Below, piece by piece: positions 1-64,000 of a DNA stretch of 64,000 nucleotides. Positions within the stretch are counted from its first letter, which is position 1. Every line of letters starts with the position of its first letter. The position numbers and the translations under genes were made by a program. This DNA comes from Rhodanobacter thiooxydans (GTDB lineage: Bacteria > Pseudomonadota > Gammaproteobacteria > Xanthomonadales > Rhodanobacteraceae), in the NCBI RefSeq assembly GCF_021545845.1, contig NZ_CP088923.1, forward strand, positions 1,054,001 through 1,118,000, in the 5' to 3' direction. The notes beneath the pieces are model-generated. The model was not told the DNA's origin. It made no database searches and worked only from the letters and a program-made list of their open reading frames with translations.

Positions 1-504
1 GAACCCGGCGCTCGCGGCCGCGTCGAGCAACGCTTCCGACAGCACGTTGTGGTGGCGCAGATCGGCGACGCCCAGTGGGCCGCCGACGCCGTGCAGCGCG
101 CTGGGGCCGCGGCTGTTGTCCTCGCTGCGCAGGAACCACGGCAGTACCTCGCGCCACGACCAGCGCGGGTCGCCGCTGGCCTCGGCCCAGCCGTCGTAGT
201 CGGCCGCCACGCCGCGCACGTAGCACATCGCATTGATCGAGCTGGAACCGCCGAGCGTCCTGCCGCGCGGCCACCACAGGCGGCGCTGGCCGAGCGTCGG
301 CTCCGGTTCGGTGCGGTAGTTCCAGTTGAGCGCGCGGTTGGTGGCCAGCCGCGCGATGCCGGCGGGCAGGTGGATCAGCGGGTTCCAGTCGGCGGGGCCG
401 GCTTCCAGCAGCAGCACGCGCTTGCCCGGGTCGGTACTTAGCCGGTTGGCCAGCACGCAGCCGGCCGAGCCGGCGCCGACGATGATGTAGTCGAAGTTTT
501 TCAA
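1..504 (-). CDS. GMC-family FAD-dependent oxidoreductase (choline dehydrogenase-like), 5' part only
   Basis: The reading frame enters from the left window edge, so only the first 168 codons are present. Its N-terminus reads LKNFDYIIVGAGSAGCVL, the dinucleotide-binding GxGxxG fold of GMC oxidoreductases. About 75 residues later comes the family signature with GRTLGGSSSINAM, which packs against FAD. These enzymes oxidise alcohols or choline-like substrates with FAD. The best start is a TTG at 504, preceded by GGGGA about 6 bases upstream; no in-frame ATG lies in a suitable place. The substrate cannot be told from this part. The gene is divergent from the MFS permease that begins about 35 bases away, so the two probably share a control region. 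Confidence 0.85.
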   Translation of the reverse strand, partial: MKNFDYIIVGAGSAGCVLANRLSTDPGKRVLLLEAGPADWNPLIHLPAGIARLATNRALNWNYRTEPEPTLGQRRLWWPRGRTLGGSSSINAMCYVRGVAADYDGWAEASGDPRWSWREVLPWFLRSEDNSRGPSALHGVGGPLGVADLRHHNVLSEALLDAAASAGF

Positions 505-537
505 GACGTCCCCGCTTGGCTGGCTCGATGTGGCCGC

Positions 538-1881
538 GTGCTAGGCTTGCCGCGCCCCACGCCGGATGCCCCCGTGAGTTTGCCCCGTTCATCGCCAGTG
601 GAACAAGCCGCTGCGCCGGCGCTGTCCGCGCTGGCGTTCTTCTTCGTGATGACCTCGTACTACATCATCCGGCCGGTCCGGGACCAGCTGAGCGGGGCGG
701 TCGGTTCGCAGTCGCTGCCGCTGTTCTACGGCGCGGTGTTCGTGGTGATGCTGCTGCTGACGCCGCTGTTCGGCATGCTGGTGGCGCGTTTCCGGCGCCG
801 GCCGCTGCTGGCCTGGAGCTACGGCTTCTTCATCGTCTGTCTGCTCGCGTTCGTGCCCGCATTCATGGCGCAGGAGCGCATCGGCGCGCGCGAGCTGGGT
901 GTGCTGTTCTTCGTCTGGGTCAGCGTGTTCAACCTGTTCGTGGTGTCGCTGTTCTGGAGCTTCATGGCGGACATCTTCTCCAGCGGGCAGGCGCGGCGAG
1001 TGTTCTCGCTGATTGCGCTCGGCGGCATGGGCGGGGCGTTGTTCGGGCCGCTGGTGACCAAGCTGCTGGTGCGGACGATCGGGGTGGCGCCGCTGCTGCT
1101 GGTCTCGGCGCTGGCATTGTCGCTGTCGCTGGCCTTGTTGCTGCGGCTTTCGACGAACCATGAACGCCAACCGGGCGGTCATGGTGATGAGGCCATCGGC
1201 GGTTCGTTGTGGGCCGGCATCAGGGAGCTGTGGTCGCGTCCGTTCCTGCGCTACATGGCCCTGCTGATGCTGTTCGGCGACGGCATCGGCACGCTGGCCT
1301 ATGCGCTGGTGGCCGATTATGCCAAGGCGCACTTTGCCGACGCAGTGTCGCGCACGGCGTTCTACAACGACCTCGACCTGGCCACCAACCTGCTCGGTGC
1401 GGTGTTGCAATTGAGCGTGACGCCGTGGCTGCTGGTGCGTTGCGGCGCGGGCTGGGGATTGGTCGTCCCATCGCTGGTGAATCTGGCCTTGCTGGCCGGG
1501 GTGGCGCTGATCGGTGGCGGGAGTTTTGCGTTCTTCGGCTACAGCGTGCCGCTGCTGGCTGTGATGCAGGTGATCACGCGCGGCTTCGCCTACGGCATGA
1601 CCAAGCCGGCGGTGGACGCGCTGTACACGCGGGTGCCGCGCGAGACGCGTTACAAGGGCAAGAACTTCGTGGAGACCGCGGTGTGGCGCTTCGGCGACCT
1701 GGTGGTGACCAGCGCGGTGAGCGGCCTGCGCCTGCTGGGCTGGGGCGTGGCCGGCCTGGCCCTGGCCGGTACCGGCGTCGCTGCGCTGGCGACCGTGGTG
1801 GCGCGGCGTGCCGGCTGGTCGCCGGATCTGACGCCGGACGACCGTGCGCCAGCGGACAAGGATACGCAAGCACCGGTTTGA
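538..1881 (+). CDS. MFS-type transporter
   Basis: The product is 447 residues with about 12 hydrophobic segments, starting with SALAFFFVMTSYYIIRPVRD. This N-terminal layout (long first helix, then YYIIRPVRDQ) resembles the family often named NTP/NDP exchange or AAA-like MFS carriers. The substrate is not known. The loop between helices 2 and 3 carries RFRRRP, a basic MFS-type motif. The start is uncertain: GTG at 538 is the longest option and GTG at 574 is in frame and equally plausible. The C-terminal tail is polar. It is divergent from the GMC oxidoreductase and is followed at once by a GGGATTC-type heptamer array and a convergent CBS gene. Confidence 0.75.
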   Translation: MLGLPRPTPDAPVSLPRSSPVEQAAAPALSALAFFFVMTSYYIIRPVRDQLSGAVGSQSLPLFYGAVFVVMLLLTPLFGMLVARFRRRPLLAWSYGFFIVCLLAFVPAFMAQERIGARELGVLFFVWVSVFNLFVVSLFWSFMADIFSSGQARRVFSLIALGGMGGALFGPLVTKLLVRTIGVAPLLLVSALALSLSLALLLRLSTNHERQPGGHGDEAIGGSLWAGIRELWSRPFLRYMALLMLFGDGIGTLAYALVADYAKAHFADAVSRTAFYNDLDLATNLLGAVLQLSVTPWLLVRCGAGWGLVVPSLVNLALLAGVALIGGGSFAFFGYSVPLLAVMQVITRGFAYGMTKPAVDALYTRVPRETRYKGKNFVETAVWRFGDLVVTSAVSGLRLLGWGVAGLALAGTGVAALATVVARRAGWSPDLTPDDRAPADKDTQAPV

Positions 1882-1892
1882 GCCGATGCTTC

Positions 1893-1934
1893 CCCGAATC
1901 CCGAATCCCGAATCCCGAATCCCGAATCCCGAAT
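1893..1934. repeat. Tandem heptamer array (CCCGAAT x6)
   Basis: Six perfect head-to-tail copies of CCCGAAT (GGGATTC family on the other strand) fill the 54-base gap between the convergent MFS and CBS genes. The same heptamer occurs in the loops of long palindromes near 37.8 kb and 48.7 kb, so it is a genome-wide repeat. Here it lacks the flanking palindrome arms; only a short GATGCTT trace precedes it. Confidence 0.9.
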
Positions 1935-1935
1935 C

Positions 1936-2364
1936 TCAGCTCGTGATGTAACGCTGCAGGTGCTCGATCTGCTCGGCCTGCGCGTCGATCACCGCCTTGA
2001 CCAGATCGCCGATCGAGATCACCCCGACCACCTTGCCGCCCTGCACCACCGGCAGGTGGCGGATGCGGCTGTCGGTGCACAGGCGCATGCAGTCGAACAC
2101 GTCGGTGTCCGGACTCACGGTCAGCGGGGTGCCGCTCATGATGTCGGACACGGCGGTCCGCGACGAGGAGCGGCCCTGCAGGATCACCTTGCGCGCGTAG
2201 TCGCGTTCGGACATCACGCCGACCAGCTGCTCGCCGCGCATCACCAGCAGCGCGCCGATCCGATGCTCGGCCATGTGCTTGATCGCATCGAGTACCGGCG
2301 CTTCCGGCGCGATGCTGTAGACCGCGTTGCCCTTGCCCTGCAGCAGATGCTTGACCTGGCTCAT
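1936..2364 (-). CDS. CBS-domain-pair protein
   Basis: A 142-residue protein made almost entirely of two CBS motifs (about residues 8-62 and 75-132), with SERDYARKVILQGRSS between them, typical of stand-alone CBS pairs. Such pairs bind adenosyl nucleotides (AMP, ATP, SAM or NADH) and sense energy state; the partner is unknown. ATG at 2364 was chosen because GGGAGAG lies 6 bases upstream. Longer in-frame extensions overlap the glycosyltransferase gene and have no family support. It is the last gene on this strand before the heptamer array. Confidence 0.9.
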   Translation of the reverse strand: MSQVKHLLQGKGNAVYSIAPEAPVLDAIKHMAEHRIGALLVMRGEQLVGVMSERDYARKVILQGRSSSRTAVSDIMSGTPLTVSPDTDVFDCMRLCTDSRIRHLPVVQGGKVVGVISIGDLVKAVIDAQAEQIEHLQRYITS

Positions 2365-2459
2365 GCTGGACTCTCCCATCGGCCCGGACGGGCCGCCCGC
2401 AATGAGTCTAGCGCCGCGGCCGGGCTGGCGTGTAGCGAAGTTGTGAAGCCCTGCCGGGT

Positions 2460-3398
2460 TCAGCGCGGCGTGCGTGGCGGGCGTCGTTCCTCGATGAAAT
2501 ACAGCGGCCGCTGCTTGCTCTCGGCGTAGTTGCGGCCGAGGTATTCGCCGATCACGCCGAGCGCCAGCAACTGCACCCCGCCGAGGAACAGGACCACCAG
2601 GATCAGGGTGGGGTAGCCGCGCACCGGGTCGCCGTAGAGCAGGGCCTTGAGCAGCACGAAGGCGCCGTAGGCGAAGGACACCCCGGCCGCGGCCAGCCCG
2701 ACCCAGGTGGCCAGCCGCAGCGGCGCGGTGGAGAACGAGGTGATTCCCTCGATCGCCAGCTGGCCCAGCCGCCAGTAGTTCCACTTGGTGGTGCCGGCCT
2801 GGCGCGGTTCGCGCTGGTAGTGCACGGCGGTCTGCCGGTAGCCGATCCAGCTGAACAGGCCTTTCATGAAGCGCTGCCGTTCGCGCAACTGCTGCAGCGC
2901 GTCCAGCGCCCGGCGCGAGAGCAGGCGGAAGTCGCCGGTGTCGCGCGGGATCGCGGTCTCGGACAGGCGCTCCATGCTGCGGTAGAACGCCGCCGCGGTG
3001 AGGCGCTTGAAACCGCTCTCGCCTTCGCGCGCGCTGCGCGTGGCGTAGACCACGTCGTAGCCGGCCTGCCATTGCTCGACCAGGGCGGGAATCAGTTCGG
3101 GCGGGTCCTGCAGGTCGGCATCGATCACCACCGCGGCATCGGCGAGTACGGCGTCGAGTCCGGCGGTCAGCGCCGCCTCCTTGCCGAAGTTACGCGACAG
3201 CTTCAGCGCACCGGTGCGCGGATCGGCGGCGACCAGCGACTCGATGATCGACCAGGTGTCGTCGTGGCTGCCGTCGTCGACGTAGAGCACGTCACACGCC
3301 AGCGGCAGGCCGTCCAGCACCTTGCACAGGCGCTCGTGGAACGACCGCAGCACGGCCGATTCGTTGTAGGCGGGAACGACGACGGTGAGCTGCGGCAT
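2460..3398 (-). CDS. GtrB/DPM1-like family 2 glycosyltransferase
   Basis: The product is 312 residues. It has an N-terminal GT-A domain with VVVPAYNES, then DDGSHDDTW and the metal-binding DADLQDPPELI. Two C-terminal membrane helices (about residues 225-290) follow, the last ending with GVIGEYLGRNYAESKQRP, a signature of GtrB/YkcC-type polyprenyl-phosphate sugar transferases. Such enzymes move glucose or a similar sugar from a nucleotide donor to undecaprenyl phosphate for periplasmic decoration of lipopolysaccharide or other glycans. No flippase or glucosyl-modifier gene lies next to it, so the final acceptor is unknown. Length is normal for the family. Confidence 0.92.
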   Translation of the reverse strand: MPQLTVVVPAYNESAVLRSFHERLCKVLDGLPLACDVLYVDDGSHDDTWSIIESLVAADPRTGALKLSRNFGKEAALTAGLDAVLADAAVVIDADLQDPPELIPALVEQWQAGYDVVYATRSAREGESGFKRLTAAAFYRSMERLSETAIPRDTGDFRLLSRRALDALQQLRERQRFMKGLFSWIGYRQTAVHYQREPRQAGTTKWNYWRLGQLAIEGITSFSTAPLRLATWVGLAAAGVSFAYGAFVLLKALLYGDPVRGYPTLILVVLFLGGVQLLALGVIGEYLGRNYAESKQRPLYFIEERRPPRTPR

Positions 3399-3460
3399 GG
3401 GTGGAACCTGCGAAAGTCGGCGTCATGCTAACCAACTGGCTGCGGCGAGGCGAGCCGCGC

Positions 3461-4201
3461 TCAATGCGGCGGATGCAGCGGCGCGCGGCCCTCGACATAG
3501 CCGGGGCCGCCGAGCCGGACCATCTGCTGCTGGATCCAGCCGGCGCGGCGCTGCAGGTAGGCGCTGGGGCGGTCGGCGTGCAGCCGACGTGGGCTCGGCA
3601 GCACCGCGGCGAGGCGGGCGGCCTGGGCCGGGCCGAGCTGGGCCGGCGCAACGTGGAAGTACGCCTCGCTGGCCGCGCCCACGCCGTAGACGCCGTCGCC
3701 CAGCTCGGCGATGTTCATGTACACCTCGAGGATGCGCTGCTTCGGCCAGCTCAGTTCGATCAGCACGGTGAAGTACGCCTCCAGCCCCTTGCGCACGAAG
3801 CTGCGGCCGTTCCACAGGAACAGGTTCTTGGCGGTCTGCTGGCTGATCGTGCTGGCGCCGCGCAGGCGCCCGCCGTCATCGGCCGCGTCGAGCGCGTCCT
3901 GGATGGAATGGAGGTCGAAGCCGTGGTGGTAGGGGAATTTCTGGTCCTCGCCGGCCACCATCGCCAGCGGCACCCAGCCCGACACCTGGCTCCACGGCAC
4001 CCAGTGCTGGCGCAGCCGGAAGTCGTGCTCGCCGTGGATCCACGCGCCGAGCTGGCGCTCCAGCATCACCGCCGAGGTCCACGGCGGCACGAAGCGCAGC
4101 ACCAGCACCACCAGCCAGCTCAGCGCCAGCCAGGCCAGCAGCGCGATCGCCAGCAGGCGCAGCAGGCGTGTCAGCGGGGCGCGGCGGAACGGAACAGGCA
4201 T
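3461..4201 (-). CDS. mtgA: Monofunctional biosynthetic peptidoglycan transglycosylase
   Basis: A 246-residue protein with one N-terminal membrane anchor (about residues 12-36) and a GT51 domain. The family motifs are visible: EDQKFPYHHGFD (catalytic Glu of motif 1), RGASTISQQTAKNLFLW (motif 2) and KQRILEVYMNIAELGDGVYG. It polymerises lipid II into glycan strands at the periplasmic face of the inner membrane. ATG at 4201 gives the usual MtgA length; an open frame continues far upstream but only by passing antisense through hslO. It is divergent from hslO with about 108 bases between. Confidence 0.95.
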   Translation of the reverse strand: MPVPFRRAPLTRLLRLLAIALLAWLALSWLVVLVLRFVPPWTSAVMLERQLGAWIHGEHDFRLRQHWVPWSQVSGWVPLAMVAGEDQKFPYHHGFDLHSIQDALDAADDGGRLRGASTISQQTAKNLFLWNGRSFVRKGLEAYFTVLIELSWPKQRILEVYMNIAELGDGVYGVGAASEAYFHVAPAQLGPAQAARLAAVLPSPRRLHADRPSAYLQRRAGWIQQQMVRLGGPGYVEGRAPLHPPH

Positions 4202-4309
4202 GGCGGTACGCGCGGAAGGAGGCAGGCAGTATAGGGGCCCGCCGCCGGGACGTTGTCCGGACGCCGCGGTGCCCCCATCTGTGGCGCTTGACCCGAAGAG
4301 AGTTTTGCC

Positions 4310-5209
4310 GTGGACGAACTGCCTGTGGATGACGTGTTGCACCGCTTCCTGCTCGAGCGCGCCGGAGTGCGCGGCACCCTGGTGCGGCTGGGGCCGGCCT
4401 GGCGCGAAGTGGCCGGCCGCGCAGACTACCCGCCGGCGCTGCACGCCCTGCTGGGCGAGGCGCTGGCGGCCAGCGCGCTGCTGACCGGCGGCATCAAGCT
4501 CGACGGCGCGTTGTCGATCGAATTGAAGAGCGCCGGCGCGTTGCGCCTGCTGTTCGCCGAATGCAGCGACCAGGGCCGCCTGCGCGGGCTGGCGCGCTGG
4601 AACGAGCCGCTGCCCGCGCCGCTGGCGCTGGATGCGCTGGCTGACGCGATCATGGCCATCACCATCGGCAACGTCGATCGTGGCCAGCGCTACCAGGGCC
4701 TGGTGGATCTGCGCCACGCCGACCTGGCCGCTTCGCTGGAAGACTACTTCACCAAGTCCGAGCAGTTGCCGGCGCGCATCCTGCTGGCCGCCGATGGCGA
4801 GCGCGCGGTCGGCCTGATGCTGCAGAAGATGCCGGGCGAGGGTGGCCATGCCGTCGTGCAGGACGACGATGCCTGGAACCGCGTGGTGCACCTGACCGCC
4901 ACGCTGGGCGCGGAGGAACTGCTGGCCAGTGCGCCGGAGCAGTTGCTGTACCGGCTCTACCACGAGGAATCGGTGCGCCTGTTCGAGCCGCGCCCGCTGG
5001 CGTTCGGCTGCAGCTGCAGCCGCGAGCGGGTCACCGCGATGCTGCGCTCGCTCGGTCGCGACGAGGTGGAGGCGGCGCTGGCCGCGCGCGACGGGGAGAT
5101 CGAGGTGGTCTGCGAGTTCTGCGCGCAGCGCTACCACTTCGACCGCATCGATGCCGAGCACCTGCTGAGCGAAGGTGCGGCTCCCGGCGCACCGGGTACG
5201 GCGCAGTAA
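4310..5209 (+). CDS. hslO: Hsp33 redox-regulated chaperone
   Basis: The 299-residue product shows the Hsp33 layout: an N-terminal substrate-binding domain and a C-terminal zinc module with CSC near residue 227 and CEFC about 30 residues later (CxC-X~30-CxxC). In the reduced cytosol these four cysteines hold zinc. Oxidative unfolding releases it and turns on holdase activity against aggregating proteins. The start is GTG at 4310 (GTGGACGAACTG), with GAAGAG about 9 bases upstream. The gene ends 18 bases before the convergent GGDEF-EAL gene. Confidence 0.96.
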   Translation: MDELPVDDVLHRFLLERAGVRGTLVRLGPAWREVAGRADYPPALHALLGEALAASALLTGGIKLDGALSIELKSAGALRLLFAECSDQGRLRGLARWNEPLPAPLALDALADAIMAITIGNVDRGQRYQGLVDLRHADLAASLEDYFTKSEQLPARILLAADGERAVGLMLQKMPGEGGHAVVQDDDAWNRVVHLTATLGAEELLASAPEQLLYRLYHEESVRLFEPRPLAFGCSCSRERVTAMLRSLGRDEVEAALAARDGEIEVVCEFCAQRYHFDRIDAEHLLSEGAAPGAPGTAQ

Positions 5210-5227
5210 GGCGCGCGGATTCCCCGT

Positions 5228-8128
5228 TCAGTTGAGCAGCAGCGGCCTGCCGGCACCGAGCCAGGTGGCGGCAGGCTGCGCCTCGGCGAACAGGAAGCCC
5301 TGGCCGTAGCGGCAGCCCACGCGCAGCAGCGCCTGTCGCTGCGATTCGTCCTCGATGCCTTCGGCGATCACCTTCATCTGCAGCGAATCGGCCAGCACCT
5401 GGATTGCGCGCACCAGCGCCAGGCCCTGCGTTTCGGTGTCGTCCGGCGGCAGTTCGGTGATGAACGAGCGGTCGATCTTCAGCGTCTCGAACGGGTACTG
5501 GTGCAGGTAGCTGAGCGAGGAATAGCCGGTGCCGAAATCGTCCAGCGCGATGCCGACGCCGTGGCTGCGCAGGTTCTGCAGCATCTGCTTGACCTGGGTC
5601 GGGTTCTCCAGCAGCGCGTGCTCGGTGACCTCGATGCGGATGCAGCGCGTGGGCACGGCGTACTGTTCGAACAGCGCGAGCAGCCGCTGGTCGAGGTCGG
5701 CCGAGCGGAAATGCCGACCGGACACGTTGATGCTGATGAAGCCGTCCGTGCCGATCAGCCGCACCGCCTGGGTGCACACCTGCTCGAAGATCTGCCAGTC
5801 GATCGCCTCGGCGCAGCCGCATTCCTCCGCGATCAGCAGGAAGTCGTGCGGCGGCAGCAGACCGCGCTCGGGATGGTGCCAGCGCAGCAGCGCCTCGTAG
5901 CCGGTGACGCGGCCATCGGCCAGTTCCACGATCGGCTGGTAGAACGGCTCGAACTCGTTGCGGCTGAGCGCGTGGCGCAGGTCGCTCTCCATGTCCAGCA
6001 GCGACAGCGCCTCGCGGCGCAGGCGGTCGTCGAACATGGCCGCGCGATGGCGGCCGCCGTCCTTCGCGTTGTACATCGCCGCGTCGGCGTCGCGCAGCAG
6101 TTCCTCCGGCTGGCGGTAATGCGGGCGGGCCAGCGCGATGCCGATCGAGGCGGAGGTGAAGATCTCCTTGGTGCCGAGCCGGAACGGCGTCTGCAGCTCG
6201 CTGATGATGCGTTCGGCGATCAGCGTGGCCTTGTCGGTTTCGACGATGCCTTCCAGCAGCACCGCGAACTCGTCGCCGCCGAGCCGCGCGACCACGTCGC
6301 GGGTCTTCAGGCAGGCGCGGATGCGGCCGCCGACCTGGAACAGCAGGTCGTCGCCGACCAGATGGCCGACCGAATCGTTGATGACCTTGAAGCGGTCCAG
6401 GTCGATGAACAGCACGGCGAACTGCTCGTCGGGGTTGTCAGCATAGCGCCGCATGGCCTGTTCCAGCCGTTGCAGCAGCAGGGTGCGGTTCGGCAGGCCG
6501 GTCAGCGAGTCGTGCAGGGTCTCGTACTTCAGCCGACGCTCGACGCGCTCGCGCTCGGCGATCTGTTCGCGCAGGTCGCGGTTGGCCAGCGCCAGCGCGC
6601 GGGTGCGCTCGGTGACGCGGCGTTCCAGCCCGGCATAGGCGTGTTTCAGCGACGCGGCGGCCTGCTTGCGCTGCAGCGCGTTGGCGATGTGGTAGCTGAC
6701 GAAGGTCAGCAGTTCCTGGTCGCGCTCGTTGTAGGTGTGCTCGGGCGAGTAGCTCTGCAGCGCCAGCACGCCCATCGCCTTGCCGCCCCAGATCAGCGGC
6801 ACGCCGAGCCAGCACACCGAGCGCGCGCCGAAATGGCTGATCTCGCCCTGCGCGCTGAGGCGGTCGATCTCCGCCGGCGTGGCCAGCAGCGGCTTGGCAT
6901 GGCGCAGCACGTATTCGGTGGCGCCACGACCGTGCGCGCGCGACGGGCGCACGTTCTCGACATCGTCGACCGAGTAGGGAAAGGTGAGGTGGCCGCTCTC
7001 CTCGTCCAGCAGCGCGATGTAGAAGTTGCGCGCGTACAGCAGGCCGCTGATGACCTGATGCATGGCCGCGTAGAACTTGTCCAGGCTGTCCGAGGTGTTG
7101 GACAGCTCGGCGATGCGGAACAGCGCCGCCTGCAGGCGCTCGCCGCGCTGGCGCTGCAGCACCTGTTGGCGCAACACGCGGTTCGCCTCGCGCAGCGCGG
7201 CGGTGCGGTCGGTCACCCGGCGACCCAGTTCGAGGTGCGCCTCGCGCCGCTCCAGCGCGGTCTGCACGTGCTGGGCCACATAGTTCAGCAGCTCCAGGTC
7301 GTGCCGGGAATAGTGCGTATCGGCGCGGTAACTCTGCATCACGATGCCGCCGACGACGCGGCCGGCGCGCAGCAGCGGCGCGCCCAGCCAGTGCTCGCAG
7401 CTGGGACCGAGCGGCACCAGCCGGTTGCTGAATTGCTGGCGCAACTCGTCGATCGAACCCATCAGCGGCCTGCCTTCCTGCAGCAGGTTCCAGGTCAGGC
7501 TGTGCAGCATGTCCTGCAGCGGCACGCTCTGCTCCGGCGGCGGCGGATCGGTGTCCTTGATGTCGACGTAGTAGGGGAAGCGCACCGTCTCGGTGACCGC
7601 GTCGTAGAGCACGATGTAGAAGTTTTCCGCGTACATCAGGCTGCTGACGATGGCGTGCAGCGAGCGTATCATCTCGGGCATGTCGTGTTCGGCGCCGGCC
7701 TGCTCGGCGATCGCGTACAGCGCGCGCTGCAGTCGCTCGGCCTGTGCCAGCCGCGAGATGGCCTCGTACAGGCGGCTGGTCTCGGCCAGTTGGTGCAGGC
7801 GGACGTCGGCGAGCCGGCCCAGCCAGTCCAGGCGCTCGCGCAGGGGTTCGGGCAGCGGCAGGTCGGCCCATTCCAGCACCAGGCTGCGCGGGCCTTGCGG
7901 ATCTTCGGCCAGCACCAGCTGCCCGGCCAGATGACCGGGCTGCTCATCCATGCGCCGCCAGCGCAGGCGACCGTGGATGCCGAGGTTGTCCAGCATCAGC
8001 TCGCACACTTCCATGACGCCGGCGGCGTCGGAAGCCTCGAACAATCTTTCGACCGCCGCATGCAGGGCCGCAAGATCCTTGGCCACCGGCGGCGGCTGGG
8101 ATGAACGGATCGTCGGTGTGGCGCTCAT
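5228..8128 (-). CDS. GAF-GAF-GGDEF-EAL cyclic-di-GMP protein
   Basis: A 966-residue cytosolic sensor with no membrane segment. Two GAF domains lie at about residues 130-300 and 330-495, each followed by a helical linker (ERREAHLELGRRV; ERRVTERTRALAL). GGDEF follows at about 535-700 with an intact RLGGDEF site, and EAL at about 715-960 with YEALLRW and DDFGTGYSSL. Both enzyme halves keep their signatures, so synthesis and hydrolysis of c-di-GMP are both possible. The position of the product-inhibition RxxD motif reads KTRD, so feedback inhibition through the canonical I-site may be missing. The GAF ligand is unknown. It is a monocistronic-looking gene convergent with hslO. Confidence 0.93.
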   Translation of the reverse strand: MSATPTIRSSQPPPVAKDLAALHAAVERLFEASDAAGVMEVCELMLDNLGIHGRLRWRRMDEQPGHLAGQLVLAEDPQGPRSLVLEWADLPLPEPLRERLDWLGRLADVRLHQLAETSRLYEAISRLAQAERLQRALYAIAEQAGAEHDMPEMIRSLHAIVSSLMYAENFYIVLYDAVTETVRFPYYVDIKDTDPPPPEQSVPLQDMLHSLTWNLLQEGRPLMGSIDELRQQFSNRLVPLGPSCEHWLGAPLLRAGRVVGGIVMQSYRADTHYSRHDLELLNYVAQHVQTALERREAHLELGRRVTDRTAALREANRVLRQQVLQRQRGERLQAALFRIAELSNTSDSLDKFYAAMHQVISGLLYARNFYIALLDEESGHLTFPYSVDDVENVRPSRAHGRGATEYVLRHAKPLLATPAEIDRLSAQGEISHFGARSVCWLGVPLIWGGKAMGVLALQSYSPEHTYNERDQELLTFVSYHIANALQRKQAAASLKHAYAGLERRVTERTRALALANRDLREQIAERERVERRLKYETLHDSLTGLPNRTLLLQRLEQAMRRYADNPDEQFAVLFIDLDRFKVINDSVGHLVGDDLLFQVGGRIRACLKTRDVVARLGGDEFAVLLEGIVETDKATLIAERIISELQTPFRLGTKEIFTSASIGIALARPHYRQPEELLRDADAAMYNAKDGGRHRAAMFDDRLRREALSLLDMESDLRHALSRNEFEPFYQPIVELADGRVTGYEALLRWHHPERGLLPPHDFLLIAEECGCAEAIDWQIFEQVCTQAVRLIGTDGFISINVSGRHFRSADLDQRLLALFEQYAVPTRCIRIEVTEHALLENPTQVKQMLQNLRSHGVGIALDDFGTGYSSLSYLHQYPFETLKIDRSFITELPPDDTETQGLALVRAIQVLADSLQMKVIAEGIEDESQRQALLRVGCRYGQGFLFAEAQPAATWLGAGRPLLLN

Positions 8129-8292
8129 GGGGCTGCGACTGGTTCCGGTGCGATCTGGCGGGTTGACGCGTCTTTATATCGTGTAAGTCTGCCCCCTCGC
8201 CAGTTTCCTGCCGGGGTGGGAACCCGTGACGGGCCCGGGGGTCGAAGCTGTGCCGGGTGCCCGCATTTGTGCGTTGGCGCGGGTTTTCAGGG

Positions 8293-8321
8293 TGTTAGCA
8301 AAACGTAAAGCAGGGTATACT
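8293..8321 (+). promoter_or_regulatory. Candidate sigma70 promoter for the 8366 gene
   Basis: A good -10 hexamer TATACT lies at 8316-8321, about 45 bases before the start codon, with a weak TGTTAG at 8293-8298 (17-base spacing). The surrounding 237-base gap between the divergent genes is unusually AT-rich at this point (AGCAAAACGTAAAG). The -10 is convincing; the -35 is not. Confidence 0.4.
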
Positions 8322-8365
8322 GCGCGCCAAGTATCCACCATCGAACGAGTCTTCGGTCCGTCCCC

Positions 8366-9274
8366 ATGCGTCGCCTGTCCGTCCTGCTGCTGACCCTCTC
8401 GCTGCCGCTTGCGGCGGCCGGGCAGTCCGTGGGCGGCGACAACAGCCTGGCGCAGCGTCTGCTGACGCAACCGCCGGAGCAGACGGCCGAGGTCGAGCCG
8501 GGTGTCGTGGTGCCGCTTTGGCGCGGCGCCGATGGCCGGCTGCTGGCGATCAAGGCGGATCGCAGCACCGGTGCCGAAGCGCTGCGCAAGAATGCGCCGC
8601 TGACGCTGCGGGTGGTGGACGCCTCCACGGTGATGACCACCGGCGTCGAATACGGCCTGGGCCCGCGGCTGCAGGCGCACGCGGCGGTGAGCGAGCAGAC
8701 CTGGACGAACCCGGGTCTGCGCGTGTTCGGCAGTGAAGTGGGTGCCACCTATGACGCCGGCAGCTACAGCGTGGGCGTCAGCGTCGGCAGTACCACCACG
8801 CCGAACAGGAACGCGTTGCCGCGCGTGTTGCCGGGCGCCGCGCCGGGCGTGGATGGCCTGTCCAGTTTCGAGAGCAGCGCCCAGCTCAATGCGCACGGTC
8901 GACTGGCCCTGGGCAGCAAGAGCGGCATCGACCTTGGCGCCAGCGTGGGCCGCGTCCACCTGCTGCCGGGCAACCTGCTCGGCGTCGACACGCTGGACCA
9001 GAAGGCGCTGAGCTTTGGCGTCGACCATGGCCCGCTGAGCGGCGTGGTGACCGGCCGCACGATGCAGCCGCAGGCGGGCATCCCCGGTGGCCTGAACGCC
9101 GACCGGCGCTGGAACAGCATCGACCTGGGCGTGACCTGGCGCCTGCCGTGGCGCGGCTCGCTGAGCGTCGGCGCGCAGAACCTGTGGTCGTCCGGCACCT
9201 CGACCAATACGCCGGCCGGCCCGGAACCGGATCAGTCGCGCACGCCGTACGTGCAGTACCACCAGGATCTCTGA
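8366..9274 (+). CDS. Exported protein of unknown function, probably a small outer-membrane barrel
   Basis: The 302-residue product starts with a clear signal peptide (MRRLSVLLLTLSLPLAAAGQ, cleavage after about residue 19). From about residue 85 on, the sequence alternates hydrophobic and polar residues in short strands (VEYGLGPRLQAHAAVS, GATYDAGSYSVGVSVGS, IDLGVTWRLPWRGSLSVGA), the look of a transmembrane beta-barrel. The last segment does not end in the usual aromatic residue, so a periplasmic beta-rich fold is also possible. I do not recognise a characterised family; it looks like a lineage-restricted xanthomonad protein. It has its own promoter and a strong terminator. Confidence 0.7.
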   Translation: MRRLSVLLLTLSLPLAAAGQSVGGDNSLAQRLLTQPPEQTAEVEPGVVVPLWRGADGRLLAIKADRSTGAEALRKNAPLTLRVVDASTVMTTGVEYGLGPRLQAHAAVSEQTWTNPGLRVFGSEVGATYDAGSYSVGVSVGSTTTPNRNALPRVLPGAAPGVDGLSSFESSAQLNAHGRLALGSKSGIDLGASVGRVHLLPGNLLGVDTLDQKALSFGVDHGPLSGVVTGRTMQPQAGIPGGLNADRRWNSIDLGVTWRLPWRGSLSVGAQNLWSSGTSTNTPAGPEPDQSRTPYVQYHQDL

Positions 9275-9302
9275 GCGGTTTTCTTCCGCCGGTCCCATGA
9301 GG

Positions 9303-9333
9303 AAAAACGCCGTCGCCATGCGACGGCGTTTTT
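9303..9333. terminator. Bidirectional intrinsic terminator
   Basis: A perfect 14-base stem (AAAAACGCCGTCGC pairing with GCGACGGCGTTTTT) closes a three-base CAT loop. U-tracts form on both strands, so it can end transcription of the 8366 gene and of the convergent DUF4097 operon. Confidence 0.92.
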
Positions 9334-9348
9334 CGTTCGCGCGTGCGT

Positions 9349-10251
9349 TCAGTCCCGCTTGCGCACGCGCAGGTCGCCGCTGAACGTCTCGATGTTGATC
9401 TTGCCGGCAGCGTCGCCGAGACGGACGTCCAGCGAGCTGCCGGGGCCGTGCTCGGGTTTCTTCGGCGTGCCGAAATCGCTGCGCAGGTCGCCGCTGAAGC
9501 TGCTGGCATGCAGGCTGGCCGAAGTCGTCGCAGGCAGCTGGAGCTGCACGTCGCCACTCATGCTGTCGATGCCGATGCTGCCGCCGGCGGCCACGCCGCC
9601 GCTGAGCTGCACGTCGCCGGACACGGTGCTGAGGGTGAGCTTGCGCCACGGCCCGCCACTGGCCTGGATGTGGCCGGAAATGGTCTGCAGCTCGACCTCG
9701 GAACCCAGCGCCGGCGCGAGGATCTCGCCGCTGACGGTCTGCAGGTCGGCCTGGTCGGCATGCCCGGCCTGCTCGATGCCGCCGCTGACGCTGTGCACCT
9801 TCAGCGAGGGCGTGCGTGCATTGATGCGCGCCTTGCCGCTGACCGTGCTGACCTGGATGCTGCCGCCGTCCATGCCGTCGATGACCAGCGGCGCGCTGAC
9901 CACGTTGACGTCGAGCGAGGCTGCCCTGGGCACGCGCAGCTCCAGCGTGGTCGGCGCCATCCTGCTGTCGCCGCCCCGGTTGAACCAGCCGGAGCCGCCT
10001 TGCGGTTCCACCCGGATCTCCAGGTCGCCGTTGCTGCCGGTGATCGCCAGTGGCTTGGCGCCGTCGCCGAGTCGGCCGCTGACCTCCACTTCGTTGCGGT
10101 CCCACGCGGTCACGTTCACCGTGCCGGCGACGTTGCCGATGCCGATGCGGGCGGTCGGGGTGGCGTCGTGGCGCAGCTGGATCGGCGAGTCGGCGAGCGC
10201 CTGGCCGATGCACAGGCACAGCAGCAGGGGAAGATAGCGGACGGGTTTCAT
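9349..10251 (-). CDS. DUF4097-type beta-helix repeat protein (exported)
   Basis: A 300-residue protein with a signal peptide (MKPVRYLPLLLCLCIGQALA). Its body is built of repeated short strands with recurring TVSGxI/TVSGDV/TISGHI/SMSGDV/TFSGDL motifs spaced about 18-25 residues apart, the hallmark of the DUF4097 'putative adhesin' family. The role of the family is not established; a periplasmic or surface beta-helix is expected. It lies 17 bases downstream of an anti-sigma-like gene and an ECF sigma gene on the same strand, so it is probably the third gene of that envelope-response operon. Confidence 0.85.
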   Translation of the reverse strand: MKPVRYLPLLLCLCIGQALADSPIQLRHDATPTARIGIGNVAGTVNVTAWDRNEVEVSGRLGDGAKPLAITGSNGDLEIRVEPQGGSGWFNRGGDSRMAPTTLELRVPRAASLDVNVVSAPLVIDGMDGGSIQVSTVSGKARINARTPSLKVHSVSGGIEQAGHADQADLQTVSGEILAPALGSEVELQTISGHIQASGGPWRKLTLSTVSGDVQLSGGVAAGGSIGIDSMSGDVQLQLPATTSASLHASSFSGDLRSDFGTPKKPEHGPGSSLDVRLGDAAGKINIETFSGDLRVRKRD

Positions 10252-10268
10252 GGTGGTTCCTGGTGATC

Positions 10269-10727
10269 TCAGCCGGCCTGATGGGCCAGCTGGCGCAGTT
10301 GCGTCTGTTGCTGTTCAGTGCGGCCGAGCAGGCGTTGCAGCGCCGGAGAATCCGGAGCCTGCTGCAGGGCCAGCTGCAGTTCCATGCGGGCGGCATCCAG
10401 TTCGATCGCGGCACCGGCGAAACGGGGGTCGGAAGGTTTCCAGTGGACGCTGGCCTGCGTGGGTTCCGCCACAGGCGCGGCCACGGGCTGCTGCCACAGG
10501 CGCCAGCCGATGCCGGCGGCGAGCAGCAGCGAGGCGGCGATCCCGGCGCCGGCGAGCAGCCGGCGATGGCGCGGCGCCGGGCGCGGCTCGCGTGGGTGCG
10601 GCGCCGCGGGCGCCTGCGTGCGCCCGGCGTCTTCCAGCATGGCGTCGATCGAGGCCCACAGGTCGCGCCGTGGCGTCAGCGGCTGGCGCAGGTCGCGCAG
10701 CTGGCGGCGCCATTCGAATTCGTTCAT
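10269..10727 (-). CDS. Probable anti-sigma factor (single-pass membrane protein)
   Basis: 152 residues with a cytosolic N-terminal part (about 1-55), one membrane segment (LLAGAGIAASLLLAAGIGWRLW, written here in parts: LLAGAGIAASLLL then AAGIGWRLW) at about 57-78, and a periplasmic tail rich in Gln and Ala (about 80-152). No zinc-binding HxxxCxxC motif is visible, so it is not a standard ZAS anti-sigma. Assignment rests on topology and on position: its ATG overlaps the stop of the upstream ECF sigma gene (ATGA), the usual sigma/anti-sigma coupling. The tail may sense envelope state. Confidence 0.7.
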   Translation of the reverse strand: MNEFEWRRQLRDLRQPLTPRRDLWASIDAMLEDAGRTQAPAAPHPREPRPAPRHRRLLAGAGIAASLLLAAGIGWRLWQQPVAAPVAEPTQASVHWKPSDPRFAGAAIELDAARMELQLALQQAPDSPALQRLLGRTEQQQTQLRQLAHQAG

Positions 10728-11269
10728 GAGCTTTCTCCCAGGATCTTGCGCAGCAGCGCGCGTGCGCGGTGCAGTTGCGCTTTCGAGGTGCCGATGGCCA
10801 TGCCCAGCTCGCCGCCGATTTCCTCGTGCCGCCAGCCTTCGATGTCGTGCAGCACCAGCACGGCGCGGGCGCGCGGCGGCAGTCGGGCGATGGCGCGTTC
10901 CAGCTCCTCGCGCTCGGCGGCGCAGAACGGGGTCTGGCCGGTATCCGGCAGATGCTCGTCGTCGAGCATGCTGACCGGGTCGGCGCCACGCGCGCGGATG
11001 TCCATCAGCGCCACGTTCACCGCGAGCCGGTACAGCCAGGTGCCGAACGCGCTCTCGTGACGGAAGCCCGGCAGCTTCTGCCAGGCGCGGATGAACGCGT
11101 CCTGGGTGAGGTCCTCGGCGCGGGCATGGTCGTAGCCGGCGAGCCGGCATACCGCGCCGTGCACGCGGCCCACGTGCAGCCGGTACAGCCGCTGGAAGGC
11201 CTGGCGGTCGCCAGCGGCCGCCGCGCGCACGTCATCGCTGTCGTTGGCTCCCGCTGGGGCAGGCGACAT
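10724..11269 (-). CDS. ECF-type RNA polymerase sigma factor (RpoE-like)
   Basis: The product is 181 residues. Region 2 is seen at about residues 22-90 (AFQRLYRLHVGRV, then RAEDLTQDAFIRAWQKLPGF and ESAFGTWLYRLAVN) and region 4 at about 125-178 (LPPRARAVLVLHDIEGW, then an HTH with IGTSKAQLHRARALLRK). It directs RNA polymerase to an alternative promoter set, probably for envelope stress. ATG at 11269 was chosen for its upstream GGAAG and family length; an ATG at 11303 is also in frame. The gene overlaps the anti-sigma gene by four bases. It likely controls its own operon, including the DUF4097 gene. Confidence 0.92.
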   Translation of the reverse strand: MSPAPAGANDSDDVRAAAAGDRQAFQRLYRLHVGRVHGAVCRLAGYDHARAEDLTQDAFIRAWQKLPGFRHESAFGTWLYRLAVNVALMDIRARGADPVSMLDDEHLPDTGQTPFCAAEREELERAIARLPPRARAVLVLHDIEGWRHEEIGGELGMAIGTSKAQLHRARALLRKILGESS

Positions 11270-11399
11270 GGAGCTTCCAGGGGCGGGGCAGGCGGCGATC
11301 ATCTTGCCAGCTTGGATGCGCCGTGGCACGAAAGGGTTTGCACGGCGGCCTGCGGGGACCGCGCGCAAGTCGCGACGACCTGCGCGCGGTGCGGTTGGC

Positions 11400-13184
11400 T
11401 CAGGAGGCGGCGGCCTCGCGGCGCGACGGGCCGGCGTCGCTCTCCAATGCCTGCGCCACGCGTTGCTGCTCCCGCCGCAGGCGTTCGGGCAGGCGCGGGG
11501 CGAAGCTGGCGAGATAGTCGTCGATGGCGGACAGCTCGGCCTGCCAGCCGGCGTTGTCCACGTCGAGCAGTTCGTCGAGCCGGCTGCGCTCGAGTTTGAG
11601 CCCGTCGAGCTGGAGTTCACCCTCGCCGGGCAGGATGCCGATCGGCGTCTCGACGCCCTGCACGCGACCCTCGGCGCGGTCGATCATCCATTGCAGCACG
11701 CGCAGGTTGTCGCCGAAGCCCGGCCACAGGAACTTGCCGTCGGCGCCCTTGCGGAACCAGTTGACGTGGAAGATTTTCGGCAGCTTCGCGCCGGGCCGGT
11801 CGAACGACAGCCAGTGCGCGAAGTAGTCGCCGTAGTGGTAGCCGCAGAACGGCTTCATCGCCATCGAATCGCGACGCAGCACGCCCACCGCGCCGGTGGC
11901 CGCGGCGGTGGTTTCCGAGCCCATCGCGGCGCCCATCAGCACGCCGTGGCTCCAGTCACGCGCTTCCATCACCAGCGGCAGCAGCGAGGGCCGGCGGCCG
12001 CCGAACACGATCGCGCTGATCGGCACGCCCTGCGGCGCCTCGGCCTGCGCCGACCAGGTCGGGCACTGCTTCGCGCTGACCGTGAAGCGCGAGTTCGGAT
12101 GCGCGGCCGGGCCATTGGCCGGGTCGTAGGGTCGGCCCTGCCAGTCGGTGACCGGCGTGCCGGGCAGGCCTTCCCACCACGGCTGGTTGTCGGCGGTGAC
12201 GGCGACGTTGGTGAAGATGGTGTCGTGCGAGATGCTCCGCATGGCATTGTGGTTGGTGACGTCGCTGGTGCCCGGCGCCACGCCGAAGAAGCCGGCCTCC
12301 GGGTTGATCGCGTACAGCCGTCCATCCGGGCCGGGATGCATCCAGCAGATGTCGTCGCCGATCGTCCACACCTTCCAGCCGTCACGCCGGTAGCCTTCCG
12401 GCGGGATCAGCATCGACAGGTTGGTCTTGCCGCAGGCGGAAGGGAATGCCGCGGCGATGTAGTGCGTCTCGCCGCGCGGATTCTCGATGCCCACGATCAG
12501 CATGTGCTCGGCCAGCCAGCCCTCGCTGCGCGCCTGATTGCTGGCGATGCGCAGCGCATGGCACTTCTTGCCCAGCAGCGCGTTGCCGCCGTAGCCGGAG
12601 CCGTAGGACTTGATGCTGAGCTCGGCCGGGAAGTGCATGATCCAGCGCTGCTCGGGGTCGAGCTCGCCGATCGAGTGCAGGCCCTTCACGAACGAACCCT
12701 CGCGCTCGATCCTCGCCTGCGCGTCCGCGCCCATGCGGGTCATGATCTTCATGTTGGCGACCACGTACGGGCTGTCGGTGATCTCCACCCCGCAACGCGC
12801 CAGCGGCGAGTCGATCGGGCCCATGCAGTACGGGATCACGTACATGGTGCGGCCGGCCATGCAGCCGTCGAACAGCGCGTCGATCTTCGCGTGCGCCTCG
12901 GCCGGGGCCATCCAGTGGTTGTTCGGGCCGGCATCTTCCCGATTCGGGTGGCAGACCAGGGTGAGGTGCTCGACGCGGGCCACGTCCTGCGGGTGCGAGC
13001 GGTGCAGGTAACAGCCTGGATGGGTCTGCTGGTTCAGTTCGATCAGGGTGCCGTCGGCCAGCATCTGCTGCACCAGAGTCTGGTATTCGGCTTCCGAACC
13101 GTCGCACCAGTGGATCCGGTCGGGGCGGGTCAGCGCCGCCACTTCGGCGACCCAACGATCAAGCGCTTCCAGCGTGCTGGCCAT
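11400..13184 (-). CDS. pckG: Phosphoenolpyruvate carboxykinase (GTP)
   Basis: A 594-residue enzyme that converts oxaloacetate and GTP to PEP, GDP and CO2, the entry step of gluconeogenesis. Visible signatures: WCDGSEAEY near residue 28, the nucleotide loop FPSACGKTNLSML with the hyper-reactive Cys typical of GTP-type PEPCK, and HVNWFRKGADGKFLWPGFG near the C-terminus. Two adjacent ATGs occur (13187 and 13184); the second has AGAGGA at a better distance (4 bases). The length matches the GTP family (about 600) rather than the ATP family. Monocistronic; a TetR gene with its own terminator lies upstream. Confidence 0.97.
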   Translation of the reverse strand: MASTLEALDRWVAEVAALTRPDRIHWCDGSEAEYQTLVQQMLADGTLIELNQQTHPGCYLHRSHPQDVARVEHLTLVCHPNREDAGPNNHWMAPAEAHAKIDALFDGCMAGRTMYVIPYCMGPIDSPLARCGVEITDSPYVVANMKIMTRMGADAQARIEREGSFVKGLHSIGELDPEQRWIMHFPAELSIKSYGSGYGGNALLGKKCHALRIASNQARSEGWLAEHMLIVGIENPRGETHYIAAAFPSACGKTNLSMLIPPEGYRRDGWKVWTIGDDICWMHPGPDGRLYAINPEAGFFGVAPGTSDVTNHNAMRSISHDTIFTNVAVTADNQPWWEGLPGTPVTDWQGRPYDPANGPAAHPNSRFTVSAKQCPTWSAQAEAPQGVPISAIVFGGRRPSLLPLVMEARDWSHGVLMGAAMGSETTAAATGAVGVLRRDSMAMKPFCGYHYGDYFAHWLSFDRPGAKLPKIFHVNWFRKGADGKFLWPGFGDNLRVLQWMIDRAEGRVQGVETPIGILPGEGELQLDGLKLERSRLDELLDVDNAGWQAELSAIDDYLASFAPRLPERLRREQQRVAQALESDAGPSRREAAAS

Positions 13185-13263
13185 CATGTCCTCTAAGGTC
13201 TTGTGGAAAAAAAGAGTTGGAACGCTAGTTTGCGCGCACTGGTATTGCAAGGTTTGGCGCAGC

Positions 13264-13288
13264 AAAAACGGCGCCGGATGGCGCCGTT
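13264..13288 (-). terminator. Intrinsic terminator of the TetR gene
   Basis: Nine-base stem AACGGCGCC/GGCGCCGTT with a four-base loop, followed on the minus strand by TTTTT. It starts 24 bases beyond the TetR stop codon and separates that gene from pckG. Confidence 0.85.
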
Positions 13289-13311
13289 CGGGGTGTTGCG
13301 CGGGGGCCGGT

Positions 13312-13890
13312 TCAGGCCGGGATCAGGGTCGCGATCATGTGTTCGACATAGGCGTCGAACTCTTCGAGATTGATCCGCGGCAGCCCCAGCGTGAAGTTCA
13401 GCTGCAGGAAGCCGACATAGGCGGCGTAGGTCAGCCGCGCGCGGTTGAGCGCCTCGGCCGGCGGCAGGCCGGCTTCACGGTAGGCGGTGGTGAGGAATTC
13501 CATACGCCGCTGCGACACGCGGGCCATCACCGGCACCACCTGCGGATGGTCCAATGCTTTCAGCAGCGCCGCGTAGACGCGGTGCGGCTGCAGCTCGTGG
13601 GCGACGCGGCGGAACAGCTCGGGCAGGCGCTGGCGCGGGTCGCTGATCTGTTCGATCTGGCCCAGCACCTCGCGCTCGCCGTACTGCTCCCAGCGCTCCA
13701 ACGCGGCATGCAGCAGTGCTTCGCGGGTGCGGAAGTGCCAGTAGAAGCTGCCCTTGGTCACGCCCAGCTGGCGTGCCAGCGCTTCCACCGCGAGTGCGCC
13801 GACGCCGTGCTCGGCGATCAGCTGCAGCGCGGCAAGTTCCCAATCCTCGGCCGACAGCCGGGTACGTTCTGGCTTGCTGCTGACATTCAT
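13312..13890 (-). CDS. TetR/AcrR-family transcriptional regulator
   Basis: 192 residues. The N-terminal helix-turn-helix spans about residues 14-60 with VEALARQLGVTKGSFYWHF and the following RTREALLHAALERW, a strong TetR signature. The C-terminal half is the usual helical ligand-binding domain. It is divergent from an alpha/beta hydrolase-fadE pair with about 140 bases between. By context it probably represses fatty-acid or ester catabolism and is released by an acyl ligand; that role is inference. ATG at 13890 fits the family; upstream in-frame extension is not supported. Confidence 0.92.
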   Translation of the reverse strand: MNVSSKPERTRLSAEDWELAALQLIAEHGVGALAVEALARQLGVTKGSFYWHFRTREALLHAALERWEQYGEREVLGQIEQISDPRQRLPELFRRVAHELQPHRVYAALLKALDHPQVVPVMARVSQRRMEFLTTAYREAGLPPAEALNRARLTYAAYVGFLQLNFTLGLPRINLEEFDAYVEHMIATLIPA

Positions 13891-13992
13891 TTGCGTATGG
13901 TAGCGGCAGCCCGCGCATTTTTGTAATGCGGCAAGCCGCTCGGCGGAATCTCCGGGCGGACCAAGCCCGCTGCCGCAGCCTCGAGGGCACGG

Positions 13993-14022
13993 TTGACGCC
14001 GCTTGCCGGGGCAATCCATACT
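13993..14022 (+). promoter_or_regulatory. Candidate promoter of the hydrolase-fadE operon, possibly leaderless
   Basis: TTGACG at 13993-13998 and CATACT at 14017-14022 are 18 bases apart. The expected transcription start, 6-8 bases on, falls at or just before the ATG at 14030, and no Shine-Dalgarno sequence is visible before that codon. Confidence 0.5.
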
Positions 14023-14029
14023 CATCCGT

Positions 14030-14968
14030 ATGGTGAGCAATATCCCGCTGTCCCCGACCGTCAGCCACTTCCCCACCGCCGACTTGCGCCTGGCGGTGGA
14101 AACGCGTGGCCCGGAGGGCGGTCCGGCCCTGCTGTTCGCGCATGGCTTCGGTCAGACCCGTGGCGCCTGGAACAGCACAGCCGCGGCGCTGGCGCAGGCG
14201 GGCTGCCGCTGCGTCAGTTTCGACGCGCGCGGCCACGGGCAGAGCGAGTGGATGGCAGCTGGCGCCGATTCGCGCACCGGCTACCACATGGACCAGTTCG
14301 CCGACGACCTGCGCCGGCTGGCCGCGGCGCAGCCGCAGCCGCCGATCCTGGTCGGCGCCTCGATGGGCGGACTGCTCGGCATCGTGCTCGCCGGCGAAGT
14401 GCGGCCCTCGCCGTTCCGTGCGCTGGTGCTGGTGGACATCACGCCGCGCTGGGAAACCGCCGGGGTGGAACGCATCCTCGCCTTCATGCAGGCGCACCCG
14501 CACGGGTTCGCCAATTACGCCGAGGCTGCCGAGCAGATCGCCACCTACCTGCCACAGCGGCGCGAACGCAAGAGCGAGCAGCAGTTGCGCCCGCTGCTGC
14601 GCGAAGGCGCCGACGGCCGGCTGCGCTGGCACTGGGATCCGGCCCTGCTGGCCGGCGACCTGGTGCAGGAGAGCGAGCGCTACCAGCCACGCCTGCAGGC
14701 CGCCGCAAGGAAGATCGAACTGCCCGTGCTGCTGCTGTCCGGCGGGCGCAGCGACGTGGTGTCGCGCGCCACCGTCGACGAATTCCTGCAACTGGTGCCG
14801 CACGCGCAGCACGTGGAGTTGCCGCACGCCACGCACATGGTGGCCGGCGACGCGAATGACGCTTTTACGCGCGAGGTGGTCCGCTTCGCGCAGAGCCTTG
14901 CCCCTGACCCACCGGCCGGCGCGTCGCCGGCGCCGTTCCATCGCCATGAGGTGTTGAGATGTCCGTGA
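14030..14968 (+). CDS. Alpha/beta-hydrolase
   Basis: A 312-residue alpha/beta-hydrolase fold: LLFAHGFGQTRGAWN (oxyanion region), nucleophile elbow GASMGG (Ser near residue 120), a late Asp in LLSGGRSDVV and catalytic His in LPHATHMVAGD. Esterase, lipase or acyl-thioester hydrolase activity is expected; the exact substrate is unknown. The start is ATG 14030; a TTG at 14003 is in frame. Its 3' end overlaps fadE by 10 bases, so both are cotranscribed, and the divergent TetR gene is the likely regulator. Together with fadE it may release and then oxidise fatty acyl groups. Confidence 0.85.
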   Translation: MVSNIPLSPTVSHFPTADLRLAVETRGPEGGPALLFAHGFGQTRGAWNSTAAALAQAGCRCVSFDARGHGQSEWMAAGADSRTGYHMDQFADDLRRLAAAQPQPPILVGASMGGLLGIVLAGEVRPSPFRALVLVDITPRWETAGVERILAFMQAHPHGFANYAEAAEQIATYLPQRRERKSEQQLRPLLREGADGRLRWHWDPALLAGDLVQESERYQPRLQAAARKIELPVLLLSGGRSDVVSRATVDEFLQLVPHAQHVELPHATHMVAGDANDAFTREVVRFAQSLAPDPPAGASPAPFHRHEVLRCP

Positions 14969-17409
14969 TACTGACCCTGCTGGCGGCGCTCGTCGCCACC
15001 GGCGCCTGTGCCTACCACCGCAGCAGCCTGCGCACCTGGGCGATCGCCACCATCGCCGCCACGCTGGTGGTCGGCCTGGTCGTGCATGCGCCGTGGACCA
15101 CGGCAATCCTGCTGGTGATCGAACTGGCGATCGCGCTGCCGCTGCTGCTGGTGGACTTCCGCCGCAAGCAGATCAGCCTGCCGATCCTGAAGCTGTTCGC
15201 CAAGGTCACGCCGAAACTGTCCGAGACCGAGCAGACTGCGCTGGAGGCCGGCACGGTCGGTTTCGAGGGCGAGCTGTTTTCCGGCAAGCCGGACTGGCAC
15301 GAGCTGCTGAAGCAGCCCAAGCCCGAACTTTCGGTGGAGGAGCAAGCCTTCATGGACGGCCCGGTGGAACAGCTCTGCGGGATGATCGACGACTGGCAGA
15401 TCACCCACGAGCTGGCCGACCTGCCGCCGAACGTGTGGGAGTTCATCAAGAAGAACCGCTTCTTCGGCATGATCATCCCGAAGCAGTACGGCGGCCTGCA
15501 GTTCTCCGCTCTGGCGCATTCGGCGGTGTTGCAGAAGCTGTCCACCGTCTCGGCCACGCTGTCCTCCACGGTGGCCGTGCCGAACTCGCTGGGTCCGGCC
15601 GAGCTGCTGCTGCACTACGGTTCGGAGGAGCAGAAGAACCACTACCTGCCGCGCCTGGCGGTGGGCGAGGAGATTCCCTGCTTCGCGCTGACCGGTCCGT
15701 ACGCCGGCTCCGACGCCACCTCGATCCCGGACATCGGCATCGTCTGCAGGCAAGTGGTCGACGGCGTCGAAACGCTCGGCATCCGGCTCAGCTTCGACAA
15801 GCGCTACATCACGCTGGCGCCGATCGCCACGGTGGTCGGCCTGGCCTTCCGCATGTACGACCCCGAGCACCTGCTGGGCGACAAGGAAGACCTCGGCATC
15901 ACCCTGGCCCTGCTGCCGCGCTCCACGCCGGGGCTGCAGATCGGCCGCCGCCACTTCCCGCTGAACATCCCGTTCCAGAACGGGCCGGTGCGCGGCAAGG
16001 ACGTGTTCGCGCCGCTGTCGGTGCTGATCGGCGGTCCGCAGATGGCCGGCCACGGCTGGCGCATGCTGGTCGAATGCCTGTCGGTGGGCCGCGCGATCTC
16101 GCTGCCGTCCAACGCCACCGGCGGCATGCGCGCCTCGGCGCTGGCCACCGGCGCCTATGCACGCATGCGCAAGCAGTTCGGCCTGGCGGTGGCCCGCTTC
16201 GAGGGCGTGGAGGAAGCACTGGCGCGCATCGGTGGCCTGACCTACGCCACCGCCGCGTTGTCGCGCGCCACCGCGGCGGCGGTCGACCGCGGCGAGAAGC
16301 CGGCGGTACCGTCGGCGATCGCCAAGTACCACGCCACCGAGTGGGCGCGGCAGATCGCCGCCGACACCATGGACGTGCACGGCGGCAAGGCGGTGCAGCT
16401 GGGTCCGAAGAATTACGCCGGCCGCGGCTGGTCGGCGGTGCCGATCGCGATCACGGTGGAGGGCGCCAACATCATGACGCGCAGCCTGATGATCTTCGGC
16501 CAGGGCGCGATCCGCTGCCACCCGTACGTGCTGAAGGAGATGCAGGCGCTGTCGATCGCCGATCGCGGCGAGCAGCTGAAGACGTTCGACCGGCTGCTGT
16601 TCAGCCACATCGGCTTCGGCATCTCCAACGCGGTGCGCAGCTTCGCCATGGGCTTCTCCGGTGCACGCCTGGGCGAGACCGCCGGTGATGCCTACACCCG
16701 CCGCTACTATCGCAAGCTCGACCGCTACTCGGCCGCGCTGGCGCTCACCGCCGACGTGTTCATGGGCGTGCTCGGCGGCAAGCTGAAGTTCAAGGAGAAG
16801 CTCTCCGCGCGGTTGGGCGACGTGCTGAGCTACCTGTACATCGCCAGCGCCATGCTCAAGCGCTACGAGGACACCGGCCGGCCGGAGGCAGATCGCCCGT
16901 TCCTGGCTTGGGGCTTCCACCAGTGCATGTGGCTGATCCAGAACGCGCTGGATGGCGCGATCCGCAACTTCCCGGTGCGTCCGGTGGCGTGGCTGCTGCG
17001 TGGGCTGGTGTTCCCGCTGGGCCGGCGCGAGGTGCCGCCGTCCGATCGCCTCGGCCGCCGCGTCGCCGCGCTGCTCACCGCGCCGAACGACGCGCTCGAT
17101 CGCCTCACCGACTGGGTCTACACCACGCCCACCGCGAACAACACGATCGGCCGCATGAAGGCGCTGTTGCCCGACGTGATCGCCGCCGAGCCGGTCGATC
17201 GCAAGTTCGGCAAGGCGCAGAAGGCGGGGCAGTTCAAGGCACACGACTACCTGGACCAGCTGGCCGAGGCGCAGCAGGCCGGGGTGATTTCCGAAGCCGA
17301 GGCAAACCTGCTCAGGCACGTGCGCGAAGGCGTGTTCGAGTTCATCTCGGTGGACGACTTCGATACCGACGAGCTGCGCGCGTTCAAGACGCGGGCGGAC
17401 GCCGCGTAA
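14959..17409 (+). CDS. fadE: Acyl-CoA dehydrogenase FadE
   Basis: The product is 816 residues, the length of the large FadE type (E. coli 814). Residues 1-55 hold two hydrophobic helices that anchor it to the membrane. The dehydrogenase core follows (FGMIIPKQYGGLQFSALAHS; TGPYAGSDATSIPD; DTMDVHGGKAVQLG), then the FadE-specific C-terminal domain. It catalyses the first, FAD-dependent step of fatty-acid beta-oxidation. ATG 14959 lies inside the 3' end of the hydrolase gene. A strong terminator follows its stop. Confidence 0.96.
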   Translation: MSVILTLLAALVATGACAYHRSSLRTWAIATIAATLVVGLVVHAPWTTAILLVIELAIALPLLLVDFRRKQISLPILKLFAKVTPKLSETEQTALEAGTVGFEGELFSGKPDWHELLKQPKPELSVEEQAFMDGPVEQLCGMIDDWQITHELADLPPNVWEFIKKNRFFGMIIPKQYGGLQFSALAHSAVLQKLSTVSATLSSTVAVPNSLGPAELLLHYGSEEQKNHYLPRLAVGEEIPCFALTGPYAGSDATSIPDIGIVCRQVVDGVETLGIRLSFDKRYITLAPIATVVGLAFRMYDPEHLLGDKEDLGITLALLPRSTPGLQIGRRHFPLNIPFQNGPVRGKDVFAPLSVLIGGPQMAGHGWRMLVECLSVGRAISLPSNATGGMRASALATGAYARMRKQFGLAVARFEGVEEALARIGGLTYATAALSRATAAAVDRGEKPAVPSAIAKYHATEWARQIAADTMDVHGGKAVQLGPKNYAGRGWSAVPIAITVEGANIMTRSLMIFGQGAIRCHPYVLKEMQALSIADRGEQLKTFDRLLFSHIGFGISNAVRSFAMGFSGARLGETAGDAYTRRYYRKLDRYSAALALTADVFMGVLGGKLKFKEKLSARLGDVLSYLYIASAMLKRYEDTGRPEADRPFLAWGFHQCMWLIQNALDGAIRNFPVRPVAWLLRGLVFPLGRREVPPSDRLGRRVAALLTAPNDALDRLTDWVYTTPTANNTIGRMKALLPDVIAAEPVDRKFGKAQKAGQFKAHDYLDQLAEAQQAGVISEAEANLLRHVREGVFEFISVDDFDTDELRAFKTRADAA

Positions 17410-17417
17410 ATCGATCG

Positions 17418-17446
17418 ACCGGCCCGCCTTGCGGGCCGGTTCTTTT
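17418..17446 (+). terminator. Intrinsic terminator after fadE
   Basis: Ten-base perfect stem ACCGGCCCGC/GCGGGCCGGT with a three-base loop, then TCTTTT. It begins 9 bases after the fadE stop codon. Confidence 0.9.
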
Positions 17447-17460
17447 CCCGGGGGCAATCG

Positions 17461-17934
17461 ATGAGCGCTTCGGTGTTGTCGCTGTACCACCGCATCACGC
17501 GCTGGCCGGCAGGCCACTGGATCTTCTCGCGGCTGATCTGCCTGAAGGCGCCGTACTTCGCCACCATTGCGCCGCGCTTCGTGACACTGGAGCCGGGGCG
17601 CTGCGAGGTGCGCATCCGCGACCGTCGCCGCGTGCACAACCATATCGGCACCGTGCATGCGATCGCGCTGTGCAACCTGGCCGAACTGGCCGCCGGGGTG
17701 ATGACCGACGCGACGATTCCAGCGGACATGCGCTGGATTCCGAAAGGCATGAGCGTCGAGTACCTGAAGAAAGCCCGGGGCACGATGCATGGTATCGCCA
17801 CGCCGGAAGCCGCCATGCCCGGTGCGGGCGATGGCGGCGAATGGCCGGTCAGGGTGGAGGTGGCGGACGATGCCGGCGAGACGGTGTTCCGGGCCCGCGT
17901 GCTGATGTGGGTGTCGCCGCGCAAGCGCGGCTGA
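17461..17934 (+). CDS. DUF4442 hotdog-fold protein (putative thioesterase)
   Basis: 157 residues with the hotdog pattern seen in DUF4442/YiiD-C proteins: an N-terminal PYFATIAPRFVTLEPG strand, the long helix HNHIGTVHAIALCNLAELAAG and KGMSVEYLKKARGTM. These resemble acyl-CoA thioesterases, though activity is unproven for most members. It follows fadE after a terminator, which suggests partial readthrough or a separate weak promoter. Its position supports a role in acyl-CoA turnover. Confidence 0.85.
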   Translation: MSASVLSLYHRITRWPAGHWIFSRLICLKAPYFATIAPRFVTLEPGRCEVRIRDRRRVHNHIGTVHAIALCNLAELAAGVMTDATIPADMRWIPKGMSVEYLKKARGTMHGIATPEAAMPGAGDGGEWPVRVEVADDAGETVFRARVLMWVSPRKRG

Positions 17935-17952
17935 AGCGGCAGTCCGCGCGGC

Positions 17953-18969
17953 TCAGTCCGCCAGCACGCAGCGGCCCTTGCCGCCGCGCTTGGCTGCGTA
18001 CATGGCGTGGTCGGCCGCCTGCATCAGCCGCTCGTCGGCATCGTCGGCCGCATCCGGCCGGTACGGCGCGATGCCGATGCTGGCGCCGACACGCACCTCG
18101 ATCGGCTGGCCGCCAACGCTGAGCGCACAAGGCTCGCTCAGCGCCGCGCACAACTTCTCGCCCAGCTGCAGCGCCAGCCGGGGATCCTCGATGTCCTCCA
18201 GCAGCAGCGCGAATTCGTCGCCGCCCAGTCGCGCCACCGTGTCGTTGCTGCGCAGTTGCGTCGACAGCCGCGCGGCGATCTCCTGCAGCAGGGCGTCACC
18301 GGCGGCATGGCCGTGGCTGTCGTTGACCTGCTTGAAGCCGTCGAGGTCGATGCAGGCCAGCGCGAAGCTGCCGTGGTGGCGGTTGGCGCGCTGGATCGCG
18401 CCGTACAGGCGATCCTGGAACAGGATGCGGTTCGGCAGGCCGGTCAGCGGGTCGTGCTGGGCCTGATGGCGCACCATCGTCTCCATCAGCTTGCGTTCGG
18501 CGATCTCGCGGGTCAGTTGCTCGTTGCGCTCGGCCAGCTCGTCCAGCGCCTGCTGCAGCTTCATGCGTGCCGTGTACAGATCAAGGAACACGCGCACCTT
18601 CGACTGCAGGATCGTGTCGTTGATCGGCTTGGCGATGTAGTCCACCGCGCCGGAGCGGTAGCCCTTGAGCCGGTTCATGTCGTCCGCGTAGGCGGCGGTG
18701 ACGAAGATGATCGGGGTGTCGCGCAGGCGCTCGGCGCTGCCGAGCAGGGCGGCCACCTCGAAGCCGTCCATGTCCGGCATGTTGACGTCGAGCAGGATCA
18801 GCGCGAACTCATGGTCCAGGCACAGTGCCAGCGCCTCGTTGCCGCTGCGCGCCTCGAACAGCTCCGCGCCGCTGCCGGCGAGCAGCCGGCGCATGGCGAC
18901 CAGGTTGGCGACGGTGTCGTCGACGACAAGGATCTTCGGCAGCATCGTGTTCACCAGACCGGCAGGCAT
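17953..18969 (-). CDS. Response regulator with GGDEF output (diguanylate cyclase)
   Basis: 338 residues. A receiver domain covers about residues 11-125 (ILVVDDTVANL, phospho-acceptor Asp61 in LLDVNMPDMDG, and Lys in VDYIAKPIND). A short coiled linker follows (QQALDELAERNEQLTREIAERK) and then GGDEF at about 170-335 with RLGGDEF intact. RSND occupies the I-site position (RxxD), so product inhibition is likely. Phosphorylation should switch on c-di-GMP synthesis. The hybrid kinase gene just upstream on the same strand (51 bases) is the obvious candidate partner. Start M1 or M9 (MLPKILVV) cannot be separated. Confidence 0.93.
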   Translation of the reverse strand: MPAGLVNTMLPKILVVDDTVANLVAMRRLLAGSGAELFEARSGNEALALCLDHEFALILLDVNMPDMDGFEVAALLGSAERLRDTPIIFVTAAYADDMNRLKGYRSGAVDYIAKPINDTILQSKVRVFLDLYTARMKLQQALDELAERNEQLTREIAERKLMETMVRHQAQHDPLTGLPNRILFQDRLYGAIQRANRHHGSFALACIDLDGFKQVNDSHGHAAGDALLQEIAARLSTQLRSNDTVARLGGDEFALLLEDIEDPRLALQLGEKLCAALSEPCALSVGGQPIEVRVGASIGIAPYRPDAADDADERLMQAADHAMYAAKRGGKGRCVLAD

Positions 18970-19019
18970 GGGCTTACCTTAACCCTTGCCACCTACCACG
19001 GGCATGAACCCCGGCGTAC

Positions 19020-21860
<2,841 letters not shown>

Positions 21861-21929
21861 GCAGGAATCATCGCAGTTTGCGCGCCTGTTGCATGGCTGG
21901 CGCCAGGGCTGGCATGGGCAGTCACCGGC

Positions 21930-22826
21930 TCATCGGCGGCGCCAGACCGGCGGCACGATCGAGCCGCGCCGCCGCGCCACGACCAGCAGGCCGGTCGTGC
22001 CCAAGGTACACAGCGCCAGTGCCACCACCGATGCCTCGGCACCGAACGCGCCGCCGGTAAGCCAGTCCGGGCCGCTGCGGGTGGAGACCAGCCAGCCGTC
22101 GGCCGCGGTGCCGGAAACCGGAATGCCGTAGATCGTGCCCTGGGCGAAATTCCATGCTGCATGCAGGCCCATGCACACCGGCAGCGAGCGGGTCACGTGG
22201 TAGACCATGCCGAACAGCAGACCGGCCTCGATCGCGATGGCCGCCGAACTCCACAGCGTGGCGCCGGGGTTGGCAGCGTGGATGGCGCCAAACAGCAGCG
22301 CGGAAATGCCCAGCGCCCACCAGGTGCCCAGGCCTTCCTCCACGATGCGGAACAGCACGCCGCGGAAGACGATCTCCTCGCCGATGCCCGCGCCCAGACC
22401 CACCACCAGCAACGCGCCCAACCATGGCGCATGCGGCTGGAACGCGCTCACGTGGTAGCTGCCGACCAGCCACAGCACGGCCACCACGGCGCTGAACAGC
22501 AGCAGCCCGCCCAGCGCCCCGAGCAGGCCCTGCGGCAACAGCGAGCGTGGCGCCAGCTCGATGAGCGCCCGGCGCTCGACCAGCTTCACCAGGATCAGGT
22601 AAGCCGCCAGCGGCACCAGCGCACGGGCGACGAACTGCGCCAGGTTCTGCTGCAGGATCGGCGTGCCCTGGCCCATGCCCAGCGCGAGGAAGCCGAACCG
22701 CAGCATCACCATGAGGCCGACCAGCCAGGCCACGAAGATCGCAATCCGCCCCGGCGGGGAAAGCAGCCAGCGCCGCTGGCGTGGCGCTCCGGGCGGCGTG
22801 GTGAAGGCGATGGCGTGGTCGTGCAT
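21930..22826 (-). CDS. CPBP-family intramembrane metalloprotease
   Basis: 298 residues with about eight membrane segments. The Abi/CPBP catalytic motifs are present: EEIVFRG (motif 1, Glu-Glu and Arg), the FGAIHAAN His motif and the later HAAWNF. Family members are Rce1-like proteases in the inner membrane; some process peptides or regulators, most have unknown targets. ATG 22826 has GGGGGAG six bases upstream and was preferred over a TTG at 22844. Located between prfC and the hybrid kinase with no evident functional link. Confidence 0.9.
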   Translation of the reverse strand: MHDHAIAFTTPPGAPRQRRWLLSPPGRIAIFVAWLVGLMVMLRFGFLALGMGQGTPILQQNLAQFVARALVPLAAYLILVKLVERRALIELAPRSLLPQGLLGALGGLLLFSAVVAVLWLVGSYHVSAFQPHAPWLGALLVVGLGAGIGEEIVFRGVLFRIVEEGLGTWWALGISALLFGAIHAANPGATLWSSAAIAIEAGLLFGMVYHVTRSLPVCMGLHAAWNFAQGTIYGIPVSGTAADGWLVSTRSGPDWLTGGAFGAEASVVALALCTLGTTGLLVVARRRGSIVPPVWRRR

Positions 22827-22878
22827 GCGTGGCTCCCCCGGCAAAGCCCCGCACGTTAGCAGTGCGGTGGCGTTGCGG

Positions 22879-24480
<1,602 letters not shown>

Positions 24481-24543
24481 GGGGAGTGGGTCGGCTTGAG
24501 CGCGAACCGGTAATTGTAGCGTGGATCAGGGGTGGCCCTTGCT

Positions 24544-24845
24544 GAAAGCAAGAGCTTTCGTGCGCCGTTGGCGCCCGAGTTACTTTCTCTTTGCGTGGCC
24601 AAAGAGAAAGTAACCAAAGAGAAAGGCCACCCCGCTTGGCGCTTGCCGGACATCCTGCCCGGCAAGTCCGTGAGGCGGGGCCGGACTTTTCGAACGGGCA
24701 TCCTGCCCGTGCGAAAAGGCGTTGCCATCCCTGGCAACGCCCGCTAGGCGGCCTGTCGTCCCCGCCTCACCGCCGCACAGGGGCCCCGGGTAGAGCAGCG
24801 CGCCATCCTGGCGCGCACTCGGTACGCCACCGCTGCGCGGTGGCG
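24544..24845. repeat. Train of hairpin-forming palindromes
   Basis: Between prfC and the cassette there is no credible gene; instead at least six hairpins follow one another. H1 24579-24614 has 15-base perfect arms (GTTACTTTCTCTTTG). H2 24642-24666 has CTTGCCGG arms. H3 24687-24717 has TTTTCG and ACGGGC arms. H4 24718-24741 is perfect (GGCGTTGCCA). H5 24798-24816 has GCGCGCCA arms. H6 24825-24845 has CGCCACCGC arms. A smaller GAAAGC/GCTTTC hairpin lies at 24544-24559. Four loops share an ATCC core. Similar runs are, to my knowledge, dispersed in xanthomonad genomes and are often misannotated as small proteins. Confidence 0.8.
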
Positions 24846-24925
24846 AAAGAGCCGGTTGCCAGAGTTCAGTTTCTTGAGTGCCATTCCCCGAGCGTGCGAA
24901 TGTCTCAGTTCGGCCAGAAGCGGAC

Positions 24926-24985
24926 GGTCAACACCAGAATTAAGCCGACCCGCGAAGCGGGTTCGGCCTGAACGACATGTTAGGC
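24926..24985 (-). other. attC-like integron recombination site (cassette 3' end)
   Basis: Read on the minus strand, a 60-base site runs from GCCTAAC (R'') to GTTGACC (R', imperfect against GTTRRRY). The central part folds as a hairpin: TTCAGGCCGA pairs with TCGGCTTAA around the stem ACCCGC-TTC-GCGGGT. It closely resembles the short attC of aadA-type cassettes as I remember it (TTCAAGCCGA...CGGCTTAATTC). The TAA inside GCCTAAC is the stop codon of the cassette gene, a common cassette arrangement. Confidence 0.8.
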
Positions 24986-25849
24986 GTCGCCTTTGGGTTC
25001 GCCGCCGATAGCGTGTTGAATCTGATTGAGCAGCATGTGCAGACCATTGTCCTCCCCCCACTGCCAATAAAGACGTGCTTGTTGCTCGATATTCCAGGAT
25101 ACGAACATCTGAAACTTGGCGATCTGTGGGAAGACGCGCTGCGCGGCCTGATATGAGGCGGTGTCCAGCTTGTTGAAGTAGTCCGGCCCCAGGTCTGGGC
25201 TATCGAAACTTCTCACGATCTCGCCAATGACGGTACACGCTGCGGCGAAATGCGCGAGGTCAATTATGTCCAGCGAGTAATCTTCCAGTGAAAGGTGCGC
25301 GGCAGCGCGGTTGGCGTGTTGAACTAGAAGTCCAATTCGCTTCTGGAGCTGACCGTCGGATCGAAGCAGTTCCGTTTCGCTTTTTGAGCACTCAGAGAAG
25401 AATCGACGCAGAAAACTTAGGGCCGTATAGCATTCTTCCATGCTGCGCGTAGAAATCTTTGCCCAGTACTCTGCGTGCTCAGTAAGAGTGACATCAGATG
25501 TTTTGGAAAAATTGGCGCCGGTGAGGTCTGGTTTTGAGGCGCTATCAAAGAGCTTTCGACAGCTAAGAGTCAGCGTGTTGAGATCCGAGAATGCGGAGTA
25601 GCTCTGAGCAACCTTGAACGGGTAATCGTTCGATTCTTTTGCGGCGTCATGTGCGGAAGCGGCGCCAAGGAAATAGTAGAAAGCTGGGACACAAAGAGAG
25701 GCGCGAGAAAATACGCCTCTTAGGAATTGGACGGAACGGCCAGTGCCCGCAAGTTTGAATGGCGGTCCTGTTCTTACCATTCTCTCCGAGCGGGCGAAGA
25801 GTTCGTCTTTTGCATCATCTTTGAAGGTGAGGACGATCTTCTTTGTCAT
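24980..25849 (-). CDS. Unknown gene carried in an integron-type cassette
   Basis: A 289-residue soluble protein with no signal peptide or membrane helix, mostly predicted helical. I do not recognise a family. A stretch with HANRAAAHLSLEDYSLDI followed by a hydrophobic helix (DLAHFAAACTVIGEIV) faintly recalls HEPN-type folds, but the spacing is not canonical and I would not name it so. Two sampled 60-base rows give 48% and 50% GC, far below neighbours, indicating transfer. Start: ATG 25849 lies 8 bases after an attC-like site; stop: TAA lies inside the next one. This gene-plus-site unit is exactly a gene cassette in structure. Confidence 0.8.
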   Translation of the reverse strand: MTKKIVLTFKDDAKDELFARSERMVRTGPPFKLAGTGRSVQFLRGVFSRASLCVPAFYYFLGAASAHDAAKESNDYPFKVAQSYSAFSDLNTLTLSCRKLFDSASKPDLTGANFSKTSDVTLTEHAEYWAKISTRSMEECYTALSFLRRFFSECSKSETELLRSDGQLQKRIGLLVQHANRAAAHLSLEDYSLDIIDLAHFAAACTVIGEIVRSFDSPDLGPDYFNKLDTASYQAAQRVFPQIAKFQMFVSWNIEQQARLYWQWGEDNGLHMLLNQIQHAIGGEPKGDA

Positions 25850-25857
25850 GGTGCGAC

Positions 25858-25914
25858 GCCTGACGCTGGAGTTAGGCGGCGGCGAAGCCGTCCGCCTTGA
25901 ACGAGTTGTTAGGC
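25858..25914 (-). other. attC-like integron recombination site (cassette 5' boundary)
   Basis: On the minus strand the 57-base site begins GCCTAACAAC and ends GCGTCAGGC, with R'' GCCTAAC and an R' differing at one position from GTTAGGC. The core folds through GTTCAAGGCGG / CCGCCTAAC around GGC-TTC-GCC. It would be the attC of the preceding cassette, but no gene precedes it: the 110 bases up to 26032 hold no convincing open frame and may be the remnant of a lost cassette. Confidence 0.78.
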
Positions 25915-26032
25915 AGGAGCCCCACACGCTTAGCAGCCGCAATGAAGTTTGCTCCAAAACCCGGGTCAGAGTGCACTTCTGAGCGGTTACTTCGGGAGGA
26001 GAACAGACGTTACAGCGGCTCGGCCATCTGCC

Positions 26033-26794
26033 TCACTTCGCCAACTGCACCAGCACCCGATGCCAGAACTCCAGCCCCGCCTCGACTTCCGACGCGGGCA
26101 GCTTTTCGTTGAGGCCGTGGGCGAAGGTGTCGTCGGGTTTGGTGAAGGCGGCGTCGATGCCGTAGCTGGGAACGCCGGCGTTGCGGAAGTACATGCTGTC
26201 GGAGGCGCCGGCGGACATGCCGGGCACCACGTCCACGCCGGGGTAGCGCTGGTGCACGGCGTCGGTGACGGCGGCGATTACGTCCTGGCGCAGCGGCGAG
26301 GCGGGGCTGGCCACCGGCGGAGGCTGTAGTACGGTCACGCTGGCGGACTGGTCGTCGATCACCTTGACCAGGGTGTCGCGCACGCTGTCGACCGGCGTGC
26401 CGGGGAAGATGCGGCAGTTGATGTTGACGCTGGCGCTTTGCGGCAGCGCGTTGAGCGCGTGGCCGCCGTTGAGCATGGTAGCCACGCAGGTGGTGCGGAT
26501 CTGCCCGACGTAGGCGGGGTCGGCCGAGATGGTGGCCGCGGCGGCGCCATCGTCGGGGTGGGCGGCGAACTGCGTCATCGCCGCACCGAGCGGTCCGGGC
26601 GTGTGCGCGCCGAGCGCACGCAGCGAGGCGCGCGTGATCTCGTTGCTCTGCGGCGGAAACTGGTAGCCGGCGACGCGGTCGATGATGCGCGCCAGGCGGT
26701 AGATCGCGTTGTCCGCGGTGGGCTCGCTGGAGTGGCCGCCAGGTGAGGTGAGGCTGATGCGAAAGTCCGCGTAGGTCTTCTCGGCGGCCTGGAT
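26033..26794 (-). pseudogene. M20 peptidase paralogue, 5'-truncated
   Basis: An uninterrupted frame of about 253 codons matches the C-terminal 254 residues of the intact M20 peptidase at 27700-29097, from IQAAEKTYADFRI to the final WHRVLVQLAK. It lacks a start at the right place and the whole N-terminal metal-binding half (HMD, ADM, DEE motifs). Residue differences are common in the first 70 codons (for example RVAGYQFPPQSNEI against RVGGYAFPPMINDI), so it is an old paralogue, not a fresh duplication. Similarity stops sharply at GCCTGGAT (about 26793), next to GGGGTCAGAGTCGAC, a motif I associate with mobile-element junctions. A short internal ATG at 26578 could still express 181 residues. 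Confidence 0.85.
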
Positions 26795-26835
26795 TTTAGG
26801 GCCAGGGGTCAGAGTCGACTTTTTAACAAGCCAAG

Positions 26836-27186
26836 CTACGCCGCCTGAATCACGAATTCGCTGGCCGTGGCGATGGGCTGCACGTTGCGCAGCGTGCGGC
26901 GCATCTCGACCAGGCCATACCGTTCCATCGTCTTGAGCGTCCGCGAAAGATTGCTGGGTGCGCGGCCGGTGAGTTCCGCGAGCTGGGTCAGTGACGCGGG
27001 CTTCTGTTCCCGGATGACACGCAGCAACGCGCGGTTGTCATCGGACAACACTTCGGCCAGCGAGCGCATGGAGGTGAACCAGACCTTCGGCTCGCCGGGG
27101 CGTGGCTGATGATCGCCGCGTGCAACGGCCAGTGCGCGGGCGCGGATGGCTTGCTGGGAGGCGATGCCGATGACCAGCTTTTTCAT
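26836..27186 (-). CDS. HTH antitoxin-like regulator (HVO_A0114-type)
   Basis: 116 residues with a winged helix-turn-helix in the second half: VWFTSMRSLAEVLSDDN, then TQLAELTGRAPSNLSRTLK and ERYGLVEM, the layout of HVO_A0114-family DNA-binding proteins that accompany TumE-like toxins. Its ATG overlaps the toxin's stop codon (ATGA at 27183-27186). Likely jobs are toxin neutralisation and autorepression at the operator ahead of the toxin gene; both are inferred from context. Confidence 0.82.
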   Translation of the reverse strand: MKKLVIGIASQQAIRARALAVARGDHQPRPGEPKVWFTSMRSLAEVLSDDNRALLRVIREQKPASLTQLAELTGRAPSNLSRTLKTMERYGLVEMRRTLRNVQPIATASEFVIQAA

Positions 27187-27548
27187 GACTTCGTTTCCTC
27201 AAGTACGCGGTCGACTTCGTTGAAGAAATCCTCCAGCAGTTGCTGTGGGCTGGCGAATTCGTACGGTACGCCCTTGTCGCTGACGTGACGATGGCGGTGG
27301 TCGTAGGCCAGACGCCGGCCTGCATGACGCTTGCGCTTCGGCGGCCTGACGGCATGCGCATTGTCGAAACCGAGTAACCGCGTGCCGTAGCGGTCATGCA
27401 ATGTCAGCGCGTAGCGTATGCCGTGCGGCACATGCTCGTTCACCTCGACACGCCATGCCTCGATCTTGATCCAGCAACCATTGCCCTGATCGTAGATCTC
27501 GCCGTTGAGCAACAGCAGCGTTTCCAGTCCTGCGTCTTCCTTTGACAT
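27183..27548 (-). CDS. TumE-like (DUF6516) putative toxin
   Basis: 121 residues ending in the DUF6516/TumE pattern: a beta-rich start (LLLLNGEIYDQGNGCWIKIE), then YDHRHRHVSDKGVPYEF and PQQLLEDFFNEVDRVL. Family members are paired with HTH proteins and are proposed toxins of type II systems; the activity is not well established. It is the first gene of the pair (toxin before antitoxin). GC is lower than in the flanking peptidase genes. A TATCAT palindrome and an AT-rich -10 sit within 25 bases of the start, with no Shine-Dalgarno, so the mRNA may be leaderless. Confidence 0.82.
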   Translation of the reverse strand: MSKEDAGLETLLLLNGEIYDQGNGCWIKIEAWRVEVNEHVPHGIRYALTLHDRYGTRLLGFDNAHAVRPPKRKRHAGRRLAYDHRHRHVSDKGVPYEFASPQQLLEDFFNEVDRVLEETKS

Positions 27549-27550
27549 GA

Positions 27551-27570
27551 CTATATATCATCCGATGATA
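27551..27570 (-). promoter_or_regulatory. Operator/promoter of the TumE-like pair
   Basis: Perfect inverted repeat TATCAT-CCG-ATGATA at 27556-27570 overlaps an AT-rich -10-like stretch (ATGATATATAG on the minus strand), just 3-22 bases before the toxin ATG at 27548. This is a fitting site for autorepression by the antitoxin. Confidence 0.6.
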
Positions 27571-27699
27571 AATTGAACGAATCCGGCCAATGCCTGTGGC
27601 GGCTGGTCGCACGCCGCACCACGAAAACGGAGTCGGGCTTAGCTGTTCCAACGTTTGTCCGAGATCATGGGCGGCGTGACGCCAGTTCTTCCGGTCAAC

Positions 27700-29097
27700 T
27701 CACTTCGCCAACTGCACCAGCACCCGATGCCAGAACTCCAGCCCGGCTTCGACTTCCGACGCGGGCAGTTTTTCGTTGAGGCCGTGGGCGAAGCTGTCGT
27801 CGGGTTTGGTGAAGGAGGCGTCGATGCCGTAGCTGGGGACGCCGGCGTTGCGGAAGTACATGCTGTCGGAGGCGCCGGCGGACATGCCGGGCACCACTTC
27901 CACGCCGGGGAAGCGGGCGTGCACGGCGTCGGTGACGGCGGCGATCACGTCCGGGCGCAGCGGCGAGGCGGGGCTGGCCACCGGCGGGGGCGACAGCACG
28001 GTGACGCTGGCGGATTTGTCGTCGATCACCTTGACCAGCGTGTCGCGCACGCTGTCGACCGGCGTGCCGGGGAAGATGCGGCAGTTGACGTTGACGCTGG
28101 CGCTTTGCGGCAATGCGTTGAGTGCGTGGCCGCCGTTGAGCATGGTCGCCACGCAGGTGGTGCGGATCTGCCCGACGTAGGCCGGATCGGCGGAGATGGT
28201 GGCGGCTGCGGCGGCGTCGTCCGGATGGGCGGCAAAGCGCGTCATCGCCGCGCCGAGTGCGCCGGGCGTGTGGGCGCCGGTGGCACGCAGCGAGGCTCGG
28301 GTGATGTCGTTGATCATCGGCGGAAAGGCATAACCGCCTACGCGGTCGATCACCTTGGCGAGGCGGTAGATCGCGTTGTCCGCGGTCGGTTCGCTGGAGT
28401 GGCCGCCGGGCGAGGTGAGGGTGATGCGGAAGTCCGCATAGGTCTTCTCGGCCGCCTGGATCTGGTAGACCACGGGCTTGCCGCTGGCCGGGTCCAGGGT
28501 GCCGCCGCCGGCATCGGCGTTGAGCAGGAATTCGGCGTCGTGGTAGCGCTTCGCCAGCTCGCGGGTCGAGGCCATCGCGGTCTCCTCGTCGCCGGACAGC
28601 AGCAGGATCAGGTCGTGGCGCGGCTTGAAACCCTCGCGTTTGAGCCGGATCAGCGTTTCCACCAGCACCACCACCGCAGTCTTCATGTCGGCGGTGCCGC
28701 GGCCGTAGAGGTAGCCGTTCTGCTCGATCAGGGTGAACGGGTCGCGGGTCCAGTCCTGGCGCTTGGCCGCCACCACGTCCATGTGCCCGGACAGCAGGAT
28801 CGGCTTGCCTTCACCGGTGCCGCGATAGCGCGCGACCAGTGCGGCGGTTTCGCCCACCGGGATGATCTCGATGTCGCCGGCGGCGAAGCCTGCGGCCTTG
28901 AGCTTGTCGGCGAGGTACGCGGCTAGCACCGGCACCTGATGCTGGTCCTCGACGGTAGGGATGCTGATGGCGTGTTTCAGCATGGCCATGGTCTCGGGCA
29001 ATGCTTCGGCAGCGCTGCCGGCATGCGCCGTGCCGATGCCGGTGCAGAAGACCAGCATGGCCGTGGCGGTGAGTCCGAGTGTGCGTGCTGATCCCAT
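27700..29097 (-). CDS. M20 family zinc metallopeptidase (exported)
   Basis: The product is 465 residues with a signal peptide (about 1-26, ending in GTAHA). Metal and catalytic motifs: LLSGHMDVV, GRGTADMKT, LLLSGDEETAM and DADAGGG in the first half, the lid/dimer domain with SPGGHSSEPT, and the last metal ligand in FAHGLNEKLP. It should be a periplasmic di-zinc amino- or carboxypeptidase-type hydrolase; the substrate is unknown. ATG 29097 gives the expected signal peptide, though its Shine-Dalgarno is poor. A truncated paralogue lies downstream on the same strand beyond the toxin-antitoxin pair. Confidence 0.92.
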   Translation of the reverse strand: MGSARTLGLTATAMLVFCTGIGTAHAGSAAEALPETMAMLKHAISIPTVEDQHQVPVLAAYLADKLKAAGFAAGDIEIIPVGETAALVARYRGTGEGKPILLSGHMDVVAAKRQDWTRDPFTLIEQNGYLYGRGTADMKTAVVVLVETLIRLKREGFKPRHDLILLLSGDEETAMASTRELAKRYHDAEFLLNADAGGGTLDPASGKPVVYQIQAAEKTYADFRITLTSPGGHSSEPTADNAIYRLAKVIDRVGGYAFPPMINDITRASLRATGAHTPGALGAAMTRFAAHPDDAAAAATISADPAYVGQIRTTCVATMLNGGHALNALPQSASVNVNCRIFPGTPVDSVRDTLVKVIDDKSASVTVLSPPPVASPASPLRPDVIAAVTDAVHARFPGVEVVPGMSAGASDSMYFRNAGVPSYGIDASFTKPDDSFAHGLNEKLPASEVEAGLEFWHRVLVQLAK

Positions 29098-29225
29098 GTG
29101 AGTTTGCCTGTGCAGGTCGTGAACGGAGCCCGAGTATGCGCGGCGGCTCCGCTGCCTGCACATGCCGGATTCGCCGCGTGGTCGTGTTAACCTTGCCGCC
29201 GCGCTGGCGGTGCTGCCGCCGGCGC

Positions 29226-29345
29226 GATACCCCTTGGGGAGTAGCCTGCCTCGTTCGCGCGGGGCGTCTTCGTCAACATGCTCGGCAGCAAGCTGCCGTG
29301 GCGAAGACACCGATCCTGGTTGGCGAGACCAACGGCTGACGGCGC
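29226..29345 (+). promoter_or_regulatory. yybP-ykoY manganese riboswitch
   Basis: The leader of mntP holds the conserved blocks of this class in order: TTGGGGAGTAGCC at 29235-29247, CGTCAACATGCTCGGC at 29271-29286, and a closing part with GCGAAGACACC, TGGTTGGCGAGACCAACG. This RNA binds Mn2+ and raises expression of manganese exporters. A further stem CACGACGG/CCGTCGTG (29346-29370) follows with no U-tract, so control is probably at translation. The remaining bases to 29402 hold the ribosome site region. Confidence 0.88.
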
Positions 29346-29402
29346 CACGACGGTCGGGCGCGCCGTCGTGCCGTTGCGCCTGGCCCGACCGAATGGCAAC
29401 CC

Positions 29403-29969
29403 ATGAATCCCGTTTCCATCCTGCTGCTCGGTTTCGCCATGTCCACCGACGCGTTCGCCGCGGCGATCGGCAAGGGCGCCGCCATGACGCGTCCGCGGCT
29501 GTCCCAGGCCATGCGCGCCGGCCTGATCTTCGGCGTGATCGAGGCGATCACGCCAGTGATCGGCTGGCTGCTGGGCAAGGGCGCCGCGCGCTATATCGAG
29601 GCCTGGGACCACTGGATCGCCTTCGGCCTGCTGCTGGTGCTGGGCCTGCACATGATCTGGGCCGGCGTGCAGCCGGATTCGGGCGAGCCGGTCGACGAGG
29701 CGAAGAAGCACGGCATCGTCGGCCTCGCCATCACCGGCCTGTCCACCAGCATCGACGCGCTGGCGGTGGGCGTGGGGCTGGCCTTCGTCGACGTCTCGAT
29801 CGCCATGGTGGCCGTGGTGATCGGCCTGTGCACGTTCAGCATGGTCACGCTGGGCATCATGCTCGGCCATGTGCTGAGCGCGATGGTCGGCCGCCGCGCA
29901 GAGATCATCGGCGGCGTTATCCTGATCGGGGTGGGCGCGGTGATCCTGTACGAGCATCTTTCCGTCTGA
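29403..29969 (+). CDS. mntP: Manganese efflux pump MntP
   Basis: 188 residues with six membrane segments in two related halves; each half carries a polar membrane motif ([15 protein letters not shown] and [14 protein letters not shown]) whose Asp residues are needed for transport in the family. It exports Mn2+ from the cytosol and prevents manganese toxicity. ATG 29403. A manganese riboswitch lies directly upstream, which confirms the assignment. A shared terminator follows. Confidence 0.97.
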
Positions 29970-29984
29970 CGGGTGCCCATGAAA

Positions 29985-30008
29985 AACCCGGGGATCGCTC
30001 CCCGGGTT
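29985..30008. terminator. Terminator between mntP and the TonB receptor
   Basis: Perfect ten-base stem AACCCGGGGA/TCCCCGGGTT with a TCGC loop; AAAAA precedes it, giving a U-tract for the minus-strand gene. It lies between convergent genes. Confidence 0.85.
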
Positions 30009-30036
30009 CTATGCTCCCGCCGTGTTGCGGGATGGC

Positions 30037-32967
30037 CTACAGCTTGTAGTTCACGCCGAACAGCACCGTGCGGCCCCAGGTGTCGTACTCCAGCGGGCGC
30101 ACCACCTGCACGTTGTTGGGCAGGCCGGAGATCTGCACGCTCTTGTCCGCCGTGTTGCTGAGGTTGCTGACCTGCAGCAGCAGCGACAGGCCGTTCAGGC
30201 TGCCCTCGGAGAACGCGTAGCCCACCTGCAGGTCCGTTTGCCGGTTGGCCAGGATCTTGGTGTAGGCAATCTGGTTGAACCGGGGTGTGATTTCGCCACT
30301 GAACGACGAGCGGTAGCGTTCGGCCACGCGCACCGACCAGCCGTACTTCTCGTAGTACAGCGCCAGGTTGGCGACCTTGCGCGACAGACCGGGCAAAGTT
30401 GTAGGCGGATTCGGACCAGGAATGGAACCAATGACCTTTTGCGGGATGCTGCTGTTAGTCAGCGAGAAGCTGGCCTGCACGCCGAAGCCGGCCAGCGCAT
30501 CGGCCAGCAGCCCGCCTTCCAGCGCACCGGACAGCTCCAGACCGTCCATCTTGCCGCCGGTGCCGTTCGCTGGCCGGGTGAACGAGCCGATGTTGCTGGT
30601 CGGGGTGAGCGTGGGATCGTTGTTGGTGTAGTGCGAGAAGTCGTAGTTCAGCGTGGTCTGGTTGTAGATGTAGTTCAGCAGATTCTTGTGGAACGCCGCT
30701 GCGGCGAAGTAGCTGGACTTGCCGAAGTAGAACTCGTAGGAGAGGTCGGTGCCCACCGCCACGTACGGCTTCAGCTTCGGGTTGCCGCCGCTGCCGGACC
30801 ACAGCACCTGGCCGGCGGCCGGGCCGTTCTGCACCTTCGACAGGCCGGCCGAGGTAGACACCTTCTCGTCATCGATGCGCCCGCGCGCCATGGTCTTGGC
30901 GAAGCCGAAGCGCAAGTACTGGCGGTCGGTGAGATGTGCCACCAGGTTCAGGCTGGGCAACACGTTGTTGTACTTCGTGCCGTCGTTGATGCGGCCGACC
31001 AGGGTGTCACCGTTGGTCTGCAGCGCGGTGGAGGACTGGTCGGTGCGCACGAACTGCACGCCCACGTTGCCGGTCAGCGGCACGCTGCCCAGCGTGGTGT
31101 CGATGTTGAACTTGGCGTAGGCCACCGGGACCTTCTCTTCCACGGTGTAGTTGCGGCTCCAGTCGCCCTCGCTGTTGCGCTGGGTCAGGTAGAACTGGTT
31201 CGCCAGCGCGCCCAGCACGTTGTAGCTGAGCGCACCGGGGATGCCGCCGTAGCCGAGCGTGGTCGGCGACCACAGGAAGGCCGGGTTCACCGGCGCGCTG
31301 AAGTGGTTGTCGTAGGTGCTCTGGGTGGAGCCGTTGCCGTTGAGCCAGGCGAACTGCACATCGGCCCGCTTGGTCTTGGTGCGGTCGGAGTAGTTCACGC
31401 CCAGGTTCATGCTGCTGAAGATCCAGCCCAGCGGGTGGCTCACCTCCAGCCGCACGGCCTTGATGGTGTCCTTCTGGGTGTCGAACTCCTGGCGGCCGTT
31501 GTAGCCGTAGCCGCCCGGGTCGGTGAACACCACCAGGGACGGGTCGGCCAGGTTCACCGCCGGCGAGAAGTACGGGTAACCGTTGCCGGCCGGGGTGCGG
31601 AAGTCGACGCTGGTGAAGGCGCCGCCGGCCAGGCCGGTGAACAGGTAGGCGTCGTGCAGCTTCTTCTTCGCGCTGGAGTACGAAAGGTCCGCGGTGGCGG
31701 TCCAGCCGTTGTCGAAGTCGTACTGGTTGTTCCAGCCGGCGGAGAACAGCTTGTCGTGCTCCTTGGTGTACTGGTTCTGCAGGATCGGCGCGATGCCGCT
31801 GATGGTGCCGGAGGTGACGATCGGGTAAGGCTGCGCCGGCGTGACGCCGACGTTGGAATAGCTGACGTTGTCCCACGGGTTGCTCGACCACTGCGCGCCG
31901 TTGGTGAACTTCTTCTCGCCGAAGATGGAGTGGTACAGGTCCAGGGTGGAGTGGTAGTGGTCGCCCGGCGCCCATTCCAGCACGGCCATCAGGCCGCTGC
32001 GTTTCTGGGTCAGTGACTGCGCACGCAGTTGCATGCCCTCCTCCGAGATCACGCCGTCAGGCATGCCGGGCGTGTGCGGCGCCCACCAATTGGTCTCGGC
32101 GCTGCCCGGGCCGTTGTTCATGCTCCACCACCAGGCCTGGTACTGCTTTTCCTGGATCGGCGAGTCGAGGTGGGCGAAGCCCACGGCCAGGCCCAGGGTG
32201 TGGTCGAAGAACTGGTTGATGTAGGAAATGCTGGCGCGATGGCCCATGTCGCCCACGCCGCCGCCCGGGTTGAGGTCGCCGTTGGTGGTGTGCTCGCCGC
32301 GCACATTGACCGCGAAGGCGGGGCCGGGCAGGTCCAGCGGCTTGATCGTGTGCAGATCGACGGTGCCGGACAGGCCCTGGCCGATCAGGCTGGCGTCGGG
32401 CGTCTTGTAGATCGCCACGCCGCTGATCAGCTCGGACGGGTACTGGTCGTATTCGACGCCGCGGTTCTCGCCGATCGTGGCCTGCTCGCGCCCGTTCAGC
32501 GTGGTGCCGGCAAAACCGGGGTCCAGGCCGCGGATCGAGATCATGTTGGCGCGGCCGTTCAGGCGCTGGGTAGCTACGCCCGGCACGCGCGACAGGCTTT
32601 CGGCGATGCTCGCATCGGGCAGCTTGCCGATGTCCTCAGCCGAGATCGCCTCGATGATGTTGTCGGAGTTCTGTTTCGCCTTCAGCGAGTTCTCGATGCT
32701 GGCGCGGATGCCGGTAACGACGATCGCGTCGAGGTTGCTGACCGTGTTCTCGGATTTCTTGTTCTTCTTTTCGGCGGTCTTGCTGTCCGGCTTGGCCGGC
32801 GCGGTCTGGTTGTCGGTCGGTTGGGGCTGCGGCTGTGCCTGCTGTGCCGAGGCCGAAGCGCTCAGCGTCAAGCCAAGCAGCACGGCCGCGCAGGAGGCGG
32901 CCAGCGGCCGCAGACGAAAACGGGCGAACGGCGCACGCGGCGCCTGCGACATGCGGAAAGAGCTCAT
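30037..32967 (-). CDS. TonB-dependent outer-membrane receptor
   Basis: The product is 976 residues. A signal peptide ends near residue 42 (ASASAQQ), followed by a Lys/Pro-rich spacer, TonB box-like DAIVVTGIRAS, plug domain (PDASIAESLSRVPGVATQR, RGLDPGFAGTTLNGREQATIG), and a 22-strand-type barrel to the C-terminus (TVLFGVNYKL). The plug wording is typical of the large xanthomonad family of carbohydrate-type TonB receptors. The substrate cannot be told: no transporter, regulator or hydrolase gene adjoins it. ATG 32967 chosen; 32949 is also possible. Confidence 0.93.
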   Translation of the reverse strand: MSSFRMSQAPRAPFARFRLRPLAASCAAVLLGLTLSASASAQQAQPQPQPTDNQTAPAKPDSKTAEKKNKKSENTVSNLDAIVVTGIRASIENSLKAKQNSDNIIEAISAEDIGKLPDASIAESLSRVPGVATQRLNGRANMISIRGLDPGFAGTTLNGREQATIGENRGVEYDQYPSELISGVAIYKTPDASLIGQGLSGTVDLHTIKPLDLPGPAFAVNVRGEHTTNGDLNPGGGVGDMGHRASISYINQFFDHTLGLAVGFAHLDSPIQEKQYQAWWWSMNNGPGSAETNWWAPHTPGMPDGVISEEGMQLRAQSLTQKRSGLMAVLEWAPGDHYHSTLDLYHSIFGEKKFTNGAQWSSNPWDNVSYSNVGVTPAQPYPIVTSGTISGIAPILQNQYTKEHDKLFSAGWNNQYDFDNGWTATADLSYSSAKKKLHDAYLFTGLAGGAFTSVDFRTPAGNGYPYFSPAVNLADPSLVVFTDPGGYGYNGRQEFDTQKDTIKAVRLEVSHPLGWIFSSMNLGVNYSDRTKTKRADVQFAWLNGNGSTQSTYDNHFSAPVNPAFLWSPTTLGYGGIPGALSYNVLGALANQFYLTQRNSEGDWSRNYTVEEKVPVAYAKFNIDTTLGSVPLTGNVGVQFVRTDQSSTALQTNGDTLVGRINDGTKYNNVLPSLNLVAHLTDRQYLRFGFAKTMARGRIDDEKVSTSAGLSKVQNGPAAGQVLWSGSGGNPKLKPYVAVGTDLSYEFYFGKSSYFAAAAFHKNLLNYIYNQTTLNYDFSHYTNNDPTLTPTSNIGSFTRPANGTGGKMDGLELSGALEGGLLADALAGFGVQASFSLTNSSIPQKVIGSIPGPNPPTTLPGLSRKVANLALYYEKYGWSVRVAERYRSSFSGEITPRFNQIAYTKILANRQTDLQVGYAFSEGSLNGLSLLLQVSNLSNTADKSVQISGLPNNVQVVRPLEYDTWGRTVLFGVNYKL

Positions 32968-33152
32968 GGCGTCCCTCGGTCGGAATGGCGAGTGCCCCCC
33001 CGGCACTCAGGCGCCGACGGAGGCGGCTCCGCGACCGGCCTATGCTACTGCCAGACCATGCCGGCGTGTCCAGCCCCATTTTTCCTGCATACATGTTCGA
33101 GTGAGCAGGGCACCAATCGCTGCAATGCAGCATCGCAGCGCCGAGCGCGGCG

Positions 33153-35282
33153 CTATTTCACTTCCTTCTCCATCAGTTTCTCCACCATGCCGGCGGGCAC
33201 CTCCTGGTAGTGGTCGAACTCCATGCTGAAGGTGCCGCGGCCGCGGGTGGCCGAGCGCAGGAAGTTGATGTAGCCGAACATTTCGGCCAGCGGCACGAAG
33301 CCCTGCACGAAGGCGGAACTGCCTTTGTGGCCCTGGTCGCTGACCGTGCCGCGGCGGCGGTTGATGTCGCCGATGACGTCGCCCAGGTAGTCCGCCTCCA
33401 TCACCACTTCGAGCCGCATGATCGGCTCCAGCAGTTTCGGGCTGCTGAGCTTCTGCGCCTCGCGGAAGCACTGCCGCGCGGCGATCTCGAACGCCAGCGC
33501 GGAGGAGTCGACGTCGTGGTACTTGCCGTCGATCAGGCGCGCGGCGAAGTCGACCACTTCGTAGCCGGCGACCTGGCCCTCCTGCGCCTCGACCTTGATC
33601 GCGTGCTCCACCGCGGGAATGTACTCGCGCGGCACGCGGCCGCCGACCACCTCATCGGAGAACACCACGCCCGAGCCCGCTTCGCCCGGCTCGAAGATCA
33701 TCGTCACCTCGGCGAACTGGCCGGAGCCGCCGGTCTGCTTCTTGTGCGTGTAGGTGTGCTCGACGGTCTTGCCGAACGCCTCGCGGAAGCTGACCCGCGG
33801 CTTGCCCATGTTCGCCTCCACGCCCAGCTCGGTGCGCATGCGGTCGAGGGTCACCTCCAGGTGAAGCTCGCCCATGCCCTTGAGCACGGTCTGCCCGGTT
33901 TCCTGGTCCACCTCGAGCTTCAGCGACGGGTCGGCCTTGACCATCTTGTAGAGCGCGCTGGACAGTTTGTCGACGTCGTCGCGGTTCTTCGGCTCGACCG
34001 ACACGCTGATCACCGGGTCGGGAAAGCGCATGCGTTCGAGCAGTGCCGGATGCGCCGGGTCGGACAGCGAATCGCCGGTCTCGGTGTCCTTCATCGAGAC
34101 GAACGCGCAGATGTCGCCGGCGCGCACCTCGTCGATTTCCCGGGTGTGGTCGGCCTGCACCTCGACGATGCGGCCCACGCGCTCCTTCCTGCCGCGGGTG
34201 ACGTTGAGCAGGGTGTCGCCCTTTTTGATCACGCCCGAATAGATGCGGCAGAAGGTGAGCGTGCCGAACTGGTCGTTGATCACCTTGAACGCCAGCGCGC
34301 GCGCCGGCGCGTCGTCGGTGACGGCCTGTTCGCCGACGACGTGGCCGTCCTCGTCGACCAGCGCGATGCCGCCGTTCTCGCCTGGGTAGGGAAGATAATC
34401 GACCACCGCGTCCAGCAGCTGCTGCACGCCCTTGTTCTTGTACGACGAGCCGCACAGCACCGGCACCAGTGCGCCGGTGACGGTGCCCTTGCGGATGCAC
34501 TGCTTGAGCACGGCCGGGTCGAACCCGCCGGTGTTCAGCAGGCGCTCGAACGCGTCGTCGTCCAGCGCCAGCGCGGTTTCCAGCAGGTCCTGGCGCAGCT
34601 TCGGCAGGTCGGCGATCCATGCGTTGTCGGCGCTGGCGCCGAACGTCAGGCGATCCTTCAGCTGTTCCAGCGGCACGGTTTCCCACACGCTGTCCTTGTC
34701 GTCGGAGGCCCACAGGTAGCCCACGCCGGCGACCAGGTCGGCCATGCCGACGAACTCGTCGCTGCTGCCCAGCGGCACCTGGCACAGCAGCGCGTTGGCA
34801 CCAAGGCGCTCGCGGATACCCTGCACGCAATACGCGAAATTCGCGCCGATACGGTCCATCTTGTTGACGTAGCAGAGGCGTGGCACCTTGTACTGGTCGG
34901 CCAGGCGCCAGTTGGTTTCGGTCTGTGGCTCCACCCCGGCGACGCCGTCGAACACCACCACCGCGCCGTCCAGCACGCGCAGCGAGCGGTTCACCTCGAT
35001 GGTGAAGTCGACGTGTCCGGGGGTGTCGATCACGTTGATCTGATGGCCCTTCCACTCCGCGGTCACCGCCGCCGACTGGATCGTGATGCCGCGCTTGCGC
35101 TCCTGTTCCATGTAGTCGGTGGTGGTGGAGCCCTTGCCGTCCTTGGTGTCGTGCACGTCGACGATCTGGTGCTTGCGCCCGGTGTAGTAGAGGATGCGCT
35201 CGGTGGTCGTGGTCTTGCCCGCGTCGATGTGCGCGATGATGCCGATGTTGCGGTAGAGCGGGAGGGGTTTCTTGCGGGCCAC
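33153..35282 (-). CDS. fusA: Elongation factor G (possibly a second copy)
   Basis: 709 residues with all EF-G domains. GTPase motifs: [39 protein letters not shown] and [10 protein letters not shown]. Later parts include [33 protein letters not shown] and [23 protein letters not shown] drives ribosomal translocation and recycling. No rpsL, rpsG or tuf lies beside it, so it is not in the str operon. Many Xanthomonadales have a second EF-G outside that operon, and this may be that copy. ATG 35282, 17 residues before the P-loop. Confidence 0.92.
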
Positions 35283-35378
35283 GATCAGGTTTCCGGAAAG
35301 TGCTGCGGCAAGCGCAGGGTGAGACTGCTCAGGTGCTTCCTGTCGACGGCATTTTCAATGGGCGACAAGTGCAGGCGA

Positions 35379-35885
35379 TCAGCTGCGATCGACTGAATCA
35401 GTATGCAGCGGAACCGCCTGGATGTGTTCCGTCTTGTTGCCGCCGAAGGCATCGAAGATCTGCCGATGACGGCCATACGACCAGTCGTCGTCGCGTTCGT
35501 AATAGCCACTGACCCATGGCTGCAGATTTATCAGCATGGCGTCTTGTGCTTCCGGCGACGCGTACTTGTGCGGCTCCCACGGGCGACGCGTGTTGTTGGC
35601 GAGACAGGCATCGCGTCCGGGATTGAGGAATACCAGCTCGCTGCAATGCGGCGCGGCGGCTTCCACCAGCTCTCCGTAGCAACCTTCGATCACCCAGGCA
35701 ACGTGACTGTCAAGGAATTCATGCAGCGACGCAGCGATGGCCTCGGCTGCACGGAGCACGGCAATCTGCCCCGGCTCCCACACGATGGTGTCGAGATCCA
35801 GGTGGGCCAGCGCGTGTCGTTTGGCCAGCAGCATGGCAAGTGTGCTCTTGCCGGAGCCGGAGTTGCCGTAGACGAGGATCTTCAT
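35379..35885 (-). CDS. Adenylate-kinase-like P-loop ATPase
   Basis: 168 residues. The start MKILVYGNSGSGKSTLAM is a Walker A loop (Gly8-Thr16), then DLDTIVWEPG resembles the shikimate/adenylate-kinase-like DxD region and VAWVIEGCYGE a Walker B-like strand. Such stand-alone P-loop proteins are usually annotated as AAA or nucleotide-kinase-like, with unknown substrate. The ATG overlaps the stop of the upstream M24 peptidase by four bases, so they are cotranscribed. Confidence 0.8.
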   Translation of the reverse strand: MKILVYGNSGSGKSTLAMLLAKRHALAHLDLDTIVWEPGQIAVLRAAEAIAASLHEFLDSHVAWVIEGCYGELVEAAAPHCSELVFLNPGRDACLANNTRRPWEPHKYASPEAQDAMLINLQPWVSGYYERDDDWSYGRHRQIFDAFGGNKTEHIQAVPLHTDSVDRS

Positions 35886-36544
35886 GCGACGAGCAGGTCC
35901 TCGTGGAACGCGCCGAACGGTTCGGTCGGATGCGCGAGCTGGATTTCCAGCATCCACAATCCGCTCGATGGCGATGCTTCCAGTTCGCCGAGGTCGCCGC
36001 CTTTGTGGATCGCGTGCGGGAAATCGCTGATCCGGTGCCCCTTGATCGCGTGATTGAACCGCCAGCCCATCGCCGCGGCGCGTTCGCCGGCCAACGCGTA
36101 CAGCACCTGGCCGCTCAGCCCTTGTATTCGCCACGCGTCAGCCACTTCGCCGAACAGCGCGCGCGCCGCTTCCGCGCAGGCCCGCCGTTGCGGCGCGTGG
36201 CCGACCACGAAAGTGTCGCCCACATCGCCCTCGTGGCCGTCGAAGACCAGGCCGAGGTCGATGAAGTAGCTGTCGTTCTCGCCCAGCCGCACGCCGGGCT
36301 CGGAGCGATGCCGGTAGGTCTTCAAGGTGTTCGCGCCGATGCGGATGATCGCCGGGTGCCACAGCCGCTCGACACCCAGCTCGCGAAATACGTCGGCGGC
36401 TTCGACTTTCGCCTCGTTCTCGCTGATGCCTGGGTGCATGCGCGCGCGGATGCCGTGCAGCGCGGCCCAGCTCTTCTCGCGAGCACGCTGCATCAGGGTT
36501 GGGTCGTAGCGCTGGCCGACGGCTTCGCGCAGAAGGGAGGTCAT
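35882..36544 (-). CDS. M24-family metallopeptidase-like protein (Xaa-Pro aminopeptidase type)
   Basis: 220 residues, about the size of a bare pita-bread catalytic domain without the N-terminal creatinase half. Metal ligands fit the M24 pattern: Asp in FIDLGLVFDG, Asp in GDVGDTFVVG, His in SDFPHAIHKGG, Glu in GLWMLEIQLA and the last Glu in FHEDLLVA region. Start ATG 36544. It is followed by an overlapping kinase-like gene. Substrate unknown; some M24-like proteins are non-peptidase, so activity is inferred. Confidence 0.82.
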   Translation of the reverse strand: MTSLLREAVGQRYDPTLMQRAREKSWAALHGIRARMHPGISENEAKVEAADVFRELGVERLWHPAIIRIGANTLKTYRHRSEPGVRLGENDSYFIDLGLVFDGHEGDVGDTFVVGHAPQRRACAEAARALFGEVADAWRIQGLSGQVLYALAGERAAAMGWRFNHAIKGHRISDFPHAIHKGGDLGELEASPSSGLWMLEIQLAHPTEPFGAFHEDLLVA

Positions 36545-36557
36545 GGCTGGTGAGCCG

Positions 36558-36920
36558 TCAGGCGAGGTGGAGCAGCACCAGGGCAACCGCCGCCGGCAGG
36601 GCCTGGAACAGCAGGATCTTCCGGGCTGCGGTCAGCCCGCCGTAAATGCCGGCGATCAGCACGCAGCCGAGGAAGAACAGCTTGACGCTGAAGCCGGCGC
36701 CACCGTTGCCGAGCAGCAGTCCCCACGCCAGGCCGGCGGCGAGGAAGCCGTTGTAGAGGCCCTGGTTGGCGGCCAGCGCCTTCGACTGCTCGGCGAATTC
36801 CGCCGTGGTGCCGAACGCGCGGCGGCCGGAGGGCCGTGTCCACAGGAACATCTCCAGGATCAGGAACCAGACGTGCAGCAGCGCGAGCAGGCCGATCACG
36901 AGGTTGGCGGCGAGGGACAT
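36558..36920 (-). CDS. DUF1304 small membrane protein
   Basis: 120 residues with four membrane helices (about 3-23, 45-70, 76-96, 100-118). WFLILEMFLWTRPSGRRAFGTT and LAANQGLYNGFLAAGLAWG match the DUF1304 pattern. Function unknown; an inner-membrane protein. Lies 13 bases upstream of the M24 gene on the same strand and may be cotranscribed. Confidence 0.88.
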   Translation of the reverse strand: MSLAANLVIGLLALLHVWFLILEMFLWTRPSGRRAFGTTAEFAEQSKALAANQGLYNGFLAAGLAWGLLLGNGGAGFSVKLFFLGCVLIAGIYGGLTAARKILLFQALPAAVALVLLHLA

Positions 36921-37014
36921 GCGATTTCCAGTGTGGTCGAGGCGTATGCCAGCGTAGCGCAGCCCAGAGGCTGTTCAATACCTGCGCCCGGCCCGCGCCA
37001 GAAGCCGGTTGCAC

Positions 37015-37737
37015 TTAGTTCGCCTTGAACGTCACCACCAGCACGTCGCGGTGCGCCGGCTGTTGCGGGTTGAGCGGGGTGACTGGAGTGACGCCGTGGA
37101 ACACGCGGTGGTCGTCGACCAGCGCCGCGTCGAAGGCGTGGGCGAGGGTGAAGCTGCCCAGCTCGCGGCCGTCCGGCGCATGGATGGTGGTGGTGCCGCG
37201 CTCGATGTTCTCGCGGTCGATCAGCAGCACCAGCACGTAGTCGACGCCATCGCGGTGCACGCCCTCGGGCGTGGGTTCGCCGGCCTCGTCCGCACGGGCC
37301 TCGATGCGGAACTGGTGCACCTCGACGTGCCAGTGGCTGACAGCCGGGGCCAGCGCGCCGAAGCAGTCATGACAGAAGGCGAGCATGCGATGCAGGCTGG
37401 CGCCGTCAGCGATCGCCGGCAGCACCGGCTCGAACCAGCGCTGGATGTCGCCCTGCAACGGGTTGTACTTGAGGCTCTGGTAGTGCGGCTGGTGCGCCTC
37501 GCGGCGGATGCCGCCATTGGCATCAACGGAGAACGTGGCGTGCCGGCGGCCCCGGTGGCGGCCGCTGGCGGCGAGGTAGGTGTCCGGCGCCAGCTCGTTC
37601 CAACTGGCGACGAAGGCGGGCCAGTCGCCCAGCGTCGGTGCGTCCAGCAGGTGGCGCATGATGTCGGCGGTGGCAAAGGCAAAGCCGTCGCGCTGCAGCC
37701 GGTTGTGCAGCGCGGACGTGTCGGGGAGGGGAGTCAT
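37015..37737 (-). CDS. 2-oxoglutarate/Fe(II) dioxygenase family protein
   Basis: 240 residues. The Fe-binding facial triad is visible as HRDGVDYV (His, Asp) and the later His in DDHRVFHGVTPV; the 2OG-binding Arg is near HRDVLVV. The N-terminal part has the BsmA-like pattern RDGFAFATADIMRHLL and GRRHATFSVDA. Members of this family hydroxylate amino acids or peptides; some are linked to biofilm. The substrate is not known. Start ATG 37737. A palindromic repeat follows upstream. Confidence 0.82.
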   Translation of the reverse strand: MTPLPDTSALHNRLQRDGFAFATADIMRHLLDAPTLGDWPAFVASWNELAPDTYLAASGRHRGRRHATFSVDANGGIRREAHQPHYQSLKYNPLQGDIQRWFEPVLPAIADGASLHRMLAFCHDCFGALAPAVSHWHVEVHQFRIEARADEAGEPTPEGVHRDGVDYVLVLLIDRENIERGTTTIHAPDGRELGSFTLAHAFDAALVDDHRVFHGVTPVTPLNPQQPAHRDVLVVTFKAN

Positions 37738-37780
37738 CCGGATACGTTAGCAGGACGCCGGCAAGGCAGCGCTGGTTTTG

Positions 37781-37879
37781 TAGGAGCCCGCTTGCGGGCG
37801 ATGCTTTGAAAGCCGGGATTCGGGATTCGGGATTCGGGATTCGGGATTCGGGAGAGCATCGCCCGCGAGCGGGCTCCTA
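37781..37879. repeat. REP-like palindrome with GGGATTC array in its loop
   Basis: Arms of 25 bases (37781-37805 TAGGAGCCCGCTTGCGGGCG..., and 37855-37879) pair with one G-T mismatch. The loop holds five tandem GGGATTC units (37815-37849). The right arm supplies the TAG stop codon of cysteine synthase. The same family occurs at 48651, 54539 and 60409. Confidence 0.92.
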
Positions 37880-38890
37880 CGGGAAGGCCGTGGCGAGCCA
37901 GTCCGGCACCGGGATGTTCTTTTCGCGCAGGAACGCCGGGTTGAACAGCTTGGCCTGGTAGCGCGTACCGGCGTCGGCGAGCACGGTGACGATGGTGTGG
38001 CCGGGGCCGAGTTCGCGGGCCAGGCGGATCGCGCCGGCCAGGTTGACGCCGCTGGAGCCGCCGATGCACCAGCCTTCCTCGGCCAGCAGGCGGTGCAGCA
38101 GCGGCACCGATTCGTCGTCCGGGATCGACCAGGCCAGGTCGATCGGCGCGCCGTCGAAGTTCGCGGTGACGCGGCTGGAGCCGATGCCCTCGCTGATCGA
38201 GTTGCCGCTGGCGACCAGTTCGCCGGTGTTGATGTAGCTGGCCAGCGCCGAGCCGGCCGGGTCGGCCAGCGCGATGCGCACGCGCGGGTTGCGCGCCTTC
38301 AGCGCGCGGCCCACGCCGGCCAGGGTGCCGCCGGTGCCGGCGGCGCAGACGAAGCCGTCGACGTGGCCACCGACGTCGTCCCAGATCTCCGGTCCGGTGC
38401 TGGTCTCGTGCCAGTCGCGGTTGGCGGTGTTGTCGAACTGGTCGGCGAACCACGCGCTGCCCGGGTCGGCCGCGTTCGCCGCCTCGGCGTGGGCGCGCGC
38501 CTGGTGCGCGTAGTGGTTCGGGTCCTTGTACGGCACCGCGGGCACCAGCCGCACCTCGGCGCCGGCGATGCGCAGCGCGTCGATCTTCTCGCGGCTCTGC
38601 GAGTCGGGCATGAAGATCGTGCTGCGGTAGCCGCGACTGGCGCCGAGCAGGGCCAGCCCGATCCCGGTATTGCCGGCGGTGCCCTCGACGATGCGGCCGC
38701 CGGAGCGGATCTGCCCGCGTCGCTCGGCATCCAGCAGCAGGCCGAGCGCGGTGCGGTCCTTGATCGAGCCGCCGGGGTTGAGGAACTCGGCCTTGGCCAG
38801 GATCTCGCAGCCGGTCAGGGCGGAGGCGTGGCGCAGGCGCAGCAGCGGGGTGCGGCCGATGGCGGCGGAGAGATCGGGCTGGATGCTCAT
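37877..38890 (-). CDS. cysK: Cysteine synthase family PLP enzyme
   Basis: 337 residues, fold type II PLP enzyme. The PLP Lys lies in LNPGGSIKDRTA (near residue 44), the phosphate-cradling loop GTGGT follows at about 176-180 (CAAGTGGTLAG), and the substrate loop reads EGTAGNTGIGLA. It makes cysteine from O-acetylserine (or a phosphoserine analogue) and sulfide; cystathionine beta-synthase-like activity cannot be excluded. ATG 38890. Divergent from the methionine operon, with regulatory DNA between. Its stop codon TAG is part of a palindromic repeat. Confidence 0.88.
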   Translation of the reverse strand: MSIQPDLSAAIGRTPLLRLRHASALTGCEILAKAEFLNPGGSIKDRTALGLLLDAERRGQIRSGGRIVEGTAGNTGIGLALLGASRGYRSTIFMPDSQSREKIDALRIAGAEVRLVPAVPYKDPNHYAHQARAHAEAANAADPGSAWFADQFDNTANRDWHETSTGPEIWDDVGGHVDGFVCAAGTGGTLAGVGRALKARNPRVRIALADPAGSALASYINTGELVASGNSISEGIGSSRVTANFDGAPIDLAWSIPDDESVPLLHRLLAEEGWCIGGSSGVNLAGAIRLARELGPGHTIVTVLADAGTRYQAKLFNPAFLREKNIPVPDWLATAFP

Positions 38891-38994
38891 GGATGAAGGT
38901 TTCGTGGAGAAATGTCGATTTTGCTCCTTTCCTGCCGTATCCCAAAGGAATTTCCTTCAGTCTCGGGGTCGGCACGGCAGATGACAAAGTTAGA

Positions 38995-39027
38995 TAGGCA
39001 TATATACGCCTAGACGTTTAGACGTCT
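38995..39027. promoter_or_regulatory. Operator-like DNA: palindrome plus tandem met-box octamers
   Basis: An imperfect 18-base palindrome TAGGCATATATACGCCTA (38995-39012) abuts two tandem octamers, AGACGTTT and AGACGTCT (39012-39027). The second is identical to the E. coli MetJ met-box consensus AGACGTCT. The block ends one base before the -35 of the met promoter. Whether a MetJ homologue exists here cannot be seen. Confidence 0.55.
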
Positions 39028-39028
39028 A

Positions 39029-39057
39029 TTGACAGGCTGCCTCACAACATTCAATAT
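39029..39057 (+). promoter_or_regulatory. Sigma70 promoter of the met operon
   Basis: Consensus -35 TTGACA (39029-39034) and -10-like CAATAT (39052-39057) with 17-base spacing. The predicted start at about 39064 coincides with the first bases of the SAM riboswitch. Confidence 0.75.
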
Positions 39058-39063
39058 CAGTCC

Positions 39064-39178
39064 CACTCATCGAGACCGGCTGAGGGACAGGCCCTTTGAA
39101 GCCGGGGCAACCTGCGGAGCGCTTCCGCCACGGTGCCAACTCCTGCGGAGGTGCTGCGGCACCCACCGGAAGATGGGC
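39064..39178 (+). promoter_or_regulatory. SAM-I (S-box) riboswitch
   Basis: Class-specific blocks occur in order: CTCATCGAGACCGG, CTGAGGGACAGGCCC, TTTGAAGCCGGGGCAACC and CACGGTGCCAACTCC. P1 closes as CTCATC (39066-39071) with GATGGG (39172-39177), including one wobble pair. SAM binding should lower expression of the methionine genes downstream. The following 90 bases hold GC-rich complementarity (CGGCGGTCTGCCGCCG) that may form the switching stem. Confidence 0.9.
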
Positions 39179-39266
39179 GTCATCCGGCTCGCGGCGGTCT
39201 GCCGCCGAAACCGGGGCTGGCGACCTTTCCGGTACTTCGCAGGGCGATGCCGACCGGAGAAGTTCC

Positions 39267-40289
39267 ATGACGTTCCAGCCCGAAGCCCGCAGCAGCGAAG
39301 TCGCCGCCACCGCCTTTCCCCCCGCCCCCGAACCGCGCGCGCGGCTGGCCACCCAGCGCGGCACGCGCCGGCTGCGGCTCAGCCCGAAGTACGGCAGCGG
39401 CCCGCGCGAGGTGGACGTGGACTACCTGTGGTGCGGGGCGGCGGGCGCGCCCACCGTGATCGTGCAGGGCGGTATCTCGGCCGACCGTGACGTCACCGCG
39501 CTGGATGCCGCCACGGCGCCGGGCTGGTGGCAGGCGCTGGTTGGCCGCGGCGCGGCGATCGACCTGGAGCGCTGGCGCGTCCTGTCCATCGACTGGCTCA
39601 GCCCGGACCGGCTCGGCGCCGCTTCGGTCTCCAGCGAGGACCAGGCCGATGCGCTGGCCGCGCTGCTGGGCGAATTGGGCATCGCGCAGGCGCATGCCTT
39701 CGTCGGCTCCTCCTACGGCGCGATGGTGGCGCTGGCGTTCGCCGCGCGGCACCCGCGCAGCGTGGACCGCCTGCTGCTGCTGGCTGGCGCGCACCGGCCG
39801 CATCCGCTCAGCACCGCGCAGCGCAGCGTGCAGCGCGGCATCGTGCGGCTGGGCCAGGCCAGCGGCCAGGCCGACGAGGCGCTGGCGCTGGCGCGCCAGC
39901 TGGCGATCACCACCTACCGCGGCAGCGCCGAGTTCGGCCGGCGCTTCGCCGGCGGGCCGGAGTGGCGCGAGGAGCGCTTCCACTTCCCGGTCGAGGATTA
40001 CCTGGCACACCAGGGTCGCCGCTTCGTCGAGCGCTTCGATGCGGACCGCTTCCTCGCGCTATCCGAGTCGATCGACCTGCACGACGTGCAGCCCGAGCGG
40101 ATTCCCGTCCCGGCCACGCTGATCGGCTTCCCCTCCGACCGGCTGGTGCCGCTGGCCGACCTGTGCGAGCTGCAGCGTCGCCTGCATGGGCCGGCCACGC
40201 TGGAGGTGGTCGAATCGCCGTACGGCCACGACGCCTTCCTGAAGGAACCCGAACAGCTCGCGCCGCTGCTGCGCGAAGCGCTCGCGTAG
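39267..40289 (+). CDS. metX: Homoserine O-acyltransferase (MetX)
   Basis: 340 residues, alpha/beta-hydrolase fold of the MetX family. Nucleophile elbow GSSYGAM (Ser near residue 148), Asp in FPSDRLVPL and catalytic His in YGHDAFLKE. It activates homoserine by acetylation or succinylation; in xanthomonads some MetX proteins use succinyl-CoA, so the donor is left open. Start ATG 39267, preceded by GGAGAAG. It sits behind a SAM-I riboswitch and heads metX-metB-homoserine dehydrogenase. The frame is open upstream into the riboswitch but has no family similarity there. Confidence 0.92.
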   Translation: MTFQPEARSSEVAATAFPPAPEPRARLATQRGTRRLRLSPKYGSGPREVDVDYLWCGAAGAPTVIVQGGISADRDVTALDAATAPGWWQALVGRGAAIDLERWRVLSIDWLSPDRLGAASVSSEDQADALAALLGELGIAQAHAFVGSSYGAMVALAFAARHPRSVDRLLLLAGAHRPHPLSTAQRSVQRGIVRLGQASGQADEALALARQLAITTYRGSAEFGRRFAGGPEWREERFHFPVEDYLAHQGRRFVERFDADRFLALSESIDLHDVQPERIPVPATLIGFPSDRLVPLADLCELQRRLHGPATLEVVESPYGHDAFLKEPEQLAPLLREALA

Positions 40290-40308
40290 CCGCGCGCGCA
40301 CTGCCTTC

Positions 40309-40333
40309 GTAGGGCGGGCAGTGCCCGCCCTAC
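40309..40333. repeat. REP-like palindrome, GTAGGGCGGGC type
   Basis: Perfect 11-base arms GTAGGGCGGGC/GCCCGCCCTAC around AGT, placed in the 89-base gap between metX and metB inside the operon. A long cousin occurs at 48785-48856. Confidence 0.88.
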
Positions 40334-40378
40334 CCAAGAACCCGCATTCACCGACTGACGAAAGACCTGGAGATCGAG

Positions 40379-41566
40379 ATGACCGAGCCCACCCCCTGTA
40401 CCCGCGCCGTGCGCGCCGGCATCGAGAGCGACACCCAGCACGGCGCCGTGGTGCCCGCGCTGCACCTGTCGACCAACTACAGCTTCGCCGGCTTCGGCCG
40501 CAAGCGCGCGTACGACTACTCGCGCAGCGGCAACCCGACCCGCGACCTGCTCGGCGAGGCGCTGGCGGACCTGGAGCAGGGCGCCGGCGCAGTGGTGACC
40601 TCCAGCGGCATGTCGGCGGTGGCGCTCGTGCTGGAACTGGTGCCGGCCGGCGCCACCGTGCTGGCGGCGCACGACTGCTACGGCGGCACCTGGCGGCTGC
40701 TCGATGCATGGGCGAAGAAGGGCCGCTTCCAGGTCGAGTTCGCCGACCTCACCGACAGCGCGGCGCTGGCTGCCGGCCTGTCGCGCAAGCCGGCGCTGGT
40801 GTGGGTGGAGACGCCGTCGAACCCGCTGCTACGCATCACCGACATCCGCCACGTGGCGCAGGCCGCGCATGCCGTCGGCGCGCTGCTGGTGGTGGACAAC
40901 ACCTTCCTGTCGCCGGCGCTGCAGCAGCCGCTGCTGCTCGGCGCCGATGTGGTGGTGCACTCCACCACCAAGTACATCAACGGCCACAGCGACGTGGTCG
41001 GCGGCGCGGCGGTGGCGCGCGACGCGGCGCTGGCCGAGCAGCTGAAGTGGTGGGCCAACTGCAACGGCCTCACCGGCGCGCCGTTCGACAGCTACCTGAC
41101 CCTGCGCGGCCTGCGCACGCTCGGCGTGCGGCTGCGCCAGCACCAGGAAAACGCCGCGCGCATCGCCGAACGGCTGGACGCGCACGCTGCCGTACGCAAG
41201 GTGTATTACCCCGGCCTGGCCAGCCACCCCGGCCATGCGCTGGTGGCACGCCAGCAGCAGGGCTTCGGCGCGATGCTGAGCTTCGAGCTGGACGGCGACT
41301 TGGCGCAGATCGAGGCGTTCGTCAACGGCTTGCAGTATTTCTCGCTGGCCGAGTCGTTGGGTGGCGTGGAAAGCCTGATCGCGCACCCGGCCACCATGAC
41401 TCATGCCGCGATGGCGCCGGAAGCGCGCCGCACCGCCGGCATCGCCGACAGCCTGCTGCGGCTGTCGGTGGGCATCGAGGACGGCGACGACCTGCTGCGC
41501 GACCTCGACGCGGCGCTGCTCCGCGCCGCGGCGGCAGGGACGTCCAAACGCCGGGTGCTTGCATGA
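40379..41566 (+). CDS. metB: Cystathionine gamma-synthase / O-acylhomoserine sulfhydrylase
   Basis: 395 residues, Cys/Met-metabolism PLP family. PLP Lys lies in VHSTTKYINGHSDVVGG (near residue 200); other marks are YSRSGNPTRDLL and VDNTFLSPALQQPL. It joins activated homoserine with cysteine (cystathionine) or with sulfide. The cysteine synthase gene divergent from the operon could feed it. ATG 40379 with GGAGAT 6 bases upstream. The stop overlaps the next start (ATGA). Confidence 0.93.
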   Translation: MTEPTPCTRAVRAGIESDTQHGAVVPALHLSTNYSFAGFGRKRAYDYSRSGNPTRDLLGEALADLEQGAGAVVTSSGMSAVALVLELVPAGATVLAAHDCYGGTWRLLDAWAKKGRFQVEFADLTDSAALAAGLSRKPALVWVETPSNPLLRITDIRHVAQAAHAVGALLVVDNTFLSPALQQPLLLGADVVVHSTTKYINGHSDVVGGAAVARDAALAEQLKWWANCNGLTGAPFDSYLTLRGLRTLGVRLRQHQENAARIAERLDAHAAVRKVYYPGLASHPGHALVARQQQGFGAMLSFELDGDLAQIEAFVNGLQYFSLAESLGGVESLIAHPATMTHAAMAPEARRTAGIADSLLRLSVGIEDGDDLLRDLDAALLRAAAAGTSKRRVLA

Positions 41567-42645
41567 GCGCGGTGCTGGCCGAGCGCGCGACGGGCGCCAC
41601 GAACGAGGCGTCCTCCACCATCGCGATCGTGCTGTTCGGCACCGGCGTGGTCGGCGGCGCCTTGCTGAAGCTGCTCAACACCACCGCCGCGGGTTCGCTG
41701 CGGCTGGTCGGCGCGGCGAACTCTCGGCGCCAGCAGACCGACCCGACCAGCCTGGCCCGGCGCAACCTGCGCGAGCAGCTGAACCAGCACGGTGTCCCGC
41801 GCGACAACGTCAGCCTGCTCGCCGCGCTGGACGCCAGCGACGCGGCGGTGAAGGTGATCATCGACGCCACCGCCAGCACGGCGCTGGCTGCGCGCCACGC
41901 CGAGTGGCTGGCACACGGCTACCACGTGGTCACCGCGAACAAGGCGCTGGCCGGCGGCGAACTGTCCGGCTGGCGCGCGCTGCAGGCGGCGCTGGCGAAT
42001 GGCGGGCGCTACGGCGATTCGGCCACGGTGGGCGCCGGCCTGCCGGTGCTGTCCACCCTGCGCCGCCTGCGTATCTGCGGCGACGGCCTGCTCACCCTGG
42101 AAGGCGTGTTCTCCGGTTCGCTGTCGTGGCTGTTCAACCAGTACGACGGCAGCCGTCCGTTCTCCGAGTTGCTGCGCGAGGCGCGCCAGCTCGGCTATAC
42201 CGAACCCGATCCACGCTCGGACCTGTCCGGCGAGGACGTGGCGCGCAAGCTGCTGATCATCGCCCGCAATGCCGGCTTCGCCCTGGGCACCGACGAAGTG
42301 CAGGTGGAAGGCTTGGTGCCCGAGTCGCTGCGCGCGCTGGACACCGAAGCGTTCCTGGCAAGGCTTGCTGAACTCGACGTACCGCTGGCGGCGCGCCATG
42401 CCGAGGCGAAATCGCGCGGCTGCGTGCTGCGCTTCCTGGCCCGGCTCAACCAGCGCGGACATGCCCGCGTCGGCCTGGCCGAAGTGCCACTCACCCACCC
42501 GGCCGCGCGGCTGTACGGCACCGACAACCAGTTCGCGCTCACCACCACCCGTTACCACGCCCAGCCACTGGTGATCCAGGGGCCGGGCGCGGGGCCGGAG
42601 GTGACCGCGCAGGCGCTGCTGGGCGATGTGCTGGCGCTGGCTTGA
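41563..42645 (+). CDS. Homoserine dehydrogenase
   Basis: 360 residues. Rossmann loop VLFGTGVVGGALL near residue 27, VTANKALAGG, GDSATVGAGLPVLSTL and SGSLSWLFNQY are homoserine-dehydrogenase signatures; GYTEPDPRSDLSGEDVARKL is a strong family marker. It reduces aspartate semialdehyde to homoserine, the precursor that MetX activates. No aspartokinase domain is present, so it corresponds to the C-terminal half of ThrA/MetL. It overlaps metB by four bases. Confidence 0.95.
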   Translation: MSAVLAERATGATNEASSTIAIVLFGTGVVGGALLKLLNTTAAGSLRLVGAANSRRQQTDPTSLARRNLREQLNQHGVPRDNVSLLAALDASDAAVKVIIDATASTALAARHAEWLAHGYHVVTANKALAGGELSGWRALQAALANGGRYGDSATVGAGLPVLSTLRRLRICGDGLLTLEGVFSGSLSWLFNQYDGSRPFSELLREARQLGYTEPDPRSDLSGEDVARKLLIIARNAGFALGTDEVQVEGLVPESLRALDTEAFLARLAELDVPLAARHAEAKSRGCVLRFLARLNQRGHARVGLAEVPLTHPAARLYGTDNQFALTTTRYHAQPLVIQGPGAGPEVTAQALLGDVLALA

Positions 42646-42646
42646 T

Positions 42647-42928
42647 TCAGCCGCCGGCTGGCGGCGTGCGCGGCAGGATACCCACGCGCATGCCGAATGG
42701 CGCGAACACCGCGTTGAGCGTGCGCACGGTCGGGTTGCCCTGGTCGTGCTCGAGTTGCTGCAGGGTGTTGAGCGAGATCCGGCACATGCGGGCGAACTGC
42801 TCCTGGTGCAAGCCGGTCAGGTCGGTGCGCAGCCGGCGCACGGCCGCACCGATGCTGGTGCGGCCGTCCATCAGCTCCGCTTGCAGCTGGGCCAGCAGGG
42901 CCTGGCGGTCGGCGAGGGAGGCGCTCAT
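42647..42928 (-). CDS. hipB: HipB-like antitoxin (XRE family)
   Basis: 93 residues with an XRE helix-turn-helix at about 40-75: LHQEQFARMCRISLNTLQQLEHDQGNP (shown here in two parts: LHQEQFARMCRIS, LNTLQQLEHDQGNP). The ATG overlaps the stop of hipA (ATGA). It should bind operators ahead of hipA and hold HipA inactive. The order is antitoxin second, the reverse of the classic hipBA pair. Confidence 0.85.
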   Translation of the reverse strand: MSASLADRQALLAQLQAELMDGRTSIGAAVRRLRTDLTGLHQEQFARMCRISLNTLQQLEHDQGNPTVRTLNAVFAPFGMRVGILPRTPPAGG

Positions 42929-44253
42929 GCCAGCAGCTCCCAGCGGCGCAGGCGCGCGTCCAGGGCGCCCAGCGCGATGCGTGGGTGCTCGAACACCGCC
43001 TGCGGCAGGCCGAGGTCGCGCAGCAGGTCGGGCAGTGCGCGCAGCGTTTCGGCGTCTTCGCGCAGCTCGTCGTACAGGCGCTGCGGGTCGCCCCATGGTT
43101 GCAGCGCCGCACAGGCGGCTCTCCAGTCGACCTCGCCGGCAACTTCCACTGGCGTGGGCCACTTGGTGGTGCGCGAGATGCCTTCCTCGTCCATCACCAT
43201 CGGCGCCAGGTCGTAGATCGGCGCCAGCTCCAGCCGGTCGGCATGGCGCAGCACCGCGGTGTTGCGGCCGTGGTTGTCGCTGTTGCCCAGCACCAGGTTG
43301 AGCAGGTCGCGACGCAGGTACTCGCGCAGCAGCGCCGGTACGTCGCCGGCCTGGCCGGCGGCCGCCCAGGCCGAGGCCAGCGCGGCGACCGCCTGCGGGT
43401 GGGTCATGTAGCTGCCGGGACGGGTCACGCCGGCCAGTGAATAGACGGATTCCACCGCGGTGCGCCGCACGACACCGTCGGCGATGGTGCGGTCGAAGCG
43501 CGGCAGCCACAGGCTGGGGCGGGCGGCTTCCTCCAGCCGCATGGCGTCGCCGCCGACCGTGGCGATGCCCAGCTTCGCCAGGGCGCGGTGGTAGCAGTGC
43601 TCTGCGCGCAGGATCGCCTGGTCGCTCGGCCCGCCGTTGCCGCGAGGGAACTTCACGAACCAGTGCCGGCGTGCCCGTGCGTCGTCCAGCGTGGCGTCCG
43701 GGTGCAGCAGGCCGCCGGCGTCCTCGGTGAGCAGCAGCTTGGGCGCCTCGCCGCCGGCGCCGGTGGCGCCGCCGATCGCCGCGCCCTGCTCGTAGGCGTA
43801 TTCCAGGAAGCGCGCGTCGCGGGCCACCACCTCGGCCTTCGGGAAGCCGACCGACGGCCCGGCCAGCGCCTCGAACGCGGACTTGATGCGCAGGTGCCCG
43901 ACCGGCGCTGGCGTACATTGCGCCAGCAACTGCAGATCGGTGGCGGTGGCGTCGGCCCCCGCCGGCAGGGCCAGGCGCTGCAGCAGGAAGCGCCGCGCCG
44001 CGCCGCTCGGCTCGATGTCAAACAGGAACGCCGGCCACTGCGGCTCGGCGCGTATGGTCCAGTCCAGCGGCAGGGTGGCGCTGGCCGCCGCCGCCGTGGT
44101 GGCGCCGAGCTGGTCCATGTGCGCCACCACGTAGGTAACCAGATAGCCCAGCGTGCAGGGGCTGGCGTGGCCATCAGCCGGGCGCAGGAACGCCAGCTCC
44201 ATGGCGTCGTGCCACTGGCCGTCCAGGTAAAGCTGCACGGTGAGGGGTTCCAC
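42925..44253 (-). CDS. hipA: HipA-family serine/threonine kinase toxin
   Basis: 442 residues with the HipA kinase core: SDQAILRAEHCYHRALAKLGI, FDRTIADGVVRRTAVES, catalytic NSDNHGRNTAVL (Asp near residue 305) and metal-binding YDLAPMV. HipA toxins phosphorylate a tRNA synthetase or other target and stop growth. Start GTG 44253 with GGAAG 6 bases upstream. It is followed by hipB. The N-terminal 150 residues are longer than the usual HipA N1 domain. Confidence 0.88.
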   Translation of the reverse strand: MEPLTVQLYLDGQWHDAMELAFLRPADGHASPCTLGYLVTYVVAHMDQLGATTAAAASATLPLDWTIRAEPQWPAFLFDIEPSGAARRFLLQRLALPAGADATATDLQLLAQCTPAPVGHLRIKSAFEALAGPSVGFPKAEVVARDARFLEYAYEQGAAIGGATGAGGEAPKLLLTEDAGGLLHPDATLDDARARRHWFVKFPRGNGGPSDQAILRAEHCYHRALAKLGIATVGGDAMRLEEAARPSLWLPRFDRTIADGVVRRTAVESVYSLAGVTRPGSYMTHPQAVAALASAWAAAGQAGDVPALLREYLRRDLLNLVLGNSDNHGRNTAVLRHADRLELAPIYDLAPMVMDEEGISRTTKWPTPVEVAGEVDWRAACAALQPWGDPQRLYDELREDAETLRALPDLLRDLGLPQAVFEHPRIALGALDARLRRWELLA

Positions 44254-44267
44254 GCGGACTTCCGATG

Positions 44268-44325
44268 CCCAATATAATGGGTTCAGTCTACCTCTTGTCG
44301 GCCAATAAATCCAATATATTAGATT
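44268..44325. promoter_or_regulatory. Candidate HipB operators
   Basis: Two near-palindromes, CCCAATATAATGGG (44268-44281) and AATCCAATATATTAGATT (44308-44325), share CCAATATA and lie just upstream of the hipA start, in an AT-rich stretch unlike its surroundings. Paired operators fit HipB autorepression. Confidence 0.5.
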
Positions 44326-44380
44326 TCATAGCCAGTATAAGCCGTACAAACCTGATATAAAGTGTATTAACCAGCGAGTA

Positions 44381-44980
44381 TCAGCCTTCCGTAGCGCCTG
44401 CCTCGGCGATCGCCTCGACCTGGATGCGCAGCGTCACCGTCATGTCGAAACCGTAGGCCTTGCCGGCGTCCATGCCGAAGGCGTCGCGCTGGAACGTCGC
44501 CAGCGCATCGGCGCCGCAGACTTCGCGTTTCAGCATCGGGTGCGGCATGCACTTGAAGCTGTTGATCTTCAGCGCCAGCGGGCGGGTCACGCCGTGCAGG
44601 GTCAGCTGGCCCGCCACCAAGGTCGGTGCGCCGTTGACGAAGTTGGTGAGCTTGCCCGTGTAGACGGCCTGCGGATACTTCGCCGTGTCGAACAGATCCG
44701 CGCCCTGGGCATGCCGGTTGAGCGCGTCCTGGCCGAAGTCGGCGCTCTTCATGTCCACCACGATCTCGACCGTGCCGTTGCCGGCGGCCTTGTCCAGCGT
44801 CGCCGCGCCGCGGCTGTGGTTGAACTTGCCGCGCCACACCGACAGCCCGCCGAGGTGGTCGGCCTCGAAGCTGGGGCAGGTATGGTCCGGGTCCAACTGG
44901 TATTTCACTTCGGCGGCGTGGGCGGTGCTCAGCGACAACAGGGCGAAGGCGTGGCCAAGGGTGCGGGTCATGGGCGACAT
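44381..44980 (-). CDS. YceI-family protein
   Basis: 199 residues with a signal peptide (about 1-23, ending in STAHA) and a YceI lipocalin-like barrel: [53 protein letters not shown] and [14 protein letters not shown]. YceI proteins are periplasmic and bind isoprenoids such as ubiquinone or related lipids. ATG 44980 has AGGAAA upstream; 44971 also possible. Divergent from the permease at 45232. Two more YceI genes lie near 58.5-60.2 kb. Confidence 0.92.
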
Positions 44981-45231
44981 GGGCGGTTTCCTTTCATGGC
45001 GAGAGGAGGCGATTGCACGAACGACGAACCGGGCGCTGCGATTTCGACAAGGCGGAACGAATGCCGGAGTCTCGCCGCGATCCGTATTGCACCGCTGCTC
45101 GGTTGCCGCCAATACTCCCGCACGCCCGGAAGTCCGGATGCAAAAGAAGATGACCCGATGAATTCCCGTTCGCCGGCCATGCCGGCATCCTCGCTCCGCG
45201 GCTGTGCGGTTTGCCCGGTCGGGCCCCACGC

Positions 45232-46821
45232 ATGAACATATCAGCCAACCGCTGGTTCGCCCCCGGCGACCTCAACGGCTTCCTCGGGCTGGTGGTGGAC
45301 AACCTGTCCATCATGGGCTTCCTCGCCGCGGCGCTGATCGGTCTGTTCGGCTTTCCCGCGGACATCGTGTTCCTGCGCATGTTTCCCGGCACCGCGCTCG
45401 GCGTGCTGCTGGGCAACCTTGCCTATACCGTGATGGCGCGCCGGCTGGCCCGGCGCAGTGGCCGCGACGACGTCACCGCGATGCCGCTGGGGCTGGATGC
45501 GCCAACCAGCATCGGCATCGCGCTGCTGGTGCTCGGCCCGGCCTTCCTCGGCTTCAAGCAAACCGGCATGGACGAACACGCCGCCGCGATCGCCACCTGG
45601 CAGCTGGGCATGGCTGCGCTGGTGGTGATGGGCGTGCTGAAGTTCGTGCTGTCGTTCTTCGGCGCGATGGTGCAGCGGCACGTGCCGCGCGCCGGCCTGC
45701 TCGGTTCGATCGCCGGCATCGCGCTGGTGCTGATGGGCTTCCTGCCGTTGGTGGAAATCCTCAAGCTGCCGGTGGTGGGCTTCGCCGGGCTCGGCGTGGT
45801 GCTGTACGCGCTGGTCGCGCACGCGCGCATGCCGTTTGGGTTGCCCGGCGTGCTGGTAGCGTTCGTGGTCGGCGCGCTGCTGTACTACGGGCTCGGTCCG
45901 TCGGGCTGGCTGGGCGCGGGCTACCACGCGCCGACGGCATGGCATTGGCGTTTCGCGCTGCCGTGGCCGACCTTGCAGTGGGTCGACGGGCTCGCCTACG
46001 TCGTGCCGTACCTGCCGCTGATCCTGCCGTTCGGCCTGCTGATGGTGGTCGGCGGCATCAACGTCACCGAGAGTGCGCGCGCCGCCGGCGACGACTATGC
46101 CACCCGCGACATCCTGCTGGTCGAGGCGCTGGCCACACTGGCGGCCGGCTTCTGCGGCGGCGTGGCGCAGACCACGCCGTACATTGGCCAGCCGTCGTAC
46201 AAGGCGATGGGCGCGCGCAGCGGCTACACCCTGCTCACCGGCATCGTGATCGGGCTGGGCGGCGTGTTCGGCTATCTGTCGAACCTGGTCGAGCTGCTGC
46301 CGCTGCCGGTGCTGGCGCCGATCCTGGTGTTCGTGGCGATCGGCATCACCGTGCAGGCGTTCGAGGCCACGCCGATGCGCTACGCGGCGGCGGTGGTATT
46401 CAGTTTCTTTCCGGCGATCGCGCGGATGCTGACGATCAAGCTGAGCGACCCGACCTACGTCTCGCCGGAGCACTTCTCCCGGCTGTTCAACGACGGCACG
46501 CACGGCATCTCCGAGCTGGCGGTGATCACCGTGCTGGGCAACGGCTTCATCATCACCGCGATGGTCTGGGCCAGCTTCGTGGTGGCGCTGATCGACCATC
46601 GCCCGCGGCGCGCCGCGCTGATTTTGCTGCTGGGCGGGGCGCTCAGCCTGTTCGGCGTGATCCATTCGGTCGAGCTGTCCGGCGGCACCTACCTGCCGTG
46701 GCTACTCGATGCGGCCTCGCGCGGCATCGTGTGGCAGTTTGCCGGGGCCTATCTGGTGCTGGCAATCGTGCTGGTGCTGTTGTCGCTGGGCGATGCGCGG
46801 CGCACAGCAGCCGTTCGCTGA
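45232..46821 (+). CDS. NCS2-like permease (xanthine/uracil-type membrane transporter)
   Basis: 529 residues with about 12-14 membrane segments. Features such as [35 protein letters not shown] and [21 protein letters not shown] resemble AzgA/NCS2 purine permeases, but the match is to the general family only. Substrate unknown. ATG 45232 was chosen over an upstream in-frame GTG-type start at 45211. A strong terminator follows. The 250-base gap to the divergent YceI gene shows no clear promoter that I could fix. Confidence 0.72.
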
Positions 46822-46828
46822 AAACAAA

Positions 46829-46853
46829 AACGCGCGGCTCGTCGCCGCGCGTT
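46829..46853. terminator. Terminator between the two convergent permeases
   Basis: Ten-base stem AACGCGCGGC/GCCGCGCGTT with a five-base loop, preceded by AAAACAAAAA, which gives a U-rich tract for the minus-strand gene. Confidence 0.82.
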
Positions 46854-46875
46854 CCGTGGCATCGGCAAGGGTCGT

Positions 46876-48540
46876 TCAATGCCCGGTAATGTGCTCGGCG
46901 GCCCGTTCGTCCGGCGGTACCAGTGGTGCGTCCGGATGGGCGTGCGCCTCCAGCTCGGCCGCCTCCACCGACGGCGTGCGCCAGCCCGAGCGCACACCCC
47001 ACAGGTAGAACACCAGACCGATCGCCGCTACTACCACCAGGTCCCAGCCGTAGGGCAGGTAGCCCTTGCCGCCGAAGGTGGTGCTGCCGGCCCAGGAGAC
47101 GAAGGCGATCGTCGGCAGGTAAGCGATCAGCCACCAGGCGCCCTTCAGCTGGCGACCGAAGTCGTGCCAGCCGCTCTTCGCCTGGTAGTAGAAGTAGATC
47201 GGCAGCGCCACGACCATCAGCAGGATGATCTCGCCGGTCAGCGGCCAGCGCGCCCAGTACAGCAGCTCGGTGGACATCACGAAGGCGACGCCCGCCAGCA
47301 GCGGCAGGCCGGCCAGGCGCAGCGGGCGGTGCAGGCCGGGCGCGGTGCGGCGCAGGGTCATTACGCTGACCGGGCCGGTGAGGTAGGAAATGATCGTGGC
47401 CACCGAGATCACCGCCGCCAGCGTGCCCCAGCCGCGGAAGAAGAACAGGAACAGGAACGACACCACCAGGTTCACCCACATCGCCGCGCGCGGCACGCCC
47501 CACTTTGGGTGCACAGTGCCGAGGATCTTCGGCAGCGTACCGTTGCGCTCCATGCCGTAGAGCATGCGCGCGGTGGTGGCGGTGTAGGTCATGCCGGTAC
47601 CGCTGGGGCTGATCACCGCGTCGATGAACAGCAGCGTGGCCAGCCACTGCAGGCCGAGGATGATCGCAAGATCCGCGAACGGCGAGCTGAAGTCGATGCC
47701 GTGCCAGCCCACGTTCGCCAGCATTTCGCGCGGCACCGCGCCGATGAACGACACCTGCAGCAGCACGTAGATCACCGTGGCCAGCGCGATCGAGCAGACG
47801 ATCGCGAACGGGATGCTCTTGCCCGGGTTGCGCGCCTCGCCGGCGAGGTTCACCGGGCTCTGGAAACCGTTGAAGCTGAACACGATGCCGGCGATCGCCA
47901 CCGCGGTGAGCACCGAGGCGAAGTCGGTCGAATGCACCTCGCCGTGGATGCCGACGCTGAAGTTCTCCGGATGGAAACCGGTCATCATCAGCAGCACCGC
48001 GGTGAGCGCGGGAATCACCAGCTTGAACAGCGTGATCGCGGTGTTCGAGCGCGCGAACAGCTTCACGCTCCAGAAGTTCAGCAGGAAGTAGACGATCACC
48101 AGCGCCGCGGCGATCAGCAGGCCATTGGTGCTCAGCTCGCCGTGGCCACCGGGGGCCTGGTGGTAGAGGTCTTTCGCCCATTGCCACTTCCACGACGACA
48201 TGTACTGCGCCGAAGCCTCGGCTTCCACCGAAATCACCGAGACGATCGCGATCCAGTTCGCCCACGCCGCAATGAAGCCCACCAGCGAGCCGTGCGAGTA
48301 GTGGCCGTAGCGCACCATGCCGCCGGATTCGGGGAACATCGCGCCCAGCTCGGCGTAGGTCAGCGCGATGGCGAGGATCACCGCCGCGCCGATCACCCAC
48401 GCCCAGATCGCGCCGGGGCCGGCGATCTGCGCCGCGCGCCAGGCGCCGAACAACCAGCCCGAGCCGATGATCGAGCCCAGGCCGGTGAGCATCAGGGCGA
48501 ACGGGCCGACATCGCGGCGGATCGCGCGTTCTTGGGTCAT
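46876..48540 (-). CDS. APC-superfamily amino-acid permease
   Basis: 554 residues, about 12 membrane segments. The first carries GLGSIIGSGWLFGAW (the unwound substrate-binding helix of APC carriers). FSFNGFQSPVNLAGEARNPGKSIP is the classic helix-6 region. It probably moves amino acids or related amines by proton symport; specificity unknown. ATG 48540 was chosen; the open frame extends upstream through a repeat region without similarity. Confidence 0.9.
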   Translation of the reverse strand: MTQERAIRRDVGPFALMLTGLGSIIGSGWLFGAWRAAQIAGPGAIWAWVIGAAVILAIALTYAELGAMFPESGGMVRYGHYSHGSLVGFIAAWANWIAIVSVISVEAEASAQYMSSWKWQWAKDLYHQAPGGHGELSTNGLLIAAALVIVYFLLNFWSVKLFARSNTAITLFKLVIPALTAVLLMMTGFHPENFSVGIHGEVHSTDFASVLTAVAIAGIVFSFNGFQSPVNLAGEARNPGKSIPFAIVCSIALATVIYVLLQVSFIGAVPREMLANVGWHGIDFSSPFADLAIILGLQWLATLLFIDAVISPSGTGMTYTATTARMLYGMERNGTLPKILGTVHPKWGVPRAAMWVNLVVSFLFLFFFRGWGTLAAVISVATIISYLTGPVSVMTLRRTAPGLHRPLRLAGLPLLAGVAFVMSTELLYWARWPLTGEIILLMVVALPIYFYYQAKSGWHDFGRQLKGAWWLIAYLPTIAFVSWAGSTTFGGKGYLPYGWDLVVVAAIGLVFYLWGVRSGWRTPSVEAAELEAHAHPDAPLVPPDERAAEHITGH

Positions 48541-48650
48541 GTGAGGGTTCCCGTGTCGACGCGCAGCGCGCCGGAAAGTGGTCGATGGTTGCAGAATTGA
48601 CCGTCCCGTGTCACGCCGCAGCAGCCACGTGCTGGTACGACCCCGCTGGC

Positions 48651-48745
48651 AGGAGCCCGCTCGCGAGCGGTGCTCTTGCTTTTGCGAATCCCGAATCCCG
48701 AATCCCGATTCCCGGCTCAAGAGCATCGCCCGCGAGCGGGCTCCT
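48651..48745. repeat. REP-like palindrome with GGGATTC-type loop
   Basis: Arms 48651-48677 (AGGAGCCCGCTCGCGAGCGG...) and 48719-48745 pair over 27 bases with two mismatches. The loop carries three CCCGAAT-type units and a variant. It is a sister of the 37781 element. With the next repeat it fills the 349-base gap between the permease and res genes; no gene is seen there. Confidence 0.9.
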
Positions 48746-48784
48746 ACGGGACGCGTCGCACTGGGTGGTGGGGATGAACTTGGT

Positions 48785-48856
48785 CGTAGGGCGGGCACGG
48801 CCCGCCAGCTTCTGTTTGAATCCGGACGCCGCGCGGCGGGCCGTGCCCGCCCTACG
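48785..48856. repeat. Long palindrome, CGTAGGGCGGGCACGG type
   Basis: Perfect 22-base arms (48785-48806 and 48835-48856) separated by 28 bases. The inner core is the GTAGGGCGGGC motif also found inside the met operon at 40309. It ends 33 bases before the end of res. Confidence 0.92.
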
Positions 48857-48889
48857 AAGCCGTCCCATCGCAAACGAGGCCGCCTGCCG

Positions 48890-51832
48890 TCAGTCTCCCA
48901 GCGCCAGGCCGCCCTGCGACTGCGCCGTGGGTGCCGCGCGGGCCCGTGAGAACGCCAGCAACTCGCCCAGTCGGGCGCCTTTCTCGCGCCAGTCGTGGAA
49001 CAGCGATTCGCCGACCAGTGCGTAATACCAGCTGCGCCCGCCGCGTTGCTCCGGCTCCAGCGCATTGATTCGCTCGCACCAGGTGGTCGCGGCCTTCAGC
49101 TTGCGCTGCACGTTCGGGTGGCTGACCTGCTGCTGCGCCTTGGTCTCGACCAGGTAGATCGCGTCGGTCGTGCGCACCAGGAAGTCGGGGATGTACAGCG
49201 CCGACATGCCGTCGCCCTTGATGTAACGCAGGCGCACGAAGTCGTGCCGGTTCTCGCTGATCTTGCAGAACGCCTCCACGCTGGCATCGGCCTGCGCCCA
49301 TTCGATGAACGCCCGTTCCAGTCCGCCGCTGCGGGTGGGGTAGGGCAGCCGCGTGTAGATGCACTTGGACACTTCCAGCGAGGCGCTCTCGCGCACCATC
49401 AGCTTCGTCACTTCGGACAGGTGACGATGACGTACTTCCGTCGCTCCAGTGGTGGTGTGTTCTTCGGAGCGATGAAGAGCAAGGCCGAAGATCCTCACGA
49501 TGTGCTCGATCACCGGCTGCAGCAGCAACAGCCGCCAGCCCTCGTCCTCGAAAGGCTCGAAGGATTCGCTGAACAGCCGCTCGCGGATGTAGTCGTCCAG
49601 CGCGGTGGCCAGCGCCGCGGTATTCATCTGCAGATACGGGCGATCCAGGTGGGGGGAAACCTTGTTGCCCTTCGGCAGCGGGTGGTTCAGCGCCTGGCTG
49701 ACCCGCCGGGTCAGCCGCGACAGCAGCTCGTTGTAGCCGCTGACGTTCATCGCTGCGCCATCGACGCGGTAGTCGCCAAACAAGGTGCTGCTCTGCAGGT
49801 CCTGCGAGGTGAAGGTGTCGCCCTTGCCGAGCAGTTCGGCCAGCTTCGCGCGGCTCATCAAGGTGAACGGCTGCAGCGCGGCGGCGTCGATCGGCAGGTG
49901 CTCGACGCTCTCGTCCGCCTCGCGCAGGATGAACGGGATCGCGAAGTCGTACGTTTCGTAGCCTTCGCGGAGTTCGGCGGCGATCAGGTCACCGGTGCTG
50001 CTGCCTTCATCGTCACCGGTGGTGCCGACCAGGCCTGCGGCCATCAGCTCGTCGTAGAAACTCTGGAACGCCGGATGTTCGACGATCGAGAGAATGTCGA
50101 TCAGCGACCCCGGCTCCTCGCCGTGGTTGATCCGCTCGCGGTTCTCGCGCTTGATGTCGGCATATTCCGGGTCGCGCCACATCAGCCGCAGGCCGCGGCC
50201 GATGGTCTGCTCCAGCAGGATCTGCGCCTGGCTGGAACGCAGCGGCACGATCACGCAGATGTTGTTGACGTCGAAACCCTCGCGCAACATCAGCACGCTG
50301 ACGATCACCCGCGGCTGCGCGTGCCGGTCCACGCTGAACAAGCGCTGGCGCAGGGGCGCCCAGTCCTTCTCGCCCAGTTCGGCCTTCCGGCCCGAATCGA
50401 CGGTGAGCACGTCCTCGTCGTGCAGTCCTTCGTCGAGCAGGAACCGCGCCACCAGCGGCGTCACTGAGGTGTCCTCGCACACCACCAGCATCTTCGGGTG
50501 GCGGTCGGGGTCGAGCCGGGCGAAATCCGCCTCCAGCTTGCGCAGCTTCTGCAGGCCGGCGCGCAGCATCACGCGCTGGCCCTCGGACAACTGCACGTTG
50601 CCGTCGACATCGCGCTCGGCCTTGAACTCCAGCGGCAGGGCACCGAGTTCCTTGCGCTTGTCCAGCACCAGCGACTTCACCAGGCCCAGCCGCATGGCGT
50701 CCTTCAGGTCGAAATCGACCACGATGTGCGGGAAGTACTTCTTGCTCTTCTTCTTGCCGCTGCCCACGTCGTTGTACGGCGTGGCTGAGAAATCCATCTG
50801 CACGAAGCGGCGGCCCTTGCCCGCGGCGATGATCGACAGGCTCTTCTGCCACTCGACCTCGGTAGTCTCGCCTTCCTTCTTCAGTTCGTGGATGTGATGC
50901 GCTTCGTCGTTGAACACCATCAGCTCGGACAGGTCGGCGAGGTAGCTGAGCACGTTGCCGCGCGCCCAGCGCCGGTCCAGCACGTCGAGACTGTTGCCGG
51001 TGGCACGGCCGGGCACCAGCGGCAATACGTCGTAAGCGACGCGCGAAGCATCGGCGACCATGCCGGGTGAGTCGATCCGTCCGCCCTCGTCCTGTTCGAT
51101 CTCCTCTTCGGCCTCGCTGAGCAGGTGCCAGTTGGTGATCGCGATCATGCCGTTGCCGGTGGCCTTCAGCCCGATCTCGGTCTTGGTGCAGACGTTACCC
51201 CGCACGAACTGCGCGATGCGCTCGCGCCGTGCCGGCGGGGCGAACAGCTCGGCGTAGCTGGCGATGTCGGAGCTGGCGAAGTCGCGGTTCTTGTCCTCGC
51301 TCTCCTTGCCGAGGAACGCATCCAGCAACCGCTCGTACACGATCAGTCCCGGCGCCACGATCAGGAAGCGGCGGGTGAAACGCGGATCGTCGCGGCCCTC
51401 GTCCAGCGCCGCGGTCTTGTTCAGCAGCTGCCACACCAGCAGCGCCTGCAGCACCCAGGTCTTGCCGGTGCCGGTGGCCATCTTCAGGCAGTACTTCGGG
51501 TGGCCGTGCTTGCCCTGCGCCACGTCGGTCAGCCGCGTGCCTTCCAGCAGCGCATCGGCGCACACCTGCTCGTACAGGTTCTTCAGGTTCGGGCTGGCCA
51601 GCACCTCGTGCGCCACGATCACGTTGAGGATCGCCTGGCGCTGACCCGGATGGAAATTGAACGTGCGCGACTGGCACGCGTCCTCGCCGAACCACCAGCG
51701 CAGCAGTTCGGCGGTTACCGGGGTCACCAGCTCGTAGATGTCGGCGATGCCCTGCTCCAGGCCGATACACAGCTGCTCGGCGCGGCGGGTAAGGGCGGCG
51801 GCGAGCGCCATCGGGTTGTCGGCGACGCTCAT
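48890..51832 (-). CDS. res: Type III-like restriction endonuclease subunit (Res)
   Basis: 980 residues. Superfamily 2 helicase motor: Walker A ATGTGKTW at residues 119-126, DEAH at 309-312 (VFNDEAHHIHELKK), FSATPYND, and a C-terminal helicase half with EGFDVNNICVIVPLRSS and GRGLRLMW. Near residue 910 YIPDFLVRTTDAIYLVETKA is a PD-(D/E)xK-type nuclease site (PD...ExK). It needs the Mod partner and ATP to cut unmodified DNA. The ATG overlaps the end of mod (ATGA). Type III is the best fit; some such pairs are described only as Mod/DEAD systems. Confidence 0.9.
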   Translation of the reverse strand: MSVADNPMALAAALTRRAEQLCIGLEQGIADIYELVTPVTAELLRWWFGEDACQSRTFNFHPGQRQAILNVIVAHEVLASPNLKNLYEQVCADALLEGTRLTDVAQGKHGHPKYCLKMATGTGKTWVLQALLVWQLLNKTAALDEGRDDPRFTRRFLIVAPGLIVYERLLDAFLGKESEDKNRDFASSDIASYAELFAPPARRERIAQFVRGNVCTKTEIGLKATGNGMIAITNWHLLSEAEEEIEQDEGGRIDSPGMVADASRVAYDVLPLVPGRATGNSLDVLDRRWARGNVLSYLADLSELMVFNDEAHHIHELKKEGETTEVEWQKSLSIIAAGKGRRFVQMDFSATPYNDVGSGKKKSKKYFPHIVVDFDLKDAMRLGLVKSLVLDKRKELGALPLEFKAERDVDGNVQLSEGQRVMLRAGLQKLRKLEADFARLDPDRHPKMLVVCEDTSVTPLVARFLLDEGLHDEDVLTVDSGRKAELGEKDWAPLRQRLFSVDRHAQPRVIVSVLMLREGFDVNNICVIVPLRSSQAQILLEQTIGRGLRLMWRDPEYADIKRENRERINHGEEPGSLIDILSIVEHPAFQSFYDELMAAGLVGTTGDDEGSSTGDLIAAELREGYETYDFAIPFILREADESVEHLPIDAAALQPFTLMSRAKLAELLGKGDTFTSQDLQSSTLFGDYRVDGAAMNVSGYNELLSRLTRRVSQALNHPLPKGNKVSPHLDRPYLQMNTAALATALDDYIRERLFSESFEPFEDEGWRLLLLQPVIEHIVRIFGLALHRSEEHTTTGATEVRHRHLSEVTKLMVRESASLEVSKCIYTRLPYPTRSGGLERAFIEWAQADASVEAFCKISENRHDFVRLRYIKGDGMSALYIPDFLVRTTDAIYLVETKAQQQVSHPNVQRKLKAATTWCERINALEPEQRGGRSWYYALVGESLFHDWREKGARLGELLAFSRARAAPTAQSQGGLALGD

Positions 51833-54003
51833 GCCTTCGGCTCCGCCACCACCTGCACCACTTCAGCCTCGAAGCCGAACACGTCGACCACGCGCACGCA
51901 CACCCGGCGTTCGCCGGCCTTGCGCGGCACGCTGAACTCGGCGTTGGTCACTACGCGCAGCGGGTCGTCGTCATTGGCGGTATTGCCGCGGTAGTCCTGC
52001 CAGACCGAACGGAACACCGCGCCGTCGTAATCCGGGTCCACCGCCCAGTATTCGATCAGCGCCAGCGGTTCGGCGTTGGCCACCTTGAGCAGCTTCTTGC
52101 GGTTGTCGTCGTCGAGGTTGATCGCCTCGGGCGAGAGCAGCACATAGTTGTCCAGCGTGACCCGCAGCTGTTCTTGTCTCCCCTCTCCCTCCGGGAGAGG
52201 GGTTGGGGGTGAGGGTACGCGCCGCACCGGCTTGATCGTGAGGTATTGCAGGCTGGAGAAGCGCACCTGCCCACGCAGTTTCTCGATGCCGCCCTTCTTG
52301 CGCAGGCGGTCGAGCAGGTCGGGCGGGATCACCAGCACTTCCAGTCGCGCATCGTTCAGCGCAGTGATGCTCCGGCCGATCGACGGATCGAAGTTCCAGC
52401 CCAGCACCACCACCCGGTCCCAGCCGCCGAGCAGGTGGTCGCGCTGGGCGATCGCCTTGCGCAGGGTGGCGTCGCCGGTGAGCTTGTTCGGCGAATCGAC
52501 CAGCACCAGCGTCTTCTTGCCCGCGAACACCACCGCACCGAGGTTGCGTAGCGGGTTGTCCTCCGGCGGTAGCGGCAGCGCGCCGTACAGCGACAGCACG
52601 ATGCCGGACAGGTCGCCGACGCGGAAGCTGCGCCCCATCGCGCTCTTCGCCGCCTCGACCTGGTAGTCGCCGATCGCCTGGTACAGGAATGGCTTGGCGC
52701 CCTGATCGATCAGCCGCTTACGCATGATCATGCAGGCCGGCTTGCCGAGGTCGGTGGTGATCCAGCGGCGGCCGAGTTTTTCGGCCACGGCGGCGGTGGT
52801 GCCGGAGCCGCCGTTGAAGTCGGCGATGAGGCCGCCTTCTGGGCAAGAGCTGCGGATAATTCGTTCCAACAAGGCTTCAGGCTTTTGTGTCGCGTAGTTC
52901 AGCCTTTCCGCGCCGGACTTCGTCATTTTTATGTCTGTCCATACCGACTGGACAGGTCTTCCGGGACTTTCGTCCAGATATTGCTTGACGTAAGGCATCC
53001 CGGTTTTGGAAAAGACGATCTTTCCCTTATTGATTAACTCGTCAATGGTTTCCTGGCTGTACCGCCAATGGGTTCCCGGCGGAGGACTTCTGAGCTCCCC
53101 ATTGAAGAAACGAGCAGGCCCAGGGCCGGCAGCTGTCGCAGTATTGAGCCAATAGCGCCGACCAGTTTCTTCTTCGGCATTCCTGAAACGCTCTTGTATG
53201 TACTCCTCGTCGTACGGAGTATGCGTTTGGAAAAAAGATCGGGAATTGGTTTTCCCGTAGAAGAACAGGATGTCGTGGATGTTGCCAAATCTATTGGAGT
53301 CGTTATGGGCCCCAGTCCGTTGCCATACAATTTCATTGGCAAAAAAATCCTTGCCAAAAATTTCGTCCATCACCACCTTGACGTAATGTCCTACATGCCA
53401 GTCCAGATGCGCATACATGGACCCACTATCGCTCAGCAGTTCCCGCATCAGGATCAACCGCGGCGTAATCATCTCCAAGTATGACGCAGTGCCTCCGGAC
53501 CAAGTGTCGGAATAGGCAAATTGCTCCATGGCCGTGGGCCGCTGCTCCAGCTCCACGATGGGCAGGAGCCCGAGTGCCCCGGAGGCCATGGATGGCCGAG
53601 AGGGGCCGCCAGGCAGCGAAACCTTGGTGCGGTAGTCGGCCTTCGAATCGAACGGCGGATCGATGTAGATCAGGTCCACTTTGCCGCGCAGGCTGGGCGT
53701 GTGTTCGTCACCGGCCAGCAATGCGGCCATCGCCAGCAGGTTGTCGCCGTAGATCAGCCGGTTGGTCCAGTCGGTCGCGCCTTCCTCGCCCAGGTGCGCT
53801 TGCCGGTTCGCCGCGGCGATCCAGTCGCTGTCGCGCGTGTCCTTCGACGGCAGCACCCATTCGCGCGTCTGCAGGCTGATCCGGTGCCGCCCTTCCAGGC
53901 TCTCCAGGATCTTCTCGGCCTGCTGCCGCCCGCGGGCGACGATCTCGGGGAGCTGTTCCAGCAGCGACTTGGGCACGCGATCGTTCCCTATGGTTAACGT
54001 CAA
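51829..54003 (-). CDS. mod: Type III-like DNA methyltransferase subunit (Mod)
   Basis: 724 residues. Beta-class order: motif IV IDPPFDSKADY (DPPF at 115-118), then the target-recognition stretch, then motif I ADFNGGSGTTAAVAEKLG (396-403). It is probably an adenine-N6 methyltransferase that also gives sequence specificity to Res. Start is weak: a TTG at 54003 without a Shine-Dalgarno, with TATGAT as a -10 at 54010-54015, so the message may be nearly leaderless. The DNA for residues about 145-390 is clearly AT-richer than the rest. A palindromic repeat is inserted in frame near 52.19 kb. Confidence 0.9.
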   Translation of the reverse strand: MTLTIGNDRVPKSLLEQLPEIVARGRQQAEKILESLEGRHRISLQTREWVLPSKDTRDSDWIAAANRQAHLGEEGATDWTNRLIYGDNLLAMAALLAGDEHTPSLRGKVDLIYIDPPFDSKADYRTKVSLPGGPSRPSMASGALGLLPIVELEQRPTAMEQFAYSDTWSGGTASYLEMITPRLILMRELLSDSGSMYAHLDWHVGHYVKVVMDEIFGKDFFANEIVWQRTGAHNDSNRFGNIHDILFFYGKTNSRSFFQTHTPYDEEYIQERFRNAEEETGRRYWLNTATAAGPGPARFFNGELRSPPPGTHWRYSQETIDELINKGKIVFSKTGMPYVKQYLDESPGRPVQSVWTDIKMTKSGAERLNYATQKPEALLERIIRSSCPEGGLIADFNGGSGTTAAVAEKLGRRWITTDLGKPACMIMRKRLIDQGAKPFLYQAIGDYQVEAAKSAMGRSFRVGDLSGIVLSLYGALPLPPEDNPLRNLGAVVFAGKKTLVLVDSPNKLTGDATLRKAIAQRDHLLGGWDRVVVLGWNFDPSIGRSITALNDARLEVLVIPPDLLDRLRKKGGIEKLRGQVRFSSLQYLTIKPVRRVPSPPTPLPEGEGRQEQLRVTLDNYVLLSPEAINLDDDNRKKLLKVANAEPLALIEYWAVDPDYDGAVFRSVWQDYRGNTANDDDPLRVVTNAEFSVPRKAGERRVCVRVVDVFGFEAEVVQVVAEPKA
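52180..52202. repeat. Palindromic repeat inside mod (encodes SPPTPLPEGEG)
   Basis: Perfect ten-base arms CCCCTCTCCC/GGGAGAGGGG around TCC, within mod codons. In the mod frame it reads SPPTPLPEGEGR; in another frame it reads PHPQPLSRRERG. Both peptides are well known products of a widespread bacterial palindrome. It keeps the frame open. Confidence 0.88.
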
Positions 54004-54067
54004 ACGTCAATCATAGTGAACTCAATACGTGAACTGGTAGGCGGGGTGATCGGTAAGTTGCCAAGGA

Positions 54068-54517
54068 ATGAGCAACGAACGCGCCGAATTCTCGAAACGC
54101 CTGGCTGCCGCGATGGTTGCGCAGGGCTACGACCCGCGCCCCGTCGTGCTGTCGACGCAGTTCAACGTGCGGTTCGACGGCGCCTCGGTGACCTTTACGA
54201 CCGCTTCGCGCTGGCTGAATGGCAAGGCGATTCCCGAGTACGAAAAGCTGGTCGCGCTGGCGGACTGGCTGAAGGCCGATCCCTGCTTCCTGCTGTTCGG
54301 CGATCGCGCGCTGCGTGGCGGTCGCGCAATCCGGCAGGTCAGGGAAGACGCGCCGCTTTACGACAACCAGAAGGTTTTCGACATCTATCGTACGCTGCCA
54401 GCGACGCAGCAGAAGGCCGTATGCGAGGTGATCATGGCCTTTGCGACAGCACCTTCGAGACGGTCGCGCCCGACCAGGTCGGTGGCAGGCGCCAAGTCGC
54501 CGCGCCGCAAATCCTAG
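54068..54517 (+). CDS. XRE-like transcriptional regulator
   Basis: 149 residues. The N-terminal helix-turn-helix reads EFSKRLAAAMVAQGY, then VTFTTASRWLNGKAIPEYEKLVALADWLKAD (given in parts: VTFTTASRWLNGKAIP, EYEKLVALADWLKAD). The tail is basic (RRSRPTRSV, SPRRKS). It is divergent from mod with 64 bases between, which include ACGTCAA twice in tandem (53997-54010). A role in control of the restriction-modification genes is likely by position, but not shown. Confidence 0.82.
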   Translation: MSNERAEFSKRLAAAMVAQGYDPRPVVLSTQFNVRFDGASVTFTTASRWLNGKAIPEYEKLVALADWLKADPCFLLFGDRALRGGRAIRQVREDAPLYDNQKVFDIYRTLPATQQKAVCEVIMAFATAPSRRSRPTRSVAGAKSPRRKS

Positions 54518-54538
54518 CCCGAAGCGTCCCGGTATTTT

Positions 54539-54613
54539 TGCAGGAGCGTATTTTGTGCGCGATGCTTTTGAGCCGTATGGCCGAAGAGCATCGCCCGCGA
54601 GCGGGCTCCTGCA
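54539..54613. repeat. REP-like palindrome, degenerate
   Basis: TGCAGGAGC...GATGC (54539-54565) against GCATCGCCCGCGAGCGGG...TGCA (54588-54613). The left arm belongs to the GTGCGCGATGC subtype, the right to the GCCCGCGAGCGGGC subtype, so only ends pair well: a hybrid element. No GGGATTC loop. It lies just before the sdaA stop. Confidence 0.75.
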
Positions 54614-54622
54614 GAATAGGCC

Positions 54623-56005
54623 TCAGCACTCGATCACGTTGACCGCGAGGCCGCCGCGGCTCGTTTCCTTGTACTTGTCCTTCATGTCGCGGCCGGTGTC
54701 GCGCATGGTCTTGATCACCTTGTCGAGGCTGACGCGGTGCTTGCCGTCGCTCTTGAGCGCCATGCGGCTGGCGTTGATCGCCTTGACCGAGCCCATCGCG
54801 TTGCGTTCGATGCAGGGGATCTGCACCAGGCCGCCGATCGGGTCGCAGGTGAGACCGAGGTTGTGTTCCATGCCGATCTCCGCGGCGTTCTCGACCTGCA
54901 TCACGTTGCCGCCGAGCGCGGCGGTGAGGCCGCCGGCGGCCATCGAGCAGGCCACGCCGACTTCGCCCTGGCAACCCACTTCGGCACCGGAGATCGAGGC
55001 GTTTTCCTTGTACAGGATGCCGATGGCGGCGGCGGTGAGCAGGTAATTGATGATGCCTTCGTCGTCTGCCTTCGGGCAGAAGCGCAGGTAGTAGTGGCCG
55101 ACCGCCGGTACGATACCGGCGGCGCCGTTGGTGGGCGCGGTGACCACGCGGCCGCCGGCGGCGTTTTCCTCGTTCACCGCCAGCGCGTAGAGGTTCACCC
55201 AGTCGAGGATGGTCAGCGGGTCCTTCAGCGCGGCCTCAGGCTGGTTGCGCAGTTCCTCGGCCATCGCCGGCGCGCGACGCGCCACATGCAGGCCGCCGGG
55301 CAGGGTACCGGGCGAGCGCAGGCCGCGGGTGACGCAATCGGCCATGGCCTTCCAGACGGTCAGCAGGCCGGCACGGGTTTCCGCCTCCGTGCGCCACACG
55401 CTTTCGTTCGCCATCATCAGCTGGGCGATGGTCAGGCCGTGCTGCTTGCACAGCGCCAGCATCTCGCCGCCGCTGGAAAACGGGTAGGGCTGCGCGGTGG
55501 TGTCGGCGACGATGCGGTCTTCGGCCGCCTCGTCGGTATTGACCACGAAGCCGCCACCGACCGAGTAGTAGTCGCGGCTGGCCAGCTCGTTGCCGTTGGC
55601 GTCGTAGGCGGAAAAACGCATGCCATTGGTGTGGAACGGCAGCTTCTGGCGCTTGTTGAAGACCAGGTCGGCCTTCTCGTCGAACGCGATCTCGTGCTTG
55701 CCGAGCAGACGGACGCGGCTCGTGCCGCGAATGCGCTCCAGCGTGGCGGGGATCTGGTCCGGGTCGACGGTGTCGGGATGCTGGCCCTCGAAGCCCAACA
55801 ACACCGCTTTGTCGGTGCCATGGCCGCGGCCGGTCATCGCCAGCGAACCGTACAGCTCGGCGCGCATGCGGGCGACGCGGTCAAGCACGCCCTTCTCCTC
55901 CAGCCAGTGCTCGGTGAAGCGCGCGGCGGCGCGCATCGGCCCCACCGTATGCGAGGAGGACGGTCCGATGCCGATCTTGAACAGGTCGAATACGCTGACG
56001 GCCAT
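54623..56005 (-). CDS. sdaA: L-serine ammonia-lyase (iron-sulfur type)
   Basis: 460 residues (E. coli SdaA 454). The N-terminus [20 protein letters not shown] is the SdaA signature; conserved Cys residues in [14 protein letters not shown] and [18 protein letters not shown] would bind the 4Fe-4S cluster. It turns L-serine into pyruvate and ammonia. One polypeptide carries the alpha and beta domains. ATG 56005. Divergent from a glutaredoxin-like gene. Confidence 0.96.
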
Positions 56006-56082
56006 GGATGTGCTGCTGGCTAAGTGGATGAACCGGTTATTCTACGCGGCACCCCTGGTTTTGGCAGTCCATTCGCAAGCGC

Positions 56083-56319
56083 ATGTCCGACCTGATCCTG
56101 TACCAGCGTGACTACTGCCACTTGTGCGACCTCGCGCTGGCCGTGATGGCCGAGGCGCAGGCACCGGATTTCGACAGCGTATGGGTGGACGATGCGCGGG
56201 AACTGGAGCAGCGCTACGGCACCCGCGTGCCGGTGCTGCGCGACGTGCGCGACGGCCGCGAACTGGACTGGCCGTTCGATACGGCGGCGGTGGCCGCGTT
56301 CCTGCGGGTGGCCAGATAG
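56083..56319 (+). CDS. Glutaredoxin-family small protein
   Basis: 78 residues: an N-terminal beta strand LILYQRDYCHLCDLA with a CHLC redox site near residue 12, then RYGTRVPVLRDVRDGRELDWPFD with the cis-Pro loop. This matches the DUF836/NrdH-like glutaredoxin group. Probably a cytosolic thiol reductant; partner unknown. ATG 56083 sits 77 bases from the divergent sdaA start. Confidence 0.88.
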   Translation: MSDLILYQRDYCHLCDLALAVMAEAQAPDFDSVWVDDARELEQRYGTRVPVLRDVRDGRELDWPFDTAAVAAFLRVAR

Positions 56320-56400
56320 GCGTCCGGTTCTTTCCACTTCGCCGCGCCGCGAGGCGGCAGCTGCATCGCGCTGCCGCAGTGCCGCCATGCCGGGGACGAC

Positions 56401-56973
56401 TCAGATGCCGAAATATGCCAGCGTCCCGACGACGAGGCCGAGACCACCCATCACGAGCACCAGCCGGCCCAGCCACTGCTTGCGGGTGAGCAGCGCGATC
56501 GCGGCCATGGCGATGCCGATCTGCAGCAGCATGGTGGCCTGTGCCCACCGGTGATGGCGGTGCATCTGCGCCTCGCTCTTTTCGTCGAGCGCGGCCGAAG
56601 CCTGTTCGAGCTTGTCGGCGGCGAGCTTGATCTCGGCCTTCTGCGCTTCGTAGCGCTTCATTTCGGCCGCGAAGAACGGCTTGCGCGCATCGCTGGACAG
56701 TTCCATGCCTAGTTCGCTCAGGTTCTGCTTGTTGCCCTTCGCCTGGTAGTAGTTCCACTGGTTGGCCGCCTCGGTTTTCCTGATGGCGGCATCGTTCTTG
56801 AGCAGGGCGGCGTCGGCCTGGGTGCTGCCCGCCATGTACGAGAACATCGCGCCCATGGTGGCCAGGATGGCGGTGATCACTGCCATCCGGCCGGCCATGC
56901 CGTGGGGCTCGCGTTCGGCGGCTTCGTCCAGGTGGTTCTCGTGCACGCCGCGGACTTCGAATTCTTCTGACAT
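56401..56973 (-). CDS. DUF4337 membrane protein
   Basis: 190 residues. Cytosolic N-tail, one membrane helix (about 30-50), a long charged helical domain (about 60-135, KRYEAQKAEIKLAADKLEQA) and two C-terminal helices (about 140-188). GSTQADAALLKNDAAIRKTEAANQWNYYQAK is DUF4337 wording (here split: GSTQADAALLKND, AAIRKTEAANQWNYYQAK). Function unknown. Lies between the glutaredoxin gene (convergent) and the GTPase gene (same strand). Confidence 0.85.
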   Translation of the reverse strand: MSEEFEVRGVHENHLDEAAEREPHGMAGRMAVITAILATMGAMFSYMAGSTQADAALLKNDAAIRKTEAANQWNYYQAKGNKQNLSELGMELSSDARKPFFAAEMKRYEAQKAEIKLAADKLEQASAALDEKSEAQMHRHHRWAQATMLLQIGIAMAAIALLTRKQWLGRLVLVMGGLGLVVGTLAYFGI

Positions 56974-57070
56974 GCGCTCTCCGAACAGCCGGCCAAGATG
57001 GGGATGCGGATTCTAGACGCGATTGCCGTGCACGCAGCGTATCTGCAAGAACTATCGCGGGATGACCGGT

Positions 57071-58435
57071 TCAGCGGGTGGCGCCGGGGTTCCTGAGCCG
57101 GCGCAGGATTTCCTCGCGCGCCTCGCGCAGGATCGAGTCGCGATCGAGGCTGGCCACGATGTCGGCGACGGCGCGTTTGGCGCCGGCTTCGCCCCAGGAT
57201 TTGCCGGCGATCAGGTAGCGTTCGGCGGCGCGACCGATCAGCACGGTGGCGTACCAGCCCAGCGCGCCCTGCGCCGCGGCGGTGACCACGACGGAGAGGC
57301 CGGCGCTCATGCCTTTCAGTGCGGAAGCGACCAGCTGCATGCCCCAGATCGCACCCATCAACGCGGCCAGCTGCGCCGAGATCACCGCCACCAGCCGGCC
57401 GGATTCGGCGCGGGTCAGCGGCAGGCCGTACACGCGCGACAGCTGCACCACCATTGCCGCATCGAGCCCGGCGGCAGCGAGCAGGTCGGCTACCGGGATG
57501 GGGTTCAGCGCCACCGCCACGCCCTTGGCCAGGCAGTAGTGGCGGATCAGTTTCGCTGCCACCGCCTGCCGGGTCTGCGCGATGCGCGCGCTGACCTGGT
57601 CGGTGAGCCGGCCGGCGTAAAGGCCGGCGTTGATCGCCGAGAGCGTCTTGCCCTCGCGCGCGGCGATCGCCAGCAGGCGTTCGCGCAGGGCGGCGACGTC
57701 AGGTGTGCGCGGTTGCTCGCGAACCTGTTCGTGCCCACGTGCGTCGACCTCGACCACGCGCTGCGCAGCCGGATGCGCGGCCACAGCCAGCACGTCTTCC
57801 GCGCGCACCAGTCCAGCCACGCGCAGGCGCAGGTGTTGCAGCAGGCTGTCCAGTTCATCGCGGCCGTAGCGGTCGGCTTTGTTCAGGGCGAGCAGCAGCG
57901 GTCGCTGGGTGGCGGCGAGCGTTTTCAGCGCGTCCAGTTCCTCGCGGGTAAGGTCGCCGTCGCAGACGAACACCACCAGGTCGCTGACCTCGGCCACCTC
58001 GAACGCCAGTCGCTCGCGCGCTTCGCCGTCCAGCTCGTTGATGCCGGGCGTGTCGATCAGCACCAGGCCGTCGTGCTGCGCCTCGTCGAGCGGCACATGC
58101 TCGGCGTCGGTGGTGGTGCCATGGAGCACACCTACCGCGAACGCCTCGCGGCCGAGCAGCGCATTGCCCAGCGCCGACTTGCCGGTGGAGACGCGACCGA
58201 ACACGGCAACGTGCAGCTCGCCGCGTTCGAGCCGGTCCAGCATGGCCTCGATGCGGGCGAAGTCGCCGGCCAGCTCGCCGCGCACTGCGGCCGGAATGGT
58301 CGGGTCGTCCAGCAGCGCGTGCAGGCTGTCGGCTACCTGGGTCGGGCCGGTGCTGCCGCGGGGCGGCGGCGCGGTCACGTGGCGGCCGGGGCCGAGCCAG
58401 CCGCGCAGGCGTAGCCACAGCGTGCCGCGCGCCAC
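57071..58435 (-). CDS. Era/dynamin-like GTPase with DUF697-type membrane domain
   Basis: 454 residues. G1 GRVSTGKSALGN at 80-91, G3 DTPG at 128-131, G4 NKAD at 185-188. The C-terminal half (about 275-420) has several hydrophobic segments (VALNPIPVADLLAAAGLDAAM, split VALNPIPVADLL/AAAGLDAAM; LSVVVTAAAQGALGWYATVL) like DUF697/YcjF proteins. Probably a membrane-associated GTPase in envelope or stress functions; role inferred. Downstream of the YceI/b561 operon by only 9 bases, so perhaps cotranscribed. Confidence 0.85.
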   Translation of the reverse strand: MARGTLWLRLRGWLGPGRHVTAPPPRGSTGPTQVADSLHALLDDPTIPAAVRGELAGDFARIEAMLDRLERGELHVAVFGRVSTGKSALGNALLGREAFAVGVLHGTTTDAEHVPLDEAQHDGLVLIDTPGINELDGEARERLAFEVAEVSDLVVFVCDGDLTREELDALKTLAATQRPLLLALNKADRYGRDELDSLLQHLRLRVAGLVRAEDVLAVAAHPAAQRVVEVDARGHEQVREQPRTPDVAALRERLLAIAAREGKTLSAINAGLYAGRLTDQVSARIAQTRQAVAAKLIRHYCLAKGVAVALNPIPVADLLAAAGLDAAMVVQLSRVYGLPLTRAESGRLVAVISAQLAALMGAIWGMQLVASALKGMSAGLSVVVTAAAQGALGWYATVLIGRAAERYLIAGKSWGEAGAKRAVADIVASLDRDSILREAREEILRRLRNPGATR

Positions 58436-58444
58436 CGCGGCGGC

Positions 58445-58993
58445 TTACTTCGCAGCCAGCTGCAGGTGCGCGGTGACCTTCACCTCGCCGCCGATCACCG
58501 AGGTGTCGGTGTAATCGCCGGTACCCACGTTGAAATCCAGCCGCTTCACGGTGCCGGCCACGTCCAGCGTGGCGCCGCTGCCCTGCGGCTTGAACGTCAC
58601 GTCGAGGCTCACCGGCTTGGTTATGCCGTGCAGGGTGAGCGTGCCGTCGGCGATCACCTTGCCGCCGCTCTGGCGGAAGCCGGTGGTGACGAAGTGCGCC
58701 TTGGGAAATTTCGCCACATCGAAGAAGTCCGAACCGGGCAGCGCCCCGTCGCGGTCCTTGTCGCCGGTCTTCACGCTGGCCAGGGTCACTTCCACGTCGA
58801 ACTTCGACGCGGCGAGATTGGCCGGGTCATAGCTGATCGCGGCGGTCCACTGGCCGAAGTGGCCGTTGAACGACTCGCCCTGGAAGGTGTTGCTGAAGCC
58901 GAGCGTGCTGGACGCCGGCTGTACGGTGTAGTCGGTGGCTGCAACGAGCCCGGGCAGGGCGAGCGCCAGCAGCAGGGTGGCAAGGCGTTTCAT
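58445..58993 (-). CDS. YceI-family periplasmic lipid-binding protein
   Basis: 182 residues with a signal peptide (MKRLATLLLALALPGLVAA). The barrel reads YTVQPASSTLGFSNTFQGESF, VDVEVTLASVKTGDKDRDGAL-type strand and LTLHGITKPVSLDVTF (a YceI hallmark), ending HLQLAAK. The family binds polyprenoid lipids. Third gene of a YceI-cytochrome b561-YceI operon; its ATG overlaps the stop of the b561 gene by four bases. Confidence 0.92.
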   Translation of the reverse strand: MKRLATLLLALALPGLVAATDYTVQPASSTLGFSNTFQGESFNGHFGQWTAAISYDPANLAASKFDVEVTLASVKTGDKDRDGALPGSDFFDVAKFPKAHFVTTGFRQSGGKVIADGTLTLHGITKPVSLDVTFKPQGSGATLDVAGTVKRLDFNVGTGDYTDTSVIGGEVKVTAHLQLAAK

Positions 58994-59571
58994 CGGGAGT
59001 CTCCTTTGGAAGCAGGGGGGGCGCGCAGACGGCCGAACGGCGACATCCGGCGCAGCGTATTGTCATGGTCGAGCAGGTGGTGTTTCAGCGCGCCGCCGAC
59101 ATGCGCCACCAGCACCAGGATGAGGAACCAGAACAGATACTCATGCACGCCGTGCGCGAAATCGCGCAGCGCGTCGTTCTTCTGCGCCAGCGCCGGCAGG
59201 TTGAACAGCTTGAACCACTGCAGCGGCTTGCCGGTGACCGAGTTGAACCACCAGCCGCTGAGCGGCAGCAGCACGATCAGCACGTACAGCGCGCCATGCG
59301 CGGCATGTGCCGCGAGCTGCTGCCAGCGCGGCGCCGGTTCTTCCGGCGGGCGCCGGTCGGTCCAGCGCCAGGCGATGCGCAACAGCACCAGCGCCAGCAC
59401 GGTGAGGCCGATCGACTTGTGCAGGGCCAGCCAGTTGATCTTCTGCATCGGCGAGCTGGCCAGGTCCATCAGCAGGCCGAACAGTCCGTTGCCGAGGATG
59501 CCCAGCGCGATGATCCAGTGGAAGAACTTGGCGACCGAACCCCACTGGCGGTCGTTGCTGCGCAGGCTCAT
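58990..59571 (-). CDS. Cytochrome b561
   Basis: 193 residues, four membrane helices (about 15-35, 48-68, 92-112, 140-165). Haem-ligand His candidates lie in KFFHWIIALGILG, LHKSIGLTVLAL, AAHAAHGALYVLI and VHEYLFWFLILVLVAHVGGALKHH (split: VHEYLFWFLIL, VLVAHVGGALKHH). It moves electrons across the inner membrane, often from ubiquinol to periplasmic acceptors such as superoxide. ATG 59571. Overlaps both flanking YceI genes. Confidence 0.94.
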   Translation of the reverse strand: MSLRSNDRQWGSVAKFFHWIIALGILGNGLFGLLMDLASSPMQKINWLALHKSIGLTVLALVLLRIAWRWTDRRPPEEPAPRWQQLAAHAAHGALYVLIVLLPLSGWWFNSVTGKPLQWFKLFNLPALAQKNDALRDFAHGVHEYLFWFLILVLVAHVGGALKHHLLDHDNTLRRMSPFGRLRAPPASKGDSR

Positions 59572-60188
59572 GGTGTTTCCTTGCGTGGTGGAACGGCGTG
59601 GTCGTCGCGAATCGTCTCCAGCTCCAGCCACACACTGACATTGGCGCCGATCGAGTTGTGGTTGGCGGTGATGCCGAAGTCGTTGCGGTCCAGACTGGCG
59701 GTGGCGGAGAAGCCGGCCACCTCGTTCGATTCATAGAGGGTCCGGGCGGCGCGGTTGAAGGTGAACGCCAACTCCAGCGGACGGGTGACGCCGTGCAGGC
59801 TCAGCTCCCCGTGCAGCACGCCGTGGTGCTCATCCTTGCGCTCCACCCCGGTGCTGCGGAAGTGCGCGTAGCGGTGGTTCGCGCAGTCGAGCAGTGCCGG
59901 CTTGCACACGGCCTGGTTCCAGTCGGTGTCGCCCATGTCCAGGCTGGCCAGGTCGATGTCCAGCTCGGTGGCGGCGGTGCTCCAGTCGTCCGGATCGAAA
60001 CGCAGCCAGCCGCGCGCGATGTGCAACCGCCCGAACGGGCGCGAATAGCCGTTGTGGCTGATGCTGAAGACGACCTGGCTGTGCACCGTGTCGTAGCGCC
60101 AGCCGTCCGCGGCGGCATGTGCCGACGCCAGCGGCAGCAGGGTTGCCGCGAGACACCACAGCCAGCGGGTTGGGCGCAGTCGGAACAT
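59568..60188 (-). CDS. YceI-family protein
   Basis: 206 residues with a signal peptide (about 1-26, SAHA). YceI strands: DTVHSQVVFSISHNGYSRPFG, LDIDLASLDMGDTDWN, and [18 protein letters not shown]. First gene of the operon; its stop overlaps the b561 ATG. The Cys pair VCKPALLDCANH is unusual for the family and could form a disulfide. ATG 60188 was chosen because it starts a proper signal peptide; longer frames lack one. Confidence 0.9.
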   Translation of the reverse strand: MFRLRPTRWLWCLAATLLPLASAHAAADGWRYDTVHSQVVFSISHNGYSRPFGRLHIARGWLRFDPDDWSTAATELDIDLASLDMGDTDWNQAVCKPALLDCANHRYAHFRSTGVERKDEHHGVLHGELSLHGVTRPLELAFTFNRAARTLYESNEVAGFSATASLDRNDFGITANHNSIGANVSVWLELETIRDDHAVPPRKETP

Positions 60189-60408
60189 ATCGTGAAGTCT
60201 GGCCGATCGGCGGCGCGGCTGCCAGCGCTGGCGGCTGAACAATGGGTTTCCGCGGGTGACCCAATGGGGAACGGTCGATGGATGCACTCCTCGGCCTCTG
60301 CCCTCTTTTTGAGCACGGGGCTTCTGCTCGCCGGGTACCTCTGCAGGGTGCACTTGTGCGCGACGCTCTTGCTACATTCAAAGCGAGGAGCCTTCTCCTT
60401 CCCGCACG

Positions 60409-60482
60409 TGTAGGAGCGCACCCTGTGCGCGATGCTCTTCGTCACGTGACGGAAAGCATCGCGCACAGGGTGCGCTCCTACA
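60409..60482. repeat. REP-like palindrome with 28-base perfect arms
   Basis: Arms TGTAGGAGCGCACCCTGTGC... (60409-60436) and 60455-60482 are perfectly complementary; the 18-base loop contains GTCACGTGAC. A decayed half-copy lies at about 60337-60372. The 349-base gap between ispB and the YceI operon holds only these repeats as far as I can see. Confidence 0.93.
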
Positions 60483-60537
60483 GATACACGCGGACGAAAG
60501 TGTTTCGCGCCAGGGGACGGCCAGGAAATGCCGGGTT

Positions 60538-61539
60538 TCAGAACGTGCGCTGCACTGAGTAGTCGGCCAGCGTGGCCAGCGCGTCGCGGTGGGCCGAGGG
60601 TGGCAGGGCGGCGAGGGCTTTGCGTGCGGCGCGGGCATGCAGCAGGGCGCGCTCGCGGGTGCGTTCCAACGCGCCGGAATCGCGGATCGAGGCGATGATG
60701 CGGTCGAGCGAGTCGAGCCCGCCGTGCTCGATCGCATGGCGCAACGACTGCGCCTGTTCCGGGCTCGCCTTCTCCAGTGCGTAGATCAACGGCAGGGTCG
60801 GCTTGCCTTCAGCGAGGTCGTCGCCAATGTTCTTGCCCAGGGTGCCGGCGTCGCTGGTGTAGTCGAGCAGGTCGTCGGCGATCTGGAACGCGTAGCCCAG
60901 TTCCATGCCGTAGCGGCGCAGTGCGGCCACTTCGCCATCGGACAGGCCGCCGAGCAGGCCGCCCAGTTCGGTGGCGGCGGCGAACAGCACTGCGGTCTTG
61001 CGTTCGATCACCGCCAGGTAGGCGGCCTCGCTGACGTCGGCGTTGCCGATGTTGAGCAGCTGCAGCACTTCGCCCTCGGCGATGGTGTTGGTGGTGTCGG
61101 CGAGGATGCGCATGATGCGCATGTCGTCCAGTTCCACCATCAACTGGAACGAGCGCGAGTACAGGAAATCGCCGACCAGCACGCTGGCGGCATTGCCCCA
61201 CAGCGCATTCGCGGTTTTGCGGCCGCGGCGCAGGTCGGACTCGTCGACCACGTCGTCGTGCAACAGGGTGGAGGTGTGGATGAACTCGATGATCGCGGCG
61301 AGCTTGACGTGGCGATCGCCGTGGTAGCCGGCGGTACCGGCGGCCAGCACGTGCAGCATCGGGCGCAGCCGCTTGCCGCCGCCGGCGATGATGTGATCGG
61401 CGATCTGGTTGATCAGCACCACGTCGGAAGACAGCCGCTGGCGGATCAGCGCATCGACACGCTGCATGTCGGCGGCGGCGAGGTCGCGCACCTGGGCGAA
61501 GTCGGCGGGGCGGGTGGCGTCGGCGGTCATCGTGGTCAT
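60538..61539 (-). CDS. ispB: Octaprenyl/polyprenyl diphosphate synthase
   Basis: 333 residues, all-helical prenyltransferase. First Asp-rich motif LLHDDVVDESDLRRG (near residue 95), second in FQIADDLLDYTSD (near 220), GGGKRLRPML at about 55. It extends isoprenyl diphosphate for ubiquinone (usually C40). Ala/Val residues upstream of the first Asp motif suit long products. ATG 61539. Divergent from the MFS gene. Links to the YceI/b561 group, both touching quinone chemistry, are suggestive only. Confidence 0.95.
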   Translation of the reverse strand: MTTMTADATRPADFAQVRDLAAADMQRVDALIRQRLSSDVVLINQIADHIIAGGGKRLRPMLHVLAAGTAGYHGDRHVKLAAIIEFIHTSTLLHDDVVDESDLRRGRKTANALWGNAASVLVGDFLYSRSFQLMVELDDMRIMRILADTTNTIAEGEVLQLLNIGNADVSEAAYLAVIERKTAVLFAAATELGGLLGGLSDGEVAALRRYGMELGYAFQIADDLLDYTSDAGTLGKNIGDDLAEGKPTLPLIYALEKASPEQAQSLRHAIEHGGLDSLDRIIASIRDSGALERTRERALLHARAARKALAALPPSAHRDALATLADYSVQRTF

Positions 61540-61674
61540 GGGGGCTTCGGGGGGTGTGTGTCGCTTCGCGGATTATAGGGCCTGCAGCATTTTGCGCCGC
61601 GACATGTCGCCACAGTCGCCGCGCGTGACACCATCTATAATGCCGGGAATGTCTTTGGCAACGTGCCTCTCCCG

Positions 61675-62880
61675 GTGAGCAAACTCTCTAGCCTCGAACT
61701 GCGCAGTGCACTGACCCTGGCCTGCGTGATCAGCCTGCGCCTGTTCGGGCTGTTCCTGATCATGCCGGTGTTCTCGCTGTACGCGAAGGCGATGCCCGAC
61801 GCCACCGGTTTCATGATCGGGCTGGCGCTTGGCGTGTACGGCATCGGCCAGGTGCTGCTGCAGATTCCGCTGGGGCTGCTGTCGGATCGGATCGGGCGCA
61901 AGCCGGCGATCACCATCGGGCTGGTGCTGTTCGCCATCGGCGGCCTGATCGCGGCGATGTCGCACACGCTGGCCGGCATCGCGCTCGGCCGCGCGGTGCA
62001 GGGCATGGGCGCGGTGGCTGGCGCCGGCATCGCGCTGGCGGCGGATCTCACCGCGGAGGAAAACCGCAGCAAGGCGATGGGCATCATCGGCGTGTCGATC
62101 GGGCTGGCGTTCCTGCTGGCGCTGATCCTGGGGCCGCCGCTGGAGGCGGTCGCCGGGCTGCCAGGGCTGTTCGGCGCCACCTCGATCCTGGCGCTGGTCT
62201 CGCTGGTCCTGTTGTGGCTGATCGTGCCCACGCCGGTGCGGGCGCGTGCGCCGGCCGCGGCCGGTCTCGGCCAGGTGCTGGCAATGCTGCGCGACGGCCG
62301 CATGCTGGTGCTGAACGGCTCGGTGTTCTTCCTGCACGCGCTGCTCACCGCCAGCTTCGTCGGCCTGCCGCTGCTGCTGGCCGAGACGCTGCACCTGCCG
62401 GTGAACCGGCACTGGGAGCTGTACCTGCCGGTGATGACGGTGGCCGCGTTCGTGATGGGCGCCACCATGCACCACATGCGCGAGGTGGCGCAAAGCCTGC
62501 GCATCGTCACGGTGTGCGTGGTGGCGATCGGGCTGGCGCTGCTCGGCTTCGCGCTGTCCGGCCGCCACCTGGCGGCGTTCGGCGTGGCCGCGGCGGTATT
62601 TTTCTCCGCCTTCAACCTGCTGGAGGCGGCGCTGCCCAGCCTGGTCTCGCGGCTGGCGCCTGAACAGCTGCGCGGCGCGGCGATGGGTGCGTATTCGACC
62701 AGCCAGTTCATCGGCGCGTTCGTGGGCGGCGCGCTCGGCGGCCTCGCGCTGGGCCGGCTCGGCCCGAACGGCGTGTTCGTCTGCGCCGCGGCGCTGACCC
62801 TGCTGTGGCTGCCGCTGGTGGTCTCCGGTGCGCGCCGGATCACTCGTCGCGCCGCGACGACGCAGGCGCGCCTCGCCTAG
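61675..62880 (+). CDS. MFS transporter (YajR-like)
   Basis: About 401 residues with 12 membrane segments: LRLFGLFLIMPVFSLYAKAM, motif A-like GLLSDRIGRKPAIT, motif C-like GIGQVLLQIP and SLVSRLAPEQLRGAAMGAYST. No C-terminal YAM domain, so shorter than E. coli YajR. Substrate unknown. Starts: GTG 61675 (CCCGGTGAGCAAA) or GTG 61663 in frame; a -10 TATAAT lies at 61636-61641. The stop codon is immediately followed by the IS5-like element end. Confidence 0.88.
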   Translation: MSKLSSLELRSALTLACVISLRLFGLFLIMPVFSLYAKAMPDATGFMIGLALGVYGIGQVLLQIPLGLLSDRIGRKPAITIGLVLFAIGGLIAAMSHTLAGIALGRAVQGMGAVAGAGIALAADLTAEENRSKAMGIIGVSIGLAFLLALILGPPLEAVAGLPGLFGATSILALVSLVLLWLIVPTPVRARAPAAAGLGQVLAMLRDGRMLVLNGSVFFLHALLTASFVGLPLLLAETLHLPVNRHWELYLPVMTVAAFVMGATMHHMREVAQSLRIVTVCVVAIGLALLGFALSGRHLAAFGVAAAVFFSAFNLLEAALPSLVSRLAPEQLRGAAMGAYSTSQFIGAFVGGALGGLALGRLGPNGVFVCAAALTLLWLPLVVSGARRITRRAATTQARLA

Positions 62881-62881
62881 C

Positions 62882-64000
62882 AGGCTGTTGAGAATGCTCC
62901 TTTCGGAGCCGTCGTGATAGACCTTCTCTACCGACGCAGGGGCATGTGCGGCCTCGACAGGAGCCGTTTTTCGGATGTCGGACGCACGTCTCCTGTCATG
63001 GCCCATGTCGGGATGGGTTCCACCACTCCCCGATGCCGCCAAGCCGGATCAGGTTGTACGCCGCAAACGTCCACGTCACCCAGCCGCGCACCTTGGGCAG
63101 CGAAACCATCGGCAGCTTGTCCAATCCGCCGACGGTCTTGATCCAGCCGAAGCTCTGCTTGATGCGCTTGCGTACCTGCAGACTCATCGCATAGCCCTTG
63201 CCGCGCGCCTGGCGCGCATCGATGGCGCTGCGTCGGCCCTTGGTGTTGCGCGCAATGTGGGGCTTGATGCCTCGAAGCGTAAGCGCCTCCACGAAGTCGT
63301 GCGTGCGTAGCCTTTGTCCGCGCCCAGGGTGGCGTCACGGCACACGCCCGTCGCGTCCAGCAGGTCGAGCGCGCCATCGCGTGCGCCCGTGCGACTGGCG
63401 TGGCGCACGTCCACGCCAACGACCAGGGTATGGCGGTTCTCCATAACGCATTGGCCAGGTAGCTCAGCTTGGCTTCCTTGCCTTCGCCCTTGCGTATCAG
63501 GCGCGCGTCGGGATCGGTGGTGAAGGCGTGCGTGTCGTTGCTGCGCGCCTGCCCGTGGAAATCCCCGCCATCGCCGCCGCTGCTGTCCTTCGGCCGGAAG
63601 CTCTTGTGCGAGGCCCAGGCTTCCAGCAGCGTGCCGTCCACCGAGAAGTGTTCGTCGCTGACCAGATCCTGCACGCGCGCCATCAGCACGGTGTGCTCAA
63701 AGAACTGCCGTACGATCGGCGCGTCGAACAGGCGATCCCGGTTGAACGAGAAGGTGGAGTGATCCCACACGGCATCGTCGATGTTCAGGCCCACGAACCA
63801 GCGGAACAGCAGGTTGTAGTTCATCTGCTCCATCAGCCGGCGCTCGCTGCGCACGCTGTAGACCACCTGCAGCAGCGAAGCACGAAGCAGGCGCTCGGGC
63901 GCAATCGATGGCCGGCCGCCATCGGCATAGCGCTCGGCGGGCAGGCCATCCAACTCGCCAAGTATCGTATCTACCAACACGCGCAGCTTGCGGATCGGGT
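62882..64000 (-). mobile_element. IS5-family insertion element, running off the window
   Basis: From just after the MFS stop codon, DNA beginning AGGCTGTTGAGAATGC (a typical IS-end-like string) leads to a transposase-derived region on the minus strand. The other end is beyond 64000, so inverted repeats and target duplication cannot be checked. CTAG at 62877-62880, the MFS stop region, could be the target. Confidence 0.8.
62996..64000 (-). pseudogene. IS5-family transposase, frameshifted and 5'-partial
   Basis: Three frames join to give one DDE transposase. The first (to about 63445) has RPSIAPERLLRASLLQ, FRWFVGLNIDDAVWDHSTF, and FSVDGTLLEAWASHKSF (first Asp). The second (63445 to about 63290) has MENRHTLVVGVDVRHASRTG and LGADKGYAR (second Asp). 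The third (from about 63292 to 62996) has IKPHIARNTKGRRSAID and KQSFGWIKTVGGLDKL (catalytic Glu region). N-terminal residues continue past 64000 (PIRKLR). Two frameshifts make it probably inactive. Confidence 0.85.

Follow-up and report, generated by a model that had tools for sequence, protein, structure and literature searches.

In Xanthomonas, clusters of attC sites located away from an integrase gene (CALINs) are common, occurring in about half of genomes and partly at loci that are conserved between species, and both integrase loss and interspecies cassette transfer have been reported there, according to the part of that study available to us (PMC12444791). The accessible text on IntegronFinder 2.0 gives at least two attC sites as its default for calling a CALIN (PMC9024848). 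Integrases of the Rhodanobacteraceae have been named from environmental samples, as far as the consulted portion of one report goes (PMC9176274), and several aadA cassettes carry attC sites that have been assigned to Xanthomonadales, aadA11 not being among those noted in the available part of the source (PMC8352920). Our literature search, for which subscription papers were mostly out of reach, found none devoted to Rhodanobacter integrons among the papers listed. Here we describe a small CALIN that retains a single intact cassette, an element of a well-known kind, in a 64-kb stretch of the genome of a soil bacterium of the genus Rhodanobacter (the window, to which unprefixed positions refer). 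Like the CALINs described in the accessible part of the Xanthomonas study, it is an attC cluster away from the resident intI in a member of the same order; unlike them, it belongs to the genus Rhodanobacter, and a probable exchange tract around its cassette has been delimited (PMC12444791). The locus lies beside prfC, a flank that is not among the Xanthomonas loci named in the same available text (lamG, secF, recD, secD and others; PMC12444791). What is new here is that two further Rhodanobacter genomes, G158 and G188, bear attC arrays at this prfC flank as well, together with the delimited block of probable exchange around the cassette.

The two sites that bound the cassette lie on the minus strand. 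The upstream attC, which belongs to a preceding and mostly lost cassette, spans 57 bases at 25914-25858 (GCCTAACAACTCGTTCAAGGCGGACGGCTTCGCCGCCGCCTAACTCCAGCGTCAGGC), and the cassette's own, downstream attC spans 60 bases at 24985-24926 (GCCTAACATGTCGTTCAGGCCGAACCCGCTTCGCGGGTCGGCTTAATTCTGGTGTTGACC). At these positions the sequence-only reading had proposed two attC-like sites of 57-60 bases with GCCTAAC at one end and a near-GTTRRRY box at the other, and both are as it described them: the R'' box is GCCTAAC in each, without mismatch, and the R' boxes, GTCAGGC in the upstream attC and GTTGACC in the cassette's own, are each one letter off the R' consensus GTTRRRY. A covariance model (R1) was derived from an alignment (A1) of 18 attC sites, comprising two attC of the resident integron, 12 from other Rhodanobacter arrays and four from named plasmid records, with the window sites excluded from training. 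In A1, 94.4% of the cells agree with the named R and L stems, against at most 50% once the stems are slid by 1-3 columns. The covariance-model check that had been proposed for the two sites, run with this home-made model, gave 72.4 bits (E 1.2e-16) for the upstream attC and 42.7 bits (E 9.2e-9) for the cassette's own, both well above the third-ranked match in the 64-kb window at 15.2 bits. Since the upstream attC resembles an attC of the training set, model-free blastn evidence was used as well. Over 53 bases the upstream attC shares 96% identity with one of the attC sites in the resident integron (G000:C1:3966644-3971618), a likeness between the two loci, and it matched three plasmid records, one near an annotated integron integrase and one at dfrB2. 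The cassette's own attC had matches in 2,654 plasmid records (E≤1e-3), and closest among them was the attC of an aadA11 cassette, with 87.9% identity over 66 bases. In this it is like the aadA cassettes; unlike them, the window gene matches no resistance family and its R' box reads GTTGACC. In folding, the plus strand of the upstream attC forms the two-armed attC hairpin (z -3.1), and the central hairpin of the cassette's own attC folds, with the R stem absent from its minimum-energy fold.

A rival view takes the boxes as chance inverted repeats around an ordinary low-GC gene. It can draw on the imperfect R' boxes and on the failure of simple pattern scans: a strict R''/R' scan of the whole genome found nothing and flagged neither window attC, strict R''...R' patterns found nothing on the stretch holding the resident array (L011) either, and an R/L-box scanner that recovered attC sites in arrays missed both window sites. 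The deviation of the R' boxes from the consensus accounts for these misses. The R1 E-values, the identity to a plasmid cassette attC and the cassette geometry leave this view almost no probability, and we regard it as refuted. At the level of sequence, then, the two sites are confirmed as attC sites.

The geometry is that of a gene cassette, in which one gene precedes its attC. The ORF (24980..25849, minus strand; read 25849-24980) encodes 289 aa from an ATG start to a TAA stop, with 52% GC compared with 68% in the window. The start codon is eight bases from the upstream attC and the TAA falls inside the R'' box of the gene's own attC, all of which agrees with the earlier description of a 289-codon gene of about 50% GC, its stop in R'' and its start eight bases off. 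With the crossover point of integrons at G^TT, the cassette unit measures 932 bases between two such points (24932..25863, minus strand). Scanning for promoters yielded a single weak candidate, located within the cassette gene. The protein had no match in Pfam, NCBIfam or PADLOC at E≤1, resistance families included; the plasmid collection yielded nothing, and no solved structure was significantly similar (best E 0.18 with Foldseek and 0.54 by profile). It is predicted to be all-helical, of a family without known domain. HEPN / KNTase_C-type helical proteins, considered as a possible match, have the motif R-x(4-6)-H; it is absent from the cassette protein, the conserved pair of which is R181-x3-H185. 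Compared with the integron cassette protein Vpc_cass2 (PDB 3JRT), of 166 residues in the available part of its description, the protein is longer at 289 residues and has 9% identity, which is below the level trusted for helical matches (PMC3548836).

Carriers of the gene amounted to three of 233 genomes of the taxonomic family, namely our genome, R. thiooxydans LCS2 (G191) and a genome of another genus with a 41% relative (G110); a protein search of 398 genomes of the order returned no further carrier. R1 found no attC match at the G110 locus (L014), so not every relative of the protein sits in a cassette. Among viral contigs there was one distant relative, at 43%, likewise with no attC match near it. 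Neighbouring strains carrying the gene without these boxes had been named as evidence that would speak against a cassette; LCS2, the sole other genome found with an identical gene, has the same sites.

No intI lies in the window, as the sequence-only reading had stated: none of the 11 TIGR02249 matches of the genome falls there, and tblastn of six Rhodanobacter IntI proteins against the window gave nothing at E≤0.1. A complete integron would have intI and attI beside its array, and blastn and tblastn found neither in the window. The whole-genome search for intI and further attC sites that had been suggested returned one integrase far off and 12 R1 matches. The integrase, the sole TIGR02249 match over the cut-off in the genome (G000:C1:3966726-3967637, 464 bits), belongs to a resident chromosomal integron at G000:C1:3966644-3971618, 2.89 Mb from the cassette along the contig, or some 1.1 Mb should the contig be circular. 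Unlike the window locus, the resident integron has intI, and its intI-attI-array region matches the window at attC only (blastn). Its intI (L010 18592-19689) changes reading frame near the C-terminus, the two parts aligning in different frames, and it has 52 extra bases relative to LCS2, whose integrase at that locus is a more distant variant at a contig end. In all 20 of the 20 integrase loci of relatives, the DNA alignment to the resident intI breaks off at the same position, give or take one base. Judged from its reading frame and the place of the catalytic tyrosine, the resident integrase is presumably inactive.

The 12 genome-wide matches come from a filtered R1 search of the 4.2-Mb genome at E≤1, and two of them are training members. 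Four form the array beside the resident integrase (the two training members and a weak site among them), two are the window sites, and six lie elsewhere: two form a pair at 246-248 kb, one stands alone at 2898 kb, another is at 3873 kb, and there are weak ones at 2306 kb (E 0.03) and 2880 kb (E 0.08). The 2898-kb attC adjoins a relic of attI and the 5' end of intI, with 78% identity over 233 bases. This locus (L074 3353-4216, 2.898 Mb) thus comprises a second attI relic, the first intI codons, a 188-aa gene and an attC.

With two attC sites, one intact cassette and no integron integrase nearby, the proposal of a stray cassette or decayed array is supported and the locus qualifies as a CALIN, the count of at least two attC sites being judged with our home-made R1 in place of IntegronFinder's model. 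Because there is an upstream attC, a preceding cassette must have existed and is now mostly gone. The stretch just before that attC (25915..25960, minus strand) is, by its position, probably the end of the lost cassette; two frames are open in its translations, and no relative of them was identified. Beyond it come a short sequence that recurs in similar form in other Rhodanobacter genomes (25955..25996) and a partial second copy (26033..26794, minus strand) of the M20 peptidase gene at 27700-29310. The partial copy occurs in LCS2 too. On the other side, prfC, encoding peptide chain release factor 3 (22879..24480, minus strand; NF001964, 890 bits), forms the insertion flank, and a dispersed Rhodanobacter sequence (24896..24926) adjoins the end of the cassette's own attC.

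We ran R1 on the prfC loci of 29 relatives, extending up to about 1.5 kb beyond the prfC match. The flank carried attC sites in three of them, LCS2, G158 and G188, in the same orientation as in the window; the prfC site is thus common to three lineages and empty in most. In G158 the stretch from prfC to the M20 gene holds four attC matches, including a weak one (L148 3014-4497). In G188, 12 attC matches lie on one strand (L151 1594-5967), with one weak match on the other; this array begins some 100 bases from where the prfC homology stops, and no M20 gene was found within the 15 kb examined. Neither genome has an IntI over the cut-off, their partial matches reaching at most 77 bits; as a control, all 14 of 14 control genomes gave IntI-family matches at E≤0.001 and none exceeded the cut-off. 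Because two other lineages carry longer arrays at this flank, a decayed array explains the window locus somewhat better than a lone stray cassette.

We consider it likely that the attC sites and the one complete cassette are what is left of an eroded cassette array (a CALIN) between prfC and the M20 gene. The cassettes would have arrived in the past by integron-integrase recombination, as the attC anatomy suggests, and erosion would have left the attC of one lost cassette followed by one complete cassette. Counted against an array remnant are the attC-free spacers in relatives, the nameless preceding cassette, the weak R stem of the downstream attC and the scan misses. Among 12 other genomes with a complete prfC-to-M20 spacer, one (G158) has attC sites and 11 have none, close relatives G149 and G180 included, so a single ancestral array would have had to be lost several times.

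These spacers also bear on another explanation, in which an integrase inserted one or two cassettes directly at a secondary, attG-like site and no older array existed. Loot et al. reportedly described cassette insertion at attG sites in 2024. On this view G158 and G188 would have acquired their arrays independently at a preferred spot, and the ends of prfC-side homology to the window indeed differ between them (24542 in G158, 24534 in G188), as such insertions would allow. The 11 attC-free spacers among the 12 complete ones fit this explanation, as does G192: its spacer lacks any attC match, and homology to it stops at window position 24923, leaving two bases before the R' box (24926). The abutting sequence also recurs in the genus: window 24842-24926 was matched in 20 of 45 genomes at E≤0.01, our own and LCS2 counted, and among the matches listed most cover only 24896-24926. 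At 22 loci with other copies of 24896-24926, R1 run without filters found no attC at E≤1; two of these loci, L097 and L082, have weak local similarity to aadA-type attC, a score reached by 0 and 1 of 200 shuffles, respectively. On the other hand, a second attC site implies that there was more than one cassette, and three lineages sharing one locus and one orientation would be improbable if target sites were genome-wide. Overall, we think direct insertion unlikely, at something like a one-in-four standing beside the eroded array.

The weak attC-like stretches beside copies of the dispersed sequence, at L082 1430-1493 (G184) and in L097 (G171), went unreported by R1, and the one in L082 folds no better than its shuffles. 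Eight plasmid records also weakly match 24896-24926, and R1 found no attC in the two of the eight that were scanned.

The cassette lies within a block that is almost the same in LCS2. Our genome and LCS2 differ at one position in the 8,683 bases of 21327-30009, cassette included, and LCS2 contig018 (NZ_AJXW01000018.1) is 100% identical over window positions 22000-25897. The surroundings of the block are about 93% identical: the whole window has 2,377 differences in 43,754 aligned bases, or about 7% divergence outside the block. In LCS2 the block is split between two contigs whose junction falls within the upstream attC (window 25896/25897), so its continuity at this point is inferred. Because a near-identical block stands against about 7% divergence outside it, the 8.7-kb block is probably a tract of recent interspecies exchange by homologous recombination. 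Comparison with nine other genomes gave no direction of donor versus recipient. More recently than the arrival of the cassettes, the locus with its cassette would thus have been exchanged with R. thiooxydans through homologous recombination of the flanking genes. Given the frame shift in the resident integrase and the off-consensus R' boxes of both sites, the cassette gene is probably no longer mobile on its own. The block suggests that a cassette without a usable integrase can still cross species, carried on a homologous tract. More tentatively, the prfC flank may be a conserved secondary home for cassettes, from which stranded cassettes keep spreading between species on recombination tracts, a reading that we hold to be possible rather than probable. 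If true, it would give integron cassettes a second way of travel.

Rhodanobacter is a genus rich in cassettes, as indicated by attC matches at E≤1e-5 in 43 of the 45 genomes searched; an IntI over the cut-off was present in 36 of 45 genomes of the genus. Very large cassette collections are possible, G163 and G155 having 113 and 101 attC matches. G172, G188 and G189, the last a fragmented draft, have 47, 56 and 58 attC matches and no IntI over the cut-off; G172 holds a short IntI fragment broken by stops (64 bits). Two cassette genes from separate loci, each in a different genome (L073 3328-3945 and L148 3469-4095), encode proteins of 205 and 208 aa that look alike by eye. Elsewhere in the window, a SAM riboswitch was found at 39064-39179 (RF00162, 80 bits).
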